Of a DNA stretch of 64,000 nucleotides, positions 1 to 64,000 are shown one piece after another. Under the pieces are notes generated by a model. That model saw only the letters and a program-made list of their open reading frames with translations, had not been told where the DNA came from and did not search any database. A program made the translations under genes and the position numbers. This DNA is from Paenibacillus thiaminolyticus. Its GTDB lineage: Bacteria; Bacillota; Bacilli; Paenibacillales; Paenibacillaceae. The DNA lies in contig NZ_CP041405.1 in the NCBI RefSeq assembly GCF_007066085.1, forward strand, positions 5,039,001 to 5,103,000, in the 5' to 3' direction. Each line of letters opens with the position of its first letter. Within the stretch, counting starts at the first letter, position 1.

Positions 1-128
1 CCAAGAGGATGAAGTCTTCTTTTGCAGTAAGATAGTATTATATAATTGTTCAGCGATAGATTCCGGACCATCTTGTTGGGCGATGCGGATGTTGCTATGA
101 TGGGAGGAAACATAGAGGTAAGGAGACG

Positions 129-917
129 ATGAAGTTGGAGAGACGCGAGCATTTGAAGTCTGATGTATACGCTTACTTGAAGCGGATAGGTTATGATGGT
201 CCGCTTGACGGCGGTGCCGCTGTGCTGGCCGATCTGCAGGAATGTCATCTGCATGCCGTGCCCTACGAAAATTTTGATATTTTGAACCGAGTGCCGTTGT
301 CGCTCGACATTCCTGATCTGATAAACAAAATTATAATCCGCCGCCGGGGCGGTTACTGTTTCGAGCTGAATGCATTGTTTGGATGGCTGCTGCGGGAGCT
401 TGGCTATCCGGTCACCGATTTGATGGCTCGCTTTTGGCGAGATGAACCGAATCTCCCGCCCAAGCGCCGCCACCAGGTTCTGCAAGTCCGGGCCGGGGAC
501 AAGACGTATCTGTGCGATGTCGGAGTAGGCGGAATTGTTCCGCGCCGGCCGGTACGCATCGAAGCGGGCCTGGAGCAATGGCAGGGGGATGAATGCTATC
601 GGCTGGAACGGGATCCGGACTATGGCTGGATGCTGTTCGAGTTCAAGCGGGACGGATGGAGCCGTCTCTATTCCTTTACGGAGGAGCCGCAGCTCCCGCG
701 GGATTTCATTATGCCTTCGTTCTGGTGCGAGCATGCGCCGGAGTCCATTTTTACCCAACAGGCGATGGCGGCGGTCCGCACTCGTGAAGGGCGCAATACG
801 CTCGCCGGAGATGAATTCCGCATCTTCACGGCCGATGGCGTCCATACCTTTATTCCACAGTCGAAGGAGCAATATGATGAAGCGTTGAAAACCTACTTCG
901 GCATCGTGCTCGGATAA
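129..917 (+). CDS. Arylamine N-acetyltransferase
   Basis: Transfers an acetyl group from acetyl-CoA to aromatic amines, hydroxylamines or hydrazines through a cysteine thioester; expected in the cytosol. The 262 residues fit the NAT family. The catalytic triad is visible: Cys77 in RRGGYCFELN (family signature RGGxCxExN), His115 in RRHQVLQV, and Asp130 in YLCDVGVGG. The start is supported by a TAAGGAG ribosome site just upstream. It stands alone and is followed by a strong hairpin terminator. The natural substrate cannot be read from the sequence; detoxification of aromatic amines is the usual assignment. Confidence 0.93.
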   Translation: MKLERREHLKSDVYAYLKRIGYDGPLDGGAAVLADLQECHLHAVPYENFDILNRVPLSLDIPDLINKIIIRRRGGYCFELNALFGWLLRELGYPVTDLMARFWRDEPNLPPKRRHQVLQVRAGDKTYLCDVGVGGIVPRRPVRIEAGLEQWQGDECYRLERDPDYGWMLFEFKRDGWSRLYSFTEEPQLPRDFIMPSFWCEHAPESIFTQQAMAAVRTREGRNTLAGDEFRIFTADGVHTFIPQSKEQYDEALKTYFGIVLG

Positions 918-934
918 GCTTGAGGCCGCACGCC

Positions 935-1001
935 AAAAAGAGCGCTCCCTTGCAGGCAATGCCTTATCTTAATGACATTGCCCTTGCGGGACGCTCTTTT
1001 T
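935..1001. terminator. Long hairpin terminator between the NAT gene and mqnD
   Basis: A-rich run, then an interrupted inverted repeat (AAAAAGAGCG... pairing with ...CGCTCTTTTT, inner arms GGCAATG and CATTGCC), then a T run. It can serve both the rightward NAT gene and the leftward mqnD gene. Confidence 0.75.
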
Positions 1002-1072
1002 GCCTTCTTCGCTTCCTTCATCTGGTGCCGTTCAAGTTCCCCATGCTACAGTTGCTTGGCGGTGAACGGAGG

Positions 1073-1906
1073 TTATAAGCGCAGCAGGGCCGGATCGAAG
1101 GTTGGCACAAGCCCTTCTTCTGCGGCTCTTCTCAGAAGAGCCTCTACGGCAGCGTATCCGTCCTCGCCTAGATTTGCGGTGAACTCGTTCACATAGAGAT
1201 TGATATGGGCTTGCGCCACCTGCGGATCCATTTCCTGCGCATGGTGCAGCACGTAAGACAGGGACGCCTCCGGGTGCGCCCAGGCATATTCCACGGATGC
1301 GCGCGCCCATTCGGCGATCTTGCCTGCATCAAGGGTCCGGCGGGCAATGATTGCCCCGAGCGGGATAGGCAGGCCGGTATCGGCTTCCCACCAGCTTCCC
1401 ATATCGGCCAGCAAGGTCAACCCGTAAGACGGGTAGGTGAAGCGCGCTTCATGGATAACGAGTCCGGCGTCGATATGGCCGTCGCGCACCGCCGGCATAA
1501 TCTGATGGAACGGCATGACGACGATCTCCCCTACGCCGCCGGGCACATGCTTCGCTGCCCACAAGCGGAACAGCAGGTAAGCCGTCGAGCGCTCGCTCGG
1601 AACGGCTACCCGCCGGCCGCTGAGCGCCGCCGGATCGCTTCCGCCTTCCTTCGTCAGCACGAGCGGGCCGCAGCCCCGGCCGAGCGCGCCGCCGCATGGG
1701 AGCAGCGCATAATCGGACAGCACCCAGGGAAGCGCCGCATAGGAGATTTTAAGCACCTCCGGTCCTTGGCCGCTGGCCGCCAGACCGTTCGTAATATCGA
1801 TGTCCGCATAGGTTACGTCCAGCTCCGGCGCTCCGGGAATAAGCCCGTGCACCCAGGCATGGAAGACAAACGTATCGTTCGGACAAGGGGAAAAGGCAAT
1901 TTTCAT
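1073..1906 (-). CDS. mqnD: 1,4-dihydroxy-6-naphthoate synthase (futalosine menaquinone pathway)
   Basis: Converts cyclic dehypoxanthinyl futalosine to 1,4-dihydroxy-6-naphthoate in the alternative (futalosine) route to menaquinone. The protein is 277 residues, a usual length, with a periplasmic-binding-protein-like fold. The N-terminal MKIAFSPCPNDTFVFHAW is the MqnD hallmark and separates it from MqnA. The start was placed at this Met because a GGAGG lies 9 nt upstream; a longer open frame continues upstream, but it only overlaps mqnB in another frame. The ATG is 2 nt after the mqnB stop, so the two genes are translationally coupled. The other pathway genes (mqnA, mqnC, mqnE) are not in this window. 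Confidence 0.93.
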   Translation of the reverse strand: MKIAFSPCPNDTFVFHAWVHGLIPGAPELDVTYADIDITNGLAASGQGPEVLKISYAALPWVLSDYALLPCGGALGRGCGPLVLTKEGGSDPAALSGRRVAVPSERSTAYLLFRLWAAKHVPGGVGEIVVMPFHQIMPAVRDGHIDAGLVIHEARFTYPSYGLTLLADMGSWWEADTGLPIPLGAIIARRTLDAGKIAEWARASVEYAWAHPEASLSYVLHHAQEMDPQVAQAHINLYVNEFTANLGEDGYAAVEALLRRAAEEGLVPTFDPALLRL

Positions 1907-1908
1907 GA

Positions 1909-2613
1909 TTACAGCACCTCCGGTAAGACTGAACAAGCGGCTTCCAATGCTTTCAGCGCCTCTGGGATGCGCCATGCCGCCCGGTTGCGCGGACCGACCG
2001 CGTTCGAGATCGACCGGATCTCGAATGCCGGCAAGCCGAACTGGCGTGCGGCCACAGCGACGCCATAGCCTTCCATCGCTTCGGCGGCGGCCCCGGGCAC
2101 CCGCTGGGCGAGCATCGCGGCCGTCTCGGCCGTGCCTGTCACCGTGGACAGGGTCAGCACAGGTCCGGCGCATGCCTGCAGCGGAATAGCCTGCACTGCT
2201 TGACAGATACGCTCGGCCGTACCGGCATCGACCGGGATATAGGCCGAGCCGAAGCCAAGCTCATCCACGCTGCAGAAGCCGTCGGGCGTCTCGGCTCCCA
2301 GGTCGGCCGCGATGATCGGGCTGGCCACGACGACGGAGCCGACATCGGCCCGCTCCGCGAAGCCGCCCGCAATGCCGGCGCACACGGCCGCGCTATAATC
2401 TGCGGCGGCCAGCTCTCGGGCGGTGCTCGCCGCGGCGGCCGCCGTCCCGACGCCGCCGACGATTACGTTGAAGCGGGCGTCTCCGTCCAAGCCGCGCAGG
2501 ACGGCATCCCGCTCGGCGGGCACGGATGTTACTATGAGGATGCGAGCCCCCGTTTCCGCTGTCTCACTGCGGAGAGGGGAGGCATCCATCGTATCATTAT
2601 GATGTGAACTCAT
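1909..2613 (-). CDS. mqnB: Futalosine hydrolase
   Basis: Removes the purine base from futalosine or aminodeoxyfutalosine to give dehypoxanthinyl futalosine, the step before MqnC and MqnD. The 234 residues show the nucleoside phosphorylase / MTA-SAH nucleosidase fold: GGVGTAAAAAST near the N-terminus, CAGIAGGFAERADVGSVVVAS in the middle, and EAMEGYGVAVAARQFGLPAFEIRSISN, the MEG/E...RSISN nucleosidase signature, near residue 180. An AAGGAGAG ribosome site precedes the start. Pairing with mqnD makes the futalosine-specific assignment much more likely than a general MTA/SAH nucleosidase. Confidence 0.9.
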   Translation of the reverse strand: MSSHHNDTMDASPLRSETAETGARILIVTSVPAERDAVLRGLDGDARFNVIVGGVGTAAAAASTARELAAADYSAAVCAGIAGGFAERADVGSVVVASPIIAADLGAETPDGFCSVDELGFGSAYIPVDAGTAERICQAVQAIPLQACAGPVLTLSTVTGTAETAAMLAQRVPGAAAEAMEGYGVAVAARQFGLPAFEIRSISNAVGPRNRAAWRIPEALKALEAACSVLPEVL

Positions 2614-2958
2614 ATTACTGACTCTCCTTGAATGTCGTTCCAGCCGGAACGTTGTCCTACCTCCACGTTATCCGCTTCCCGCCCAGAAGTAAAGGGAGTC
2701 CGGATAGGATTTTAGAGCATAGGGCAATACTCTGCCGAGGAATATGTTTATAGTAACATATGAGAGCAACGATGTGCATCGCATAAAAAACGCCTTGAAA
2801 CCTATTGGTTCCTGGTTGATCTCTAATTCATGTTGAGCCGTCATCGCGGCCCCGTCCCGCGTTATGCATTTCCCTCCTGCCATCCGGTTGAGGTACAATA
2901 AAGCTGTTCCACTCGCGCAAGCGAGGAAGGCTCAACGGAGACAAGGAGATGTTCGGAT
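2614..2958. other. Intergenic region between divergent mqnB and the thioesterase
   Basis: About 345 nt that must hold both divergent promoters. No hexamer pair was convincing. A small GC hairpin (CTCGCGCAAGCGAG) lies near 2911-2924. A leftward open frame at 2668-2898 has no credible ribosome site and looks non-coding. Confidence 0.4.
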
Positions 2959-3723
2959 ATGGGAGTACAGTGGCGCGAGAAGCATTACATACATTCGGAC
3001 AATTGCGATTATAAGAAGCGGTGCAAGCTCTCGACCCTGCTCGAATGGATGCAGCGGGCGGGCGATGCGCAGCTTGGGCACTACGGGGTCTCGCTGGACG
3101 AGATGATCCGCCAGGGCATGGCGTGGATGCTGGTTACGATCGATTTGGAGTGGAAAAGGCTTCCCGTCTATGGTGAGACGATCGAGATGGTGACATGGAA
3201 CCGGGGGGCGACTGGCGTTCAGTGGCAGCGCGACTTCCGCATTTATGGTCCGGATAGCGCGGACTGGATAGCGCAGGCCCGGACTTCGTGGGTGCTTGTC
3301 GATCTGAACAAGCGCCGCATTTTTCGCGCATCGGCCTGTCCTTACGACCTGCCGGTGCATCCCGATGATTGCGTAGGCGGCATGCCGCGCAAGGTCGAGG
3401 TTCCGGCCGGGCTTAAGCAGGAACATGCCTATGATATGACGGTGCGGGTAAGCAGCATCGATATGAACGGGCATCTGAACAATGCGCGTTTTGGCGATAT
3501 TTGCCTCGATGCGATGCAGCCGGAGGAACTGGAACGGGGGCTGTCCCGCTTCCGCATCACGTATCACCGGGAAGCCGTCCTGAACGACAAGATTGCGGTC
3601 ATCCGCTCGGCATGGCAGGATGGTCACTGCTTCATCAGCGGGATATCCGATGAAGGCACAGCGTATTTCGACGCAGTGATTGCCGCGGATCGGGATGAAA
3701 TGCACAGGAACGAAGTGGAATAG
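2959..3723 (+). CDS. Acyl-ACP thioesterase (FatA/FatB family)
   Basis: Predicted to hydrolyse acyl-ACP to free fatty acid and ACP in the cytosol. The 254 residues form the double-hotdog arrangement of bacterial acyl-ACP thioesterases. The N-terminal hotdog contains CKLSTLLEWMQRAGDAQLGHYGVS and MAWMLVTIDLEW. The C-terminal hotdog begins near residue 160 with VRVSSIDMNGHLNNARFGDICLDAM, carrying the Asn/His catalytic region (NGHLNN). An AAGGAG lies 10 nt upstream of the ATG. It is a single-gene unit ending in a terminator. Chain-length preference cannot be read. Confidence 0.88.
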   Translation: MGVQWREKHYIHSDNCDYKKRCKLSTLLEWMQRAGDAQLGHYGVSLDEMIRQGMAWMLVTIDLEWKRLPVYGETIEMVTWNRGATGVQWQRDFRIYGPDSADWIAQARTSWVLVDLNKRRIFRASACPYDLPVHPDDCVGGMPRKVEVPAGLKQEHAYDMTVRVSSIDMNGHLNNARFGDICLDAMQPEELERGLSRFRITYHREAVLNDKIAVIRSAWQDGHCFISGISDEGTAYFDAVIAADRDEMHRNEVE

Positions 3724-3733
3724 ACAGCAACGG

Positions 3734-3766
3734 ACAGGAGTGAATGTAGACTCCTGTTTTCTTTTT
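3734..3766 (+). terminator. Rho-independent terminator after the thioesterase
   Basis: ACAGGAG (3734-3740) pairs with CTCCTGT (3751-3757) and is followed by a T-rich tract. Confidence 0.85.
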
Positions 3767-3943
3767 AATCAGGAAATAAGACATCGGTCAAAAAGTCTGT
3801 AAAAATAAGGTTTGTGGGTAAAACGTCCTATATGGTAATATTTACACGGTTAATCAATTCGAGAAGGCAGGGACGGGGGAAACCGATGGCGGGGCCCGGT
3901 ACTCTGCCAGGATATTCATCAGAAGAGAATGGGAGCAAAGAGA

Positions 3944-5095
3944 ATGAAGAAGAGAGCAATCATGGCCGTACTGGGGGCTGCCTTCCTCGCGGCGGTCTTG
4001 GGCCAGCATGGCGAGACTCAGGCTGCGGGTCGCAGCGTCGGGTATATGGATACGGCGGCGAACCGCACCTACGTGCCGATTCGTTACTTGAGCGAGCAAT
4101 TGAAATATCAAGTGAAATGGGACAAGGCCGCCCAGCGCATCGATGTGCGCGCGAATGAGGACACGTTGTCTTTGACGGTCGGGAGCAAGAAGGCGCAGGT
4201 GAATGGTGCGGTGAAGCAGATGGATGCGGCGCCTTTTGTCGAGGGAGGGACGACCTATGTGCCGATTCGCTTCATCGGAGAAGCGATGAAGCTCCAGATG
4301 AAGTGGGACAAGGCAGCCTCTGCGCTCGTGTTCGATACAGCTAAAGGGAAGCAGAAGCTCCCGGTCGTCTCCATGGAGCGATTGAACCGTGCCGCGGCTC
4401 CTATGGAACAGAAGCAGAAAACGTTCACTGTCGGCAAGAAGCGGGTGTCGGCTTCGATCGTGGAGATCGATCTGCTTCATCCGAAGATCCGGCTCGATGT
4501 GGCGGTGGCTGGAGGCAAGATTGGCTCCGTGGACAGCCTGAAGCATATGGCGGATGCCAGCAAGGCGGCGGTGGCGATGAACGGGACGTTTTTCGATGCC
4601 TATACGAAGACGAGCTATAAGGCTCCGTACGGCCATATCGTGAAAAAGGGCGAGCTGGTGCATCCAAGTCCGGCCGACCGCCGAACCGTGCTTCTATTCA
4701 CGAAGGACAACGAGGTGGGGTTCGTGCAGGGCAAGGAGTTCCCGCAGCGCTTCGAGGAAGGCGATGTGGAAGGAGCGCTCCAGGCGGGACCGCGCTTGGT
4801 GACGAACGGTCAGGTCAGCGTCGATCCGGTGCCGGAAGGCTTCAAGGATCCGAAAATATTAACGAACAGCGGCGCGCGCAGCGCTGTCGGCGTCACGTCG
4901 GACCATAAGCTGATTCTGTTGACGACTTCCGGGGCCACGATTCCGGAGCTCGCTCAGATGATGAAGCAGGCCGGCGCGCACCAGGCGATGAATCTGGATG
5001 GCGGGGCATCAAGCGGGCTGTACTACAAAGGTAAATATATCACCTCCCCTGGCCGGGAAATCAGCAACGCGCTGCTCATCCATTACGGCAACTGA
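3944..5095 (+). CDS. Secreted phosphodiester glycosidase with copper-amine-oxidase-N domain
   Basis: An exported two-domain protein. After a signal peptide (MKKRAIMAVLGAAFLAAVLG...TQAAG) come two repeats of the copper-amine-oxidase N-terminal type (NRTYVPIRYLSEQLKYQVKWD and TTYVPIRFIGEAMKLQMKWD), common in Paenibacillus surface proteins and probably wall-associating. The C-terminal half (about residues 165-383) is a NAGPA/DUF2233 phosphodiester glycosidase domain: AVAMNGTFFDAY, LQAGPRLVTNG, SARSAVGVT-type and MNLDGGASSGLYYKG motifs. The family cleaves sugar phosphodiesters in cell-envelope glycopolymers. The start was chosen at the second in-frame ATG because GGGAG lies 8 nt upstream; the ATG at 3929 has a weaker site. 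The substrate is unknown. Confidence 0.85.
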   Translation: MKKRAIMAVLGAAFLAAVLGQHGETQAAGRSVGYMDTAANRTYVPIRYLSEQLKYQVKWDKAAQRIDVRANEDTLSLTVGSKKAQVNGAVKQMDAAPFVEGGTTYVPIRFIGEAMKLQMKWDKAASALVFDTAKGKQKLPVVSMERLNRAAAPMEQKQKTFTVGKKRVSASIVEIDLLHPKIRLDVAVAGGKIGSVDSLKHMADASKAAVAMNGTFFDAYTKTSYKAPYGHIVKKGELVHPSPADRRTVLLFTKDNEVGFVQGKEFPQRFEEGDVEGALQAGPRLVTNGQVSVDPVPEGFKDPKILTNSGARSAVGVTSDHKLILLTTSGATIPELAQMMKQAGAHQAMNLDGGASSGLYYKGKYITSPGREISNALLIHYGN

Positions 5096-5159
5096 TAGCT
5101 AAGTAGCTAACCGGGAGGCATGAACGCGTGGGAGGATTCCTGCCGCGGGTTCACACGGA

Positions 5160-5190
5160 CAAGGCCCACGCCGAGCGAGCGTGGGCCTTG
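5160..5190. terminator. Bidirectional terminator between convergent genes
   Basis: CAAGGCCCACGC (5160-5171) pairs perfectly with GCGTGGGCCTTG (5179-5190). It separates the rightward glycosidase from the leftward gene ending at 5200. The T run is short. Confidence 0.7.
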
Positions 5191-5199
5191 CTGTGTATG

Positions 5200-6297
5200 C
5201 TAGGAGCCGGTCGTCACGAATATGCCGAGCGGCGTATTCGATTCACCGGCGGTCATGAGGGAGAAGGTGAAGGTGGACAGGCCTTCCGGCGCCTCATATT
5301 CGGCGATCCGGCATGCATCCTTATTCGTTGGCAGGGCTGGTATACGGAATACCTCCCCGCCGAGCCGGACGGCGCCGGCATATTTTCCCCCGCGCGGATT
5401 GACCCAAATGTGGACCTTGGCCGGAGCACCCGTCTCGTTCCGGATCGGAAGGCTTACCGTGTAGATCGCGCCGAATTGGGCAATATTATTCACCGCTCCG
5501 CTGCCGCTGAGCGGATCGCTGCTGCCGGACGTGAACAGCAGGTCCACGGGCGGGCTCCCGCCGAATTGGCGCGATTTCTCCAAGGCGCGATAATGATGCG
5601 TCGTCCCGCCGATCTCGTATTCCGGCATAAGCGCCAACGTCTCCGAGAACGGCCAGCTGCCGCGCGGATGCGGCTGTCCGGCGGCAGAGAGCGGCTCTGC
5701 TACGATCGTTCGCAGATCGGCATCGGCTCCGCGGCTGGCTGCAGTCCGCACGACGTAATGGAGCGGCCCATCCCCTGAGCTCCGGCAGACGGTAAATTCA
5801 TAAATGAAGCCGATAAGATGGCCATGCGGCACCTCCCGGGCTTCGAGCAGGCCAGCCTCCTGCGCCAATGGCCTGCTATCGGCCGCAGCATGATCTTCCA
5901 TCGTCCCGGCCAAGCAGGCCGCAGCCAGACATTGGCCCGCTTCGACCAGTATGTTCCCGGACGCCTCCACGATCCGCACCTCCCGCTTCAGATCCTGAAT
6001 CTGGATTGTGTTCGCTGCGGATTGATTTTCCAGGGTCAAGCCCAACCGCAGCGGCTGGCCGGTCTGATTGATATGCCAGCCCATCACCCGGTGCTTCACC
6101 TCATCCTCGCCGCTCTGGACGACATCATGCCAGAGCGTCCCATTTGCCTCGGGGAAGCTGGCGTCATCGATCACCTCCGGATTATCGCTCAGCATCAGTC
6201 TGCGGCGGCTTCCAGGCGCCGCGGCTGCAACTTCTTGGAATGGATAAGCCGCATCCATCTTGCTTGCGGATAATTCAGGCTGCTTGCATCTCATCAT
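5200..6297 (-). CDS. Conserved hypothetical protein, function not recognised
   Basis: 365 residues, soluble-looking, with no signal peptide, membrane segment or catalytic motif that I recognise. It is rich in beta-strand-like stretches (HRVMGWHINQTGQPLRLGL, YTVSLPIRNETGAPAKVHIWV, RGGKYAGAVRLGGEVFRIP), which suggests a beta-sandwich or surface-type protein. The start was set at the double ATG because a GGAGG lies 9 nt upstream. The open frame extends 35 codons further upstream, but that part is Arg-rich and shadow-like. It is a single-gene unit. Confidence 0.6.
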   Translation of the reverse strand: MMRCKQPELSASKMDAAYPFQEVAAAAPGSRRRLMLSDNPEVIDDASFPEANGTLWHDVVQSGEDEVKHRVMGWHINQTGQPLRLGLTLENQSAANTIQIQDLKREVRIVEASGNILVEAGQCLAAACLAGTMEDHAAADSRPLAQEAGLLEAREVPHGHLIGFIYEFTVCRSSGDGPLHYVVRTAASRGADADLRTIVAEPLSAAGQPHPRGSWPFSETLALMPEYEIGGTTHHYRALEKSRQFGGSPPVDLLFTSGSSDPLSGSGAVNNIAQFGAIYTVSLPIRNETGAPAKVHIWVNPRGGKYAGAVRLGGEVFRIPALPTNKDACRIAEYEAPEGLSTFTFSLMTAGESNTPLGIFVTTGS

Positions 6298-6484
6298 TAG
6301 GGTTCGCCTCCATCTCCGTGATTGGCGAAGAGCGTGAATGTGAACCGGATGCAGCGGCGGATTTTCCCGGCTTCCCGGGATCCGATTCCGTGTCGAATTC
6401 ACGCCTTCACTTTATAAGGCAATTCGGAACAACGATCTACAACCTGCTGCGCAAAATTTTTTTCTCTCTGCTGTTAGATCCAAC

Positions 6485-7321
6485 TCAGCGGTCCATCAGC
6501 TTCACGAGCTTGAATTCCGTGGAGGATTCGGGCGCCGGCGTGTAGATGCTGCAGCGCAGATCGGCGTCGCCTTGCACCTGCAGGGAAGTCAGATGGAACA
6601 GCATTTTCCCCGCCCGGGCATGTCTGAACTCAATGACGACCTCCGGGGCGGTGCTTACCTGGCTCTGGTTCCATAACCGCTGGAAGTCCGGGTGAACCTC
6701 CTTCATCTCCTCCAGGAAGCGATCATACCATCCATCCTCTACGTACTGGCCGTAATACGCGCGGAATATCGACAGAAATCCTTTGACGAAATGCTCCCAG
6801 TTGACCGCCAGGCTCTGGAATTCCTTGCGCGTGAACAGCAGGCGAATCATATTCCGCTCTTCCGGCGGGATGACGGTGAAATCAAGGAAGACATGGGACG
6901 CTGCCTCATTCCAGCCGACGATATGGCAGCGCCGATCCGACACAATTGTCGGGCAATGCCGCAGCTCCTGCAGAATCCGCTGCAGGGCGGGGCTAATCTG
7001 CGGCTCTTCCTCTTCCCGTAAGGCGGGGCCGGCCCCTCCCTCCAAGGCCAGCGCATACAAATATTTGCGCTCGTCCACGGTCAGCTTCAACGCCTCCGCG
7101 ATACTGTCCAGCACCGAAGCCGACACTTGAATATCCCGTCCCTGCTCCAGCCAGGTATACCATGTCGTGCTGACGCCCGCCAATTGGGCGACCTCCTCGC
7201 GGCGAAGCCCGGGGGTCCGGCGCCGGGTTCCTGCCGGGAGACCTACGGATTGGGGAAGGATCTGCGCCCGCTTGGCGCGCAGGAACTCGGACAGCATTTG
7301 CAATCGGGTCGGTGAATTCAT
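6485..7321 (-). CDS. Helix-turn-helix regulator with MmyB-like ligand-binding domain
   Basis: An XRE-type HTH lies at the N-terminus (RRTPGLRREEVAQLAGVSTTWYTWLEQGRDIQVSASVLDSIAEAL). It is followed by a MmyB-type PAS-like domain (about residues 100-275; DRRCHIVGWNEAA, FRAYYGQY, FQRLWNQSQV, FHLTSLQVQGDADLRCSIYTPA). Members of this family have been found with bound fatty acid and usually control a divergently transcribed neighbour. The ATG at 7321 was chosen because GAGG lies 8 nt upstream; a GTG at 7330 is in frame. The divergent neighbour is a FabF-like ketosynthase, which would suit a fatty-acid ligand. That link is inference. Confidence 0.85.
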   Translation of the reverse strand: MNSPTRLQMLSEFLRAKRAQILPQSVGLPAGTRRRTPGLRREEVAQLAGVSTTWYTWLEQGRDIQVSASVLDSIAEALKLTVDERKYLYALALEGGAGPALREEEEPQISPALQRILQELRHCPTIVSDRRCHIVGWNEAASHVFLDFTVIPPEERNMIRLLFTRKEFQSLAVNWEHFVKGFLSIFRAYYGQYVEDGWYDRFLEEMKEVHPDFQRLWNQSQVSTAPEVVIEFRHARAGKMLFHLTSLQVQGDADLRCSIYTPAPESSTEFKLVKLMDR

Positions 7322-7354
7322 CGATGGCACCTCACACTCGCTAATCTGGTACTA

Positions 7355-7383
7355 ATTATACTAGGATAAACAACAACTTGTAA
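7355..7383 (-). promoter_or_regulatory. SigA-type promoter of the MmyB-like regulator
   Basis: On the minus strand TTACAA and TATAAT are separated by exactly 17 nt. The -35 hexamer, read on the plus strand as TTGTAA, also lies 17 nt upstream of CAAAAT (7401-7406), a possible weak promoter for the ketosynthase. The two promoters would then overlap at the -35. Confidence 0.6.
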
Positions 7384-7449
7384 TAGGATAATTGCTGTGA
7401 CAAAATAAAGCCGACACGACAACCAGTATGGATGAAGGAGGACATGGAT

Positions 7450-8691
7450 ATGGAGAGAGTCGTCATTACAGGGATGGGAGCCATCACGCCGCTTGGCCAG
7501 GATACGGATTCCCTATGGCAGGGGCTGATTCGCGGACAATCAGGAATCTCCGCGATAGATGCGTTCGATGCCTCCTCCTGCAAGGTCCGCATCGCGGGCC
7601 AAGTGCGGGACTTCGATGCGGAAGCCCGCTTCGGGCGCAAGGAAGCGCGCCGTATGGACCGGTTCACCCAGTTTGCCCTGGCGGCGGCCGAAGAAGCCTA
7701 CCGTCAAGCGGAGCTCGATCGCTGGAGCGGGCTCGACGGCGAGCGCATGGGCGTCTATGTCGGATCGGGCATCGGCGGCATCCAGACGATGCTGCAGCAG
7801 GAGGCAATCCTGCGCGAACGGGGACCGGATCGGGTCAGCCCGACGCTTGTGCCCATGATGATCGCGAATATGGCCGCGGCCCAGATCAGCATCCGGTACG
7901 GCGCGCTCGGGCCATCGATGGCGCCGGTTACGGCATGCTCGATCGGGAACACGGCGATCGGGGAAGCGTTCCGCCTCATTCGAGCGGGCGGCGCGGATGT
8001 GGTCATGGCGGGCGGAACCGAGGCGGCCCTCACGGACTTGGCGTTGGCCAGCTTCAGCAACGCGACGGCCTTGTCGGCTCGCAATGACGAGCCGGAGCGG
8101 GCGAGCCGCCCCTTCGATCGGGGGCGGGACGGATTCGTGATGGCGGAAGGCGCCGGCATCGTCATCCTGGAGTCGCTCACACATGCGCTTCGCAGAGGAG
8201 CGCCGATCTTCGCCGAGGTCATCGGCTATGGAGCGAGCTCCGACGCGTATCATATGGTGGCGAGCCATCCGGAGGGACGCGGGGCGAGCCAGTCGATGAG
8301 AGCGGCGCTGCGGGAAGCGGGAATCGCGCCGCAGGAGGTGGGCGTCATCAGCGCCCATGCGACAAGCACCGAGGTCGGCGACCTGTCGGAGACGCGCGCG
8401 ATTCATGAGGTATTCGGCGAGCATGCCCGCCGCATTCCGGTCACCGCCAACAAATCGATGCTCGGCCATATGCTGGGCGCGGCGGGCGGCGTCGAGGCGA
8501 TCGCGCTCGTGAAGACGCTGCAGGAAGGCATCGTGCCGCCGACGATCAATCTGGAGGAGCCGGATCCGGCTTGCGACCTCGATTATGTTCCCCATACGGC
8601 CCGCCGAATCGAGGCCCGCATCGGCATCTCGAATTCCTTCGGCTTCGGCGGGCATAATGCCGTCATCGCCTTGCAAACTTACGAAGAGTAG
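7450..8691 (+). CDS. Beta-ketoacyl-ACP synthase II (FabF-like)
   Basis: Condenses malonyl-ACP with acyl-ACP during fatty-acid elongation, or acts as a dedicated ketosynthase. The 413 residues fit FabF. With the start used here the catalytic residues fall at Cys163 (VTACSIGNT), His303 (SAHATST) and His340 (KSMLGHMLGAAG), the same numbers as in E. coli FabF. The usual NAHGTST is SAHATST here. The start at MERVVITGMG was chosen because AAGGAGG lies 8 nt upstream; the ATGs at 7432 and 7444 overlap that site. It is a single gene without other fab genes around it, divergent from the MmyB-like regulator, so it may be a regulated paralogue and not the housekeeping FabF. Confidence 0.9.
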   Translation: MERVVITGMGAITPLGQDTDSLWQGLIRGQSGISAIDAFDASSCKVRIAGQVRDFDAEARFGRKEARRMDRFTQFALAAAEEAYRQAELDRWSGLDGERMGVYVGSGIGGIQTMLQQEAILRERGPDRVSPTLVPMMIANMAAAQISIRYGALGPSMAPVTACSIGNTAIGEAFRLIRAGGADVVMAGGTEAALTDLALASFSNATALSARNDEPERASRPFDRGRDGFVMAEGAGIVILESLTHALRRGAPIFAEVIGYGASSDAYHMVASHPEGRGASQSMRAALREAGIAPQEVGVISAHATSTEVGDLSETRAIHEVFGEHARRIPVTANKSMLGHMLGAAGGVEAIALVKTLQEGIVPPTINLEEPDPACDLDYVPHTARRIEARIGISNSFGFGGHNAVIALQTYEE

Positions 8692-8842
8692 CGGCGGCTG
8701 GCGGCCGAGCGGGGCGTCTCAGCCGAGCGTTGGGGTGTGGATCGGCCGGCTGGCGGCTCTTAATAAGTGAAATCGCTCGAATCTAGGGCAAGCGCGCTGA
8801 CGGCAATTAAGGGGCAGGCGCGCAGCCGATTTGGGAACGGGA
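8692..8842. other. Intergenic region, no gene seen
   Basis: GC-rich sequence downstream of the ketosynthase with small inverted GC stretches and no open frame with a ribosome site. The promoter-like element that follows is listed separately. Confidence 0.4.
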
Positions 8843-8871
8843 GAAGGAGTTTCTTCATTTTTGTAGAATAG
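8843..8871 (+). promoter_or_regulatory. Possible SigH-like promoter before the ABC exporter
   Basis: GAAGGAGTT, 11 nt, GTAGAATAG. It matches the SigH consensus RNAGGAWWW-N11-12-RNNGAATWW except for one base in each half, so it is weaker than the two perfect matches near 17.7 and 21.1 kb. Confidence 0.35.
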
Positions 8872-9017
8872 GTTTATGGCAAAAGCAGAGTCCATTGGAG
8901 GCGATTGTGCCCCGGTGGACTTTTCGCATTGTCATTGTCCTGCGCGAGAACGATGCTGCACCTGCCCTGGAAGCGGCAGCGCTTTTTCTATTTCTATCCG
9001 AGAAAAGAGGTACTTTT

Positions 9018-10733
9018 ATGCTTCGCCGTTTTTTTGCTTATTACCGGCCCTATAAATACTTGTTCCTCCTGGATTTCGGCTGCGCGGTTATCGCGGGGCT
9101 GCTGGAGCTGGGATTCCCGATCGCCGTCAACCAGGTGGTGGACAAGTTGCTGCCGGGCAATGACTGGCCGCTCATCGTCTGGGCCTGTGCCGGGCTGCTG
9201 GCGCTATATCTGCTCAATATGGGGCTGCAGTATATCGTTACCTATTGGGGCCATATGCTCGGCATCAACATCGAGACCGATATGCGCAAAAAGCTGTTCG
9301 ATCATATTCAAAAGCTCTCGTTCCGCTTTTTCGACAACAACAAGACGGGCCATCTGATGTCCCGCATGAGCAATGATTTGTTCGAGATCGGCGAGATGGC
9401 CCATCACGGGCCCGAGGATGTGTTCATCGCGGTGATGACGCTTATCGGCTCGTTCGTGCTGATGCTCACCATCAACTGGAAGCTGGCCTGCCTCACGTTC
9501 GCGATTATTCCATTCCTCATCTGGCTCGTCGTCGTCTGCAACAAGCGGATGACCCAGGCGAATCACCGGATGTTCACCGACATCGCCGATTTCAACGGAC
9601 GGGTTGAAGACACGTTCGGCGGGATCCGTGTCGTGCAGGCGTTCGCGAACGAAGGCTTCGAGCAGAAGCGCTTCGCCGTCAACAACCAGCGCTTCCGTAC
9701 GACGAAGCTGATTGCGTACCGGATTATGGCGCTCAACTCGTCGGTCAGCTATATGCTGATGCGGCTCGTCACCGTATTTGTACTCATCTGCGGCGCGTGG
9801 TTCGTCATTCGGGGGGAGCTGTCCTATGGCGAACTGGTCGGCTTCATTTTGCTGACGAACGTGTTCTTCAAGCCGATCGACAAGATCAATGCCGTCATCG
9901 AGAGCTATCCGAAGGGGATCGCGGGCTTCAAGCGCTACCTTCAAATTCTTGATACGGAGCCGGATGTGAAGGATGCGCCCGATGCGATTGAGGTGGCCCA
10001 TCTGCGCGGCGATATCCGGTACGAAGGCGTCACCTTTGCCTATGACGGCCTGGCTCCGGTGCTCGAAAATATTGATCTGACGATTTCTGCCGGAGAGACG
10101 GTCGCGTTCGTCGGGCCTTCCGGGGCGGGCAAGACGACGCTGTGCAGTCTGCTGCCGCGCTTCTATGACACCGAGGAGGGCCGCATCACGATCGACGGCA
10201 TCGATACGCGAGAGATGACGCTTGCTTCGCTGCGCCGGCAGATCGGGATCGTGCAGCAGGATGTGTTCCTGTTCGCGGGCACGCTGCGCGAGAACATTGC
10301 CTACGGGAAGCTTGGCGCGAGCGAGGATGAGATTATGGACGCGGCGCGCCGGGCACGGCTGGAGGAGTTCATCCGCTCGCAGCCGCTCGGGCTGGACACG
10401 GTCGTGGGCGAGCGGGGCGTGAAGCTGTCCGGCGGGCAGAAGCAGCGGCTGGCCATCGCCCGCATGTTCCTCAAGAATCCGCCGATTCTCATTCTGGACG
10501 AGGCGACATCCGCGCTGGATACCGAGACCGAAGCGGCCATTCAGCAATCGCTGGCTGAACTGGCGGCCGGGCGGACGACGCTTATCATCGCCCATCGCCT
10601 GGCTACGATTAAGCATGCAGACCGTATCGTCGTCGTTAATGAAGACGGCATCGCCGAGCAGGGGCGGCATGACGAGCTGCTGGCGCTGGGCGGCAGCTAC
10701 AGCCGGCTGCATCACGCCCAGTTCGGGGCATAA
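9018..10733 (+). CDS. ABC exporter, fused membrane and ATPase domains
   Basis: A 571-residue half-transporter of the MsbA/LmrA exporter type, expected to work as a homodimer in the membrane. The first 300 or so residues carry six membrane segments. The ATPase domain shows a Walker A GPSGAGKTT near residue 365, signature LSGGQKQR near 469, Walker B ILILDEATSALD with the catalytic Glu present, and an H-loop IIAHRL. The start at MLRRFFAYYRPYK was chosen over a longer frame from 8895 because AGAGG sits about 7 nt upstream and homologues begin here. There is no adjacent partner or substrate gene; multidrug or lipid export are both possible. Confidence 0.88.
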   Translation: MLRRFFAYYRPYKYLFLLDFGCAVIAGLLELGFPIAVNQVVDKLLPGNDWPLIVWACAGLLALYLLNMGLQYIVTYWGHMLGINIETDMRKKLFDHIQKLSFRFFDNNKTGHLMSRMSNDLFEIGEMAHHGPEDVFIAVMTLIGSFVLMLTINWKLACLTFAIIPFLIWLVVVCNKRMTQANHRMFTDIADFNGRVEDTFGGIRVVQAFANEGFEQKRFAVNNQRFRTTKLIAYRIMALNSSVSYMLMRLVTVFVLICGAWFVIRGELSYGELVGFILLTNVFFKPIDKINAVIESYPKGIAGFKRYLQILDTEPDVKDAPDAIEVAHLRGDIRYEGVTFAYDGLAPVLENIDLTISAGETVAFVGPSGAGKTTLCSLLPRFYDTEEGRITIDGIDTREMTLASLRRQIGIVQQDVFLFAGTLRENIAYGKLGASEDEIMDAARRARLEEFIRSQPLGLDTVVGERGVKLSGGQKQRLAIARMFLKNPPILILDEATSALDTETEAAIQQSLAELAAGRTTLIIAHRLATIKHADRIVVVNEDGIAEQGRHDELLALGGSYSRLHHAQFGA

Positions 10734-10839
10734 TTGCCGTCAGGGCTGGCACGGTGGAGGCACGAGCTCTGGTAACTTTACCGTGGCTGGCGGCGATATG
10801 CGGGGCTGCTACTTCTTCCCCGCTTGGCCCATCCTGCCA

Positions 10840-10868
10840 TTGCCAAGCGGGCGGGAATGCGGTATTAT
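10840..10868 (+). promoter_or_regulatory. SigA-type promoter of the TPP-riboswitch operon
   Basis: TTGCCA (10840-10845), 17 nt, TATTAT (10863-10868), about 25 nt upstream of the riboswitch aptamer. The -35 overlaps the right arm of a 10-bp hairpin (10819-10851) that may end the preceding ABC transcript. Confidence 0.6.
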
Positions 10869-10892
10869 AGGGGCGATTACATATTCATACAA

Positions 10893-10983
10893 ATTCGGGG
10901 GCTTGAGGAGTCAGGCTGAGATAGTAGCCAGTATACCGCTACGGACCGTTAATCTGATCTGGATAATGCCAGCGTAGAGAACC
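10893..10983 (+). promoter_or_regulatory. TPP (thiamine pyrophosphate) riboswitch aptamer
   Basis: Contains both conserved THI-element blocks: GGCTGAGA (10914-10921) and CTGATCTGGATAATGCCAG followed by CGTAG (10954-10977). It precedes a terminator hairpin and a thiamine-precursor transporter operon, so thiamine pyrophosphate should repress by premature termination. Confidence 0.95.
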
Positions 10984-11034
10984 AATGTATTTGTCGTGCG
11001 ATCATGCTTGAAGGATGATCATCGGCTTACTCTA

Positions 11035-11061
11035 CCGTCTGGGTTCCAGACGGTTTTTTTG
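11035..11061 (+). terminator. Riboswitch expression-platform terminator
   Basis: ACCGTCTGG and CCAGACGGT form a perfect 9-bp stem with a 3-nt loop followed by seven T residues, between the TPP aptamer and ykoE. Confidence 0.92.
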
Positions 11062-11092
11062 TATGAACGATGGGATAAGGGAGAGGGTAGCA

Positions 11093-11689
11093 ATGCAAGA
11101 ACAGGCAAGTGACAAGAAAGGATTGCGCTTCCAGGACATTCTCATTACCGTCATGATCGGGGTCGTCTTCGGCGTCATCTTCAAGCTGTGGGATAGCGTG
11201 TACAGCATCGTGAAGCCGCTGTTCCCGCAGGCGGGGCAATTGACTTACGGCATGTGGTTCATGGCCGGGCCGTTCGCCTACTTGCTTATCCGCAAGCCGG
11301 GCGTCGCGCTCATTGCCAGTCTGGCCGCAGCCAATCTGTCGGCCCTGCTCGGGTCGGGATGGGGGCTGGAGACGATCATGTACGGATTCGTCCAGGGCTT
11401 GGCGGCCGAGCTCGTCTTCGCCTTGGCGCGTTACCGCCGGGGAGGATTAGCGATTGCCGGAGCGGCCGGAATCATGTCGGCTGCCGGCTCTTTCCTCCTC
11501 GATCTCGGTTACGGCTATGCCAATTACGAGACATGGGTGCTTGTGCTGAAATACGGGCTGCGCGTCATCAGCGCCTTCACGTTCGCCGGCATCTTCGCAT
11601 ACTTCCTGATGCGCGCGCTGGAGGCGACCGGGGTAACCAATTCGATTCGGCCAGTTGGGAAGGAAGAATATGCGGCTCTGGACCGGTAG
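11093..11689 (+). CDS. ykoE: ECF transporter S component YkoE (hydroxymethylpyrimidine/thiamine precursor)
   Basis: A 198-residue membrane protein with about five or six hydrophobic segments and the YkoE-type substrate-binding look (QDILITVMIGVVFGVIFKLWDSVY at the start, FVQGLAAELVFAL in the middle). It gives an ECF transporter its specificity for a thiamine building block. The start MQEQASDKK is preceded by GGGAGAGGG; an upstream in-frame start at 11015 lies inside the riboswitch terminator and is excluded. It is first in an operon with the ATPase and EcfT genes. The companion thiamine-binding ykoF of Bacillus is absent. Confidence 0.88.
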   Translation: MQEQASDKKGLRFQDILITVMIGVVFGVIFKLWDSVYSIVKPLFPQAGQLTYGMWFMAGPFAYLLIRKPGVALIASLAAANLSALLGSGWGLETIMYGFVQGLAAELVFALARYRRGGLAIAGAAGIMSAAGSFLLDLGYGYANYETWVLVLKYGLRVISAFTFAGIFAYFLMRALEATGVTNSIRPVGKEEYAALDR

Positions 11690-11752
11690 GCGCAGGACAC
11701 CGGCTGGCGGGCAGGCCCGCAAGCCGGTCATCAAGGGCACAACAACGATGGG

Positions 11753-13294
11753 GTGTTGGGATTGACACAAGAACGAGCGGCCTCAACCTCGGCCGCGATT
11801 ACGAATCTGAGATTGAAATTCCCGGGAGAGGCGTCCTTGCTGTTCAAGGACCTCTCCTTCTCGATTGCTGCGGGGGAGAAGGTGCTGCTGCTCGGACCGA
11901 GCGGCTGCGGCAAATCGACGCTGCTGCAAGTGCTGAGCGGCATTATGCCGGGCTCGGTGGAAGTCCCGCTCAAATACGAGCGGAGGCAGCTCCCGGATAG
12001 CTGGGGCTTCGTGTTCCAGGATCCGGATACCCAGTTCTGCATGCCGTATGTCGATGAGGAATTGGCATTCGTCCTGGAGAATCTGTCGGTTCCGCGGGAG
12101 CAGATGGAGCCGCGCATGATAAGCATATTGGAGCGGGTCGGGCTGCGGCTGGATGAACTGCATACGCCGATTGCGGCGCTATCGCAGGGCATGAAGCAGC
12201 GGCTGGCGCTCGCCTCCGTCCTGCTGCTGGAGCCGGAGGTGCTGTTCCTGGATGAACCTTCGGCTCTGCTCGATCCGGAAGGGACGCAGCAGATCTGGGA
12301 GACGGTGAAGGACATCGCCGGCTCGCATACGCTGCTGATCGTGGAGCACAAGCTGGAGTTGGTAGCCGATATCGTTGATCGGGTTGTACTGTTCGACAGC
12401 GAGGGCCGCATTATGGCAGATGGCGAGCCAGGTGCTATTTTCACGATGCACAAGGAGAAGCTGATCGAATACGGCATCTGGTATCCGGACGTGTGGCGGG
12501 ATCATGTGAAGTCGGAGGCGTACCGCGCCGTCGCGAGCGCCAAGCGGCGGCAGCGCCAGACCGAAGCGGCGACCGCTCTTCGGGAGGAGCCGATCATCGC
12601 CTTGCGCGGGTTCTCCGGTTACCGGGGAGAAGCCGAGGCCATCGCCGTCGAGGCGGCCGATGTCTATCCGGGCGAATGGATCGCCGTCACGGGCCCGAAC
12701 GGCGCAGGCAAGAGCACGCTGCTGCTGTCCCTGATGCGGCTGCTTCGCACCAGCGGCTCCTATGTTATCGGGGGACGTCCGGTCCCGGAGCCGAAGCAGC
12801 GCGGCTGGTTCCGGAAGGCCCGGCCGGAACCGCCGGACGAGCTGGCCTTCGTCTTCCAGAACCCGGAGATGCAGTTCCTGACCGATTCCGTCTACGAGGA
12901 GCTGGCTTACGGCTTGCGGCTGGCGGAGTGGTCTGACGCTGAGATTGAGCGGCAGGTGACGGCCTTGATGGCGGCCTTCGATCTGGATATGGGAGCGGGC
13001 CGGCATCCGTACCATCTCTCGCTGGGGCAGAAGCGCCGCCTCAGCGTCGCCACCGCCGTCGTGCGGGAGCATCCGGTTCTGCTGCTTGACGAGCCGACCT
13101 TCGGCCAAGACGCGAGGAACACGTTCGCGATCCTCGACAAGCTGGAGCGTCTGCGGGCGGCAGGGACGGCTATCGTGATGGTCACGCATGATCTGAATAT
13201 CGTGCGTCACTATGCCGATCGCGTGTGGCAGGTCGAAATGGGCCGACTAACGGTGTTGGATACGAGCAGGGAACGGGAGGCGCAGCTTACATGA
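11753..13294 (+). CDS. ykoD: ECF transporter duplicated ATPase YkoD
   Basis: A 513-residue protein carrying two ABC ATPase domains in tandem, as in YkoD. Domain 1: Walker A GPSGCGKST near residue 48, signature LSQGMKQR near 143, Walker B VLFLDEPSALLD. Domain 2: Walker A GPNGAGKST near 315, signature LSLGQKRR near 421, Walker B VLLLDEPTFGQD. It energises uptake with YkoE and YkoC. The start codon is non-ATG: GTG 11753 is used here, but TTG 11762, 6 nt after GGGGTG, is at least as likely. A strong GC hairpin (11699-11728) separates it from ykoE. The stop overlaps the next ATG. Confidence 0.9.
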   Translation: MLGLTQERAASTSAAITNLRLKFPGEASLLFKDLSFSIAAGEKVLLLGPSGCGKSTLLQVLSGIMPGSVEVPLKYERRQLPDSWGFVFQDPDTQFCMPYVDEELAFVLENLSVPREQMEPRMISILERVGLRLDELHTPIAALSQGMKQRLALASVLLLEPEVLFLDEPSALLDPEGTQQIWETVKDIAGSHTLLIVEHKLELVADIVDRVVLFDSEGRIMADGEPGAIFTMHKEKLIEYGIWYPDVWRDHVKSEAYRAVASAKRRQRQTEAATALREEPIIALRGFSGYRGEAEAIAVEAADVYPGEWIAVTGPNGAGKSTLLLSLMRLLRTSGSYVIGGRPVPEPKQRGWFRKARPEPPDELAFVFQNPEMQFLTDSVYEELAYGLRLAEWSDAEIERQVTALMAAFDLDMGAGRHPYHLSLGQKRRLSVATAVVREHPVLLLDEPTFGQDARNTFAILDKLERLRAAGTAIVMVTHDLNIVRHYADRVWQVEMGRLTVLDTSREREAQLT

Positions 13295-14082
13295 ATCTAC
13301 TGACACCGCAGACCGAGACCTGGCTGCATCGCGTCAACCCGGCCTATAAGCTGTTCGTCTTCGTGCTGCTGCTTCTTGTCACCTTGCTGAACAGGCAATT
13401 CGACTTCGCCTTGAATCAGCTGATTGCCTATACGGCGCTGCTGTTCCTGTGCAGCGGCCACTCCCGGAAGAAAGTGCTGCTGATTACGCTGCCGTTCCTG
13501 TTCTTGTTCATCTCTTCCGCTTCGACGATGATCCTGTTCGGCAAAGGCGAGCATATCTGGTGGTCGTGGGGGCTGATTCGCATCTCCGAAGAGAGCTTCT
13601 ACCGCGGTCTGATGCTGGGCTGCAAGACGCTGACCTTCGGCATGCTGGGGCTGGCCTTTGCCTTGACGACGAAGCCGATTCAGCTCTTCTACGCCTTGAT
13701 GCAGCAGTTCCGGCTTCCCGCCAAATACGCCTACAGCTTCATTGCCTCGATCCGGATGCTTCCCGCGGTCTGGGATGATATCCGCACGCGATCTGACGCG
13801 CTGACCGTGCGGGGTGCGCGCTATGCCAAGGGAATCAAGGGCATGTTCGAGCGGCTGCGCAATTACGCGCTGCCGCTGCTGGCGCAGAGCATCCGCCGGG
13901 CCCAGCGCGTCGCCGTCGCGATGGAAGCGAAGCGGTTCCAGATGGGAAAGGCGCGCACGTATTACTATGTGACACGGTATACCCGTGCCGACATCGGCTT
14001 CACGCTCGTGATGCTCGGCCTGATGGCGGCAGCGTATTATATGGCGGTTCGGCTGCCGCTTGTCGGGTGGGGGCTGGGCTGA
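13291..14082 (+). CDS. ykoC: ECF transporter transmembrane component YkoC (EcfT)
   Basis: A 263-residue polytopic membrane protein of the EcfT/CbiQ family, which couples the ATPase to the S component. It has an amphipathic C-terminal part with the coupling-helix motif AMEAKRF near residue 211 (family AMxARGF). The ATG overlaps the ykoD stop (ATGA), with GGGAGG upstream, so the two are co-translated. It completes a ykoE-ykoD-ykoC order under one TPP riboswitch. Confidence 0.9.
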   Translation: MNLLTPQTETWLHRVNPAYKLFVFVLLLLVTLLNRQFDFALNQLIAYTALLFLCSGHSRKKVLLITLPFLFLFISSASTMILFGKGEHIWWSWGLIRISEESFYRGLMLGCKTLTFGMLGLAFALTTKPIQLFYALMQQFRLPAKYAYSFIASIRMLPAVWDDIRTRSDALTVRGARYAKGIKGMFERLRNYALPLLAQSIRRAQRVAVAMEAKRFQMGKARTYYYVTRYTRADIGFTLVMLGLMAAAYYMAVRLPLVGWGLG

Positions 14083-14118
14083 GGCGGGTCTCCCGCCCGT
14101 TGCCCATGCCGCTGCCGG

Positions 14119-15423
14119 CTATCCTTGAAGATCTGACTGCTGGCGTTCCAGCCGGAGGGATGGATTGCGTGCCGCGAAGAACCCCTCCTTCATCGCATCG
14201 GTGGCCGGCAAGCTCCGCGAGACGGCATCGAGCGACCAGTAGAGCCCGACGGCCGCCACCGCTAATCCGCAGGAAGCGATGACTCCGGCGCTGGGCAGCA
14301 GCGTGCCGAGGCTGCCGCCGATCAGGCTTCCGATCGGTGAAGCGATTCCGCTTAACCCGGAAGCCGCCGCGAACACAACGCCCAATTGGCGCTGCGGGAC
14401 GCCTTTTTGAATGACAGTGTTGATAAGGACATTGACGGCTCCGCCGGGAAGCCAGGCCAGGCCATAGAGGAGAACGGTAAGCCATATCCAGGGGCTGAAT
14501 ACGCTCAGCGACCATAAGATTCCGCATGACAGATAGGCGATGGAATACAGGAAGCCTAGCCGGAGGCGCTCCAGCTTCACATAAGGCGAGCATATGGCGC
14601 CGATCAGACTGCAGAGCGCTTGCGCCGTCAGCAGAATGCCATAAATTCCAGGTCCTCCAATCTGGCTGCTAAAAGCAGGCAGAAGACTGAAGGTCGCTCC
14701 CCCGGCGGCATTAATGGCGATGACCCCGAAGAGAAGCCGGGAGAGGGGCGTTGCCACCAGAAGCCGTATGCCTTCTCTCATGTCGGATATATATTTCCTC
14801 ACCGGATGAGAGGCTGGCTTCGGCTCCGCGTGCAGCTTTCTTTCCTCGGTTGCGGTAGCGGGAATACGGATCTGCGCAAAGAGAAGGGCTCCAATGAAGA
14901 AGCCGACCGAATTCCAGAGATACAGCGAGATGGCGCCGAGCAGTGCGATGAGCGCGCCTGACAATGCATTGCAGGCTACTTCCATGCCCTGATAGGCAAT
15001 CGAGAACAGGGAATTGCCCTGGGTAAGATGCTTCTTCGCCACCAATCGGGGCAGCGCCGACAATTGCGCCGGATAGACCCACATATTGCATGCGGACAAT
15101 ATCGGCGTAAGGGTGAGCACCAGGCCAACGCTCAAAAATCCGCCATACGCCGCCAGCGGAACGATGAGCAGCAGAATGCCCTGCAGGAGCTGGGTGTATA
15201 CGAGAATGCTCCGAATGGGGAGGCGGTCGATGATGGGCCCGGACAGAAGCTGAATCAGTCTGGGAATAAGGGATAAAAAGCCCGCCAGTCCCGTATACAG
15301 CGTGGAACCGCCCAAGTCATACACAAGCCACATCGCTGCCACGGCATAGAGGCTGTCTCCGATGTTCGTCAGGATGCGCCCCGCGAACATAAGCGTGAAA
15401 TTCCGGTTTTGAAAAATGTCCAA
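14119..15423 (-). CDS. MFS efflux transporter
   Basis: A 434-residue major-facilitator protein with 12 predicted membrane segments; the N-terminal MDIFQNRNFTLMFAGRILTNIGDSLYAVAAMWLV is typical of the enterobactin-exporter-like/multidrug branch. The start is a TTG with GGAGGG about 6 nt upstream. It lies 35 nt downstream of the ArsR-like regulator gene on the same strand and is probably co-transcribed and controlled by it. The substrate is unknown; drug or metabolite efflux is inferred. Confidence 0.85.
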   Translation of the reverse strand: MDIFQNRNFTLMFAGRILTNIGDSLYAVAAMWLVYDLGGSTLYTGLAGFLSLIPRLIQLLSGPIIDRLPIRSILVYTQLLQGILLLIVPLAAYGGFLSVGLVLTLTPILSACNMWVYPAQLSALPRLVAKKHLTQGNSLFSIAYQGMEVACNALSGALIALLGAISLYLWNSVGFFIGALLFAQIRIPATATEERKLHAEPKPASHPVRKYISDMREGIRLLVATPLSRLLFGVIAINAAGGATFSLLPAFSSQIGGPGIYGILLTAQALCSLIGAICSPYVKLERLRLGFLYSIAYLSCGILWSLSVFSPWIWLTVLLYGLAWLPGGAVNVLINTVIQKGVPQRQLGVVFAAASGLSGIASPIGSLIGGSLGTLLPSAGVIASCGLAVAAVGLYWSLDAVSRSLPATDAMKEGFFAARNPSLRLERQQSDLQG

Positions 15424-15458
15424 TACAATCCCTCCACGTTATGGCACTCGGACGCCAA

Positions 15459-15956
15459 TCAAGACTTCTGCTCCGTTGACACCATCTTCACGCCAATCGC
15501 GAACTCCTGACTGTTATCTTCATGATTGTCCGCCGTTTTCCGGACCCACTGCTCCAGCAAAGAACGAAACTCGGATACAAGCTCCTCCCGCTGCTCGGGT
15601 GAGAGATACAACCGGAGGCTGAGCAGGGTACGGGATACGTCATCCAGATCTTGCGCCAATGCCGGATCGTTGAATTGATCGCCCTCCGAGCTGTACCATT
15701 TGGCCTTCGCCTTGTAGTACTTTTCAATAATTCCGCCCGCTGACTGGGTATCCACGAGATCAATCAGCCCGCCTTCATACAGCTTCTGTATATGGTAGTG
15801 AATGCTGCCGGGTGTCTGCTTCAGTTCATCGGCGACCTGCTTCGCTGTCTTGGGCTTGTCTTGAAGGGCGGCAATAATCTTGATTCGCTTGGCACTGCCA
15901 AGCAGCTTGGATTGTTCGACTGAGATCGGAAGAGAGGACTGCGGTGTTACGTCCAT
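15459..15956 (-). CDS. ArsR-like winged-helix transcriptional regulator
   Basis: 165 residues. An N-terminal winged helix (LGSAKRIKIIAALQDKPKTAKQVADELKQTPGSIHYHIQKLYEGGLIDLV, about residues 18-68) resembles HTH_20/ArsR-type repressors. A helical C-terminal part has no metal-binding Cys pair. It is preceded by TAAGGAGG. It probably represses itself and the downstream MFS exporter through the palindrome at 16009-16042. The ligand is unknown. Confidence 0.82.
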   Translation of the reverse strand: MDVTPQSSLPISVEQSKLLGSAKRIKIIAALQDKPKTAKQVADELKQTPGSIHYHIQKLYEGGLIDLVDTQSAGGIIEKYYKAKAKWYSSEGDQFNDPALAQDLDDVSRTLLSLRLYLSPEQREELVSEFRSLLEQWVRKTADNHEDNSQEFAIGVKMVSTEQKS

Positions 15957-16008
15957 TGATAGGAACCTCCTTAATAAAATGGAGTAGTACGAGCAAATAT
16001 GTTGGATA

Positions 16009-16042
16009 ATCTAATTATTTAGTTCGTTCTAAAAAATTAGAT
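16009..16042. promoter_or_regulatory. 34-bp operator-like palindrome
   Basis: ATCTAATT-A-TTTAG, a 6-nt centre TTCGTT, then CTAAA-A-AATTAGAT. The arms are complementary except for one A/A position. It lies between the divergent ArsR-like gene (start 15956) and the small membrane protein (start 16130). With no T run or transcript end nearby, an operator is more likely than a terminator. Confidence 0.65.
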
Positions 16043-16129
16043 CGTATATGCAAATTATACTACCGTACGTGGCATGTTTTGTAAACACCCATTTATCCTT
16101 ATAAATAATCTTCTCAAAGGGGGATGATC

Positions 16130-16408
16130 ATGACTACTAAAGAAGTAGTACAGTCCATTGTTATCCACGGCTTTTTAGGTTATTTGTGGGTTCTTTTCAT
16201 CACCCATATCGTAAACGTGGCTAATTCAATGGACTATATGATAGCACGATCTCTTCTCATCCTGGCAGGTACACTTTTGTTTTGGTCGATCGTTAACCGG
16301 ATTACTCCATTTCACAGTTATAAATTTACGCACCCTGCCAAAATCGCAGGTATTATTTCCTTTGTCTTGGTTGTATTGCTACAAGTGTTCGGACTCACTA
16401 TTGTATAA
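16130..16408 (+). CDS. Small membrane protein, function unknown
   Basis: 92 residues with three hydrophobic segments (about residues 10-30, 38-58 and 70-90) and short loops. The start is the second ATG, 6 nt after AAAGGGGG. It is clearly AT-richer than its neighbours, which hints at a different origin. It ends just before a shared terminator and lies divergent from the ArsR-like/MFS pair, so it might be controlled by the same palindrome. I do not recognise the family. Confidence 0.6.
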   Translation: MTTKEVVQSIVIHGFLGYLWVLFITHIVNVANSMDYMIARSLLILAGTLLFWSIVNRITPFHSYKFTHPAKIAGIISFVLVVLLQVFGLTIV

Positions 16409-16427
16409 ACCGGACGGAAAATCCTCA

Positions 16428-16461
16428 AAAAAGAGACGATCGCACCAGATCGTCTCTTTGG
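16428..16461. terminator. Bidirectional terminator
   Basis: AAAGAGACGATC and GATCGTCTCTTT (16430-16459) form a perfect 12-bp stem flanked by A and T runs, between the convergent small membrane protein and HAD genes. Confidence 0.88.
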
Positions 16462-16490
16462 CAATCTTGTTGATAATACGGCAGCCCGGT

Positions 16491-17267
16491 TCAACTCGAG
16501 GCCAGCAATGGAAGCCGTGCCGCGAGCTCCTGGATCTTGGCGATAATGCGCGGTTCATCGTCTCCTTGTAGCGGAATTTCTTCCGTTGCATAGGCCGCCA
16601 GCTCCGGATGATGGCCGATCATGACCGCATGCCCGGCCGTCCGGAACATCGGGATATCATTCGCGTCGTTGCCGAAGGCGATGAAGCTGCTTTCCTTGAC
16701 GCCGAGGCGTTGGAGCGCGTTCCATTTATGAATATTCGGCGGACTGAGGTCGATGACGTCCTCGTGGCGGTGACGATGCACGACGACCCCGAGGCGGGAC
16801 AGCTTCTCCGCCAGACCTTCCATATCGCGAGCAGATAGGATCAGAATCTTCACTATCGTCTTCAGCTCTTCGAGGGCAATGCAGCGCGCCAGCCGGGACG
16901 GGTCGAGATTGTTCCGAATCGGATGGTCGTCCGGACCGGTATAAGCATAATCCCAGTCGCTATCGATGAGGTAGGCGGCTTCATGCTCGGCGATAAGCGC
17001 AAGCAGTGTCGAAGCTTGCTCTGCCGTGAAGGCTTCGGTGTGCACGACCCGGCCTTCCTTGGCAATCATGGAGCCGTTGCCCCCGATAAGCGAACCGCCA
17101 TGGAGAGATTCAGGGAGCACAGGCAGCATATCCCGAAGCGGGCGGGCAGAGGCAAAGATCACTTCATGGCCCTTTTGGCCCAAGTCCTTCAGACATTGCA
17201 CAATCGGGTCCGTCAGCGGCTTCCCGCGGAAGCATATAGTACCATCCAAGTCAAACACAAATTGCAA
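16491..17267 (-). CDS. HAD-superfamily hydrolase, Cof type
   Basis: 258 residues with the four HAD motifs: I FDLDGTICFRG at the N-terminus (nucleophile Asp6), II FASARP near residue 40, III the Lys in SPPNIHKWNAL, IV FGNDANDIPMF. The Cof/YidA-type cap lies between motifs II and III. These are cytosolic phosphatases acting on sugar phosphates or flavin/pyridoxal phosphates; the substrate cannot be predicted. The start is a TTG with GAGGG about 6 nt upstream. Confidence 0.87.
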   Translation of the reverse strand: MQFVFDLDGTICFRGKPLTDPIVQCLKDLGQKGHEVIFASARPLRDMLPVLPESLHGGSLIGGNGSMIAKEGRVVHTEAFTAEQASTLLALIAEHEAAYLIDSDWDYAYTGPDDHPIRNNLDPSRLARCIALEELKTIVKILILSARDMEGLAEKLSRLGVVVHRHRHEDVIDLSPPNIHKWNALQRLGVKESSFIAFGNDANDIPMFRTAGHAVMIGHHPELAAYATEEIPLQGDDEPRIIAKIQELAARLPLLASS

Positions 17268-17672
17268 CAGGATTCCCTCATTTCGACAGATTATATGTAA
17301 CAGGATGATAGATGTAACATAACGTTTTCTTGAATTTACCGCTCTCGTCCAGTAGCATAATCATTATCGCAGAAAAGAGTGCTTCTCTCAATTCGTCGGC
17401 GACACGATGTGACGCGATTCTATCAATTACAACAATCTCATCCTATTACGATAACTCCACAAGATAAAACCCGCAGCGTGCCAATCCATCTAGCGTTGCT
17501 TCCATACATAGATATAGATACGGCTGTTCCTCTCTGCATCTGCGGCAATGGGGAGAATTCTCCTAGTCCATTTCTCTTATATATAACGGTGTTTTGGAGA
17601 AGGATCCCAGACTATAGTACAGGCCGTAGAACGTTCGTTAGTTGAATATAAGTAAATATTTGAAAATTTAAA

Positions 17673-17702
17673 GAAGGATTTGGCTCTCTTTTTGTAGAAT
17701 TA
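17673..17702 (+). promoter_or_regulatory. Perfect SigH-type promoter before the first kinase
   Basis: GAAGGATTT (17673-17681), 12 nt, GTAGAATTA (17694-17702). Every position agrees with the Bacillus SigH consensus RNAGGAWWW-N11-12-RNNGAATWW. It lies about 50 nt upstream of the kinase ATG, in a 487-nt gap that otherwise holds no gene; an open frame at 17379-17645 lacks coding character. Confidence 0.7.
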
Positions 17703-17754
17703 TTGCGAAATGGGGTAAAATGGCGAAACTAAGAGAAACGTGTAGGGGTGTGCG

Positions 17755-19644
17755 ATGAGTGTGCGAAGATACATAACCGTCTTCTTCTTATTCCTGATGC
17801 TGTTCGGGTGGCTTATGGACCCTGCCATCGCCCAAGCGGAGCCGGAGCCGCAGAGCATCAAGCTGTACGAATGGGAGATGCAGTGGGAGACGAGTCCTAG
17901 GATGTGGGAGGACATCGCTTCTACCCGGGAAGGCTGGGAGAAGGTAGATAGCAGGAAATCGATTCCGAAGCTGCCGGAGGGCGTAAAATCGGCATGGATT
18001 CGGATTCGGTTGCCGGAATTGGATTTGAACTATACGACGTTATATTTTAAGAAGCTGTACGCCAATGCGGTGGAAATATGGGGAGATGACGGCAGAAGGC
18101 TGTTCCATGATGAAAGAAATTACTTTTATGATGTTTACCATATCCTTTTGCCTTTAGATCCGAACTGTAGAACGGTATACATTCATATGACCGCAAGCAT
18201 TGATCGAATCGGCATCCAGCTTCCGGTAGTTATGGGTGAATATCAACAAGTTCAAGCGGAGTATGCCAAAGAAGGAATTTTAGAAATCGTGCTTGGCAGT
18301 GCAATGATTCTTATTGCCCTCATAATGTTGTTATGTGCAATTTTTTTACGTGGAATTGAACTGCCGAGTTGGCTCTCGCTGACACTTGTCATATTTTCGC
18401 TGGGCGTAATATCAATTACGTATTCCAAGTTTACTTATATGTTTTTTGATAATTTTGGACACATCAGCGTCATGTTATTTGATTTGGCGATGATGCTTTT
18501 GTTTCCTTGCCTGACCTACTTTTTTATGAGATTTTTAGGAAACGGTCCTTACAAAATAATTTGGAAATTCTTTATTTTCCAGGTTGTCTTTTCTGGAGTT
18601 TGGCTCCTATTATTTTTGTATTTCTTTATTATCATAGAAGAGCCTGCTCATCCTTTATATACCTTATTTTCATTTGAAGTATTCAGTGTCTATATGATTA
18701 TTCAATTTACTCTATTGATAATGTTCTCAATTAGCCGTGCCATTCGAAAGAACAAAGATGCTATTTTATTTGCAGTTGGTTTTAGCTTGTTCTCCATTAT
18801 GACAGTTGCAGAAGTCATTTGGTATATTTTTGTTTCCCGGGATTACGAACTGTATTTATGGAAATGGGGCCTTCTCAGTTTTGTTATCTGTCTTATCCTT
18901 ATACTGGGGCGTAAAATTGCGGAAAATCATCGCCGTGTCATCTCCTATGCCAAGGAGCTGGAGCTGTTCAACGGTAAGCTGCAGCAGTCCGAGAAGATGG
19001 AGATATTAAGCGAGCTGGCCGCATCGGTTGCGCACGAAGTAAGGAATCCGCTGCAGGTGACCCGTGGATTCCTGCAGTTGCTCGGTGGCAAGAGTGGAAC
19101 GAAGGAACAAAAATATTTGAACCTTGCCTTGACCGAACTTGATCGGGCCTCCGAAATCATTACCGATTTCTTAACGTTTGCGAAGCCGGAGCTGGATGAG
19201 ATTCAAGTCCTCGATGTAGCTGATGAGTTGAGGCATATCGAGGGCATTTTGATGCCGATGGCCACAATGCATGGGGGAGCGATCGAATTGGATGCTAATC
19301 CGGATCTCCGGATTCAGGGGAACTCATCTAAGTTCAAGCAAGCTTTTATTAACATGATTAAAAACAGTATTGAGGCTTTCACCCAAAAAGGACTGATTCG
19401 GATCGAGGCTTATGAGCGGGGAAGTCAGGTTATTATCCGGATAGAGGATAACGGTATCGGCATGGACGAGGAGGAGCTGAAGCGGCTTGGGGAGCCGTAC
19501 TTCTCGAACAAGACGAAGGGAACTGGTCTCGGCCTAATGGTTACCTTCCGTATAATTGAAGTGATGCAAGGGAAGCTGCATGTTGCGAGCGAGAAGGGAG
19601 TCGGAACCGTTATTACCATTTCCTTTCCCGCTATCCCAAAATAA
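17755..19644 (+). CDS. Orphan sensor histidine kinase with 7TM receptor module (paralogue 1)
   Basis: 629 residues. A signal peptide/first hydrophobic segment (about 5-26) is followed by an extracytoplasmic domain (about 27-172), seven membrane segments (about 175-386, 7TMR-DISM-like), a short coiled coil and a HisKA domain with His427 in AHEVRNPLQVTRGFLQLL. The HATPase domain has an N-box near 532-537 and G-boxes DNGIG (566-570) and GTGLGL. The H-box resembles that of the sporulation kinases KinA-KinE (AHEIRNPLTxxKGFxQ), and no response regulator is adjacent, so Spo0F is a reasonable inferred target. The membrane part is AT-rich. A sister kinase lies 1.6 kb downstream, and the peptide/isoprenoid-enzyme pair sits between them on the other strand. 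AGGGGTG is the ribosome site. Confidence 0.88.
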   Translation: MSVRRYITVFFLFLMLFGWLMDPAIAQAEPEPQSIKLYEWEMQWETSPRMWEDIASTREGWEKVDSRKSIPKLPEGVKSAWIRIRLPELDLNYTTLYFKKLYANAVEIWGDDGRRLFHDERNYFYDVYHILLPLDPNCRTVYIHMTASIDRIGIQLPVVMGEYQQVQAEYAKEGILEIVLGSAMILIALIMLLCAIFLRGIELPSWLSLTLVIFSLGVISITYSKFTYMFFDNFGHISVMLFDLAMMLLFPCLTYFFMRFLGNGPYKIIWKFFIFQVVFSGVWLLLFLYFFIIIEEPAHPLYTLFSFEVFSVYMIIQFTLLIMFSISRAIRKNKDAILFAVGFSLFSIMTVAEVIWYIFVSRDYELYLWKWGLLSFVICLILILGRKIAENHRRVISYAKELELFNGKLQQSEKMEILSELAASVAHEVRNPLQVTRGFLQLLGGKSGTKEQKYLNLALTELDRASEIITDFLTFAKPELDEIQVLDVADELRHIEGILMPMATMHGGAIELDANPDLRIQGNSSKFKQAFINMIKNSIEAFTQKGLIRIEAYERGSQVIIRIEDNGIGMDEEELKRLGEPYFSNKTKGTGLGLMVTFRIIEVMQGKLHVASEKGVGTVITISFPAIPK

Positions 19645-19648
19645 ATAG

Positions 19649-19686
19649 AAAAGAAGAGGGCTTCAAAAAGCGCCTCTTCTTTTTTC
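19649..19686. terminator. Bidirectional terminator between kinase 1 and the peptide gene
   Basis: AAAAGAAGAGG and CCTCTTCTTTTTT form a strong stem around a small GC inner hairpin, with A and T tracts on both sides. It ends the rightward kinase and the leftward peptide transcript. Confidence 0.88.
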
Positions 19687-19689
19687 GAA

Positions 19690-19935
19690 TTAATGCCACA
19701 CGCCTTTTTTTGCAACTGGGGTATCATTCACAACTTCGGACGGATTCGGCGGCAGGACCAGTACATACTGATTCAGCTTTTCTTCAACCGTAGTCAATTG
19801 AATATGGTCAGGAATCGAAATGCCTAATAATTCCTTGACGGCGGACTTTGGATCAGCAAGCAGCTTCTCTTTGAACGTGGCATCTTCCCATGCTCTTTGC
19901 ACGATTTGGTTCATATGCATTTGATTAATAGACAT
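19690..19935 (-). CDS. NHLP-leader-type peptide precursor with penultimate Trp (candidate modified pheromone)
   Basis: An 81-residue peptide. Residues 9-66 match the nitrile-hydratase-alpha-like leader family of RiPP precursors: IVQRAWEDATFKEKLLADP, then LGISIPDHIQL, then YVLVLPPNP. The short tail is SEVVNDTPVAKKGVWH, with the only core Trp at position 80. There is no Gly-Gly cleavage site and no Cys, Ser or Thr-rich core of the usual NHLP products. GGAGGG lies 9 nt upstream of the ATG. It is 76 nt downstream of the isoprenoid-enzyme gene in the same transcript, the order seen for comQ-comX. ComX precursors also carry their modified Trp within a few residues of the C-terminus. I infer a secreted, possibly Trp-prenylated signal; an unmodified peptide cannot be excluded. 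Confidence 0.8.
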   Translation of the reverse strand: MSINQMHMNQIVQRAWEDATFKEKLLADPKSAVKELLGISIPDHIQLTTVEEKLNQYVLVLPPNPSEVVNDTPVAKKGVWH

Positions 19936-20011
19936 ATAACTTATCCCTCCATATTTGTAGAATCAGAAGATTACAGGTAGATTACCATTGATAGATTCGG
20001 ACCCGCCAGTT

Positions 20012-20947
20012 CTATTTTGCTAGATTAGACAATATATATGAAAATCCGCCCGACATCAGCTTATTTCTTTCTTCATATATGTACTCCGCTTCTTGCCTCA
20101 GACTGTCAACCATCGCCTGATGGAAGGCGAGCAAGTTCGGGGAGGCGACAGGAAGCTGCTGGAGCCGGGCATGGTCCTCTGTCGCGATGGCAGCATAGCC
20201 CTGCAAGGCGTCGGACACCGTGATGGCCTGGCGCACCTCGTCGGGCGTCAGCGGAGCGCCAGACGGCCGGTCCGTCATGGAGCGGATCCAGGACAAAAGG
20301 CAATTGTAACTCCCTTCCCGCAAATCCTTCTCCCAGTCCTCTGCGTCATCGGACATTTGTAGCGTGACGAGCACAGTCTCTACCGCGGCCGTGATGTCGG
20401 GCAGTAAATGATCCGTTCCGCCAAGATAAGCGGCTCCCACGGCGGACAGCTTGACGGGTGACGCTTTGTGCGCGATTTTAATCCGTTCGCTCTGGAAGAA
20501 GTCCTGCTCCTGCTCCATGCTGACGGCTTCGGCCCATTCGGCGCTGTAGCGGTTGAAGGCATGCCAGAACGGCGAGCAGGAAGGGAACAGTTCACGGTAG
20601 ACCCTTTCATATTCGATGTAGCACAGATGTCCCAGCGCCAACGTCTTATGCCACCCTCTCTGCTCAGGGCTGTCCATGACATCATCGAGCAAGCAATAGT
20701 GCAGCATCATGAAGACGCCGGCCATTCCCAAGCGTCGGCAATCGCTTCGCTCCGCTTCGGTGGCCTTCTGCAGCCAGAACGGCAGCAAATAGCAGACATA
20801 GTTACTGGACTCAGTAAGCAGCGGGTTGGACTTTTCCAAATAGTGAAGGCCCATCTCCTGCAACGGTGCCGGGAATGATGAGATAAGGCGCGCCGCCTCT
20901 GCGAATATCGCCTCCAAATCCTCCTTGTAGTCGTCGAACCATTTCAT
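20012..20947 (-). CDS. Class I isoprenoid enzyme, ComQ-like candidate peptide prenyltransferase
   Basis: 311 residues, all-helical, with both aspartate-rich metal motifs of trans-isoprenyl transferases and terpene synthases: DDVMD (Asp88, 89, 92) and DDAEDWEKD (Asp200, 201, 204, 208). These bind the Mg2+-diphosphate of an isoprenyl donor. Its length is close to that of ComQ (about 300). No chain-elongation partner, squalene/phytoene gene or other terpene gene is adjacent; instead the next gene is the leader-peptide precursor and both flanks are membrane kinases, which favours a peptide-modifying role. Alternatives are a terpene synthase or a short-chain prenyl synthase making a free product. 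GGAGG lies 8 nt before the ATG, and a good SigA promoter lies at 21025-21053. Confidence 0.78.
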   Translation of the reverse strand: MKWFDDYKEDLEAIFAEAARLISSFPAPLQEMGLHYLEKSNPLLTESSNYVCYLLPFWLQKATEAERSDCRRLGMAGVFMMLHYCLLDDVMDSPEQRGWHKTLALGHLCYIEYERVYRELFPSCSPFWHAFNRYSAEWAEAVSMEQEQDFFQSERIKIAHKASPVKLSAVGAAYLGGTDHLLPDITAAVETVLVTLQMSDDAEDWEKDLREGSYNCLLSWIRSMTDRPSGAPLTPDEVRQAITVSDALQGYAAIATEDHARLQQLPVASPNLLAFHQAMVDSLRQEAEYIYEERNKLMSGGFSYILSNLAK

Positions 20948-21024
20948 ATTACTATCCTCCTGGGTCGAAATCGGACTTTCTCCTGGATCCGCTGCGACAA
21001 AATTCCTACATACCTAGTCTCTCT

Positions 21025-21053
21025 ATTATAGAAGCCATTGATCATCGGAGCAA
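21025..21053 (-). promoter_or_regulatory. SigA-type promoter of the isoprenoid-enzyme/peptide operon
   Basis: Read on the minus strand: TTGCTC, 17 nt, TATAAT, giving a leader of roughly 70 nt. A TGTCGAA (21071-21077) that matches the Spo0A 0A-box core TGNCGAA lies about 18 nt upstream of the -35. That single site is only suggestive. Confidence 0.65.
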
Positions 21054-21113
21054 CAACATAAGAAACAGGATGTCGAAAAACAAAAGCCAGGTAAGGGATT
21101 CATGGCGGATAGA

Positions 21114-21142
21114 GCAGGAAATTAGCGATAACTGTCGAATTA
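21114..21142 (+). promoter_or_regulatory. Perfect SigH-type promoter before the second kinase
   Basis: GCAGGAAAT (21114-21122), 11 nt, GTCGAATTA (21134-21142). All positions fit RNAGGAWWW-N11-12-RNNGAATWW. It lies about 60 nt upstream of the kinase start and is the second such promoter in the locus. Confidence 0.7.
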
Positions 21143-21203
21143 GTGCCAGTGTAGGATTGCGGTTCACCATCTCATTACATATTGGAACGGACAGAGGTGT
21201 CTT

Positions 21204-23105
21204 GTGAGAACAATTTTTAAATATTCAGCGGTATCGTTCCTGCTTCTCATGGCGGCTCTTCTTCTGTGCCCTTCTCTTCTGCGGGCGGAAGCGGAGCAGG
21301 GGGAATTGCAGGTGACGCAATGGCAGGTGCTGTGGGAGACGTCGGCCCGGGATTGGAAGGACATTTCCTCCACGGATGAGGGCTGGATAGATGTCGATAT
21401 TCGGGAAGACGGGCCCGATAAGCCCGAAGGGATTCAGTCGGCCTGGCTCCGGTTAACGCTGCCGCCGCTGCAGTGGGACAAGCCCGGTCTCTGGATTGAA
21501 CAAGTATATGCCTTCGAAGTAGAGGCATTCTCGGAAGAAGGACGAAGACTGTTCCGCTCTTCGCGGCTGTTCTCCTTCGACATGAATTCGGTGCTTATTG
21601 GGCTGGATGCCAGCGAAGAGGAGCAGGTGGTTTATCTTCATGTCAAAACCCCTGCAAGACAGTTGGGCATTCATGACACGATTAGGATCGGAGACTATCA
21701 AGAGCTGCTTCCCGAGTATGTCAAGCAAGGACTCGTCAATGTCGTCATGGGGAGCGCCCTCATACTTATTGCGGTGGTCATGCTCATTTGCACTCTTTTC
21801 CTCCGGAACATATTTTTCTCAAGCTGGTTGTCACTCTGCGTGCTTATTCTGTGCGCGGGCATTATGATTTTTACGTACTCATCGTTCACATATACGTTTT
21901 TTATCCATACCGAAGTATGGTCGCTCGTTATTTATGATTTTGCGATGCTGGTCTTTTTTCCGCTGCTTACCTATTATTTCGAAGTGACGTTCGGTCCGGG
22001 CCCATATTGGATTATCCGCAGGCTCCGGCAGATCCAGACCGCGTATTCGATTCTATCTCTGGCTGTGCTGCTCCTTAATGTTTTGTCGGATAACCGCTTT
22101 TATGATATGTACTATTTCCTGTCGATTCGGGTGCTCGGCTTCCTGATCCTGATTCAGTTCGTCGTGCTGATCACGGCGTCCATCCGTTATGCGTTCGACA
22201 AAGATAAAGACGCTCTTCTGTTCTGCGCCGGATTTGTCGCCTTTGCGTTGATTACCGGATGCGAATTAATCTGGTTCCTGCTTCATCCGGGCTATTATTA
22301 TATGGTGTACTGGAAGTGGGGGATCCTGCTCTTCGTCGTGGCCCTTATCATTATTCTGGGCCGCAAAATCGCGCGCAATCACGAGCAGGTCGTTCAATAT
22401 TCGAAGGAGCTGGAGCTGTACAACCACCGGCTTCAACGTTCGGAGAAGATGGAGATCATTAGCGAGCTGGCCGCTTCCGTCGCCCATGAAGTACGGAATC
22501 CGCTGCAGGTGACGCGGGGCTTCCTCCAACTGCTGGAGAAGCAATCCGGCTCGAAGGAGAAGGAGTACTATCATTTGGCGCTGACCGAACTGGATCGGGC
22601 ATCTGGCATTATTACCGATTTCCTCACCTTCGCGAAGCCCGAGCTGAATGAGCTCGCCCTGCTGAATGTGCGGGAGGAATTGGAGCATGTCCAAGGGGTT
22701 CTCCTGCCGCTGGCCAACATGCAGGGGGCGAAGATTACGCTCGAAGTGATGCCCGATCTCACGATTGAAGGGAACTCGTCCAAGTTCAAGCAGGCATTTA
22801 TCAATCTGGTCAAGAACAGCATTGAGGCTCTGCACAGCAACGGATGGATCCAGATTGCCGCTCATAAGCAGGACGGGCAGGTCATCATCCGGATTCGGGA
22901 CAACGGAGTAGGAATGGACAAGAAGGAACTGGCGCGGCTGGGCGAGCCTTATTACTCGAACAAAACGAAGGGTACGGGCCTAGGGTTGATGGTGACCTTC
23001 CGCATCATCGAAGTAATGCAGGGCAAGCTGGAGTTCCACAGCGAGAAAGGCGTCGGAACCGAGGTTACCGTAACTTTTCCGGCCGTGGAGAAGGAACAGA
23101 AGTAA
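21204..23105 (+). CDS. Orphan sensor histidine kinase with 7TM receptor module (paralogue 2)
   Basis: 633 residues, collinear with the kinase at 17755: signal segment (about 5-28), extracytoplasmic domain (about 30-175), seven membrane segments (about 178-388), coiled coil, and HisKA with His428 in AHEVRNPLQVTRGFLQLL. Its ATPase domain has N-box residues near 533-538 and the G-boxes DNGVG and GTGLGL. The kinase halves of the two paralogues are nearly interchangeable by eye (for example SKFKQAFIN, NKTKGTGLGLMVTFRIIEVMQGKL), while the sensor halves have diverged more. This suggests different ligands or thresholds feeding one phosphorelay. The start is GTG with AGAGGTG upstream. The frame ends directly against a truncated nuclease gene. 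Confidence 0.88.
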   Translation: MRTIFKYSAVSFLLLMAALLLCPSLLRAEAEQGELQVTQWQVLWETSARDWKDISSTDEGWIDVDIREDGPDKPEGIQSAWLRLTLPPLQWDKPGLWIEQVYAFEVEAFSEEGRRLFRSSRLFSFDMNSVLIGLDASEEEQVVYLHVKTPARQLGIHDTIRIGDYQELLPEYVKQGLVNVVMGSALILIAVVMLICTLFLRNIFFSSWLSLCVLILCAGIMIFTYSSFTYTFFIHTEVWSLVIYDFAMLVFFPLLTYYFEVTFGPGPYWIIRRLRQIQTAYSILSLAVLLLNVLSDNRFYDMYYFLSIRVLGFLILIQFVVLITASIRYAFDKDKDALLFCAGFVAFALITGCELIWFLLHPGYYYMVYWKWGILLFVVALIIILGRKIARNHEQVVQYSKELELYNHRLQRSEKMEIISELAASVAHEVRNPLQVTRGFLQLLEKQSGSKEKEYYHLALTELDRASGIITDFLTFAKPELNELALLNVREELEHVQGVLLPLANMQGAKITLEVMPDLTIEGNSSKFKQAFINLVKNSIEALHSNGWIQIAAHKQDGQVIIRIRDNGVGMDKKELARLGEPYYSNKTKGTGLGLMVTFRIIEVMQGKLEFHSEKGVGTEVTVTFPAVEKEQK

Positions 23106-23684
23106 GGCAGCAACTACGGGGAACTCAAGAAATGTGTGACGATCAACATTTTGAACTATTCGTGCCTGCCGAATGAACGATACCATAATGTATTTCATTT
23201 GCGCGAAGATCATTCGCTTATTCCGCTTATTGATGACATTGAGATTCATGTCATGGAACTGCCCAAGCTGGATCAATACGAGGTTCCATTGAAGGGTGGT
23301 TTAGTGAACTGGTTATTGTTTTTGAAAGGTGCATACAAAACCAATTGGGAGGTGTTGACAATGAACGAACCCATGCTGAAAAAGGCGATGACGACCTTGG
23401 AATTTTTGAGTCAGGATGAACAGACGCGGATGGAATACGAAGCCCGTCAGAAATATCTGCTTGACCAAGCCTCTCGAGTCGAGGGGGCTAGAGCGGAAGG
23501 AAAAGCAGAAGGAAGAGCAGAAGGAAGAGCCGAAGGAAGAGCCGAAGGAAGAACCGAAGGAAGAACCGAAGGAAAGGAAGAAATGGCCCGGAAACTGCTT
23601 GCTCTCGGCGCTGACATCACTCTTATCGCAAAAGCCTCGGGGCTGTCCGAAGAAGAAGTTAAAAAGCTGAGACCGCTCCATTAA
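23106..23684 (+). pseudogene. 5'-truncated Rpn/PD-(D/E)XK nuclease-transposase family remnant
   Basis: Directly after the kinase stop, in the same frame, the translation continues GSNYGELKKCVTINILNYSCLPNERYHNVFHLREDHS. This is the middle of the Rpn/YhgA-like PD-(D/E)XK nuclease family, whose N-terminal nuclease core is missing. The C-terminal part has the usual AEGR-type repeat (seven 12-nt units, 23493-23576) and a helix-turn-helix-like tail. A GTG at 23136 could still start a 182-residue product, but the catalytic domain would be absent. The abrupt junction at 23105/23106 marks an old rearrangement. Confidence 0.7.
23493..23576 (+). repeat. 12-nt tandem repeat encoding AEGR units
   Basis: Seven degenerate copies of a GCAGAAGGAAGA-type unit within the nuclease remnant. 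In-frame repeats of this kind are typical of the C-terminal region of this family. Confidence 0.85.
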
Positions 23685-23726
23685 AGGGTAACAGGTGCAC
23701 GTATTAAATAAACGTACAGAAGAATA

Positions 23727-23769
23727 GAAGAGCCGAAGATTAATTTTGCGGTTTGATCTTCGGCTCTTT
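23727..23769. terminator. Bidirectional terminator
   Basis: AGAGCCGAAGAT (23729-23740) pairs with ATCTTCGGCTCT (23756-23767) between the nuclease remnant and the leftward AIM24 gene. Confidence 0.8.
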
Positions 23770-23823
23770 GCGATCTGAGGCCATTCCTTCCGAGATGGGA
23801 TCACAGGATTACGGCTCCCCGCT

Positions 23824-24525
23824 CTATTTGATAAATACGCCCCCGAACGGGATAACCTCGCGCAGAATGCGCTTGAACAGTCCTTCATCGTTCATCTCGT
23901 GCACGAGCGATTGATTCTGCCGTCCGGCCTGGATGAGAACGGTACCCCTGCCCGTCATTTTCCAATGATAATTCATATGTTGGCTGGCCAGATGATTGCC
24001 GTATACGCATAATTCCAGCTTCGCATTCTCGGGGTAGGCGATAACGCTGCCTGCGTCCACGTAGAGCGGCTGATCCGGATGGAGCTCGGCATCGCAAGCG
24101 GTGCCTTGGGTCAGGATGCCAATCTGCCCTTCGCCGGAGAATTTCACCTTGACGACATCCTGCGTGATGAGCATGTTCTTCATGCTCAAAATGCGTGTCT
24201 GCATCGTGATGCCTTCCGTATAGAACAGCAGATGCCGCACGTCATAGAGCAGGTCGCTCTCCCCGGTCAATGGAACGGGCTTCATGCTGAACCCGGGGGG
24301 CAGCGCGGTCAGAAATTCGCAGGGTCCGGTGAAGCGGGCCTGGATAAGCTTCTTCTTGCGGTACATGCCCTTGGCGGTCATCAGCCGATCAGTGCGCCCG
24401 TCGGGAGCGCCGCGATAGGCGATAATCTGCTGCGGATGGAGCACGTTCACCTGTTCTCCCTCTTGAACGCGGAAGGTGACGGCTTGTCCGTTCATCTGGC
24501 TCTCGTGTTCAAATATAATGTCCAT
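23824..24525 (-). CDS. AIM24 (DUF124) family protein
   Basis: 233 residues of the AIM24/TIGR00266 beta-barrel family, with the hallmark runs LPPGFSMKPVPL and LYVDAGSVIAYPENAKLEL. The molecular function of the bacterial members is not established. AGGAGG lies 7 nt upstream of the ATG. It is the second gene of a two-gene unit, 12 nt after the coiled-coil protein gene. Confidence 0.82.
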   Translation of the reverse strand: MDIIFEHESQMNGQAVTFRVQEGEQVNVLHPQQIIAYRGAPDGRTDRLMTAKGMYRKKKLIQARFTGPCEFLTALPPGFSMKPVPLTGESDLLYDVRHLLFYTEGITMQTRILSMKNMLITQDVVKVKFSGEGQIGILTQGTACDAELHPDQPLYVDAGSVIAYPENAKLELCVYGNHLASQHMNYHWKMTGRGTVLIQAGRQNQSLVHEMNDEGLFKRILREVIPFGGVFIK

Positions 24526-24537
24526 CCGGAACTCCTC

Positions 24538-24954
24538 CTATCTTGCGCGGACCCGCATCCAGACACGCAGGCCGCGCAGCAGCACGAAATACCCAATCAG
24601 AAGACCGGCAAGGGTGAGCACCAGCGCCTTCATCTTGCGGTAGTTCGCCTGGCGTTCCTCTTCGAGCTGCTTCAACTCGGCAACCATGCGGGTGAGCTCC
24701 TGATTCTGCTCGAGTAATTTTTGGTTTTCCTGCCGGTATATCTCCATATTTTGATGGGCTTGCTCTAATTGGTCGACGGTCTGGCGGTAATTTTCCTTCA
24801 ATTCATTGACTTCGGCGGGCAGTTCGGAAATATCCTTGATGGTGCCCCACCATCCGGCATGCGCCGCAGGCTGGCCGGACAGAAGCAAGAAGCAGAACAT
24901 CGATACGATAAGTGCACTGCGGCGGAGCGGCTGCGCTATGTATGGCTTGTTCAT
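24538..24954 (-). CDS. Membrane-anchored coiled-coil protein, function unknown
   Basis: 138 residues: an N-terminal signal or membrane segment (SALIVSMFCFLLLSGQPAAHA), a long charged coiled coil (about residues 40-105, ELPAEVNELKENYRQTVDQLEQ onward), a C-terminal membrane helix (ALVLTLAGLLIGYFVLL) and a basic tail (RVWMRVRAR). The start at MNKPYIAQ was chosen because AAGGGGG lies 9 nt upstream; the frame is open 12 codons further. It is co-transcribed with the AIM24 gene and may anchor or recruit that protein, which is inference from operon structure only. Confidence 0.7.
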   Translation of the reverse strand: MNKPYIAQPLRRSALIVSMFCFLLLSGQPAAHAGWWGTIKDISELPAEVNELKENYRQTVDQLEQAHQNMEIYRQENQKLLEQNQELTRMVAELKQLEEERQANYRKMKALVLTLAGLLIGYFVLLRGLRVWMRVRAR

Positions 24955-25157
24955 TCCCGGTGCCCCCTTGTATGCGAACAATGGCTTCATACCAAGAAAT
25001 ACGAAAATAATGTCGAATCGTTTCCTATTTTGGCCAATCTGAATGATAAAAGCAAGAATTTATTGCAGGTTGCCGCGGCAGGAACGTTGACTCTTGGTAA
25101 CGGACTCCGCTACACTGAGGAGATACAAATGATGACAAGAGGAACGGGATATATACG

Positions 25158-26192
25158 ATGGATAGATTCGCTAAGCCCCCGTCGGCGGGAGGAGCGCCCA
25201 GCACCACGCCTCCGTTGATCAGCGGTGCCGCCAACATGCATCCGGAAGCGCCAGGCAACGTACGCAGAGCAGGGGGAGAATATCAGGAACAACCGACCGG
25301 GGACGCCCGGAAGCACTCCCCCCGGAACTCAGGTACCATCGGGCTGTTCATTGTCCAGGACCATAACAGGATCTATGAGGATGACTTGTTCTATGGCGCG
25401 ATCGTGGGCGCCATTATCAGCCAGTGCGGGGAACGGGGCTACCGGACGCTGGTCACCATACTGGACGTGTCAGATGCAACCCCGCTGCTTCGCTTATATG
25501 AACAGAAGAGCATCGACGCGGGACTTCTTATTAGCTGGTCTGATGTGCAGGGCATCGTCGATCAAGTCAGCCGGGCCGGGTTCGTGATCGGGGTTCTCAA
25601 TCAGAACAACGTCTCCCAGTCCGCTACCGTGCTGCCGGCTCCTTATTTGGATAACCGGAAGAGCGCTTATGAGGCGACCCGCTATTTGCTTGAGCTGGGC
25701 CATCGCGACGTGGCCATCATTACAGGTCCTACGGGGCAGCCCTGCTCTTCCGAACGCCTGGCCGGATTTCTCGATGCGGCGCTCGGCCAAGGTGTGGAGG
25801 TGCCGGATTCACGCATATGGTGCGGGGATTTCACCGAACAGGCCGGGGCGGCCGCCGCTATGCAATGGCTGGAGGCAGACGATCTCCCCGCTGCGGTGTT
25901 CTGCTCCAATGATCTGATGGCGTACGGGCTGCTGAAGGTGCTGCGTCGGCAACAGGTAGCGGTCCCTGAACGTCTGTCCGTCGTTGGCTTCGACGATCTG
26001 ATTATCTCGCGGTATACTTGTCCGCCGTTGACAACGATGTCCATCCCGCGGACAGAGATGGCCGCGTATGTGACGAACCGGCTCATTCATCAGTTGGAAA
26101 ACCCGGAAGAAGCATATCCGCTGCCGGTCTTCCGCGCGAAGCTCATGGTGCGGGAGTCGTGCCGGGCCGTCCGCGTTCCGGATTTCGTGTAG
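25158..26192 (+). CDS. LacI/PurR-type sensor domain protein lacking the HTH
   Basis: 344 residues. From about residue 57 it is a type-1 periplasmic-binding-like regulator domain: SGTIGLFIVQDHNRIYEDDLFYGAIVGAI, RYLLELGHRDVAIITGP, AVFCSNDLMAYGLLKVL, LSVVGFDDLIISRYTCPPLTTM. The expected N-terminal LacI helix-turn-helix is missing and is replaced by a Pro/Gly-rich, poorly conserved-looking stretch. No HTH was seen in other frames just upstream. The ribosome site at the ATG is weak, so a later start (Met27) is possible. It could be an HTH-less sugar sensor or a decayed repressor. Confidence 0.7.
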   Translation: MDRFAKPPSAGGAPSTTPPLISGAANMHPEAPGNVRRAGGEYQEQPTGDARKHSPRNSGTIGLFIVQDHNRIYEDDLFYGAIVGAIISQCGERGYRTLVTILDVSDATPLLRLYEQKSIDAGLLISWSDVQGIVDQVSRAGFVIGVLNQNNVSQSATVLPAPYLDNRKSAYEATRYLLELGHRDVAIITGPTGQPCSSERLAGFLDAALGQGVEVPDSRIWCGDFTEQAGAAAAMQWLEADDLPAAVFCSNDLMAYGLLKVLRRQQVAVPERLSVVGFDDLIISRYTCPPLTTMSIPRTEMAAYVTNRLIHQLENPEEAYPLPVFRAKLMVRESCRAVRVPDFV

Positions 26193-26212
26193 CCGTGCCC
26201 CTTCCAATTGAA

Positions 26213-26240
26213 CAGGCTGCTCCGTTCCCGGAGCGGCCTG
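26213..26240. terminator. GC-rich hairpin after the LacI-like gene
   Basis: CAGGC-TG-CTCCG pairs with CGGAG-CG-GCCTG. It lacks a T run, so termination is uncertain. Confidence 0.35.
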
Positions 26241-26390
26241 CTTGCGATCAGGGGGAACTGAGGAGGAGAACTCTGCACAAAGTTTTTTGTTATTATGTAC
26301 ACATTCCGTGTTTTTTTAGTTTATTTTCAGGTTAATGAGATACAATGGGGGTTCACATCACCTTGTTGACGGAGGGGAGAGGAACTGGCC

Positions 26391-27605
26391 ATGGCAATTG
26401 ATCGTTCTCACGCCGCACCGAGGAAGGAACGAATTGACGAAATCACCATCTTACGCGCGTTCGCGTTCTTCGCCATTGTGCTCCAGCACAGTATCGGAGA
26501 GTATATTTACCGGCCGGACATTCCGCCGGAACAAGCGATTTTTCTCGGGATGATCTATCATTTTACCCGGTATGGGACGTTGACGTTTGTTTTCTTGTCA
26601 GCGGTTATTCTATTCTACAATTACGATTACACCGTACCTTACGGGAACTTTTTGAAACGCCGGGCGGCCGCCATATTGGCACCGTTCGCCATCTGGACCG
26701 TCATATACGGGATATATTCGCTGCGAGGGCAACTGCTGGCGCCGGAAGGATGGTGGCTGCTGGCGAGCCAATTCATTACCCCGACCTACGGCTATCAGCT
26801 CTGGTTCGTGCTGATGATCTTCCAGTTATATCTTATCTTCCCATGGCTCGATCGCGGGGCCCGAGCTATCGGACGGCGGATTCGGTCCCGTGCCGCCGTG
26901 CAGGGGCAGATCGAACGGCGCGTTGTCCTGCTGTTGGCAGCATTGGCCGCAGCCTATGCGGGCCTGATGTACTGGTCCTACAGCATGGCTCCAGCCTGGG
27001 ATGCGCCAGCCTGGCTGCGTCCGCTGCTCGGGCACCGGACGATGCTGCTGCCGTTCTATTTCTTCTATATCGCGCTAGGCATTGTCTGCGCATGGCATGT
27101 GCAGCGCTGGCGCGATCTGATGCGCCGAAGCGTGCCCTGGAGCCTGCTGCTGTTCATTATCTTCTACACCTATGCAGGCTATCGGCTGCTAGAGGCCGGT
27201 GTAGCGCCCATTAATTTGAATATTTCCACCTATCTCAAGCCGTCGGTGTTCCTGCTTATTCTCGCCCAACTGCCGCTGATGTATGCTCTTGCGCTCTATG
27301 TCTGCCGGCGGAAGGGAAGAGTTTACCGCATTTTGCACAAGATAGGCACCTATTCCTTCGGCGGTTATCTGGTTCACGCACTTGTCCTGGGACAGATTGC
27401 CCGCTTTACCCGCGAGACCCCGCTTGCAGGCATGCATGCTGCATTGACGCTGATGACGTGGGCCGCCGTCGCCGCCTTGTCGATCGGGATTATGATGCTG
27501 CTGGATCGGTTGCCGTTCGGCGTCTGGCTGACAGGACCGATGGGCCGCCGTCAGGCAGCTTCAGCCAAGCAACTGGGCAGTCCGGCTGCGCTGCCCTATC
27601 GATAG
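26391..27605 (+). CDS. Acyltransferase 3 family membrane protein
   Basis: A 404-residue polytopic membrane protein with about ten segments. It has the Acyltransferase_3/OafA-like N-terminus ERIDEITILRAFAFFAIVLQHSIGEY, with the family His in the first helix region, and later FSFGGYLVHALVLGQ. These enzymes O-acylate surface polysaccharides or lipids using cytosolic acyl-CoA. GGAGGGGAGAGG precedes the ATG. It stands alone, so the acceptor is unknown. Confidence 0.82.
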   Translation: MAIDRSHAAPRKERIDEITILRAFAFFAIVLQHSIGEYIYRPDIPPEQAIFLGMIYHFTRYGTLTFVFLSAVILFYNYDYTVPYGNFLKRRAAAILAPFAIWTVIYGIYSLRGQLLAPEGWWLLASQFITPTYGYQLWFVLMIFQLYLIFPWLDRGARAIGRRIRSRAAVQGQIERRVVLLLAALAAAYAGLMYWSYSMAPAWDAPAWLRPLLGHRTMLLPFYFFYIALGIVCAWHVQRWRDLMRRSVPWSLLLFIIFYTYAGYRLLEAGVAPINLNISTYLKPSVFLLILAQLPLMYALALYVCRRKGRVYRILHKIGTYSFGGYLVHALVLGQIARFTRETPLAGMHAALTLMTWAAVAALSIGIMMLLDRLPFGVWLTGPMGRRQAASAKQLGSPAALPYR

Positions 27606-27613
27606 CAGAAGCA

Positions 27614-27651
27614 GAGCAAGACCGCATTTACGAATCGCGGTCTTGTTGCTC
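27614..27651. terminator. Shared hairpin between convergent genes
   Basis: GAGCAAGACCGC pairs with GCGGTCTTGTTGCTC. The stop codon of the leftward gene at 27628 lies inside the loop. The T run is poor. Confidence 0.45.
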
Positions 27652-28068
27652 TGTCAGGAAATGCACATAATCCGCACCTGTCTGCAGGAAGAAGGCATAT
27701 GCGTCCAGCGGATGATCGTCGGAAGCGAAAGAGATACAGATGCTGTAGTTGCATTTGGACTTGACTTCATTATACGTGAAGGCGATCAGGCGAAGCAGTA
27801 CGGTTGGATTCATCACGGATGGCTGGAGGGCGGCAAAGACGGCGGGGTATTCATGTTGTAGCATCCGTGAACGTTCGTAGCTCAGCGGCTGCAGATAACT
27901 GTAAGGGGCGCTGTCCACAATGACGAATCCGTACAGACTCTCTTCGCGCTGCAGCATGACGATATGTTCCTTGTTGAGCATGTACAGCCCTTTGAATTGG
28001 TACCAGAGATGCTCGTTCCGTTCGTTGCATAGTACGACGTCTTGAACGTTGTGGATTTTGACATTCAC
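27628..28068 (-). CDS. Hypothetical protein
   Basis: 146 residues with no recognised domain: MNVKIHNVQDVVLCNERNEHLWYQFKGLYMLN at the start and a mixed alpha/beta pattern, no membrane segments. GAGGTGAT lies 7 nt upstream of the ATG, which supports real translation. Neighbours give no hint of function. Confidence 0.55.
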   Translation of the reverse strand: MNVKIHNVQDVVLCNERNEHLWYQFKGLYMLNKEHIVMLQREESLYGFVIVDSAPYSYLQPLSYERSRMLQHEYPAVFAALQPSVMNPTVLLRLIAFTYNEVKSKCNYSICISFASDDHPLDAYAFFLQTGADYVHFLTEQQDRDS

Positions 28069-28206
28069 GTCATCACCTCGCAGGAAACATAAATAACTTC
28101 ATATAGAACATAATAACATTTATAAGTTTTAAAAACAATAAAAGCATGAATATGGGTATTTTGCTTCCCTGAAGTTTTTTATAAGCTTAACTGTGAGGTG
28201 ACGGGC

Positions 28207-28572
28207 ATGTCGGACTTGAAAATATTTTTGGGTGCGCGGATTCGCGAACTTCGGAAGCAGAGAGGCTATACGTAGGCAGAGCTGGGAGAACAGTGCGGAA
28301 TGAAGGCTTCGTATATCGGCGGCGCTGAACGCGGCAGCTTGAATATTTCGCTTGATTCGCTGGAACGGATTATTCGTGCGCTGGATGTCAGCATTGAACA
28401 GTTTTTCTCGTTTGACACGGCAAGCGTAGATGCGGAACGTCTGGGCATCGCCGGCACCCTTGAACTGCACGTGAAGCTGTTGAAGGGGCGGGAGACAGAG
28501 GATGTGAAGCTGGTCCACCGGATTGCGAAGGACATGCTGGAGACGTTCGATCGGAGAATGAACAATAACTAG
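28207..28572 (+). pseudogene. XRE-family regulator interrupted by an in-frame TAG
   Basis: Translation from ATG 28207 gives MSDLKIFLGARIRELRKQRGYT, then TAG at 28273-28275 (codon 23), then AELGEQCGMKASYIGGAERGSLNISLDSLERIIRALDVSIEQFF and a helical tail, 121 codons in all. The stop replaces the residue between Thr and Ala in the first HTH helix, where the family usually has Gln (CAG to TAG, one base). GTGAGGTGA lies upstream. A downstream restart at 28300 would lack half of the DNA-binding helix pair. It is a recent point-mutation pseudogene or a sequencing error. Confidence 0.75.
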
Positions 28573-29019
28573 AGCAGTGATGAGTATTGAGAGCGGGGAA
28601 GCGCGCCATTGGCGAAGCTTTCCTTTTTTCTGTGAAAATAAATACGCACGCTTGATCGAATCTCGTCTTTGAAAAGTTGCAGATTTTACGAAAAATGATA
28701 ATAGGATGCCCGGCCCGCTTAGTTAAAAGGGGATATATTTATAAGCTTATTGAACCGTCTATACTGTTAAGTCAGCCTGTTTGTATAACTGTATGCGGAC
28801 CGCCCCTCGTCCCGAAGTAATTTTCCAAACGTTGCCAGCGCAGTAGTTCGTGAACGAGCGATTGCCCTAGCCGCTTCACATAATGCGACTTTGACGTGCG
28901 GGTTGCCTTTTACGCTTTTTTTGTTTTTTTGCGTGCACTTTCTTGGTTGCCGGGAGCTGCGCCTGCCCACGAAGCATCTACTGAGAGACGAGCTCTACTT
29001 TATAAAAAATGAACGTGTG
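28573..29019. other. Gene-poor region, no gene seen
   Basis: AT-rich and low-complexity sequence after the XRE pseudogene. Open frames here lack ribosome sites and coding character. Confidence 0.4.
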
Positions 29020-29345
29020 GAGGGAATTGCTGCTATTTTACAGGAATTTCGGCTCAATGAGTCCACATCCCGAGGAATTGCTGCAAATCTACATCATTTT
29101 AGGCCCTTTTGCTTCAAGTCGAAGCGAAACGGGTGAAATTCCTGCAGTTTTGCAGGATTCCCTTTCTGGGAAAGTCGTCCATATCGAATTGCTGTATTTG
29201 CACAGGATTTCGCTTACCGAATAGGTGTTGAAATCATGCAGTTTTGCAGATTTTGCTTAGCGAATAGGCGTGTCTGGAGAAATCATGCAGTTTTGCGGAT
29301 TTCGCCTCATGGACAGACGTGTCTAGGGAATTGGTGCAGTGTTCA
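29020..29345. repeat. Degenerate tandem array of about 50-60-nt hairpin repeats
   Basis: About six imperfect units, each with a core like GAAATTCCTGCAG-TTTTGCAGGATTTC (best copy at about 29139-29165, where CCTGCA and TGCAGG form a hairpin). Other copies begin near 29024, 29073, 29189, 29231 and 29279. The same family recurs at 45143-45345. Confidence 0.6.
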
Positions 29346-29623
29346 GGCCGTTGGAAAACCCCTGTTTTTTACGAAGGGGTGGAGATTGTCCATTTTCCTA
29401 CTCAAAACTTGGCACCCATAACGTTTTAAATCGATTTTTTCTACGGAGAGACGAGAGCCACCACACAAAAAATGAAGTGCCACAAAATCCCTCGGACTTT
29501 CTCAATAGCCTGAAATCTATGCAGCTTTATTAATAACTTGCAGCCAGTAGAGTTGATGTGTAAAATATATCCAGATATATATTTCTATTTATGGAACACC
29601 AATATTTGATAAGGAGGTAGAGT

Positions 29624-29881
29624 ATGATTGTCGAAGTACGCTTCGGACACGAGCGAACGCCCGGGACGCTGTATTTGGATTGCAGAGACGACGTTGCGCT
29701 TCACATCAAAAAATTGCAGACCGAGTTCGACAGATGGTGCATGCATTTGCATCGGATATGGAGAACAGGTAGTCAAGAGAACATAGCAGCCGGAAGAGGA
29801 TCCGACAATTATCCTAAATTTTTAAGTAAATGGAACGAGACTTATATTATTGCTGGAAAATCTCCATTGGCCGGGACATGA
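29624..29881 (+). CDS. Small hypothetical protein
   Basis: 85 residues behind a strong AAGGAGG site 6 nt upstream of ATG. The sequence (MIVEVRFGHERTPGTLYLDCRD, then HIKKLQTEFDRWCMHLHRIW) is not recognised. It may be a remnant in a repeat-rich, gene-poor stretch; the ribosome site is the main support. Confidence 0.35.
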   Translation: MIVEVRFGHERTPGTLYLDCRDDVALHIKKLQTEFDRWCMHLHRIWRTGSQENIAAGRGSDNYPKFLSKWNETYIIAGKSPLAGT

Positions 29882-30171
29882 CCAAGTGTTTTTCTCTCCT
29901 TTGCCCTCCCGCCCAAACATCCCGCAGCCCCGCGGCCTTCCAAGAATAAATTTCTCTCTCTTATGTATACTTATTTTTTTTGAGTGAGACTTATTTATCA
30001 TTACTGCTAACGGGTGTATAATTCTATTTACCTATTACGTTTTCTTCTCTTTTTCCTCAAAAAGTGACATATATTGAGTTGCAATGTCGAATTTTGCTCC
30101 GTATTATTAAGGGGTGGCGTTAATCAAACGACATATAATTGCCGATATTCTGAATAGAGCCAGAGGAGGAT

Positions 30172-30642
30172 CTATTCGGTACGATTGAGCACATAGCCGG
30201 ATGAGGTGTACTTAAGACCTAATCTGCGCAGCATATCCCGAACGCCCGTCCGTGTCATATGCACCTGGAACTGCTTTTCCAGCAGATCCTGGATGTCACG
30301 CATCAACCAGCCCGCAGATGACCCGGCAGAGGGTTTGCGGCTGCTGATGATGCCGATCAGTTCTTCTTCCTGCTCAGGGGTCAGTATTCTTGGCTTCCCG
30401 GGAGAAGCAACGTTGGTTAGCAATTGTTCGAGGCCGCCGTTGTTGAAGATTTTGACATAATTCGATACCGTCTGTCGGTGAATGCCCAGCTGCTGCGCGA
30501 CATCCTTAGCGGTATGTCCGGACATGACAAGACGGATGGCCTCCACCTTGATCCGCTGCTTCGGATCTTGGATGGTGGGCGCCAAACGGTTCAAGGAATA
30601 GATATTCCATCCATGACGGTTCGTAATCAACAGTTTTCGCAT
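30172..30642 (-). CDS. IS630-type N-terminal helix-turn-helix protein without the DDE domain
   Basis: 156 residues with two winged-helix/HTH modules as at the start of IS630-family transposases: AIRLVMSGHTAKDVAQQLGIHRQTVSNYVKIF, then WLMRDIQDLLEKQFQVHMTRTGVRDMLRRLGLKYTSSGY. The frame stops at NRTE, exactly where the DDE catalytic domain should begin, and no such domain follows on the same strand. It is a transposase remnant or a domesticated DNA-binding protein, divergent from the riboswitch-NRPS operon. Confidence 0.65.
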   Translation of the reverse strand: MRKLLITNRHGWNIYSLNRLAPTIQDPKQRIKVEAIRLVMSGHTAKDVAQQLGIHRQTVSNYVKIFNNGGLEQLLTNVASPGKPRILTPEQEEELIGIISSRKPSAGSSAGWLMRDIQDLLEKQFQVHMTRTGVRDMLRRLGLKYTSSGYVLNRTE

Positions 30643-30765
30643 TATCGGCTCACGCTCATATCTATACTTTTATTCGTAGTATGGGTATAGAAGCATGACG
30701 CTATACAGAGAGAGCCGCTGCCGCGGAGAGAGCAACCGTATTGGATTCATACAACAAAACTTGAA

Positions 30766-30846
30766 AAAGGCAAACTTGTCGAAAGGCAAGGACGCAAAGC
30801 CTCGGGCCTAACTCTCCTTCATGGAGCTATGGCGGCCGGGTTGCCA
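30766..30846 (+). promoter_or_regulatory. Cyclic di-GMP-I (GEMM-I) riboswitch aptamer
   Basis: All GEMM-I hallmarks are present in order: GGCAAAC; a P2 stem CTTGTC-GAAA-GGCAAG with the GAAA tetraloop; GACGCAAAGCCTC; GGCCTAA; a P3 hairpin (CTCC-TTCA-GGAG type); the tetraloop-receptor strand TATGG; and GGGTTGCC pairing back to the 5' GGCAA. It lies upstream of a terminator and the PPTase-NRPS genes. Confidence 0.92.
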
Positions 30847-30884
30847 TGTTGAATAGGGGACCATTCACGTTCTTTATGGTGATG

Positions 30885-30911
30885 AGGCTATTGCTGCATG
30901 TAGCCTTTTTT
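30885..30911 (+). terminator. Terminator between the c-di-GMP riboswitch and the PPTase gene
   Basis: AGGCTA (30885-30890) pairs with TAGCCT (30901-30906), followed by a run of T. It sits between the aptamer and the start at 30936 and is the likely expression platform. Whether c-di-GMP turns the operon on or off could not be decided by eye. Confidence 0.7.
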
Positions 30912-30935
30912 CTATGCATAGAGGATGCTGAGCCT

Positions 30936-31649
30936 ATGAAGATTGCTGCTCTCCGCTGGGACCGACACTCCGATGACCGCATCGTGCACCGTCTCGTTCC
31001 GTTCCTGTCTGCCGATCAGCAGGAGCGGTACGCGAGGCTGAGCCAGCGTGCGGACCGTCATCGCATGGTTATCGCCGAAGTTCTCGTCCGGTGCCAGATT
31101 TGCCGTCTGACCGGGAGGAGGAACGACGAGATCGCATTCATCCGGAACCGGTACGGCAAGCCGTATTTGGCCCCAGACAATTCAATATATTTCAATCTAG
31201 CGCATTCGGGTTCCTGGATCGTGACGGCGATCGATCGCTGCGATGTCGGCATTGATATCGAGCGGATCGGGCCTATGAATCCTGAGGCGGCCCGCACCCT
31301 GTGCACGCCTCGGGAATACCGGATCGCTATCGGTCTGGCGGCGGATGCGCGCGCCCGCTTTCTTCACTGGCTGTGGACGGCCAAGCAGAGCTATCTCAAA
31401 GCCCGTGGAACCGGACGATACGGTCCGCTGGATGAATTGGAGATACTGCCGGACGGGGTTTACCCTTGGCGGCTTCCGTCCGTATGGCATGCGCGGGGAT
31501 ATGTCTTTACCCGGATCGAGAGTCTGGATGCCGGGTATTGTGTGATGGCATGCGGTGTCGATTCCAAGATTGCGCCCATAGAGCATTGGACATTGGAACA
31601 ACTATTGGATCGGTTTCAACCCTATTGTTCGTCAATGATAAGGAGCTGA
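30936..31649 (+). CDS. Sfp-type 4'-phosphopantetheinyl transferase, Glu151 replaced by Gln
   Basis: Should load the phosphopantetheine arm onto the carrier domains of the NRPS that follows. 237 residues, with YGKPYLAP, FNLAHSGSWIVTAI, VGIDIER (Asp107 and Glu109, the same numbers as the Mg2+ ligands of Sfp) and LWTAKQSYLKARGTG. In Sfp-type enzymes the last motif is W(S/T)xKE; here codon 151 is CAG, so Gln replaces the third metal ligand. Activity may be reduced, or the site may tolerate Gln. The start at MKIAALRWD was chosen because the longer open frame from 30846 would run through the riboswitch terminator; GAGG lies upstream. The stop is 6 nt before the NRPS start. Confidence 0.85.
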   Translation: MKIAALRWDRHSDDRIVHRLVPFLSADQQERYARLSQRADRHRMVIAEVLVRCQICRLTGRRNDEIAFIRNRYGKPYLAPDNSIYFNLAHSGSWIVTAIDRCDVGIDIERIGPMNPEAARTLCTPREYRIAIGLAADARARFLHWLWTAKQSYLKARGTGRYGPLDELEILPDGVYPWRLPSVWHARGYVFTRIESLDAGYCVMACGVDSKIAPIEHWTLEQLLDRFQPYCSSMIRS

Positions 31650-31655
31650 ATCATT

Positions 31656-34600
31656 TTGTCTGCCATTCCATTTACAACCGAACAGCTTACGGGCTATGAC
31701 GCCCATACCTTCGAGATTCCTTCTGCCATCGTGGATAGACTGGAACTGCTCACACGCACCCGTTCGGTCACATTGGAGGCTGCAGTGGGCGTAGCATGGA
31801 GCGGTCTGGTCGCACGGTACCATAACGCAGAGGAAGTGATTCTTCATGTGATGGCCAGCCAGAGCCGGGACGGAGTGCAAGTGCCGGTTCGCCCGGAGGG
31901 GACGCTGTGGAGCGCGGCCCAGGTGCTGTGCGGCCAGTTGAAGACCGGCGGGCAGGAACTGGGCGCCGGCGGCGGCATCACGACTTGCTGCTGGTGCCAG
32001 GATGCCGAGGTGCCTGGCAAGACGAGAGCCGATATTTCAGCCGGAGACCTGCATGGCCGGATCTTGGGTAGGGAAGAGGCTTTCCTTGCCCCTTATTTAT
32101 TTACGATTTATTATCGGCCGGAGCGCTTCAGCCTGGATGGCGCCAAGCAGATGGGTCAGCAGTTCAACCAGATGCTGGGCGAAGCGGTGCAAGCTCCGGA
32201 CAAGCCGATCGGAGAGTGGGATCTCCTGACGAAGGAGGAGATTCAGCGCTTCATCGAGCGGCACAACCGGACGCAGTATCCTTATCCGAAGCACCGGACT
32301 GTGCCGTCCTTGTTCGAGGAGCAGGCGGAACGCATACCTGACGAACCGGCCATCATTGAAGAGGGCCGTCAATTTACATATAAGGAATTGAACCTTGCCG
32401 CGAACCGGCTTGCCCATTATTTACGCAAGCATGGGGTGCAACGCGAGCAAGCGGTAGGGATACTCGCCGAGCGGACGGCAGAGATGGTCATCGGTATTCT
32501 CGCCATCATCAAGGCCGGCGGCGCGTACGTCCCAATCGATCCGGATCATCCGCAGGATCGGATTCAATATTTGCTGGAAGACAGCGGAGCGCGGTTGGTG
32601 CTGACGAGCGCCGAGCTGTCCGGGCGTTTGCCGGCGGATGCGGAGCAGGTGCCGTTGGAAGGGACGGCCTGGGCCGAACAGCCGGATCATAATCCGGAAC
32701 CGGTCGGCGGCGCGAAGGATTTAATTTATATTATCTACACCTCGGGATCGACAGGCAGACCGAAGGGCGTCATGGTGACCCATCGCAACGTGGTCCGTCT
32801 TGTCAAAAATACGAATTTCGTTGATTTTCAGGCGGGAGATCGCATCCTGCAGACCGGATCGCTCGTGTTCGATGCGTCCACCTTTGAAATCTGGGGCTCG
32901 CTCCTGAATGGAGTTGGCCTCGTGCTGGTCGACAAGACGACAATATTGGATAGCCGCAAATTGGAGGAAGCGCTGCGCCGCTTTGGCATCACGACGATGT
33001 TCCTCACGACGGCACTGTTCCTGCAGCTCATTGACCGCAACCCGGCCATGTTCAAGCCGGTGCGCCAGTTGTTCGTCGGCGGCGAATTGATGTCCCCGAA
33101 GCATTTCTTCCGGGCGGCGCAGGAGTGCGCGCCGATTCGGCTGTCGAACATCTACGGCCCGACGGAGAATACGACCTTCTCGACCTGCTATGAGCTGAAG
33201 GAGGAGCGGGAGGGCCCGATTCCCATCGGCACGCCGCTCGGGAACTCGACGGTATATGTTGTCAATGCGCACGGTAAGCTGCAGCCGGCTGGAGCAATCG
33301 GGGAGTTGTGGGTCGGCGGAGACGGCGTCGCCCGCGGTTATTTGAACCGCGACGATCTGACGGAGAAAATGTTCATCGACAGCCCGTTCGTACCGGGGGA
33401 ACGAATCTACAAGACCGGGGATCTGGTCCGCTTATGCGAAGACGGACAGTTGGAGTTCGTCGGGCGCAAGGACCATCAGGTCAAAATTCGCGGCTACCGC
33501 ATGGAGCTGGGCGAGATTGAAGCCCGCATCCACAGTCATAGCCAGGTAAAAGAGACGCTTGTCACGGACTTCGAGGAAGCGCCGGGCCAGAAGGCGTTGT
33601 GCGCCTACGTCGTCGCGGAAGGCGGGCTGGATGCGGTGGGGCTGAGAGCCTATCTGGCGCAGCTGCTGCCGGAATATATGGTTCCCGGCTATTTCATGTT
33701 CCTGGAGCGGATGCCGCTGACGATCAACGGCAAAATTGACCGGGCCAAGCTGCCGCGTCCGGAGAAACAAGAGCGGGCGGCGGTCCATTACGCGGCCCCG
33801 ACGAACGAGACGGAGCGCAAGCTGGCGGCCATCTGGGAGGAGCTGCTTGGCATCGAGCCGATCGGCATCGACGATCATTTCTTCGATCTGGGCGGACACT
33901 CGCTCAAGGTCGCTCAATTGCAGGCGCGAATCTATGAGACGTTCCAGGTGACGCTCTCCTTCAAGCTGCTGTTCGAGATGCCGCATATCCGCTCGCTCGC
34001 CTCGCTGATCGCCCAGCTGGAGCAGGGCGGCTTCGAAGCGATCGAGCCTGCGCCGGACAAGCCGCATTATCGCCTCACCCCGGCCCAGCAGCGGATGTAC
34101 GCCTTGCAGCAGCGGACGGATATCGGCATGGCGTACCATGTGCCGCTTCTCTACCGCCTGCCGGGGGACTGGGATCCGGAGCGGCTGGAGCAGGCGCTGC
34201 GGAAGCTGGTGGAGCGCCATGAGGCGCTCCGTACGTCCTTCCATTGGGAGGAAGGCGAAGTCGTCCAGCGGGTCCATCCGGCAATCAGCTTCGCCATGGA
34301 GCGGCTGGAAGCCGATGGCCGTACGGCAGAGGAGGCGGCGGAATCGTTCCTGCGCCCGTTCCGCATGGAGGAGGCGCCGCTGCTGCGGGCGGCCTGGATC
34401 CGGCTCGCGGAAGGCGAAGCGGCGCTGCTGCTCGACGTTCATCATATCGTCTTCGACGGAACGTCGCTGAGCCTGCTGGCGCAGGAATTGGCCGCCTTGT
34501 ATGGGGGCCAGGCGCTTCCGGCGCAGACGCTGCATTACAAGGATTACGCCGAATGGCAGGCGGCTCGGGAGATCCGGGAGCAGGAAGCGGGAGAGGCGTA

Positions 34601-37600
34601 TTGGCTCCGGATGCTGGAAGGCGAGCTGCCGGTGCTGGAGCTGCCGACCGACTTCCCGCGGCCGCCGATGCAGACCTTCGCGGGGGGCATCGTCCGCGCG
34701 GCGCTGCCGGCCGCCGATGCCGCCGCGTTGAAGAAGCTGGCTTCGGAACGGGGGACAACGCTATATATGGCGCTGCTCGCCGTGTACAATCTGCTGTTGG
34801 CTGCATATGCGGACAAGGAGGATATTATCGTCGGCTGTGCCGTCGCGGCGCGCACGCATCCCGATCTGGAGCGGATGATGGGCATGTTCGTCAACACGCT
34901 GCCGATTCGCAGCTGCCCAGAAGGGGGCAAATCCTTCGCGGGCTATCTGGCCGAGCTCAAGGAGAGCTTGCTGGCGGCCTATGAATACCAGACCTATCCG
35001 CTGGACAAGCTGGTCGACCAGCTGTCCTACCCCCGGGACATGAGCCGCAACCCGTTGTTCGACACGGTCTTCGTCATGCAGAACATGGGCGATACGACGC
35101 TTGAGCTCGACGGCGCGGCCTGCGAGGCCATTCCTTATCATAACGGCACAGCGAAGTTCGACGTGACGCTGGAGGCCGTGGAGCGGGAAGATGCCGTCTT
35201 GCTGAACTTCGAGTACAATACGGCCCTCTTCCGCCGGGATACGATCGAGCGGCTGGCGGGGCACTTCCTGCAGCTCGTGCAGGAAGCGATACGGAAGCCG
35301 GAGGCGCTCATCGGCGAGTTAGACATGATTACGGAGCGGGAACGGGAGCAAATTGTCGCCGAGTTCAACGGGACCGAAGCAGCCTATCCGCGCGAAGCGA
35401 CGATTCACGGCCTGTTCGAGGAGCAGGCGCGGCGCACGCCGGATCGCACGGCGGTCACCGATCCGCAGCGCTCGCTTACCTATGCCGAGCTGAATGCGGA
35501 AGCGAACCGGCTGGCCCATGAGCTGCGGCGCCGCGGCGTCCGCCGGGAGCAGGCGGTCGGCGTCTTGACCGAGCGAACGGCAGAAATGATCGTCGGCGTC
35601 CTGGCGATTATGAAGGCGGGCGGCGCATATGTGCCGATCGATCCGGATTATCCGGCAGATCGCGTCGATTACTTGCTGGAGGACAGCGGCGCGCAGCTCG
35701 TGCTTGCGAGCGGCTCGCTGGCGGGGCAGCTGCCGCCGCACATCGCCCGTGTCGGGTTCGAAGCGGCTGCAACCGCAGCCGGCTCAAGCGGCGAAGAAGA
35801 GATCGCGATCGATCAGGATCGCGTGAATGAGGCGGAGGATCTCGCCTATCTGATGTACACGTCGGGATCGACGGGCAAGCCGAAGGGGGTCATGGTGACC
35901 CACCGCAATGTCATCCGGCTCGTGCAGAATACGAACTTCGTCAACTTCCGGGAGGATGACTGTATTCTCCAGACGGGCTCGCTGGTGTTCGATGCTTCGA
36001 CGTTCGAGATCTGGGGAGCGCTGCTGAACGGCCTGCGCCTCGTGCTCGTCGACAAGATGACGATTCTGGATGAGAGCGCCCTGGCACAAGCGATTGAACG
36101 CCACGGGGTAACGATGATGTGGTTGACCTCGCCGCTGTTCACCCAGCTGGCGGAGAAGAATCCGGAGCTGTTCCGGCCGGTGCGCACGCTGCTCGTCGGC
36201 GGCGACGTGTTGTCGCCGAAGCATATATACCGGGTGCGCGAAGCGAGCGATCCTATCACGATTATCAACGGGTACGGGCCGACGGAGAACACGACGTTCA
36301 CGGCCTGCTATAAGATTGCCGGCGAGCGGCCCGGCTCGATCCCGATCGGGAAGCCGATTGCCAATTCGACGGCTTATGTCGTCAACGCGTTCGGCAAGCT
36401 GCAGCCGATCGGCATTCCAGGCGAGCTGTGGGCCGGCGGCGACGGCGTCGCCCGCGGTTATTTGAACCGGAGCGACTTGACCGCCGAGAAGTTCATCGAC
36501 AGCCCGTTCCGGCCGGGGGAACGAATCTACAAGACCGGTGATCTGGTGCGTTGGCTGCCGGATGGCAATATCGAATTCCTCGGGCGCAAGGACCACCAGG
36601 TCAAAATACGCGGCTTCCGCATGGAACTGGGCGAGATTGAGGCCCAGATCCGCAGTCATCCGCAGGTGAAGGACGTGCTCGTGTCCGTCTGCGAGGAAGC
36701 GCCGGGGCAGAAGGCGCTCTGCGCCCATATCGTGGCGGAGGGCGATCTGACAGCGGCCGATGTCCGCGCCTATGTGCTGACCAGCCTGCCGGATTATATG
36801 GCGCCGGCCTACTATGCCTTCCTCGAGCGCATGCCGCTGACGACGAACGGCAAAATCGACCGTTCGAAGCTGCCGGAGCCGGAGAAGCTCGAAGGCGTGT
36901 CCGGCAGCATGGCGGCGCCGGAGAATGATATCGAGCAGAAGCTGGCCGATGCGTGGCAGGAGGTGCTCGGTCTGACGGCGGTCGGCGTCGAGGACAACTT
37001 CTTCGACATCGGCGGCCATTCCTTGAAGGCGATCACGCTGGTCGCCCGCCTGAAGCAGGAATTCATCGTCGATGTCGCCGACATCTTCGCATATCCGACG
37101 ATTCGGCAGCTCGCTCGCCATATTGAATACCGGCCGAACCATCTGCAGGAGAAGCTGGCGCGCATACGCGAACGGTATGCCGCAGCCCCGGACGGGGAAG
37201 CGCCTGCCGTGGAAGAAGCTCGCCGCCGCTATCGCAGCGGCATCGAAGACCGGCTTCATCCGGAGGCGCAGCGCCGGACCGAGTACCGCCATGTGCTGCT
37301 GACGGGAGCGACCGGCTATCTGGGCGCCTATCTGCTGCACGAGATCATCTCGTGCACGGACAGCGAAGTCAGCGTCATCGTGCGAGGGCGGACGCCGGAC
37401 GAGGCGCGCGGGCGCTTGGCGGACAAGCTGGCCTATTATTTTGGCTCAGACTGGTTCCTGATGCATGCCGGGCGTATCCATCTCGTGAACGGCGAGCTGT
37501 CGGCGGAACGGTTCGGCCTCGGGGCCGAGGAGTATGAACGGCTCGCTGGCGGGATCGACTGTATCGTTCACGCGGCGGCGAACGTGAAGCATTACGGCCG

Positions 37601-38408
37601 CTATGACGAATTCGTGCAGAGCAACGTGACGGCAACGGAACGGTTGGTCGAGTTGGCGCTGGAACGGACTCCGAAGGCGTTCCATCATGTGTCGACGATG
37701 TCGGTCGGCATGGGCTCCATCGAAGGCCGCGGCGAGGTGCTATTCACGGAAGATGACGGCGATCTCGGCCAGCAGCATCATAACGTCTATGTGAAGACCA
37801 AATTCGAAGCGGAACTTCGCATCCAGGAAGCCCGCGCCCGCGGCCTGCAGGCGAGCATCTATCGGGTCGGCAATATCGTATGCCATTCGGACACGGGCCA
37901 TTTCCAGGAAAATATCGCGGACAACGCTTTTTACAATACAATCAAATCTTATCTTGGCCTGGGGGCCGTGCTGGCGTCGGAGCCGGATACCGATCTGTCC
38001 TTCGTCAATCAGGTGAGCGCGGCTATCGTTACGCTGTTCGACAAGCCGGCGCTGTACAACGGCACGTACCACGTGTACAACCCGCATCTGATCAGCTTGT
38101 CCGAGCTGTTGGCCGCCCACCCTGGCATTGCGGTGAAGCCGCTGACTGCCGGCCCGTTCTTCGATGAACTGTACGCCCGCTTCGAGCGGGAAGAGAACCG
38201 GGAGGCGGTCGAGAGCGTGCTGCTGCACAACGGCTGGATGGATGAGGCATCCGGCGGAACCGTCTTCGTGCATACGGCGGAACGGACGGCAGCGCTGCTC
38301 GCTCGCTTGGGCTTCGCATGGACGAAGCCGGCGGAGACGGAATTCCGGCGCCTGCTTGCGCACGCCGAGACGGTGGGCTTCCTGCCGCAAGCTGCAAGCC
38401 GGGAATAA
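31656..38408 (+). CDS. Two-module NRPS with terminal reductase (aureusimine/pyrazinone-synthetase type)
   Basis: 2250 residues. Order: a C-terminal half condensation-like domain without HHxxxDG (1-205); A1 (about 215-720, YTSGSTGRPKG near 360); carrier 1 (LGGHSLK near 745); condensation domain (about 795-1225, HHIVFDG near 928); A2 (about 1245-1760, YTSGSTGKPKG near 1400); carrier 2 (IGGHSLK near 1785); and a thioester reductase (LLTGATGYLG near 1880, YVKTK near 2044). By alignment to GrsA the specificity codes read DAFFFGITFK (Ile/Val-like) and DAFWLGGTFK (Val). Reductive release would give an Ile-Val-type dipeptide aldehyde that cyclises to a dihydropyrazinone or pyrazinone. The start is TTG, 10 nt after AAGGAG. 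It is co-transcribed with the PPTase, as in ausAB. There is no thioesterase or export gene beside it. Confidence 0.92.
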   Translation: MSAIPFTTEQLTGYDAHTFEIPSAIVDRLELLTRTRSVTLEAAVGVAWSGLVARYHNAEEVILHVMASQSRDGVQVPVRPEGTLWSAAQVLCGQLKTGGQELGAGGGITTCCWCQDAEVPGKTRADISAGDLHGRILGREEAFLAPYLFTIYYRPERFSLDGAKQMGQQFNQMLGEAVQAPDKPIGEWDLLTKEEIQRFIERHNRTQYPYPKHRTVPSLFEEQAERIPDEPAIIEEGRQFTYKELNLAANRLAHYLRKHGVQREQAVGILAERTAEMVIGILAIIKAGGAYVPIDPDHPQDRIQYLLEDSGARLVLTSAELSGRLPADAEQVPLEGTAWAEQPDHNPEPVGGAKDLIYIIYTSGSTGRPKGVMVTHRNVVRLVKNTNFVDFQAGDRILQTGSLVFDASTFEIWGSLLNGVGLVLVDKTTILDSRKLEEALRRFGITTMFLTTALFLQLIDRNPAMFKPVRQLFVGGELMSPKHFFRAAQECAPIRLSNIYGPTENTTFSTCYELKEEREGPIPIGTPLGNSTVYVVNAHGKLQPAGAIGELWVGGDGVARGYLNRDDLTEKMFIDSPFVPGERIYKTGDLVRLCEDGQLEFVGRKDHQVKIRGYRMELGEIEARIHSHSQVKETLVTDFEEAPGQKALCAYVVAEGGLDAVGLRAYLAQLLPEYMVPGYFMFLERMPLTINGKIDRAKLPRPEKQERAAVHYAAPTNETERKLAAIWEELLGIEPIGIDDHFFDLGGHSLKVAQLQARIYETFQVTLSFKLLFEMPHIRSLASLIAQLEQGGFEAIEPAPDKPHYRLTPAQQRMYALQQRTDIGMAYHVPLLYRLPGDWDPERLEQALRKLVERHEALRTSFHWEEGEVVQRVHPAISFAMERLEADGRTAEEAAESFLRPFRMEEAPLLRAAWIRLAEGEAALLLDVHHIVFDGTSLSLLAQELAALYGGQALPAQTLHYKDYAEWQAAREIREQEAGEAYWLRMLEGELPVLELPTDFPRPPMQTFAGGIVRAALPAADAAALKKLASERGTTLYMALLAVYNLLLAAYADKEDIIVGCAVAARTHPDLERMMGMFVNTLPIRSCPEGGKSFAGYLAELKESLLAAYEYQTYPLDKLVDQLSYPRDMSRNPLFDTVFVMQNMGDTTLELDGAACEAIPYHNGTAKFDVTLEAVEREDAVLLNFEYNTALFRRDTIERLAGHFLQLVQEAIRKPEALIGELDMITEREREQIVAEFNGTEAAYPREATIHGLFEEQARRTPDRTAVTDPQRSLTYAELNAEANRLAHELRRRGVRREQAVGVLTERTAEMIVGVLAIMKAGGAYVPIDPDYPADRVDYLLEDSGAQLVLASGSLAGQLPPHIARVGFEAAATAAGSSGEEEIAIDQDRVNEAEDLAYLMYTSGSTGKPKGVMVTHRNVIRLVQNTNFVNFREDDCILQTGSLVFDASTFEIWGALLNGLRLVLVDKMTILDESALAQAIERHGVTMMWLTSPLFTQLAEKNPELFRPVRTLLVGGDVLSPKHIYRVREASDPITIINGYGPTENTTFTACYKIAGERPGSIPIGKPIANSTAYVVNAFGKLQPIGIPGELWAGGDGVARGYLNRSDLTAEKFIDSPFRPGERIYKTGDLVRWLPDGNIEFLGRKDHQVKIRGFRMELGEIEAQIRSHPQVKDVLVSVCEEAPGQKALCAHIVAEGDLTAADVRAYVLTSLPDYMAPAYYAFLERMPLTTNGKIDRSKLPEPEKLEGVSGSMAAPENDIEQKLADAWQEVLGLTAVGVEDNFFDIGGHSLKAITLVARLKQEFIVDVADIFAYPTIRQLARHIEYRPNHLQEKLARIRERYAAAPDGEAPAVEEARRRYRSGIEDRLHPEAQRRTEYRHVLLTGATGYLGAYLLHEIISCTDSEVSVIVRGRTPDEARGRLADKLAYYFGSDWFLMHAGRIHLVNGELSAERFGLGAEEYERLAGGIDCIVHAAANVKHYGRYDEFVQSNVTATERLVELALERTPKAFHHVSTMSVGMGSIEGRGEVLFTEDDGDLGQQHHNVYVKTKFEAELRIQEARARGLQASIYRVGNIVCHSDTGHFQENIADNAFYNTIKSYLGLGAVLASEPDTDLSFVNQVSAAIVTLFDKPALYNGTYHVYNPHLISLSELLAAHPGIAVKPLTAGPFFDELYARFEREENREAVESVLLHNGWMDEASGGTVFVHTAERTAALLARLGFAWTKPAETEFRRLLAHAETVGFLPQAASRE

Positions 38409-38727
38409 GCGGTTCACCTGCTGGGCCTAGCTCGGTCTAATACGGCAAAGGCGGACGGATACAAACCGTACCTATTGATACGGACTGATACGGACTGATA
38501 CGGACTGATGCTGTCGGATACAGACGAATACGGGGTGACTGCGGTTTGCCCCTGCTTCTACTTCGGTATGCTGCGGCCGGTCCGTGCCGCAGAGGCAAGG
38601 GTAGACCACGTCTGGGAGGGGATAAGAGAGAACAACATAGAGATTCACAGCAGGAATGCCGGCGCATTCAGGAATGGCATGAATTCTTACTATCAACGAT
38701 GACTACATTTGGGGAGGACTAAAAACT
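38409..38727. other. Intergenic region after the NRPS
   Basis: Contains three exact copies of a 10-nt unit TGATACGGAC (38476-38505) followed by decayed copies. No gene and no clear terminator. Confidence 0.5.
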
Positions 38728-39090
38728 ATGTTTAACGTAAAATACGATGCAGCGAAAAACCGGATTTATGTCAAGCTCGAAGGCATGATGGGCATGGACG
38801 AGGCGAAGGAGTATGACAACGCCACCCGCCAGCATGTTGACAAAGCGAAAGAAGGATATACGTTCTGCATCGATATGGCGGACGCTCAGCCTGCTCCGGC
38901 CGAAGTGAATGAATATTTGGCGGGTCTGCGTGAATATATGGCCAAGAAGAAAATTGTCGGATCGGCCATGATCGTCAGCTCGGCGCTCACGAAGCTGCAG
39001 CTGTCCCGATTGATTAAGGAGCTCGGCGGCGACAACGGCGTATTCCAGAGCTACGAAGAAGCGGACAAATATCTCGACAGCTTCAAATAA
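38728..39090 (+). CDS. Small STAS/SpoIIAA-like protein, function uncertain
   Basis: 120 residues, soluble, with an alternating beta-alpha pattern like SpoIIAA-type STAS domains: NRIYVKLEGMMGMDEAKEYDNATRQHV, then FCIDMADAQPAP, then SAMIVSSALTKLQLSRLIKELG. GGGGAGGAC precedes the ATG. It has its own terminator and lies just upstream of a chemoreceptor gene. A regulatory or sensory role is possible but not shown. Confidence 0.6.
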   Translation: MFNVKYDAAKNRIYVKLEGMMGMDEAKEYDNATRQHVDKAKEGYTFCIDMADAQPAPAEVNEYLAGLREYMAKKKIVGSAMIVSSALTKLQLSRLIKELGGDNGVFQSYEEADKYLDSFK

Positions 39091-39108
39091 GAGTGCGGAC
39101 TGATTGCG

Positions 39109-39143
39109 AAAAAGACTTGCCCGCGATGCGGGGAGTCTTTTTC
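39109..39143 (+). terminator. Rho-independent terminator
   Basis: AAAAAGACT pairs with AGTCTTTTT around a GC stem (CCCGC-GATG-CGGGG type), immediately after the STAS-like gene. Confidence 0.85.
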
Positions 39144-39217
39144 CACATAACGGCCTGTAACGAACGAAGAATGGAATGAATGGTGTTCAACGAATACAAC
39201 CCGAAGGTGAGAAGACA

Positions 39218-40876
39218 ATGAACGCTCAAATCACATCCGTGACCAAACGGCTGAAATTCATGGGCAACTGGTGGAATAAGTCGCTGTTGGCGCGAATCCT
39301 CGTTCCCATGACATTGTTGACTTTGCTTATCATCGTAGCCACAAGCATGGTCAATGTCAATTTTTTGAAAGAAACGATAACGGACCTGATGATTAAAGAT
39401 ACGGAGCAGGATGCGGCCCATGTCAGCACCTTGATCGAACGCGGCGGCAATATGACACCGGCAGAGTTGCTTGAGAGCATCGCTCTCAATAAACACAGCT
39501 ACGCGCTCATTGTCGAGGATGGGGAGATCGCGGCGGTCGCAGGTGCCGCAGACAAGACGCAGCTGGCCGATTATCCGCAGCTGAAGGCGCTGCTGGAATC
39601 GCCACAGGCAGGTATGTTCCTGGATAATCAATTGGAGTATGGCGTATCCCGCCAGACCGGGAAGTATCGCGTCATCGTCGTGTCCAATCTGCTGGATTTC
39701 AGCGAAGGGATCGGATACTATCAGTTAACGCTGCTAGTGGTCGCGATCGCCTCTATCCTGGTGATTTGCGGAACGGTATGGCTGCTTGTAAAACGGTTCA
39801 TGGTCAAGCCGATCCATGAAGTGGCCGAGACGCTGGACCGGATCGGAGGCGGCGATTTGACGCAGCGCCTCTCCATGGATGTGAACCGGCAGGATATATG
39901 GGGAATGGTCGCCCGCGGGGTGGAGAACATGACCTCAAATCTGCGGAATCTCGTCGAACAGGTCGTCACGACAAGCGACAAGGTCACCGTCACCTCGGGA
40001 GACTTCGTCCACAGCGCGCAGGAGACGAGCAAAGCCTCTGAGCAAGTGACTCTCTCCTTGCAGGACATCTCGCAGGGCGTGGACGAGGAAGCGCGCATGC
40101 TGCGCAATATCGGCGGCACGATGGAGGATATTACGATGGCCATCGGCGAAGTCGAGCAGGTCGTCAAGTCGATGACGAGCGATTTCACGAGCGCCAGCGA
40201 GCTGGTATCGAGCGGCAGCGTCATGGTCCGGGACACGGTGAGCCAAATGAACGAGCTGGCTGAAAACGTCGGCTCCAGCTCCGTCGTGATTAATGAACTG
40301 GAGCATCGTTCCGGCAAGGTCGGCGAGATTATCCAGATTATTACGGAGATTGCGGGACAGACGAATCTGCTTGCCCTGAACGCGGCGATTGAAGCGGCCC
40401 GGGCCGGCGAGCACGGTCTCGGCTTCGCAGTTGTCGCCAATGAAGTGCGCAAGCTGGCCGATCAATCGAATCAGGCTGCGCTGGAGATCCAGGAGATCAT
40501 TTCTCTCGTCCAGGCCGATACGCTCCATGCCGTCGAGTCGATGAGCAAGAGCACGCAGCTGGTCGAGTCGGGAATGGAGAGCGTGAACCAGACCGGGCAA
40601 GTGTTCGAAGCGATCGTCAAGACGATCCGGGAAGTGTCAAGCAATGTTGAAATGGTCGATGCGATCGTGCAGGAGGTCAATCTGAACGCCAAAGAAATCT
40701 GGGATCGGGTTCAGGGGATTATCCAAATTTCCGAGGAATCGTCGGCCAATGTGCAATCGATCGCGGCTGCGACCGAGGAACAGAATGCGATTATGGAAGA
40801 ATTGGCCCTCTCGTCTGAAGAGCTCAATCGCTTGTCGGGCAATCTGCGGGAAGCCTTGACGAAATTCACCGTGTAA
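39218..40876 (+). CDS. Methyl-accepting chemotaxis protein
   Basis: 552 residues. A first membrane segment (about 22-48), an extracytoplasmic sensor of about 120 residues, a second membrane segment (about 165-192), a HAMP domain ([28 protein letters not shown]) and a long helical signalling domain. Its conserved hairpin tip is [21 protein letters not shown] (near 378). It signals to CheA/CheW. The start at [10 protein letters not shown] was preferred (AAGGTGAG upstream) over an ATG 42 nt earlier. The ligand is unknown; no che genes are adjacent. Confidence 0.92.
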
Positions 40877-40902
40877 TGCAACAGGATAGCGTAGTATCGG
40901 CA

Positions 40903-40940
40903 GCGGCCGTGTTCTCTTCATGAGGGCACGGCCGCGTTGT
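40903..40940 (+). terminator. GC-rich hairpin after the chemoreceptor
   Basis: GCGGCCGTG (40903-40911) pairs with CACGGCCGC (40927-40935); the downstream T run is weak. The remaining sequence up to 41112 is AT-rich and shows no gene. Confidence 0.5.
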
Positions 40941-41112
40941 ATTCGGGGCCGGGGAGGCAGTCTTTAGCAAGCCGCAAGCAGATGCAAGAAGGAGCAGAAG
41001 GGGATGCTGGGGCAAAAATCAAGTGAACAATTCGTAAACAAATAGATTGAACCGTTATTGCAATTGTTTTATTATCTATATGTTGACATATTGGTCCTGA
41101 AAGGAGGCGAGC

Positions 41113-41184
41113 ATGCCGATGAGAGACAGGGATGGATCCGTTCCGCCCGCCTTCAAGGACTGCGGATTCGATCATGATCTCTGA
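41113..41184 (+). CDS. Short ORF, possible leader peptide of the ABC operon
   Basis: A 23-codon frame (MPMRDRDGSVPPAFKDCGFDHDL) with an excellent AAAGGAGG 5 nt upstream. It ends about 40 nt before the ABC gene. The Bacillus bmrCD genes are preceded by a translated leader (bmrB) that controls them by attenuation, so position and ribosome site suggest a leader. No terminator hairpin was clear, and the sequence itself is not recognised. Confidence 0.35.
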   Translation: MPMRDRDGSVPPAFKDCGFDHDL

Positions 41185-41225
41185 CGGCGCCGGACTCGAT
41201 AACGGTACGGGATGTGAGAGAGAAG

Positions 41226-42971
41226 ATGAATGGAAAGTCATTGTTATTCGGTCATGTTCGGGCTCACTGGCTCTTTTATGTGACGGCGGTGCTGTTCATG
41301 GCGGCCGCCAACGTTATCAATGCATTCTACCCCACTCTGCTCGGCCAGTTCACGGACGAATTGCAGCAGAACGGGTTGACGCGGGCTGCGGTCATTCACT
41401 ACAGCCTCTGGCTTGCGGCGATTGGCATTGGGTATGGTGTGCTGTTCGGCTTGGGACAGTACATGAATCACCGTCTTGGCCGATTGTTCGAGTTCACTAC
41501 ACGGCAGCGGCTGTTCGGGCAATTCACCCGGTTGAGCGAGCATTATTATTCCAAAAACGGGGTCGGCAAGCTGCTCAGTTACTTCATGAATGATGTGAGG
41601 GCCGTCCGGGAATCGATTGCCAACGGCGTCAACCAGATGACGAATGCCACGATTCTGCTCGTGTCCGTCCTCGTGATGATGATGCTGAGCCATATTCCGC
41701 TGCATCTGGTCTTCATCTGCGTCCTGCCGCTGCTCTCCATTCCGCTGTTCGTCGTCTACTTCGGCCCCCGTATTCGCATGCGCTCCCGCGCCGTGCAGGA
41801 TGCGCTTGCCGGGATGACCGAATCGGCGGAAGAACAGTTCGGCGGCATCAAAGTAACGAAAACCTTTGCGGTGGAGCATATCGCCCAATCCCGCTTCGAC
41901 GAGACGGTCGACCATATCCGCGACAATCAGCTTCGTCTCGTGCGGATGACGTCGCTGTTCCAGGCGCTCATCCCCTTCGCCGGCGCGCTGTCGCTGGCGT
42001 TAGCGATCACATACGGAGGGATGATGTCCATCCGCGGGGAGCTGTCGCTCGGGAGCTTCGTTACATTGACGCTTTACCTGCGCATGATCATGACGCCGCT
42101 GCAGCAGATTGGCAACGTGATCAATACGATCCTGCGCTCCCGCGCGTCGCTGGACCGGCTGAACCGTCTGATGGAAGAGGAGCCGGATATCCGGGAGGCG
42201 GAAGAGGCGGTTGCGCTGCGTCCGGGGGAGGCGGAGCTGGAACTGCGCCATCTGTCCTTTACTTATCCGGAAAGCGGTACCCCCTCGCTGGAGGATATCA
42301 GCATCCGCGTCGCTCCGGGCAAGACGCTCGGCATCGTCGGGAAGACGGGGAGCGGCAAGACGACGCTCGTGAAGCTGCTGCTGCGGGTATACGATCCGCC
42401 GGAGGGAAGCATCTTTATCGGCGGCTGCGATATCCGGCATCTGACGCTGGAGAGCCTGCGCACGCAGATTGCCTACGTGCCGCAGGATGGTTTTTTGTTC
42501 AGTACGACAATTCGCGACAATATCGCTTTTTATAACCGCGAGATCGATGACGGGCCAGTTCGGGAAGCGGCGAAGCTGGCGGACATTTACCGCAATATCG
42601 AAGACTTCCCCGACCAATTCGGCACGAAGCTGGGCGAACGCGGACTCACCTTGTCCGGCGGCCAGCGCCAGCGCACCAGTCTGGCCCGCGGGCTTATCAA
42701 GAACGCGCCGATCCTTATTCTGGACGACAGCGTCAGCGCCGTGGACGTCGTCACCGAATCCACCATCTTGGCGAATCTGCGCCGCGCCCGCAAGGGCTTG
42801 ACGACGCTCATCATCGCTCACCGCATCAGCGCGGTGCGCCATGCGGACGAGATCATCGTTCTCGATGAGGGGCGGATTGTGGAGCGCGGCACGCATGCCG
42901 GGCTGCTCCGCCAAGGCGGATACTATGCTTCGCTCTATGCGATTCAAGAGGAGGGGATGCTCGATGCGTGA
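41226..42971 (+). CDS. Heterodimeric ABC exporter subunit with degenerate Walker B (BmrC/YheI-like)
   Basis: 581 residues: six membrane segments, then an ATPase domain with Walker A GKTGSGKTT near 371, signature LSGGQRQR near 476 and Walker B ILILDDSVSAVD near 499. The catalytic Glu after Walker B is Asp, the hallmark of the non-consensus partner of heterodimeric exporters such as BmrC. It pairs with the next gene; the stop overlaps that start by several bases. The start is uncertain: ATG 41226 is used, and a GTG at 41214 is in frame. Multidrug export is likely. Confidence 0.88.
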   Translation: MNGKSLLFGHVRAHWLFYVTAVLFMAAANVINAFYPTLLGQFTDELQQNGLTRAAVIHYSLWLAAIGIGYGVLFGLGQYMNHRLGRLFEFTTRQRLFGQFTRLSEHYYSKNGVGKLLSYFMNDVRAVRESIANGVNQMTNATILLVSVLVMMMLSHIPLHLVFICVLPLLSIPLFVVYFGPRIRMRSRAVQDALAGMTESAEEQFGGIKVTKTFAVEHIAQSRFDETVDHIRDNQLRLVRMTSLFQALIPFAGALSLALAITYGGMMSIRGELSLGSFVTLTLYLRMIMTPLQQIGNVINTILRSRASLDRLNRLMEEEPDIREAEEAVALRPGEAELELRHLSFTYPESGTPSLEDISIRVAPGKTLGIVGKTGSGKTTLVKLLLRVYDPPEGSIFIGGCDIRHLTLESLRTQIAYVPQDGFLFSTTIRDNIAFYNREIDDGPVREAAKLADIYRNIEDFPDQFGTKLGERGLTLSGGQRQRTSLARGLIKNAPILILDDSVSAVDVVTESTILANLRRARKGLTTLIIAHRISAVRHADEIIVLDEGRIVERGTHAGLLRQGGYYASLYAIQEEGMLDA

Positions 42972-44793
42972 ACGTGAAGCAGCAAGCACGAAGCCGGCTG
43001 CCGCGCAGGACATCTCGCGCGAGGATCGCATGCGCTCCTTCGCCGCGATGCTGGCCTACGCCAAGCCGTACCGGCTCACCTTCCTCGCGGTGTTCGTCTG
43101 CACATTCTTCGCCATCGGCGCGGATCTGCTGCAGCCCTATCTGGTCAAGGTGGCGATCGACGAGAATATGCTGACGGGTGCGCACGGGGCAGATACGCTG
43201 CTGCTGCTCGGGGGGTGCTACTTCCTGCTGGCGGCGGTCAGCCTGGTCTTCTCCTACGTGCAGGCGAATCTGCTCCAAAAAGTAGGGCAAAGCATCGTCG
43301 GCCAGCTTCGCAAAGATCTGTTCCGCCATATTTCGAAGCAGTCGATGTCCTTCTTCGACCGCCACCCGATCGGCAGTCTCGTGACGAATGTCTCCAGCGA
43401 TACGGAGACAATCAATCAATTTTTCACGCAAGTGCTCTTGAGCTTGGTGCGCGACGGCTTGTCGCTTTTGCTGGTCGTCGCCTTCATGTTCTCTCTGGAT
43501 GCGCAGCTTGCGCTGTACTGCCTGCTGCTGTTCCCGGTCATCTTCGCTATCGCGGCCGCTTTCCGTTCGCTGCTGCGTTCGGCGTACCAACGGGTGCGGG
43601 GAGAGCTGTCGCGGCTTATCGCTTTCCTGGCGGAGAACTTGGCGGGCATGAGCTTGATTCAAGCATTCCATCAGGAAAAGGATCAGACCGACCAGTTCAC
43701 CCGCCGCAACCGCAGCTATTTGCGCGAAAATTTGCGTGAAGTGCGCACGAGCATTTTGTTCAACCGCTCGTTCGATATGCTGGGCAACCTGTCCGTTGCC
43801 TTCGTCGTCTGGCTGGGCGGCATGGCCGTGCTGGATACATCGCTGGAATTCGGGGTGTTATACGCCTTTATCAATTATATTCGCCAATTTTTCCAGCCCA
43901 TCAACCAGATTACCCAGCAATGGAACACGCTGCAGTCGACGACGGTATCGATGGACCGCCTATGGCGCATTTTCCGCGTCGAGCCGCAGGTGACCGACCC
44001 GGAACCCGGGCAGACGGTCGCGGTGAAGCCGCAGGAGGTTCTCGGTCAGGTGGACTTCAACCATATCCGCTTCGCTTATGTCGACAAGCGCGATGTGCTG
44101 CATAATCTCGATCTGCATATCGCTCCCGGGGAATTCATCGGCATTGTCGGCACGACCGGCGCGGGCAAAAGCTCGCTCGTCAGCCTGCTGGCCCGGTTCT
44201 ATGATGCCCGTCAGGGCAGCGTCGAGATCGACGGCGTCGATATTCGCCGGATGAAGCAGGAAACGCTGCACCGGATCGTCGGCCTGGTCCAGCAGGACCC
44301 GTATCTGTATTCCGGCACGATTGTAGACAATGTCCGCCTGTTCCAGGAGGAAGTGCCGCGGGATCGAGTGATCTGGGCCTGCCAGGCGGTCGGTTCGGAC
44401 AGCATGATCAAGCGGCTCAAGCACGGCTATGACACGCGCCTCTCGGAGCGGGGCAGCGGGTTGTCCGCCGGCGAACGCCAGCTGATCTCCTTCGCCCGGA
44501 TTCTCGTGTTCGAGCCGCGCATTCTCATTCTCGACGAGGCGACGGCCCATCTGGACTCGCATACCGAGCGCCTCATCCAGCAGGCCTTGAATGTCGTCTC
44601 GAAGGGCCGGACGACGATCGTCATCGCGCATCGCCTCTCCACGATTCAACATGCCGACCGCATCATCGTCATGAGCGGCGGCCGCGTCATCGAGGAGGGC
44701 GATCACGAGGCGCTGATGAAGCAGGGCGGCAGCTACGCCGAACTGGTGCGCCATTCCCGCACCGGCGCCGCGGAGCTGCAGGCGTCGATGTAG
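42964..44793 (+). CDS. Heterodimeric ABC exporter subunit with canonical ATPase residues (BmrD/YheH-like)
   Basis: 609 residues: an N-terminal extension, six membrane segments and an ATPase domain with Walker A GTTGAGKSS near 396, signature LSAGERQL near 500, Walker B ILILDEATAHLD with the catalytic Glu, and H-loop IVIAHRL. The LSAGERQLISFAR signature is the usual variant of the YheH/BmrD branch. Its ATG lies inside the end of the preceding gene (ATGCGTGA), so both are co-translated and form one transporter. Confidence 0.88.
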   Translation: MREREAASTKPAAAQDISREDRMRSFAAMLAYAKPYRLTFLAVFVCTFFAIGADLLQPYLVKVAIDENMLTGAHGADTLLLLGGCYFLLAAVSLVFSYVQANLLQKVGQSIVGQLRKDLFRHISKQSMSFFDRHPIGSLVTNVSSDTETINQFFTQVLLSLVRDGLSLLLVVAFMFSLDAQLALYCLLLFPVIFAIAAAFRSLLRSAYQRVRGELSRLIAFLAENLAGMSLIQAFHQEKDQTDQFTRRNRSYLRENLREVRTSILFNRSFDMLGNLSVAFVVWLGGMAVLDTSLEFGVLYAFINYIRQFFQPINQITQQWNTLQSTTVSMDRLWRIFRVEPQVTDPEPGQTVAVKPQEVLGQVDFNHIRFAYVDKRDVLHNLDLHIAPGEFIGIVGTTGAGKSSLVSLLARFYDARQGSVEIDGVDIRRMKQETLHRIVGLVQQDPYLYSGTIVDNVRLFQEEVPRDRVIWACQAVGSDSMIKRLKHGYDTRLSERGSGLSAGERQLISFARILVFEPRILILDEATAHLDSHTERLIQQALNVVSKGRTTIVIAHRLSTIQHADRIIVMSGGRVIEEGDHEALMKQGGSYAELVRHSRTGAAELQASM

Positions 44794-44835
44794 CGCGCCG
44801 GCTTCTCCGCCAGGGCGGGGAACGCACCGCATGAG

Positions 44836-44945
44836 GGGTGCGCCCCGGCCGGAAGGCGGCGCTAGCATGGAGGGTACGCCCCGGCGTGAATGCAGCGCTT
44901 AGCGTGGAGGGTGCGCCCTGGCCGGAAGGCAGCACTTAGCGTGGA
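44836..44945. repeat. Three tandem copies of a 36-37-nt GC-rich repeat
   Basis: Units begin at 44836, 44872 and 44909 with GGGT(G/A)CGCCC and end with AGC(G/A)TGGA. Periods are 36, 37 and 37 nt. They lie downstream of the ABC operon and contain no gene. Confidence 0.75.
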
Positions 44946-45085
44946 GGTTTGGCCGTGAGGCAGTGTGCGAGGCTATGCCCCGCATGGAGGCCAATTCCCT
45001 CCGGAGCGGCCTCGCTCGTATCAGCGTCCCCCCTATTGTCCCCGCCTCCACCGAATCTGGTCGAAGTTGAATCGAAGCCTTTGCG

Positions 45086-45120
45086 AACCCGCATGGACGG
45101 CATCCATGCGGGTTTTTTTA
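45086..45120 (+). terminator. Strong rho-independent terminator
   Basis: ACCCGCATGG pairs with CCATGCGGGT, followed by eight T residues. It lies about 290 nt after the ABC operon, so it ends that transcript or a short unannotated RNA. Confidence 0.85.
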
Positions 45121-45142
45121 TATTCCGGGCGGACGGATCAAT

Positions 45143-45345
45143 CAATTCCTGCATGGGTGCAGCATTTTACCCTTCAGAGGGGAGAATCGGGCAAAATTCC
45201 TGCAAAACAGCATCATTTCGCCCCCAAATCCCTTCCAACCCGGCCCAAACGGAGGAAATTGCTGCGGATTTGCAGGATTTCCTTTTTCCTGATTTGAGGT
45301 CAAGAAAAAAGCTGCAGAATTGCAGTTTTGGCCGAAGCGGGCGAC
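45143..45345. repeat. Second copy of the degenerate hairpin repeat family
   Basis: Units such as GAAATTGCTGCGG-ATTTGCAGGATTTCC and AAAATTCCTGCAAAACAGC, spaced about 50-60 nt, share the core of the array at 29020-29345. A few short GATCGGCAAG repeats follow up to 45440. Confidence 0.6.
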
Positions 45346-45518
45346 GAGGAAGACAAGCTTCTCGCCTCCACAGATCGGCAAGAACAAGCCTATGCTTCCG
45401 CCAATCGGCAAGGACAAGCTTCCAACTCCCATCGGCGAGGAATGTTCACGTGATTGCTACATTTTATAGCTAGGTGGAGTCATGTCAGCCGTAAGCAACT
45501 CGGTTACACTGTGGGAAC

Positions 45519-45532
45519 GTGATCTAGATCAC
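45519..45532. promoter_or_regulatory. Fnr/Crp-like palindrome before the copper locus
   Basis: GTGATCTAGATCAC is a perfect 14-bp palindrome. With flanking bases it differs from TGTGA-N6-TCACA, the Bacillus Fnr consensus, at one position. It lies about 30 nt upstream of the DUF4198 gene start. Confidence 0.5.
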
Positions 45533-45561
45533 ATTTTCGTAACAGAAAGGTTGGGATATGT

Positions 45562-46623
45562 ATGAACATGAAAAAAGCCGCCAGCGTACTGCTGGGCACT
45601 CTGCTGTCTGTCACGCTCGCCGTCCCGGCGTTCGCGCATGACGGATGGTCGCAGACGAACAGTCCCGTGATTGGCGCGGGCGAGGTCGCCTATGTTGACA
45701 TGATGCTCGGCAATCATTCCAATGAGCACCGCAGTTATCGCATCGCCGGCCAGTGGAGCACCGATTCCTCGAAAGTATACGTCATGAATCCGGCGGGCAA
45801 AAAGATCGACATTACCGATACGCGCTTCTATACGGGCGAAGCAGCGACAGAGACGGAGCCGGCGCTCAACAACTATTTTGTGTCCTCGTTCTCCTCTTCC
45901 CAGCCTGGAGCCTATATTGTCTCGGTCGAGGGAGACAGCATCTTCAAGGGAGCCGATACGGCGAGCCGCACCTTGCGCAGCGCCAAATCGTTCGTCGCCG
46001 TCATGGACATCCCGAGGATGAAGCGGGCCTCGATGCTAACCGGCTTCCAGCGTCAAGTGAGCCCGGACCGCGCCGAGCTGGTGCCGTTGTTCAATCCGGC
46101 GGCGGCGCAAGCCAATACTTCTGCAGAAGTCCAATTGCTGCTGAAAGGCAAGCCGCTGGCCGACACCGAAGTATCGCTTATTCGCCGCAGCGATTCGGAG
46201 GCGGTGACCGTGAAGACGGATGCCAAGGGCGTTGCGAAGTTCAAGCTGGGCGGAGCAGACTATTATTTGCTGCGCGCCAAGCCGGCCACCAATGAGAAGC
46301 GCGAGGGCGAGTATGATACCGTCAGCTATGAAGCGACGATGACCTTCATCGTTCAGAACGGCACCTTCGAGCTGTCCGGCACCCCCGCCGAAGCGAAGCC
46401 GCAGGTGTTCCTGAACGGCAAGGCTCAACCGGATGCCTCGTTCTCCTTCGCGAACGGCACGCTGATGGCGGATGCGGCCTGGGCGAACGAGGCTCTTGGC
46501 CATAAGAGCGCCGCATCTGCGATCTCGCTGCGGGACGCCGCTTCCGAGGCGGGGACCGTGCTGGAATTCTTGCCGGCGGTCGGAGCGACCCGCGCCGCCG
46601 TCTATTTGTACCTGACGAAATAA
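45562..46623 (+). CDS. Exported DUF4198-type protein of the copper locus
   Basis: 353 residues with a signal peptide (MNMKKAASVLLGTLLSVTLAVPAFAHD). Mature beta-rich domains resemble the DUF4198/NikM-like extracytoplasmic proteins often linked to metal handling; the mature protein starts HDGW, as is usual in this group, and could present an N-terminal His. The family function is not firmly established. AAAGG precedes the double Met start. It lies 91 nt upstream of the CopC-CopD fusion on the same strand, so it probably acts with it at the cell surface. Confidence 0.72.
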   Translation: MNMKKAASVLLGTLLSVTLAVPAFAHDGWSQTNSPVIGAGEVAYVDMMLGNHSNEHRSYRIAGQWSTDSSKVYVMNPAGKKIDITDTRFYTGEAATETEPALNNYFVSSFSSSQPGAYIVSVEGDSIFKGADTASRTLRSAKSFVAVMDIPRMKRASMLTGFQRQVSPDRAELVPLFNPAAAQANTSAEVQLLLKGKPLADTEVSLIRRSDSEAVTVKTDAKGVAKFKLGGADYYLLRAKPATNEKREGEYDTVSYEATMTFIVQNGTFELSGTPAEAKPQVFLNGKAQPDASFSFANGTLMADAAWANEALGHKSAASAISLRDAASEAGTVLEFLPAVGATRAAVYLYLTK

Positions 46624-46714
46624 AACCTCTTCCCCTAGGCGGGCCGCTGCATGAGCTGGCGGCCTGTCTGCTGTTCAGGGAATAGAAGTACATGTAAAGT
46701 CAGGAGGAACGTTA

Positions 46715-48751
46715 ATGAGAAAATTGCTGGGAACTTCGCGAAAATCCGTCTATTTGCTGGGGATAGCCGTCTTGCTGTTCTCCCTTCTGCTTCATCCGCT
46801 GACCGCATCCGCGCATGCGAACCTGGCATCATCCAAGCCGCTGGCGGATGCGCAGCTGGACACGGCGCCATCGGAGATACGCATCACGTTCACCGAGGGC
46901 ATTGATGCGAAGCTGAGCTCGCTGACGCTGTGGGACGAGGATGGACGCGAGATTGGCGGCGCCGTGAGCGGGGAAGGCGATGACACGCTGGTCAAGTCTC
47001 TTCCCGAGCTGAAGAACGGCGTCTATAAGGTGAAGTGGCAGGTGCTGTCGGTGGATACGCATGTCACCGAGGGCTCGTACCGGTTCGCCGTCGGGACGAC
47101 ACTGGACAAGAGCGGGCCTGCGCCGACCAAGACGCTGGATGATGACGATGAGTCACAGGCCAAGCCGGACAGCGGCTCCCAGGGAGAGGGCGGGAAGACC
47201 GCTCCCGTGAAGCCCGCCGATCCGGCGGGGGGGCCGCCGGACCGGGACGGGCCGAAGCCATCGGCGGGACCGGCAGAGCGGCCGAAGCCAGCCACGGAAA
47301 AGCCAGCCGCAGGTAAGCCTGCCGCCGAGAAGCCAACCCCGGAGAAGCCTGCCGGCGGCGAAGCGGACGCGGGAGCATCCGGCACGAGCAGGCCGGGCCC
47401 GCGTCAGCCGGGTGCCGATCAGGCGAAGGAGCCGAAGGCGGCGCCCGCTAAGCCCGCTTCGTCCGGCTCCGGAAGCGGCGTTCCCGGGGACGCCGCCGTA
47501 TCGCCGGCCGAGGATCCTGGCGGAGCGGATCCGGCCAAGGGGCAGCAAGCTCCGTCCGTCGAGGCACCAGCAGCCGAAGCTGCACTATCGCCCGGTCAAG
47601 AGAGCGGAAGCCGGGAAGAGGAAGCGGCTCCCCCGAAGCCGTTCGATCCATCCGGAGCGGAACGTGATCAGGGGATCGCGCCGAACGAAGAAGAAGCCGC
47701 TGCACCCGTCAGCCAGGACGGCCGTTCAGCGGATGGGGCTACGCCCGGGGCCTCCGCCGATCACGCGCATATTCATCATGAACATGCATCCGGTCATTCG
47801 GCGCACGGTACAGGCATGACCGATCGGTGGAATACCGTGATCCGGATTGTCAATATATTGACGACAGCCGCCTTATTTGCGCTCCTGTACCATCATGATG
47901 CGCTCGGAAGGGGAGGACCGCGGCTGGCGGACATGGCCGCACGGACGCAAAAGGCGGCGCAGGCTATTGCGCTTGCGGCCGCATTCCTCTATGCGCTGAC
48001 CTATGCGGCGCATATGCTGCTGCTTGCCGCGCAGCTGACACCCGCCGGCTCCGGAGCCAGCTCTATGGCCTCCACGGCGTGGACATTGGCCATATCGACG
48101 CGCGTCGGCCTGGCGGACGGATTACGCATCGTACTGGCTGCTGGACTATACGGGACGCTGCTGACGGGGCAGCGGGCGCATCATCGGCCGATGGCCGTCC
48201 TGCGGGGCCTGCTGCTGCTCGGCCTGGCGCTGACCTTCCCGCTGACTGGCCATGCCGTCTCGGGTTCCCCGCTGCAGACGGCGGCCGCGGTCGTCTCGCA
48301 TGCGCTGCATTTTGCTGCGGCAGGCATCTGGTTCGGCGGCCTCGCCGGGCTGCTGCTCGTCACCCGGAGCTTGTGCCGGAAGCCCGATGCGGATGCCTTC
48401 GCAGAAGCCGGCCGCCTATGGTCGCGCTTCTCGGCCGCCGCCCTGCCGTTGACGGTCATTACGGTGGTGACCGGCTTGGTGCTGGCGGTTATGCATGTCG
48501 GCAGTTGGGAGGCGCTCTATACATCTGCGTACGGACAGACGCTTCTCGTCAAGAGCGCGCTCTATGCAGGCGTGATCGTGATTGCCGCCTTCCACCGCTT
48601 CTTGTGGCTGCCTGCCTTCGTGAAGCAGGAAAACGACCCGGAACGGGTCCGGGTCTTTCTGCGCGGTGTCCGTCTCGAGGCGGCTTGCGGAGCGGCTATT
48701 TTTATCGTAGCCGGGATGTTGTCTACCGGAATGCCGCCGCACTTGGGATAA
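46715..48751 (+). CDS. CopC-CopD fusion protein with Pro/Ala-rich and His-rich linker
   Basis: 678 residues. A signal peptide (to about residue 32) leads to a CopC/YobA-like beta-sandwich beginning HANLASSKPLADAQL (about 32-128), whose N-terminal His is the usual Cu(II) ligand. A low-complexity linker rich in Pro, Ala, Lys and Gly (about 130-345) ends in the cluster DHAHIHHEHASGHSAHG (about 349-365). A CopD domain with about eight membrane helices (370-678) follows. The protein should bind copper outside and pass it to or across the membrane. The linker is much longer than in usual fusions and the His cluster could be an extra metal store. AGGAGG precedes the ATG. Confidence 0.88.
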   Translation: MRKLLGTSRKSVYLLGIAVLLFSLLLHPLTASAHANLASSKPLADAQLDTAPSEIRITFTEGIDAKLSSLTLWDEDGREIGGAVSGEGDDTLVKSLPELKNGVYKVKWQVLSVDTHVTEGSYRFAVGTTLDKSGPAPTKTLDDDDESQAKPDSGSQGEGGKTAPVKPADPAGGPPDRDGPKPSAGPAERPKPATEKPAAGKPAAEKPTPEKPAGGEADAGASGTSRPGPRQPGADQAKEPKAAPAKPASSGSGSGVPGDAAVSPAEDPGGADPAKGQQAPSVEAPAAEAALSPGQESGSREEEAAPPKPFDPSGAERDQGIAPNEEEAAAPVSQDGRSADGATPGASADHAHIHHEHASGHSAHGTGMTDRWNTVIRIVNILTTAALFALLYHHDALGRGGPRLADMAARTQKAAQAIALAAAFLYALTYAAHMLLLAAQLTPAGSGASSMASTAWTLAISTRVGLADGLRIVLAAGLYGTLLTGQRAHHRPMAVLRGLLLLGLALTFPLTGHAVSGSPLQTAAAVVSHALHFAAAGIWFGGLAGLLLVTRSLCRKPDADAFAEAGRLWSRFSAAALPLTVITVVTGLVLAVMHVGSWEALYTSAYGQTLLVKSALYAGVIVIAAFHRFLWLPAFVKQENDPERVRVFLRGVRLEAACGAAIFIVAGMLSTGMPPHLG

Positions 48752-48754
48752 ATG

Positions 48755-48805
48755 ACACCCTTTTGACCTTGAAATGAACTTTCATCGTCAAAAGGGTGTT
48801 CTTTT
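48755..48805 (+). terminator. Rho-independent terminator after copCD
   Basis: ACACCCTTTTGAC pairs with GTCAAAAGGGTGT (48755-48799), followed by TCTTTT. Confidence 0.85.
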
Positions 48806-48835
48806 ATTCATTTTCAGAATATAATAGATATTAAT

Positions 48836-48850
48836 TTAGAATTATTATTG
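48836..48850. promoter_or_regulatory. PerR-like box upstream of catalase
   Basis: TTAGAATTATTATTG agrees with the Per box TTATAATNATTATAA at 12 of 15 positions, about 100 nt upstream of the catalase ATG. Confidence 0.5.
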
Positions 48851-48888
48851 AATAGCTCCGTTGGATATGATACATTAGTTGATGAAAA

Positions 48889-48903
48889 TGATAATTATTA
48901 TCA
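48889..48903. promoter_or_regulatory. Perfect 7-1-7 Fur-type box upstream of catalase
   Basis: TGATAATTATTATCA is an exact match to the Bacillus Fur consensus TGATAATNATTATCA and a near match to the Per box (two outer positions differ per arm). It lies 43 nt upstream of the ATG and so probably overlaps the promoter. Confidence 0.75.
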
Positions 48904-48946
48904 CTTAATAGTAATTAGAGTTTACAGGACTAACGGAGGGGATTTG

Positions 48947-50419
48947 ATGAAGGAATCTAATTACATGACGACCAATCAGGGTGCGCCCGTTGCCAATAAT
49001 CAGCAATCCAAAACCGCCGGTGCACGCGGTCCCGTGCTGCTGGAAGATTACCATCTTATCGAGAAGCTCGCTCACTTCGATCGGGAACGCATTCCGGAGC
49101 GGGTCGTGCATGCGCGCGGAGCAGGCGCGTTCGGCGTGTTCAAGCCTTACCGGAGCATGGCGAAGTACACGCGGGCGGCTTTTCTGCAAGATCCCGAAGC
49201 CGAGACTCCCGTATTTGTCCGGTTCTCGACCGTGATTCATGGCGGGACCTCCCCGGAGACCGTCCGGGATCCGCGCGGATTCGCCGTCAAATTTTATACG
49301 ACGGAAGGAAACTACGATTTGGTTGGGAATCATCTTCCGATTTTTTTCATCCGTGACGCCATCAAATTCCCGGACATGGTCCACTCGCTCAAGCCGGCCC
49401 CGCATAGGAATGTGCAGACGCCCGATCATTACTGGGACTTCATGTCACTCTCTCCGGAATCCACGAATATGATGACTTGGCTCTTCTCGGACCTCGGCAT
49501 ACCCGCCAACTACCGCGAGATGGACGGCTTCAGCGTCCACGCGTTCAAATGGGTCAATGAAAAGGGCGATGTCCTGTACGTCAAATATACGTGGAAGTCG
49601 CTGCAGGGCGTGCGCGGATTGAGCGTGGAGGAAGCCGAGCGGATTCAAGCCAAAGATTTCAGTCATGCGACGCGTGATCTGCATCAGGCGATTGAAGAGG
49701 GCCGCTGCCCGGAGTGGGAGCTGTGTGTTCAAATGCTCGAGCCGTCGCGGTTGGACGATTTCGAATTCGACCCGCTTGATCCGACGAAGGTATGGCCCGA
49801 AGCGATATTCCCGATGATGAAGGCAGGACGGATGACGCTGAATCAGAACCCGGACAATTATTTCGCCCAGGTGGAGCAGGCGGCATTCTCCCCTAGCGCG
49901 CTCGTACCCGGGATTGAGCCATCCGAGGACAAATTGCTCCAAGGCCGTCTATTCTCTTATCCGGATACGCAGCGGCATCGGCTCGGGCCGAATTACTTGC
50001 AGATTCCGGTGAACTGTCCGTTCGCGCGGGTAAGGAATCATCAACGGGACGGTTACATGACGGTGAAGCAGGATACGTCCCCGGTCAACTACGAGCCGAA
50101 CAGCCATGCCGGGGCATATGTTGAAGCGGGCGAGGCCTATGCCGAGAGTGAATCGGTTATAGAAGGAACGACGCTGCGCCGCTCGATAGACAAGACGAAT
50201 AATTTTGGCCAGGCCGGAGAGAAATATCGTGAGATGTCGCCGGAAGAACAAGACCGGCTCGTGCACAACCTGGTGAACGATCTGAAGCAGGTACGCCCCG
50301 AAGTTCAAATGCGGGCGCTGTGCAACTTCTTCCGGGCCGATGCGGAATATGGAGCGAAGCTTGCGGCCGGACTCGGCGTGGAAATAAGCGAATATTTGCA
50401 GCATGGATCGCGTTCATAG
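48947..50419 (+). CDS. Heme catalase (clade of small-subunit KatA type)
   Basis: Disproportionates hydrogen peroxide in the cytosol. 490 residues, the length of small-subunit catalases, with distal His55 (RIPERVVHARGAGAFG), distal Asn128 (GNYDLVGNHLPIFF) and heme-ligand Tyr338 in RLFSYPDTQRHRLG. The start at MKESNYMTT was chosen because GGAGGGG lies 6 nt upstream; the frame is open 33 codons further, through the regulatory boxes. A PerR-like and a perfect Fur-type box precede it, and a truncated Fur-family gene follows, so peroxide or iron control is expected. Confidence 0.94.
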   Translation: MKESNYMTTNQGAPVANNQQSKTAGARGPVLLEDYHLIEKLAHFDRERIPERVVHARGAGAFGVFKPYRSMAKYTRAAFLQDPEAETPVFVRFSTVIHGGTSPETVRDPRGFAVKFYTTEGNYDLVGNHLPIFFIRDAIKFPDMVHSLKPAPHRNVQTPDHYWDFMSLSPESTNMMTWLFSDLGIPANYREMDGFSVHAFKWVNEKGDVLYVKYTWKSLQGVRGLSVEEAERIQAKDFSHATRDLHQAIEEGRCPEWELCVQMLEPSRLDDFEFDPLDPTKVWPEAIFPMMKAGRMTLNQNPDNYFAQVEQAAFSPSALVPGIEPSEDKLLQGRLFSYPDTQRHRLGPNYLQIPVNCPFARVRNHQRDGYMTVKQDTSPVNYEPNSHAGAYVEAGEAYAESESVIEGTTLRRSIDKTNNFGQAGEKYREMSPEEQDRLVHNLVNDLKQVRPEVQMRALCNFFRADAEYGAKLAAGLGVEISEYLQHGSRS

Positions 50420-50504
50420 CATTCATCGCGTGTATAGCGTTTATCGTGACAAATCGTAGAGGCAGAACTTCTTTTCAAATTCTGTGTGGAAGGGAATGGG
50501 GCAA

Positions 50505-50792
50505 GTGAATGATAACAATATGGAAGCTTCGGTTATTCGGCAGGGCAAGGATAAAAAAATGCATATGACGCAGCAAAGAGAAGCCGTCTATGCTTGCATC
50601 CGCCAAGCGGCATCCCCTTTGACCGCAATGGATGTATTTCTGGCGTTGAAGTCGGGCGGGCAGCGGGTTTCCCTCTCTACCGTCTACTGCAGTCTGAAGT
50701 TTTTCGTCAAAAAAGGACTTGTTCACGAGCTTCAAAACGATCAGCTCTCCAAGCGTTACAAGCATGCCTGCCCCATATGCCGCGGCGCGTAA
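50505..50792 (+). pseudogene. C-terminally truncated Fur/PerR-family regulator
   Basis: The DNA-binding half of a Fur-family repressor is intact: MTQQREAVYACIRQAASPLTAMDVFLAL, then VSLSTVYCSLKFFVKKGLVHEL. The frame stops at RYKHACPICRGA, just where the metal-binding dimerisation domain (HxH, CxxC) should begin. No other frame downstream restores it. The full family length is about 140-150; this has 95. The start could also be GTG 50484 or ATG 50520. If expressed it could not dimerise normally. It may be the remnant of a perR partner to the catalase. Confidence 0.65.
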
Positions 50793-50844
50793 GCGGCCGT
50801 TCACTTTGTTCATCTCATGGTTCCTTGAACCTGATGCGATAGGA

Positions 50845-50877
50845 AGCCCTTTGCAGAACTGCTGCAGAGGGCTTTTC
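50845..50877 (+). terminator. Rho-independent terminator
   Basis: AGCCCTTTGCAG pairs with CTGCAGAGGGCT, followed by TTTT. It ends the catalase/Fur-remnant region. Confidence 0.8.
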
Positions 50878-51222
50878 CTCCTCTGCTTGCAACCGGGCGT
50901 GATCACCATCATGCTCTGCCTCGATCCGATGCTGTGAACCACCATGACGCAGTTTGGCGAGAGCCAAGAGATTTTATAAAGTAGACTGAAATAAAATATT
51001 AATAAAATGAAATTATATTTAAAAAAATATTTCAATAACGTATAATTTAACTAACTTGCTTGGCAATTCTTTATTCATCCACTTTTCCCATATCACCCCG
51101 CAAGAACGGTAAGCCCCCTGTACAACAACGAATGTGCTGAACTCCACTTTTACTTTATATGGTTACTATAAGTGTCGATTGCATTGTGCTGCTTTGATTT
51201 TCGAATGGGAGGGGAGACAACG
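50878..51222. other. Intergenic region upstream of anmK
   Basis: AT-rich, about 345 nt, presumably with the anmK promoter. No gene and no convincing promoter pair were found. Confidence 0.4.
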
Positions 51223-52410
51223 ATGCGGATTGTAATGCCGGACCGTCCTTACCGGACCATCATTGGTCTGATGTCAGGCACGTCGCTGGACGGAATCGAT
51301 GCTGCCGTTGTCCGGGTGCAAGGAAGCGGTCCCGGAACGGAGGTCGAGCTGCTGGCGTTTCATGGTATCGAATATGATGCTGAACTGCGCGACAGAATGA
51401 AGCGATTATGCGGAAAAGAGCATTCCCATACTGCCGACCTCTGCATGATGAATGCTTATCTTGGTCAGCGGTTCGCGGAGGCTGCCCGGGAAGCGGCAGC
51501 AGCTGCCGGGATCCCGATGGAAGACATCGATCTGGTCAGCTCCCACGGGCAGACGGTCTGGCACCAGCCGGAGGCGGACAGCGAAGATCGCTACAGTGTT
51601 CCGTCCACGCTTCAGATCGGAGATTTGTCCGTTATCGCGAAGCTGACAGGACGGCCCGTGGTCGGAGATTATCGCCCCGCTGATATGGCCGTCGGTGGTC
51701 AAGGGGCACCGCTTACTCCGTATGCGGATTATATCTTTCACCGCCATGAGCGCATGGGCCGCATTGCTCAAAATATCGGCGGCATCGGGAACTGCACCGT
51801 CGTGCCGGCCGGGGCTGATGCGGAACAGGTGCTTGCCTTCGATACCGGTCCGGGCAATATGCTGATTGATCAGGCTGTCTACCGGCTGTCGGAAGGAGCG
51901 CAGGCCTATGATCGCGATGGCGGCTGGGCCGCGCAAGGCCAGGTGAGCGAAGCGTGGCTGTCTGAACTGTTGGAGCATCCTTACTATGCCCAGAAGCCGC
52001 GGAAAACGACCGGCAGAGAAATGTTCGGCGAATCCTATGCCATGGCTTTGATTCAGGACGGTCTAGCGCGGGGCTTGCCGCCTGCCGATATCGTGGCTGC
52101 CTTCACGATGCTGACGGTTCGGACCATCGCCAGTGCATACCGCGACTTTATATTCCCTGAGCACGATATCCATGAAGTCATCGTCAGCGGAGGCGGGGCC
52201 CGCAACGAGACGATGATGCGATGGTTGGCGGCAGAGCTGCCCGAACAGCGGGTACAGCGCTCCGATGAGATTGGCTTGCCTGGCGATGCGAAGGAGGCGG
52301 TTGCCTTCGCCGTGCTGGCGAATGAATTTGTGCACGGGATCGCGAATCAGCTTCCTTCCGTTACCGGAGCGTCGCGTCCGACCGTCATGGGCAAGCTTGC
52401 TCTTCCGTGA
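51223..52410 (+). CDS. anmK: Anhydro-N-acetylmuramic acid kinase
   Basis: Phosphorylates and opens 1,6-anhydro-MurNAc (in Gram-positives possibly a MurNAc derivative) to MurNAc-6-phosphate for cell-wall recycling in the cytosol. 395 residues, with family motifs GLMSGTSLDGIDAAVV near the N-terminus, SHGQTVWHQP, QIGDLSVIA, QNIGGIGNCTVVP, DTGPGNMLID and VSGGGARNETMM. The start at MRIVMPDRPYRT was chosen because GGGAGGGGAGA lies upstream; the frame is open 17 codons further. The serine hydrolase gene 69 nt downstream probably belongs to the same recycling unit. Confidence 0.93.
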   Translation: MRIVMPDRPYRTIIGLMSGTSLDGIDAAVVRVQGSGPGTEVELLAFHGIEYDAELRDRMKRLCGKEHSHTADLCMMNAYLGQRFAEAAREAAAAAGIPMEDIDLVSSHGQTVWHQPEADSEDRYSVPSTLQIGDLSVIAKLTGRPVVGDYRPADMAVGGQGAPLTPYADYIFHRHERMGRIAQNIGGIGNCTVVPAGADAEQVLAFDTGPGNMLIDQAVYRLSEGAQAYDRDGGWAAQGQVSEAWLSELLEHPYYAQKPRKTTGREMFGESYAMALIQDGLARGLPPADIVAAFTMLTVRTIASAYRDFIFPEHDIHEVIVSGGGARNETMMRWLAAELPEQRVQRSDEIGLPGDAKEAVAFAVLANEFVHGIANQLPSVTGASRPTVMGKLALP

Positions 52411-52479
52411 ACTTCCCGTGGAGTATGAATGTCATTCCGCAGGGCTTGAATTCAATACGACAAGAAGGCGGTTTTTGCC

Positions 52480-53661
52480 ATGAAAAAATGGGATCTATCG
52501 GCTGCCGGACAGCTTGGCCTGAGCGAGGAAGGATTGCAGGCTGCTTGGTCCACGCTGGATAAGGCGATAGAGCAGGGGGTGATCCCCGGAGGTGTGGCAC
52601 TCATTGGACGCCGCGGCGATGCGGCCGCTTATGCTGCCGGGCATGCGTTCGTGAGCGAGGAGCATTCCATTCCGGCCAGCGTGGATACGATCTATGACTG
52701 CGCGTCATTGACGAAGGTCGTCGTTACGCTGGCGCTCACGCTCATCTTGACGGATCGGGGCCAAGTGCGGCTTGCCGATCCGGTGGCACAGCATATCCCT
52801 GCATTTGGCGCCGCGGGGAAGACGGAGATTACGATTGGGCAATTGCTGGCCCATACCTCGGGCTTGCCCGCACACCGTGATCTGTATTCGCATGGCTGGA
52901 CGCCGCAGCAGATCCATGAGGAGATCTGCGCGATGGAACCGGACTATCCGCCAGGGACGCGCTGTGTCTACAGCTGCCTCGGTTATATTATCCTCGGGCA
53001 CATCATCCGGCAGCAGTTCGGGCGTCCGTTGGAGGAAGCGGCCTGGAGCGAGGTGCTGCAGCCGCTCGGGATGACGGCGAGCCGGTATAACCCGCCGCCG
53101 GAATGGAAGCCGCGCATCGCAGCGACCGAATACGATGCGGGGCTGGGCGAGTACCGCTGGGGCTTCGTGCACGATGAAAATGCACATGCACTTGGCGGAG
53201 CGGCAGGCAATGCGGGCCTCTTCTCGACCGCATCGGATCTGCTGCGGTATGCCCGCATGTGGCTGGCCTTGGCAGGCAGCGCTAGCGGCGCCGTTAGTTA
53301 CGTAGACGGCGCGGTGGACGCTTCCTTGAGCTGCACCGGGCCAGAGGGCTTCCCGGAATCCCTGCTCTTGTCGCGCGAGGCCGTCAAAGAAGCGCTGCGA
53401 AGCCATACCCTTGACATTCCGGGAGCGCACCGGGGGCTGGGATGGGTGCTACGCGGCGACCCGGCCGATGTGACCGGGGAAAGGCTGTCTCCATTCAGCT
53501 TCGGTCATACGGGCTTCACCGGAACGAGCCTCTGGATCGATCCGGCGCAGGATCTGATTTTGATTCTGCTGACGAACCGCGTCCATTACGGCCGGGGCAA
53601 CTCAATCGCGGCGCTGCGGCGACAGTTTCACGAGGCAGCGGCAGCGGCCATACAGACCTAA
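52480..53661 (+). CDS. Serine hydrolase of the beta-lactamase/esterase family (YbbE-like)
   Basis: 393 residues, cytosolic by appearance (no signal peptide). The SxxK motif is CASLTKVV (near residue 76); the second motif is YSCLGY, where the family usually has Tyr-Ser-Asn, so Cys replaces Asn; the third is GHTGFTG. The stretch FVHDENAHALGGAAGNAGLFSTASDL is characteristic of the YbbE/EstB-type group found in muropeptide-recycling operons. Its location behind anmK supports a role in trimming recycled wall fragments. Esterase activity is possible. Confidence 0.82.
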   Translation: MKKWDLSAAGQLGLSEEGLQAAWSTLDKAIEQGVIPGGVALIGRRGDAAAYAAGHAFVSEEHSIPASVDTIYDCASLTKVVVTLALTLILTDRGQVRLADPVAQHIPAFGAAGKTEITIGQLLAHTSGLPAHRDLYSHGWTPQQIHEEICAMEPDYPPGTRCVYSCLGYIILGHIIRQQFGRPLEEAAWSEVLQPLGMTASRYNPPPEWKPRIAATEYDAGLGEYRWGFVHDENAHALGGAAGNAGLFSTASDLLRYARMWLALAGSASGAVSYVDGAVDASLSCTGPEGFPESLLLSREAVKEALRSHTLDIPGAHRGLGWVLRGDPADVTGERLSPFSFGHTGFTGTSLWIDPAQDLILILLTNRVHYGRGNSIAALRRQFHEAAAAAIQT

Positions 53662-54720
53662 TTCCTATATCAAAACCTTGGGCAGTACATCAAATCCTTG
53701 GCAAGCGCATCCCGCCGGATGCCGGCCAGGGATTTTTTTGCTGGCCGACAGCTCTGCCGAAATGATCGAGCGGCTTGGCTTCTGCATAGCGGAAATCGTA
53801 AGCTATTTCGGCCGCTTCCCTGTGCGTGGAGTGTGGCTTGTGGAAATTCAACAGAATTGTGGGAATTCAATGGAAGTGTGTGTGGGTTCAACAGAATGTG
53901 GCAGTTCAGCAGATTGTAAGAGGGAAAATGCCGCAGCGGGGAATACAGCCTTGAATTGGCGTACGCGACAAATGGCAGCGTGGTCTGTCGAATCAGGCAC
54001 GAGTGTATCTATCAGCTCTTTGATCCATTCTCCCATTGGCTCAGAAGCGAAAGAACAGTCAGGCACGGCAAGCGGTAGGAGGCGGAGCGAGCGATGAAGC
54101 AATCAGGCGGGGAAGCAGTTGAGGTAAGGAGAAGCGCAGCCACCTGGGGAAAGCAGAAGGAGCAAACGATGGAGCAAGGACACGCAGTAAGTAGACGGTG
54201 AAAGCCGACGGACTACGCTGACGCACTACGCAGATGGACTACATATATGACTGCACGGATGGACTAAGCAGATGGAACAAGCAGATGGAACAAGCAGATG
54301 GAGCAAGCAGTTGAATCAAGCCGTCGTAATGGCAACAATGTGATGGGAACTAAGGGTCCCCCCTTGGCGCGTCCCTGAGCGGAAAGTGGGCATTCCATGC
54401 CGTCGCGCCCCTGAGTCAGTGGGAGACTGGCTAAAAGGAACGGCAAGCTGATAAGCCCGGGCCGATTCTGAATCTATGGGATAGTGTCGCTAAGGAAGAA
54501 AACACCACATGTACCGGGCAAGTTACTGATTCGAAGGGATAGCGCCCCTGAACGGAAAGAGGCAGTCGCCCCCTAGACTGGCCCCTGGGCAAGGGGCTGG
54601 GGCATCCTCACAGGCATTACATCAAGTGTAAGGTATGTGCTTCCATAATATACATAAGTCCACTACAAGGAGACAAGAAAACCGTGATGTCCTCATGTTA
54701 AAAACAAGAAAAAATAGTTG
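53662..54720. other. Gene-poor region of about 1.1 kb
   Basis: No open frame here has both a ribosome site and coding character; a 139-codon frame at 53678-54097 is low-complexity. It contains the 13-nt repeat array (listed separately) and two diverged copies of a CCCTGA(G/A)CGGAAAG block near 54372 and 54546. It may be a decayed locus. Confidence 0.55.
54266..54330. repeat. Decaying 13-nt tandem repeat
   Basis: AAGCAGATGGAAC at 54266, repeated exactly at 54279, then AAGCAGATGGAGC at 54292, AAGCAGTTGAATC at 54305 and AAGCCGTCGTAAT at 54318. A further diverged unit precedes it at 54253. The 13-nt period rules out a coding repeat. Confidence 0.85.
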
Positions 54721-54748
54721 TTGATCTTTCGTTGGCATCGTTTATAAT
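54721..54748 (+). promoter_or_regulatory. SigA-type promoter before the IclR gene
   Basis: TTGATC (54721-54726), 16 nt, TATAAT (54743-54748), about 80 nt upstream of the GTG start. Confidence 0.6.
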
Positions 54749-54830
54749 GATGAAAAATTATTTATAGAAACAGTGGTTCGATTATCGGTACAGAGGCCTT
54801 GCTGAATTAAAAAGGGGAAGAGGTGAGGAA

Positions 54831-55592
54831 GTGTCGCTCAAGACGCTGGCCAAATCGCTTGAATTGCTCGATTGCTTTACATCGGATCATCCGATATGGG
54901 GGGTACGTGATTTAGCGAAGAAGCTGGGAATGCACCACTCGGTCGTGCATCGCATCGTAAGTACGTTTGAACAGCACGGCTTTCTCATTCAGAACAGAGA
55001 CACGCAGAAATATCATCTCGGCTTGAAGCTGCTGGAGTATGGCAAGGTTGTCACCGATCAGCTTAACATTCAGCAATATTTCCAGCCGATATTGAAGGAG
55101 ATTGCGAATTCGACCGGGGAATCGGTGTACCTGAATATGCTGGAAGGGAAGGAAGGCGTCTGCGTCTCTATCGTCCTCAGCTCGAAGGATATTCAATATC
55201 TGATTCCGGTCGGCGACCGTTCGCCGCTGTATGCCGGAGCTTCGCAGAAGGTCATGATGGCTTACGTATCCGAAGATCTTCAGGAGGAGATTATTCAGGA
55301 AGGCTTGACGGCCGTCACTTCCCGAACGATAACGGACTCGCTCCGCTTGCGGGCCCAATTGGCGCAAATCAAGGAGGAGGGCTGGTGCATTTCTGTCGGT
55401 GAATATACGGAAGATGTCGTCGGTATCTCCGTTCCGATGCTGGACAGTCATCGCCGCATTCTTGGCTCCATTACGATTGCCGGACCAAGATACCGGATAG
55501 ACGATGACAGATGCGGGTCGTACTTGCGCATTTTGCTGGACCAAGTCCCTTTAATACGTCAAAGCTGCAATATTATATCGCATATGTGGTAA
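54831..55592 (+). CDS. IclR-family transcriptional regulator
   Basis: 253 residues: an N-terminal winged helix (AKSLELLDCFTSDHPIWGVRDLAKKLGMHHSVVHRIVSTFEQHGFL, residues 7-53) and a GAF-like IclR effector domain (about 75-250; YAGASQKVMMAYV, SRTITDSLRLRAQLAQIKEEGWCISVGEYTEDVVGISVPM). It starts with GTG after GGGGAAGAGGTGAGG. It is the first gene of, or directly upstream of, the peptide-uptake operon, and most likely controls it in response to the imported substrate or a breakdown product. Confidence 0.9.
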   Translation: MSLKTLAKSLELLDCFTSDHPIWGVRDLAKKLGMHHSVVHRIVSTFEQHGFLIQNRDTQKYHLGLKLLEYGKVVTDQLNIQQYFQPILKEIANSTGESVYLNMLEGKEGVCVSIVLSSKDIQYLIPVGDRSPLYAGASQKVMMAYVSEDLQEEIIQEGLTAVTSRTITDSLRLRAQLAQIKEEGWCISVGEYTEDVVGISVPMLDSHRRILGSITIAGPRYRIDDDRCGSYLRILLDQVPLIRQSCNIISHMW

Positions 55593-55666
55593 CCAGGGTT
55601 CACATTTTTACACAGCTGCACTTTATTTAGATAATGAGATACCGCTTTAAAGGGGGAGGGCTTGCT

Positions 55667-56677
55667 TTGCTACAATTCATTACTCGACGTCTGTTATACC
55701 TCATTCCAAGCTTGCTCGGCATCGTGCTCATCACGTTCATTCTGTCCAGAGTGCTGCCGGGCGACCCTGCTCTGATGATTGCCGGAGAGCAAGCGCCGCA
55801 GCATGTGGTGGAGAACATTCGCGCTCAGCTCGGGCTGAACGAGCCGTTGTACGTTCAGTTCGGCGCTTATATCAAGCAGCTGGCGCAAGGGGATTTGGGG
55901 ATTGCGTGGCACACGGGACATACGGTGGTAGAGGATTTCGCCGTCCGTCTGCCGGCCACGATTGAGCTTGGCTTCGCCAGTCTGTTGATTGCGTTATTGG
56001 TGGCTATTCCGGTAGGCATCGTGGCCGCCACGAAAAAAGAATCGATTGTGGATCACATCTCCCGCGTTTTTTCACTTATCGGCGCCTGCATGCCGGTCTT
56101 CTGGCTGGGACTGCTGCTCATCCTGTTTTTCTATTCCAAGCTCGGCATTGCGCCTGCTCCTATGGGCCGAATCGGCGGAGATATCCTCCCGCCCACTTCG
56201 ATTACCGGATTATATCTGGTGGACAGCTTGCTTACGGCGGATTGGGTGGCCTTTAAGCAATCCTTATCTCATCTGATTCTTCCGGCCATTTGTCTTAGCG
56301 CCGGCACGATGGCCATCATCGCCCGCATGATGCGTTCCAGCATGCTGGAAGTCATCGGCCAGGATTATATCCGGACGGCCCGCGCCAAAGGCCTTAACGA
56401 ACGCTCCGTCGTGTACAAGCATGCCCTGGCCAATGCTTCGATCCCGACGATTACGATGGTCGGTCTCCAGATCGGCTACCTGCTTGGGGGCGCGGTCATC
56501 ACTGAGACAATCTTCGCCTGGCCTGGCGTCGGAAGCTATGTCACGGAGTCAATTCTCGCGACGGATTACGCTCCGATTCAGGCATTCACGCTGCTTAGCG
56601 CCGTCGTATACAGCTGCATCAATTTGCTGGTCGATCTGATATATGGCTTCATCGATCCGCGCATCCGCTATGAATAA
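55667..56677 (+). CDS. Peptide ABC transporter permease (DppB/OppB family)
   Basis: 336 residues with six membrane segments and the binding-protein-dependent permease motif (ARAKGLNERSVVYKHALANASIPTITMVGLQIG, EAA loop). The start is ambiguous: TTG 55667 was chosen because AAAGGGGGAGG lies about 7 nt upstream, whereas ATG 55634 has no site before it. It forms the membrane channel with the next gene. Confidence 0.88.
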   Translation: MLQFITRRLLYLIPSLLGIVLITFILSRVLPGDPALMIAGEQAPQHVVENIRAQLGLNEPLYVQFGAYIKQLAQGDLGIAWHTGHTVVEDFAVRLPATIELGFASLLIALLVAIPVGIVAATKKESIVDHISRVFSLIGACMPVFWLGLLLILFFYSKLGIAPAPMGRIGGDILPPTSITGLYLVDSLLTADWVAFKQSLSHLILPAICLSAGTMAIIARMMRSSMLEVIGQDYIRTARAKGLNERSVVYKHALANASIPTITMVGLQIGYLLGGAVITETIFAWPGVGSYVTESILATDYAPIQAFTLLSAVVYSCINLLVDLIYGFIDPRIRYE

Positions 56678-56715
56678 TCAATCTCTCATGTCATGACATC
56701 TTAGGAGGTGCAACC

Positions 56716-57639
56716 GTGATGAAAGCATCAACCTCATCGTCCGCTGCAATCGCGGCGGCGAGCGACACGTCCATGCTGCAGGAGTTCTGGCATGGGCTGC
56801 GGCAGTGGAGCAAGCTATTCCTTCGCAACAAGCTTGCCGCGCTCGGTCTCTTCCTGATCGTGCTGTGGACGCTCCTGGCCATCGCCGCGCCTCTGGTCGC
56901 GCCCTATGCGCCGGATGCCACGCAGTTGGATGCGAAGCTGCAAGGCCCGAGCGGGGAGCATTGGTTCGGGACCGACCAGTTCGGCCGGGATATTTTCAGC
57001 CGCGTCGTCTACGCTGCGCGCATCTCGATCTGGACCGGGCTTATCGCCGTCGGAATTTCCTTCTTCATCGGCGTTCCGCTCGGCGGCATCGCCGCTTATT
57101 ACGGCGGCTGGATCGGGAATGTGATCATGCGCGTCATGGATATTTTTCTGGCGTTCCCTTCGCTCATTCTGGCGATGGCGATCGCGGCCGCCATGGGCCC
57201 TGGCCTCGTCAGCGCGATGATGGCCGTCGGCATCGTCGGTATTCCGGAGTTCGCCCGTCTTATGTACAGTCAGACCATCTATTTGAAGGAACGCGAATTC
57301 GTGGAGGCGAGCCGTTCCATCGGGGTCAAGGACGGCACCATTCTTGTCCGCCATATCTTCCCGAATGCGCTGGCGCCGCTGCTCGTCCGCATCACGCTCG
57401 GGATGGGCTTCGCCATCTTGACGGCGGCGAGCTTGAGCTTCCTCGGTCTCGGCGTGCGTCCGCCGTTGGCGGAATGGGGGGCCATGATATCCGAAGGCCG
57501 CGAGTACATTATTACCGGCGAATGGTGGCTGGTCACGTTCCCGGGACTTGCCATCGCAACAACCATTCTTGGCTTCAATCTGCTTGGCGACGGACTGCGC
57601 GACGTACTTGATCCGCGGCTGCGCACAAGCCGGAAATAA
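56716..57639 (+). CDS. Peptide ABC transporter permease (DppC/OppC family)
   Basis: 307 residues: a short cytosolic N-terminus, the OppC_N segment (LFLRNKLAALGLFLIVLWTLLAIAAPLVAPY) and five further helices, with the EAA loop EASRSIGVKDGTILVRHIFPNALAPLLV. AGGAGG lies 7 nt before GTG 56716 and 10 nt before ATG 56719; either could start. It partners the DppB-like permease. Confidence 0.88.
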   Translation: MMKASTSSSAAIAAASDTSMLQEFWHGLRQWSKLFLRNKLAALGLFLIVLWTLLAIAAPLVAPYAPDATQLDAKLQGPSGEHWFGTDQFGRDIFSRVVYAARISIWTGLIAVGISFFIGVPLGGIAAYYGGWIGNVIMRVMDIFLAFPSLILAMAIAAAMGPGLVSAMMAVGIVGIPEFARLMYSQTIYLKEREFVEASRSIGVKDGTILVRHIFPNALAPLLVRITLGMGFAILTAASLSFLGLGVRPPLAEWGAMISEGREYIITGEWWLVTFPGLAIATTILGFNLLGDGLRDVLDPRLRTSRK

Positions 57640-57677
57640 GCGATATTTTTCAGACGAATATTCAGGGGGAGGAAACA

Positions 57678-59276
57678 ATGATGAAACGAAGCAACTTGAC
57701 GATGGCCCTTGTATTGACACTCATTTTGGCTCTGGTTGCGGGCTGCGCGCCGAAGGCGAACCAGTCCGGGGGAGACAGTGCCGCCGGTACAGGCGAGCAA
57801 ACGAACGCTACCGGAAGCAAAACGCTGACCGTCGCCTATTCCGAAGGCGGGCAGACGCTCGATCCGGCGGAAGCGAACGATCTGACGTCGGATACGCTGG
57901 TGCTGTCCACATATGATCAACTGGTCACGTACGGCGTCAAAAACGTAGATGGCGCGGATATCGCGGCCACGGAAGAAATCAAGCCGATGCTGGCCGAGTC
58001 GTGGGACGTGTCCGATGACCAGAAGACGTATACGTTCAAGCTGCGCCAGGATGTGAAGTTCCATAGCGGCAATCCGCTCGATGCGGATGCGGTCGTGTTC
58101 TCGCTCGATCATATCAAAAACTCGAACTCGGGCGGATTCCTGTATCAGCAAGCCTCCATCGAGTCGTACCGCAAAGTGGACGACCATACGGTGGAAGTGA
58201 AGCTGGAGCGCCCGAACCATATGTTCCTGCAAATCTTGGCGATGTACTCCTTCTCCGTCATCGACCCGAAAGCGATCGAAGGGGATGCGAGTGAATTTTT
58301 GAAGACCAAGACGGCAGGATCCGGGCCATTCAAGCTGGAGAAATGGGATCCTTCCTCCGAGGCGGTATTTGCGGCGAACGACGATTACTGGCAGGAGCGC
58401 GCCAAGCTGGACAAAGTCGTCATGAAGTTCATGAAGGAAGCTTCCTCCCGTACGATGATGCTGGACAAAGGCGATATCGACCTGGCCATGGAGATTCCGC
58501 CGAAGGATGTCGATACGCTGAAGCAGAACACCGCACTCACTGTGCGCTCTGATGCGAGCAACCGCATTTTGTATATGGGTCTGAACAATAACATGAAGCC
58601 GTTCGACAATCCGAAGGTGCGCCAGGCGATCGCCTACGCGATTCCGCATGATGCGCTTCTGAAGGATGTCATGTACGGACAAGCCAAGCAAATGAAGAGC
58701 ATCGTGGCAAGCAATACGCCGGGCTTTTCCGATAATGGCTACGAGTATGAATATAACCTGGATAAAGCGAAGGAACTGCTAAAGGAAGCGGGCTACGAGA
58801 ATGGCTTCTCCTTCGACTTCACGCTCGGATCCGGCTTCAAAGACTGGGAAGACGCCGCTACGGTCATTCAAGCGGAGCTGAAAAAGATCGGCGTCACGAT
58901 GAACATCAACAAGCTGGCGCGCGCGCAGTTCCTGGAACAGCTTCGCACCGGCAACGTGCAGTCCTTCATGTCGAAATGGACCTCGTTCGTCAACGATCCG
59001 GAATATCATCTCGGATTCCTAGTAGATAGCGAGAGCTCGTCCAACTACGTTCATTACGATAATGCGAAGGTCAATGAACTGCTGAAGCAAGCGGCCGTCG
59101 AGACGGATATGACGAAGCGCAATGCTATGTATGAAGAAATTCAGGGCTTGATCAATGCGGACATGCCTTATGTGTACATGTACGAGTACAACCGTCTCGT
59201 GGCGTTCAACAACGAAGTGAAGGGGTATATTTTCTTCCCGGATGAATGCTTGCGTTTCTACCCGCTTTCCAAATAA
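57678..59276 (+). CDS. Peptide ABC transporter substrate-binding lipoprotein (DppA/OppA family)
   Basis: 532 residues. A lipoprotein signal with lipobox LVAGC (Cys23) is followed by a flexible Ser/Gly/Asn linker and the SBP family 5 fold: KTLTVAYSEGGQTLDPAEANDLTSDTLVLSTYDQLV, YTFKLRQDVKFHSGNPLDADAVVFSLDHI, FKLEKWD and VRQAIAYAIPHDALL. It binds the substrate outside the membrane. GGGGGAGG precedes the ATG. The bound ligand cannot be told from sequence; the operon suggests a short peptide or an amide-linked compound. Confidence 0.92.
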   Translation: MMKRSNLTMALVLTLILALVAGCAPKANQSGGDSAAGTGEQTNATGSKTLTVAYSEGGQTLDPAEANDLTSDTLVLSTYDQLVTYGVKNVDGADIAATEEIKPMLAESWDVSDDQKTYTFKLRQDVKFHSGNPLDADAVVFSLDHIKNSNSGGFLYQQASIESYRKVDDHTVEVKLERPNHMFLQILAMYSFSVIDPKAIEGDASEFLKTKTAGSGPFKLEKWDPSSEAVFAANDDYWQERAKLDKVVMKFMKEASSRTMMLDKGDIDLAMEIPPKDVDTLKQNTALTVRSDASNRILYMGLNNNMKPFDNPKVRQAIAYAIPHDALLKDVMYGQAKQMKSIVASNTPGFSDNGYEYEYNLDKAKELLKEAGYENGFSFDFTLGSGFKDWEDAATVIQAELKKIGVTMNINKLARAQFLEQLRTGNVQSFMSKWTSFVNDPEYHLGFLVDSESSSNYVHYDNAKVNELLKQAAVETDMTKRNAMYEEIQGLINADMPYVYMYEYNRLVAFNNEVKGYIFFPDECLRFYPLSK

Positions 59277-59324
59277 GAAAAGAGATAACGATCGCAACGG
59301 ATATGGATACAGGAGGGGATTACG

Positions 59325-60584
59325 GTGAACGAATGGAAGCAACGCTGGATAGATGAAGTGGAACAGCGCCAGGACGAATTGCTGGGCTTATGCTCCAAGC
59401 TGATTCAATTCCCAACGGAGAATCCGCCTGGAGACTCGCGGGACATCAGCCAATTCATTATCGACTACTTGGCCGAGGTCGGCATCGAGACGAAGGTGTA
59501 TGACGCCGGCGGCAACATGCTCAATCTGATTGCGACGATCGGCGATGAATCGGCATCGGAACGCCATTTGATCTATTGCGGCCATACCGATGTCGTGCCG
59601 GCAGGCGACCGCTCCCGCTGGGATTTCGATCCATTCTCCGGCGAAGTGCGGGACGGCTATGTACTCGGACGCGGGGCCAGCGACATGAAGTGCGGCTTGG
59701 CCGGACTTATCTTCAGCGTGAAGCTGCTGAAGGAGCTGCAGGTTCCGCTCAAAGGCAGAGTATCGCTGCTCATCGTGCCGGATGAGGAGACCGGCGGGCA
59801 TCTCGGCGTGCCGTGGGTGTTCGAGCGGAAGCTGATCCATGGCACGGCGGCGGTTATCGCCGAGCCGTCGCATCCGCTGCATCCGACGATCGGGCAGAAG
59901 GGAAGCTGCTGGTTCAACTTCACGGTGACAGGCACGCCGGGCCACGGCAGCCTGTCTCCCCTCCTCGGCGACAATGCGATTATGAAGGCGGCCGCAGCCG
60001 TTCAGGCGCTGCAGCAGCTGCATCATTATCCAGTCGAGCTGCCAGAGGAAGTGAAGGATATTATCGAAGTGACGAAGCGTTATATCGCGGAAAAAGAAAA
60101 TGCCGATTTCTCCGCCATCATCGATCGCGTGTCGGTCAATGTCGGCCTGATCGAAGGCGGAACGAAGACGAACGTCGTGCCAGACCGCTGCACGGTGAGT
60201 GTCGATACCCGCCTGCCGTTCGGCGTCGAGCCGGCCCAGGTGCTAGCCGAGGCGAAGCGGCTGCTGTCCGACATCGGCATCGAGACGGAGCTTCATCCGG
60301 AAGGGTTCCAGGGGCTGGCCAACTGGACGCCGCCGACGGATCCGATCGTGGAGGAGCTCGTGCAGCATATTTGCGATGTGAAGCAGGAAGAAGGCTACGG
60401 CGTCCTGCAATGGGCTTCCAGCGATGCGCGGCATTTCCGCCGCGCCGGCATTCCGGTGCTGCAATACGGTCCGGCCGAGTTGTCCACCATTCACGGCTTC
60501 AATGAGAAGGCGCCGGTACAGGACGTGGTGGACGCGGCCAAGGTGTACACGCTGACGGCGCTCAGCTACCTGGGTGGTGAGTAA
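59325..60584 (+). CDS. M20-family metallopeptidase/deacylase (ArgE/DapE type)
   Basis: 419 residues, cytosolic. Metal ligands and catalytic residues are visible: His87 and Asp89 in [10 protein letters not shown], bridging Asp120 in [10 protein letters not shown], catalytic and ligand Glu154/155 in PDEETGG, and a late His in STIHGFNE. The insert dimerisation domain lies at about 190-300 ([18 protein letters not shown]). It would hydrolyse the amide bond of the imported compound. It starts with GTG behind GGAGGGG. It lies inside the transporter operon, between the binding protein and the ATPases. Confidence 0.9.
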
Positions 60585-60585
60585 T

Positions 60586-61566
60586 ATGGAACCGGTGCTG
60601 GCAGTCGAACAGCTGGAAACGGAATTTGTAACTAACGGGGGCGTATTCAAGGCGGTGGATGGCGTAAGCTTCCACGTGCACCAAGGCGAGACGCTCGGCG
60701 TTGTCGGCGAATCGGGCTGCGGCAAAAGCGTCACCTCCTTGTCCATCATGGGACTTCTCCCGAAGAAAATAGGCCGGGTGAAGGGGGGACGCATTCAGTT
60801 CCACGGGAACGACCTGCTGCAAGTCCCGGAAAGGCAAATGAGATCCATTCGCGGCAACCGGATCGCCATGATCTTCCAGGAGCCGATGACATCGCTCAAT
60901 CCGGTGTTCCGAATCGGCGATCAACTGGCTGAGGCCATTCAGCTTCATAAGAAGCTGAAGCGCAAGGAAGCGATGCGGCATGCCGTCGACATGCTGCACA
61001 AGGTCGGCATCCCGCATCCCGAGTCGGTGGCGCAGGAATATCCGCACCAGCTCTCGGGCGGGATGCGCCAGCGGGTCATGATCGCGATGGCGATGTCCTG
61101 CAATCCGGAGGTGTTGATCGCGGATGAGCCGACGACGGCGCTTGACGTGACCATTCAAGCGCAAATTTTGGATTTGATGCGGCAGCTGCAGGAGGAAGAG
61201 AAGACGTCCATCCTGCTCATAACCCACGACCTCGGGGTCGTCGCCGAGATGTGCCACCGCGTCGTCGTCATGTACGCGGGGCAGGTCGTGGAGGAGGCGG
61301 ATGTGGACACGCTGTTCGAATCGCCGCAGCATCCGTATACGCAGGGGCTGCTGGCTTCGCTGCCGCAGCTCGCTGGGGAACAGGAGCGGCTGGAGTCGAT
61401 CCCCGGCGCGGTGCCGAGTCCGCTGCAGATGCCGCCGGGCTGCCGCTTCGCCCCGCGCTGCAAATACCGGACGGAAGCGTGCGATCAGGCGCAGCCCGCG
61501 CTGACAGACTTGGGCGGCGGCCATCGCTGCCGCTGTCTGCTCGTCGAGAAGGGGGTGGCGCGATGA
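60586..61566 (+). CDS. Peptide ABC transporter ATPase (DppD/OppD family)
   Basis: 326 residues: Walker [10 protein letters not shown] near 44, signature LSGGMRQR, Walker [13 protein letters not shown], and the C-terminal oligopeptide-transporter extension with the Cys-rich [13 protein letters not shown] motif. The ATG was chosen (GGTGGTGAG upstream) over an in-frame GTG. It starts one base after the peptidase stop. It couples ATP hydrolysis to uptake with the DppF-like protein. Confidence 0.91.
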
Positions 61567-62525
61567 CGGCTTTGCTGCAAGTGCGCAATCTGAAGAAGCA
61601 TTATCCGATTCGCAAAGGGCTGCTGAATAAGCAGGTCGGATCCGTGAAATCGGTGGATGGCTTGAACTTCGATATTTATGAAGGAGAGACATTCGGCATC
61701 GTCGGCGAATCCGGCTGCGGCAAGTCGACGACAGGCCGCTCCGTCTTGCGCTTGATTGAACCGACGGAAGGAGAGGTCTTGTTCCAAGGACGCAATCTTA
61801 TGGCGCTCTCTCCGAAGGAACTGCGCCAGCTTCGCCCCGAGATGAGCATGATCTTCCAGGATCCGTACGCGTCGCTGGACCCGCGCTGGACCGTTCAGCG
61901 CATCCTGGAGGAGCCGCTGCAGACGCATCTGTCGATGCGGTCCCCGGAGCGGAAGCAGCGGGTGCAGGAACTGATGGAGCGGGTAGGACTGTCCGCATTT
62001 CAAGCGAACCGTTTTCCGCATGAATTTTCGGGCGGCCAGCGGCAGCGTGTCGGCATTGCCCGCGCCCTGGCGCTCAACCCGAAGTTCATCGTCTGCGACG
62101 AGCCGGTCTCGGCGCTGGACGTATCGATTCAGTCACAGGTGCTCAACCTGATGCAGGATTTGCAGGAGCAAGAGAAGCTGACCTATATGTTCATTTCTCA
62201 TGATTTATCGGTCGTGAAGTTCCTGTGCACACGGGTCGGCGTCATGTATCTTGGCAAAATGGTCGAGCTGGCGCCGAAGCGGAAGCTGTATGCGAATCCG
62301 CTCCATCCTTATACGAAGGCGCTCATGTCGGCGGTGCCTGTGCCGAACCCGAAGGCCAAGAAGGAGCGCATCGTCTTGTCCGGCGAAGTGCCGAGCGCCA
62401 AAAATCCGCCGCAAGGCTGCGCCTTCCATCTTCGCTGCCCGATTGCGTCGGAGCGCTGCCGCACCGTCCAGCCGGAATGGCAGGAGGCGGATGAAGGGCA
62501 TTGGGTGGCTTGCCATCATATCTAA
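61563..62525 (+). CDS. Peptide ABC transporter ATPase (DppF/OppF family)
   Basis: 320 residues starting [26 protein letters not shown], the typical OppF/DppF N-terminus. Walker [10 protein letters not shown], signature FSGGQRQR, Walker [13 protein letters not shown], and the C-terminal [14 protein letters not shown] motif. The ATG overlaps the stop of the preceding ATPase gene (ATGA). Open frames in the first 300 bases of the same frame are inside that gene and not used. Confidence 0.92.
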
Positions 62526-62615
62526 GGCAGGCCGGGCAGAGAGGCGGATCGGTTTCGTTGCAATGTAACTATGATATCGACAACTATGAGATCGAGCGGA
62601 AAGGGAGAGAGAATC

Positions 62616-63554
62616 ATGGCTTTACTGCAAACGTTGCGAATCTATGAAGCGGTAGACAATGCATTTACATCCGGCGAGGCGGTGAAGGAGCTGTTCCAGC
62701 CTTATCCGCTGGCTGACGTAAGCGTGCAGCGGGTTCATGGTGAGAAGGGATTTACGGATTTCATCCGCATTTTTATCCCGGGGACGGAAGGCAAGCACGG
62801 GGGCGGACAAGCGCCGAGCTTCGGCATCGTCGGCCGGCTGGGCGGCTTGGGCGCCCGGCCGCAGCGCATCGGGCTCGTCTCCGATGGCGACGGCGCGATT
62901 GCGGCGCTGTCTGCCGCATTGAAGCTGGCCGACATGAGCGAGAAGGGCGACCGGTTAAAAGGGGATGTATACATTACGACCCACATCTGCCCGGACGCGC
63001 CTACCTTGCCGCATGAGCCGGTCGATTTCATGGATTCGCCCGTTGATATTGCGACGATGAACGAATACGAGGTGCTGGACGAGATGGAAGCGGTCTTGTC
63101 CATCGACACGACAAAGGGCAACCGTGTCATCAATCATAAAGGAATCGCCATTTCCCCGACAGTGAAGGAAGGCTACATCCTGCGCGTCAGCGACGATCTG
63201 CTTCGCGTCATGGAGATGACGACCGGACAGCTTCCGGTCACATTCCCGGTGACGACGCAGGACATTACGCCGTACGGCAACGGGCTGTATCATATTAACA
63301 GCATCCTGCAGCCTTGCGTGACGACGGCCGCGCCGGTCGTCGGCGTCGCGATTACCGCGCAATCGACCGTGCCCGGCTGCGGGACGGGAGCAAGTCATGA
63401 AGTCGATATCGCGCTCGCCGCGCGCTACGCGGTGGAAGTCGCCAAGGAATTCACGAATGAAGTCTGTTCCTTCTATAATAAGGAGGAGTTCGAGCATATG
63501 CTCAACCTGTATGGGCCGATGAATGCCCTGCAGACGTTGGGGAAAACAGTATAA
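62616..63554 (+). CDS. DUF1177 family protein
   Basis: 312 residues matching the DUF1177 family: PSFGIVGRLGGLGARPQRIGLVSDGDGAIAALSAALKL, ITTHICPDAPTLPHEPVDFMDSP, VAITAQSTVPGCGTGASHEVDIALAARYAVEVAKEF. No enzymatic activity is established for the family, but the Asp/His-rich motifs suggest a metal-dependent enzyme. GGAAAGGGAGAG precedes the ATG. It is placed between the uptake system and an AroM-like gene, an association I recall from other genomes and which points to one catabolic pathway. Confidence 0.85.
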   Translation: MALLQTLRIYEAVDNAFTSGEAVKELFQPYPLADVSVQRVHGEKGFTDFIRIFIPGTEGKHGGGQAPSFGIVGRLGGLGARPQRIGLVSDGDGAIAALSAALKLADMSEKGDRLKGDVYITTHICPDAPTLPHEPVDFMDSPVDIATMNEYEVLDEMEAVLSIDTTKGNRVINHKGIAISPTVKEGYILRVSDDLLRVMEMTTGQLPVTFPVTTQDITPYGNGLYHINSILQPCVTTAAPVVGVAITAQSTVPGCGTGASHEVDIALAARYAVEVAKEFTNEVCSFYNKEEFEHMLNLYGPMNALQTLGKTV

Positions 63555-63627
63555 TCTCAGACCTTGCGTAGAATTCATCGTTTTGCTTTAGGCTCCGCCC
63601 GCCGCAAGAGAGAAAGGAGGCAGCCGC

Positions 63628-64000
63628 ATGGAACGAAGCGATACCCGGCAACGTGTCAAAATAGGTCTCATTACGATAGGACAAGCGCCGCGAACGGATG
63701 TGCAGCCCTTGATTGAACGCTGGCTGGCGCCCTGCTCGGATGTCATCCAGCTTGGCGTCCTCGACGGCATGACGGTGGCGGAGATCGAGCGCGAGCTTGG
63801 CCCGCAGCTGGACGAATTCGTCCTGACGACACGGTTGGCTGATGGTCAAGCCGTTGTCTTGTCCGCGGCCAAAACGGAAACAGCAATGCAGCGCTTGATT
63901 GACGAGTGCGAACGGCTGGGCTGCCAAGTCATCATTCTGCTCTGTACCGGCGCCTTCCGCCATCTTGCCGCTGAACGGGCGTTGTTGATTGAACCGGAGC
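63628..64000 (+). CDS. AroM family protein, cut by the window end
   Basis: Starts with ATG after AGAAAGGAGG and stays open to the last base (124 codons). The translation has VKIGLITIGQAPRTDVQPLIERWL, LGVLDGMTVAEIERELGP and VIILLCTGAF, as in AroM proteins. The biochemical role of AroM is not established. It is 73 nt after the DUF1177 gene and probably its operon partner. Confidence 0.85.
   Translation, partial: MERSDTRQRVKIGLITIGQAPRTDVQPLIERWLAPCSDVIQLGVLDGMTVAEIERELGPQLDEFVLTTRLADGQAVVLSAAKTETAMQRLIDECERLGCQVIILLCTGAFRHLAAERALLIEPE

Follow-up and report, generated by a model that had tools for sequence, protein, structure and literature searches.

A PalQ/PalX/PalP-type locus of Paenibacillus thiaminolyticus in which the peptide core and the sensor of one adjoining kinase vary together

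The closest described system is the PalQ/PalX/PalP cluster of Paenibacillus alvei, whose enzyme PalQ attaches a prenyl group in vitro to the C-terminal Trp of PalX, at indole C3, and accepts C5, C10 and C15 donors (Miyata, Ito, Fujinami 2023, PMC10853753). The same paper discusses residues D89/D93, D200/D204, Q197 and K39 of PalQ, gives its identity to ComQ as at most 25%, and describes cleavage of the peptide by lysate for P. alvei only. In the open-access literature, PalQ is named in that paper and in the review PMC13290415; the available parts of the paper's main text name PalP once, as a histidine kinase that is given no function, and mention quorum sensing for ComX only, and the available parts of the review mention neither histidine kinases nor Paenibacillus. 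In the ComQXPA system of Bacillus, a class I isoprenoid-fold enzyme modifies a near-C-terminal Trp of a ribosomal peptide, a polytopic kinase reads the peptide, and there are pherotypes, groups that communicate within themselves and poorly across (PMC4008528).

The window, a stretch of 64,000 nucleotides of P. thiaminolyticus (NZ_CP041405.1, positions 5,039,001 to 5,103,000), contains at 17673-23105 a locus that by sequence comparison is a diverged ortholog of the P. alvei cluster: a class I isoprenoid-type enzyme is encoded next to an NHLP precursor of 81 aa whose last residues are GVWH, and the pair is flanked by two 7TM HisKA kinases, here called K1 and K2. All four open reading frames lie where the earlier note had placed them, which confirms its layout of a minus-strand enzyme/peptide pair inside two plus-strand 7TM kinases; the locus is not the first of its kind to be described, the P. 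alvei cluster having been published in 2023 (PMC10853753). PADLOC gave no match. The features are as follows.

17673..17700, plus strand: sigma-H-like promoter of K1 (GAAGGATTT, 12 nt, GTAGAAT), from a motif match
17755..19644, plus strand: K1, the likely receptor, a 7TM sensor histidine kinase of PalP type, 629 aa (ORF, domains, covariation, predicted structure)
18000..18999, plus strand: sensor island of K1, part of the ectodomain plus the 7TM region (200-base bins 69-83% identical in nucleotides to L002/L003/L129 and 91-99% to L128)
19645..19689, either strand: hairpin between the convergent K1 and precursor genes, terminator-like on both strands (z -4.6 and -3.8)
19690..19734, minus strand: variable core of the precursor, the second island (53-56% nucleotide identity to L002/L003/L129)
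19690..19935, minus strand: PalX-type NHLP precursor, 81 aa, ending KKGVWH (ORF, TIGR03793)
20012..20947, minus strand: predicted PalQ-type tryptophan prenyltransferase, 311 aa (homologues, AlphaFold2, conserved residues)
21071..21077, plus strand: 0A-box-like TGTCGAA upstream of K2, from a motif match
21114..21140, plus strand: sigma-H-like promoter of K2 (GCAGGAAAT, 11 nt, GTCGAAT), from a motif match
21204..23105, plus strand: K2, second PalP-type kinase, 633 aa, sensor not covarying with the core (ORF, domains, identities)

The locus shares with the P. alvei cluster its three gene families, with a histidine kinase adjoining, the leader type, the Trp at or near the precursor's C-terminus and the key enzyme residues; it differs in that the enzyme/peptide pair is flanked by two kinases and in the residue that follows the Trp. 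Neither Pfam nor NCBIfam matched the enzyme up to E 1, but 49 homologues were found, and in a structure search its AlphaFold2 model (pLDDT 93) resembled polyprenyl diphosphate synthases, with 19 PDB chains reaching E 0.001 or better at a TM by query of 0.49-0.71. It is 47% identical to P. alvei PalQ (the P. alvei record is L006) and keeps the PalQ residues, namely D88/D92 of the FARM, D200/D204 of the SARM-like motif, Q197 and K39. In Pfam and NCBIfam profile scans the precursor gave NHLP-type matches (TIGR03793, E 3.4e-16, above the cut-off) and none to ComX; leaders of this kind are characteristic of RiPP natural products. The chemistry of the family is already known through the P. alvei work, and for the window enzyme it is predicted; the earlier proposal of a Trp-prenylated NHLP peptide gains support from the orthologous PalQ/PalX pair, which is active in vitro (PMC10853753).

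The Trp is invariant in 21 aligned precursors, and in 79 of 80 it stands no more than two residues from the C-terminus; 24 of the 80 carry one or two residues after it, with tails that include Trp-His, Trp-Gln and Trp-Gly-Asp. Against prenylation of the window peptide stands the finding that PalQ, as tested, needs the Trp to be last, Ala placed after it having abolished activity (PMC10853753), and the window peptide nevertheless ends Trp-His. Within the window clade, none of the enzyme alignment columns tells precursors ending Trp-His from those with terminal Trp. The tails pose a chemical question, an enzyme family that tested strict for terminal Trp being paired with precursors that end otherwise.

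Of 394 genomes sampled from the family, 326 have a PalQ homologue, with one match in most rows, and the other 68 lack the enzyme. In 77 of 80 enzyme loci from named genomes a precursor and a kinase lie alongside (L012 and L075 have neither), and in all 77 complete loci the enzyme and precursor are co-directional and the precursor and first kinase convergent. The earlier note had proposed looking for co-occurrence of peptide and enzyme across Paenibacillus; besides being neighbours in those 77 loci, they share their distribution with a K1-type sensor in a survey of 19 genomes of the genus, all three being present in one set of 12 and absent from the other 7. Apart from enzyme and kinase, no family of open reading frames of at least 120 aa located up to 7 kb from the enzyme was common to over 24 of the 81 loci; the 24 are reading frames antisense to the kinases.

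Among close relatives, the two most diverged stretches are the precursor core and the sensor of K1, which lies tail-to-tail with the precursor; these two switch together, and the enzyme, leader and K2 do not switch with them. Against L002, L003 and L129 the window is 74-75% identical in nucleotides in the K1 7TM region and 53-56% in the core, whereas the enzyme keeps 91-93% and the K2 7TM region 92-93%; against L128, whose core is nearly the same, the values in the K1 7TM region and core are 97% and 91%. Across five related loci the identity of the K2 sensors holds at 81-92% in the ectodomain and 93-98% in the 7TM region whatever the core, whereas the K1 sensor falls to 66-73% when the core differs. 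The co-switching recurs in other clades. Rank correlations taken over every pair of loci did not discriminate (0.22-0.57 for all six measures), and we therefore permuted within clades: in this small set of 23 loci in six clades, the core correlated with the K1-type 7TM region (r 0.74, p 0.010) and ectodomain (r 0.56, p 0.018), and not with the enzyme (r -0.02, p 0.59) or leader (r 0.10, p 0.30). Linkage contributes to this signal, since the correlation with the core extends to the K1 kinase half (r 0.55, p 0.0014).

Fourfold silent sites were compared in 15 chosen pairs, with uncorrected p values of which several are not significant. The sensor differed less than the enzyme in L027/L028 (7/123 versus 29/104, p 6e-6) and L030/L035 (5/114 versus 20/95, p 2e-4), no difference appeared in L014/L030 or L017/L026 (p 0.37 and 0.22), and between the window and L002, which have different core types, 46 of 82 sensor sites differed versus 25 of 132 in the enzyme. 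Receptors more alike than enzymes at silent sites, as in some pairs from two clades, indicate exchange between species, and sensors more diverged between core types and less so within some of them suggest that whole alleles move. Covariation of the core and the receptor sensor between conserved flanks is the pherotype pattern of ComX/ComP, and K1 is therefore the likely receptor of the mature peptide. The two receptors for one signal that the earlier note envisaged are not supported, only K1 covarying with the core. Membership in ComQXPA itself was rejected: there is no ComQ or ComX match, the kinase is of another family and no response regulator lies nearby. The locus further differs from ComQXPA in its NHLP leader, in a sporulation-type HisKA kinase in place of the ComP family (PF07730), in having no neighbouring ComA and in a kinase gene convergent with the peptide gene.

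Both kinases combine HisKA (PF00512), HATPase_c and 7TMR-DISM_7TM domains, the last above the cut-off in K1 and below it in K2. In the predicted K1 model (pLDDT 78) the ectodomain is a beta-sandwich, and seven long helices are present, of which the final one continues into the kinase part; a Pfam scan of the ectodomain alone found nothing, and in the structure search of K1 the kinase halves headed the best 50 of 890 matches, with no name for the ectodomain fold. K1 is an orphan kinase, the nearest response regulator in the genome being more than 52 kb away, and its best solved relative is KinB (E 1.8e-52, 181 bits versus 111 for the next). At what we take to be the offsets of the specificity positions from the phospho-His, K1 reads QVGFQL, and 108 of 110 PalP read QVGFQ[LIV]. 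The genome has Spo0A and a Spo0F candidate, marked by its position between pyrG and fba (gene names read from the sequences), an interval that we take to be the Spo0F neighbourhood. The single-domain receiver with the top response-regulator score (6246498) was rejected as Spo0F, being a CheY homologue among flagellar genes. The K1 set agrees at five of six positions with TVGFQL of KinB (PMC6136694 Table 1), position 1 being Q, not the T of KinA-KinE (T[AVSG]GFQ[LI]). K1 thus resembles KinA-KinE (PMC6136694, PMC12826061) as an orphan HisKA kinase with GFQ-type residues and with KinB as its closest solved relative by sequence, and differs from them in its 7TM/beta-sandwich sensor, its pairing with a peptide and that Q. 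Because of its orphan status, KinB similarity and specificity residues, we infer that K1 signals to Spo0F.

We put at about two in three the probability that the PalX-type peptide, with its predicted Trp prenylation, and K1 as its likely receptor form a private quorum-sensing channel that feeds the sporulation phosphorelay. Enzyme and precursor, co-directional in every complete locus, would be cotranscribed; a prenyl group would be placed on indole C3 of the Trp, as by P. alvei PalQ; a protease would free roughly the last 8-10 residues; and the lipopeptide would leave the cell, apparently with no other constant neighbouring gene family. The ectodomain and 7TM region of K1 would then read it, as the co-switching suggests, and K1 would alter phosphorylation of Spo0F and through it Spo0A, acting as kinase or phosphatase. 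Sigma-H, perhaps with Spo0A~P, is predicted from motifs to drive kinase expression on entry into stationary phase, and K2 may feed that relay as a second input, with a different or a broader ligand.

What is new here is the co-switching of core and K1 sensor, the enzyme chemistry and the cluster being already known. To our knowledge, no crowd signal of Paenibacillus has been established; this analysis names a candidate ligand, enzyme and receptor, singles out the likely partner among two kinases and offers predictions, from sequence alone, of who hears whom. It also proposes a use for PalP, left functionless in the available text of the PalQ paper (PMC10853753). With confidence just above even, we suggest that Paenibacillaceae have a second, separately assembled prenyl-Trp pheromone system, present in most family genomes, in which pherotype alleles that pair a lipopeptide of RiPP type with an orphan 7TM kinase are inherited together and exchanged between species, with the Spo0F sporulation relay instead of ComA. 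If so, prenylated Trp pheromones with pherotype diversity occur with two leaders, and with two kinase families, that are unlike each other, and pherotype-specific social control would govern sporulation in Paenibacillaceae.

An unlikely alternative casts PalX as a prenylated lipopeptide that is antimicrobial or self-acting and that its own producer senses through PalP to control immunity or production, as with autoinduced bacteriocins. Such a system would also give co-switching of core and receptor, and its leader is of a kind typical of RiPPs. PalQ-prenylated peptides have moreover been tried as antimicrobials, according to the available text of PMC13290415. However, no exporter or immunity gene of at least 120 aa is constant within 7 kb across the 81 loci, the nearest response regulator in this genome is distant, the specificity residues point to a shared Spo0F pool, and the broad distribution, mostly with one match per row, is more like that of a core regulatory gene. 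It is similarly improbable that K1 and K2 both read the same peptide in a graded or competing manner: both flank the pair, carry sigma-H-like boxes and share specificity residues, but the K2 sensors stay alike where K1 changes with the core.

A little less probable again is that core and K1 sensor are merely fast-evolving under weak constraint and coincide by chance, PalP sensing, for example, envelope state. Sensor ectodomains commonly diverge quickly, informative clades are few, and in two pairs silent-site divergence did not differ significantly between sensor and enzyme; against this, the opposite patterns in window/L002 and L027/L028 point to whole alleles moving, and enzyme and leader are uncorrelated with the core. 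That the enzyme yields a free terpene and the peptide is no substrate is very improbable despite the model's match to polyprenyl diphosphate synthases, given that in vitro prenylation of PalX has been shown for the P. alvei ortholog (PMC10853753), that the checked residues are conserved here and that in 77 of 80 loci the genes of enzyme and precursor are neighbours.

The private channel into sporulation is also consistent with the upstream regions of the kinases. The boxes before K1 and K2 match with zero mismatches the pattern RNAGGAWWW-N11/12-RNNGAAT, which we take to be the sigma-H consensus and for which no printed source was found in the open-access literature searched. Requiring a perfect match (6/103 PalP, 0/773 control ORFs) proved too strict, and mismatches were therefore counted, with spacer, control-ORF and permuted-consensus controls: a box with at most one mismatch and a spacer of 11-12 preceded 45 of 103 PalP as against 31 of the 773 controls, hits peaked sharply at those spacers, and 58 of 103 PalP had no such box. 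This enrichment favours the earlier suggestion of SigH-type kinase promoters; the HisKA domains, KinB closeness, specificity residues and lack of a nearby response regulator favour that of sporulation-type kinases, not HPK7/LuxR partners. Before the precursor, 0A boxes looked enriched (35/80); many lie within the last enzyme codons (W-L-S-K), and that claim was dropped. A second 0A-box-like site overlaps the -10 box of K2 at 21133-21139, and the hairpin at 19645..19689 is stable on either strand, with 0 of 200 shuffles folding as well.

The four open reading frames that had been read from the sequence alone were all found at the coordinates claimed for them:

17755-19644, plus strand: K1, HisKA kinase with a 7TM sensor (PalP-type)
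19690-19935, minus strand: precursor of 81 aa (PalX-type)
20012-20947, minus strand: enzyme of 311 aa (PalQ-type)
21204-23105, plus strand: K2, HisKA kinase with a 7TM sensor (PalP-type)

The NHLP leader of the precursor was recognised by TIGR03793 (E 3.4e-16), and the peptide ends in KKGVWH; between it and K1 lies a hairpin with runs of T on each strand. Pfam and NCBIfam searches up to E 1 gave no match for the enzyme, for which 49 homologues were found, and in a structure search its model (pLDDT 93) resembled polyprenyl diphosphate synthases. Judged by sequence, the locus is orthologous to, but diverged from, the published RiPP cluster PalQ-PalX-PalP of P. alvei, since the composition is the same (PMC10853753), the enzymes are 47% identical (P. 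alvei locus L006), and PalQ residues D89/D93, D200/D204, Q197, and K39 are all kept. The chemistry is thus already known from P. alvei: in that study, PalQ transfers a C5, C10, or C15 prenyl group in vitro to indole C3 of the last PalX Trp, the leader aids the reaction but is not essential, and lysate cleaves PalX eight residues before its end. What we infer anew from the sequences is which kinase would be the receptor, the existence of pherotype islands, and the probable wiring to sporulation.

The suggested pairing of peptide and enzyme holds across the genus, with enzyme, precursor, and K1-type sensor occurring together in 12 of 19 genomes and all three missing from the other 7. The enzyme is present in 326/394 sampled genomes of the family (15/19 genera) and in 37/398 of a class-wide sample, 36 of these from this family and 1 from another family of the same order. 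In 77 of the 80 best named-genome loci (out of 216), precursor and kinase adjoin the enzyme, and in every case (77/77) enzyme and precursor share a strand and the first kinase converges on the precursor; in L063 the contig ends inside the precursor, and L012 and L075 have the enzyme without precursor or kinase. At least two full kinases are present in 24/80 loci, and five (L002, L003, L039, L040, and L064) resemble the window in having a kinase ahead of the enzyme; a sixth, L013, proved an artefact of a short contig. No other family of ORFs of at least 120 aa within 7 kb of the enzyme was common to more than 24/81 loci, and the family reaching that number is antisense to the kinases.

The window and its closest relatives (L128, L129, L002, and L003) are about 82-97% alike in most 200-base bins up to the end of K2. 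Against L002, L003, and L129, the window shows two deep drops, at about 18000-19000 (the K1 sensor; 7TM 74-75%) and in the precursor core (53-56%), and K1 has a lesser dip at its 3' end (81-84%). This pattern is not shared by the enzyme (90-93%), the leader (88-94%), K2, or the gene upstream. L128, whose core is nearly the same as that of the window, has 97% identity in the K1 sensor and 91% in the core. In protein sequence, the 7TM part of K1 is 70-73% identical between core types and 90-99% inside one. Comparable groups, which communicate within themselves but poorly with others, are reported for ComX/ComP under the name of pherotypes (PMC4008528). The covariation of core and K1 sensor in these islands is the main evidence that K1 would be the reader of the peptide. 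Of the earlier proposal that two receptors surround one signal, the paralogy stands, but K2, with a 7TM part 93-98% identical whatever the core type, is unlike a receptor of a variable core. A further P. thiaminolyticus protein, P0072, matches K1 at 82% identity over the sensor and represents a third allele.

Islands recur in other clades. L027 and L028 (cores ending ESIW) share 96-99.5% identity across receptor bins 11400-12999; for the enzyme, the leader, and the flank downstream the figure is 86-95%. In those receptor bins, by contrast, L028 is 72-90% identical to L014, L030, and L035; upstream of its enzyme L028 gave no alignment. A third instance is L011/L015 (sensor bins 63-72%, enzyme 81-87%; downstream flank not alignable). 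L014 and L030 (cores SFW and NMW) keep 85% and 78%, and this pair is not sharp. Within six clades (23 usable of 80 loci), core identity correlated with identity in the K1-type 7TM (r 0.74, p 0.010) and in the ectodomain (r 0.56, p 0.018), whereas neither the enzyme (r -0.02, p 0.59) nor the leader (r 0.10, p 0.30) showed such a correlation; the correlation with the kinase half (r 0.55, p 0.0014) is expected of a linked or wholly exchanged gene.

Silent sites, which help to distinguish exchange from selection, were compared in 15 chosen pairs, with p values uncorrected for their number. Sensors differed less than enzymes in L027/L028 (7/123 versus 29/104, p 6e-6), L030/L035 (5/114 versus 20/95, p 2e-4), and window/L128 (17/121 versus 30/118, p 0.03). 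Across core types the sensor was the more divergent, as in window/L002 (46/82 versus 25/132, p 4e-8), and likewise in window/L003, window/L129, L128/L129, and L128/L002; no significant difference was seen for L014/L030 (p 0.37), L017/L026 (p 0.22), or L028/L030 (p 0.06).

The 80 precursors counted come from 78 loci, two of which contribute two each. Trp is terminal in 55 of them, and in 24 it has one or two residues after it. The exception is the P. alvei DSM 29 record (L006:10912-11295), in which the tail is out of frame relative to the published core peptide, reflecting either a strain difference or an assembly error. Ala added after Trp is rejected by PalQ in the experiments cited (PMC10853753). 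Because no enzyme column in the window clade separates Trp-His members (window, L128) from Trp-terminal ones (L002, L003, L129), the short tail is either tolerated by the enzyme here or trimmed beforehand; the nine other 2-and-3 splits of these five enzymes have 0 to 16 separating columns.

The view that the kinases are of the sporulation type was supported. Among solved structures, sporulation kinase B comes nearest to K1 (E 1.8e-52, 181 bits), followed by ZraS (111 bits). The most similar kinases in the genome are mostly orphans. A search with the K1 kinase half gave 41 further HisKA kinases at E 1e-8 or better; of the top 7 (118-145 bits), 5 have no receiver within 5 kb, and the other two lie 3.7 and 2.4 kb from one. 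By contrast, the remaining 34 (83 bits or less) all have a receiver within 2.5 kb. The genome has 95 receiver matches, and the one closest to either K1 or K2 is over 52 kb away. At what we take to be the six specificity positions, set by their offsets from the phospho-histidine, 108/110 PalP read QVGFQ[LIV], one reads HVGFQI, and in one the motif was not found. KinA-KinE have T[AVSG]GFQ[LI] (PMC6136694, Table 1); positions 3-6 are GF[QK][LM] in the seven orphan-like kinases, and GFQL is absent from all 20 receiver-paired kinases read out. Key phosphorelay proteins are carried by >99% of surveyed Paenibacillus genomes (PMC12826061). A Spo0F candidate, a 161-aa frame between pyrG and fba, has by eye the residues QGILEVD, identical to those of B. 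subtilis Spo0F (PMC6136694, Table 1). Spo0A is also present. The promoters were scanned for sigma-H-like sites.

Such sites, defined as matches to a presumed sigma-H consensus (at most one mismatch, spacer 11-12), lie upstream of 45/103 PalP genes, 6/80 precursors, 3/81 enzymes, and 31/773 control ORFs, counts from related loci that are not independent; K1 and K2 are each preceded by one without mismatch. Permuted consensuses (300 trials) matched on average 3.0, and at most 15, of the 103 PalP, and only spacers 11 and 12 were prominent (29 and 17; next, 10 at spacer 21). TGTCGAA, the 0A-box core (PMC3485338), occurs on the forward strand upstream of 46/103 PalP and 33/773 controls. In L023, L049, L058, L079, and L080, two such boxes about 30 bp apart precede the precursor, which suggests that Spo0A may control it directly in that clade.

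Directly 3' of K2 (23136-23684) lies a partial PDDEXK-family transposase that matches PF12784 only over profile positions 111-229 and whose tail repeats EGRAEGR. The AIM24-like gene downstream has no alignment in L128, so this edge is either rearranged between relatives or outside the fetched stretch. In P. popilliae (L004:11676-13565 and genome G010), K1 is broken into two ORFs, in G010 with one internal TGA; enzyme and precursor are open, and a second kinase was not found. PalP-like proteins of about 400 aa (L130:1425-2645, L131:1690-2892), which adjoin full PalP genes, end after the 7TM part with no kinase domain by Pfam and are possible decoy receptors. In L049 and L079, a head-to-tail duplication gives two precursor-kinase units (X-P-X-P), and each of the two precursors has a variable tail of its own.
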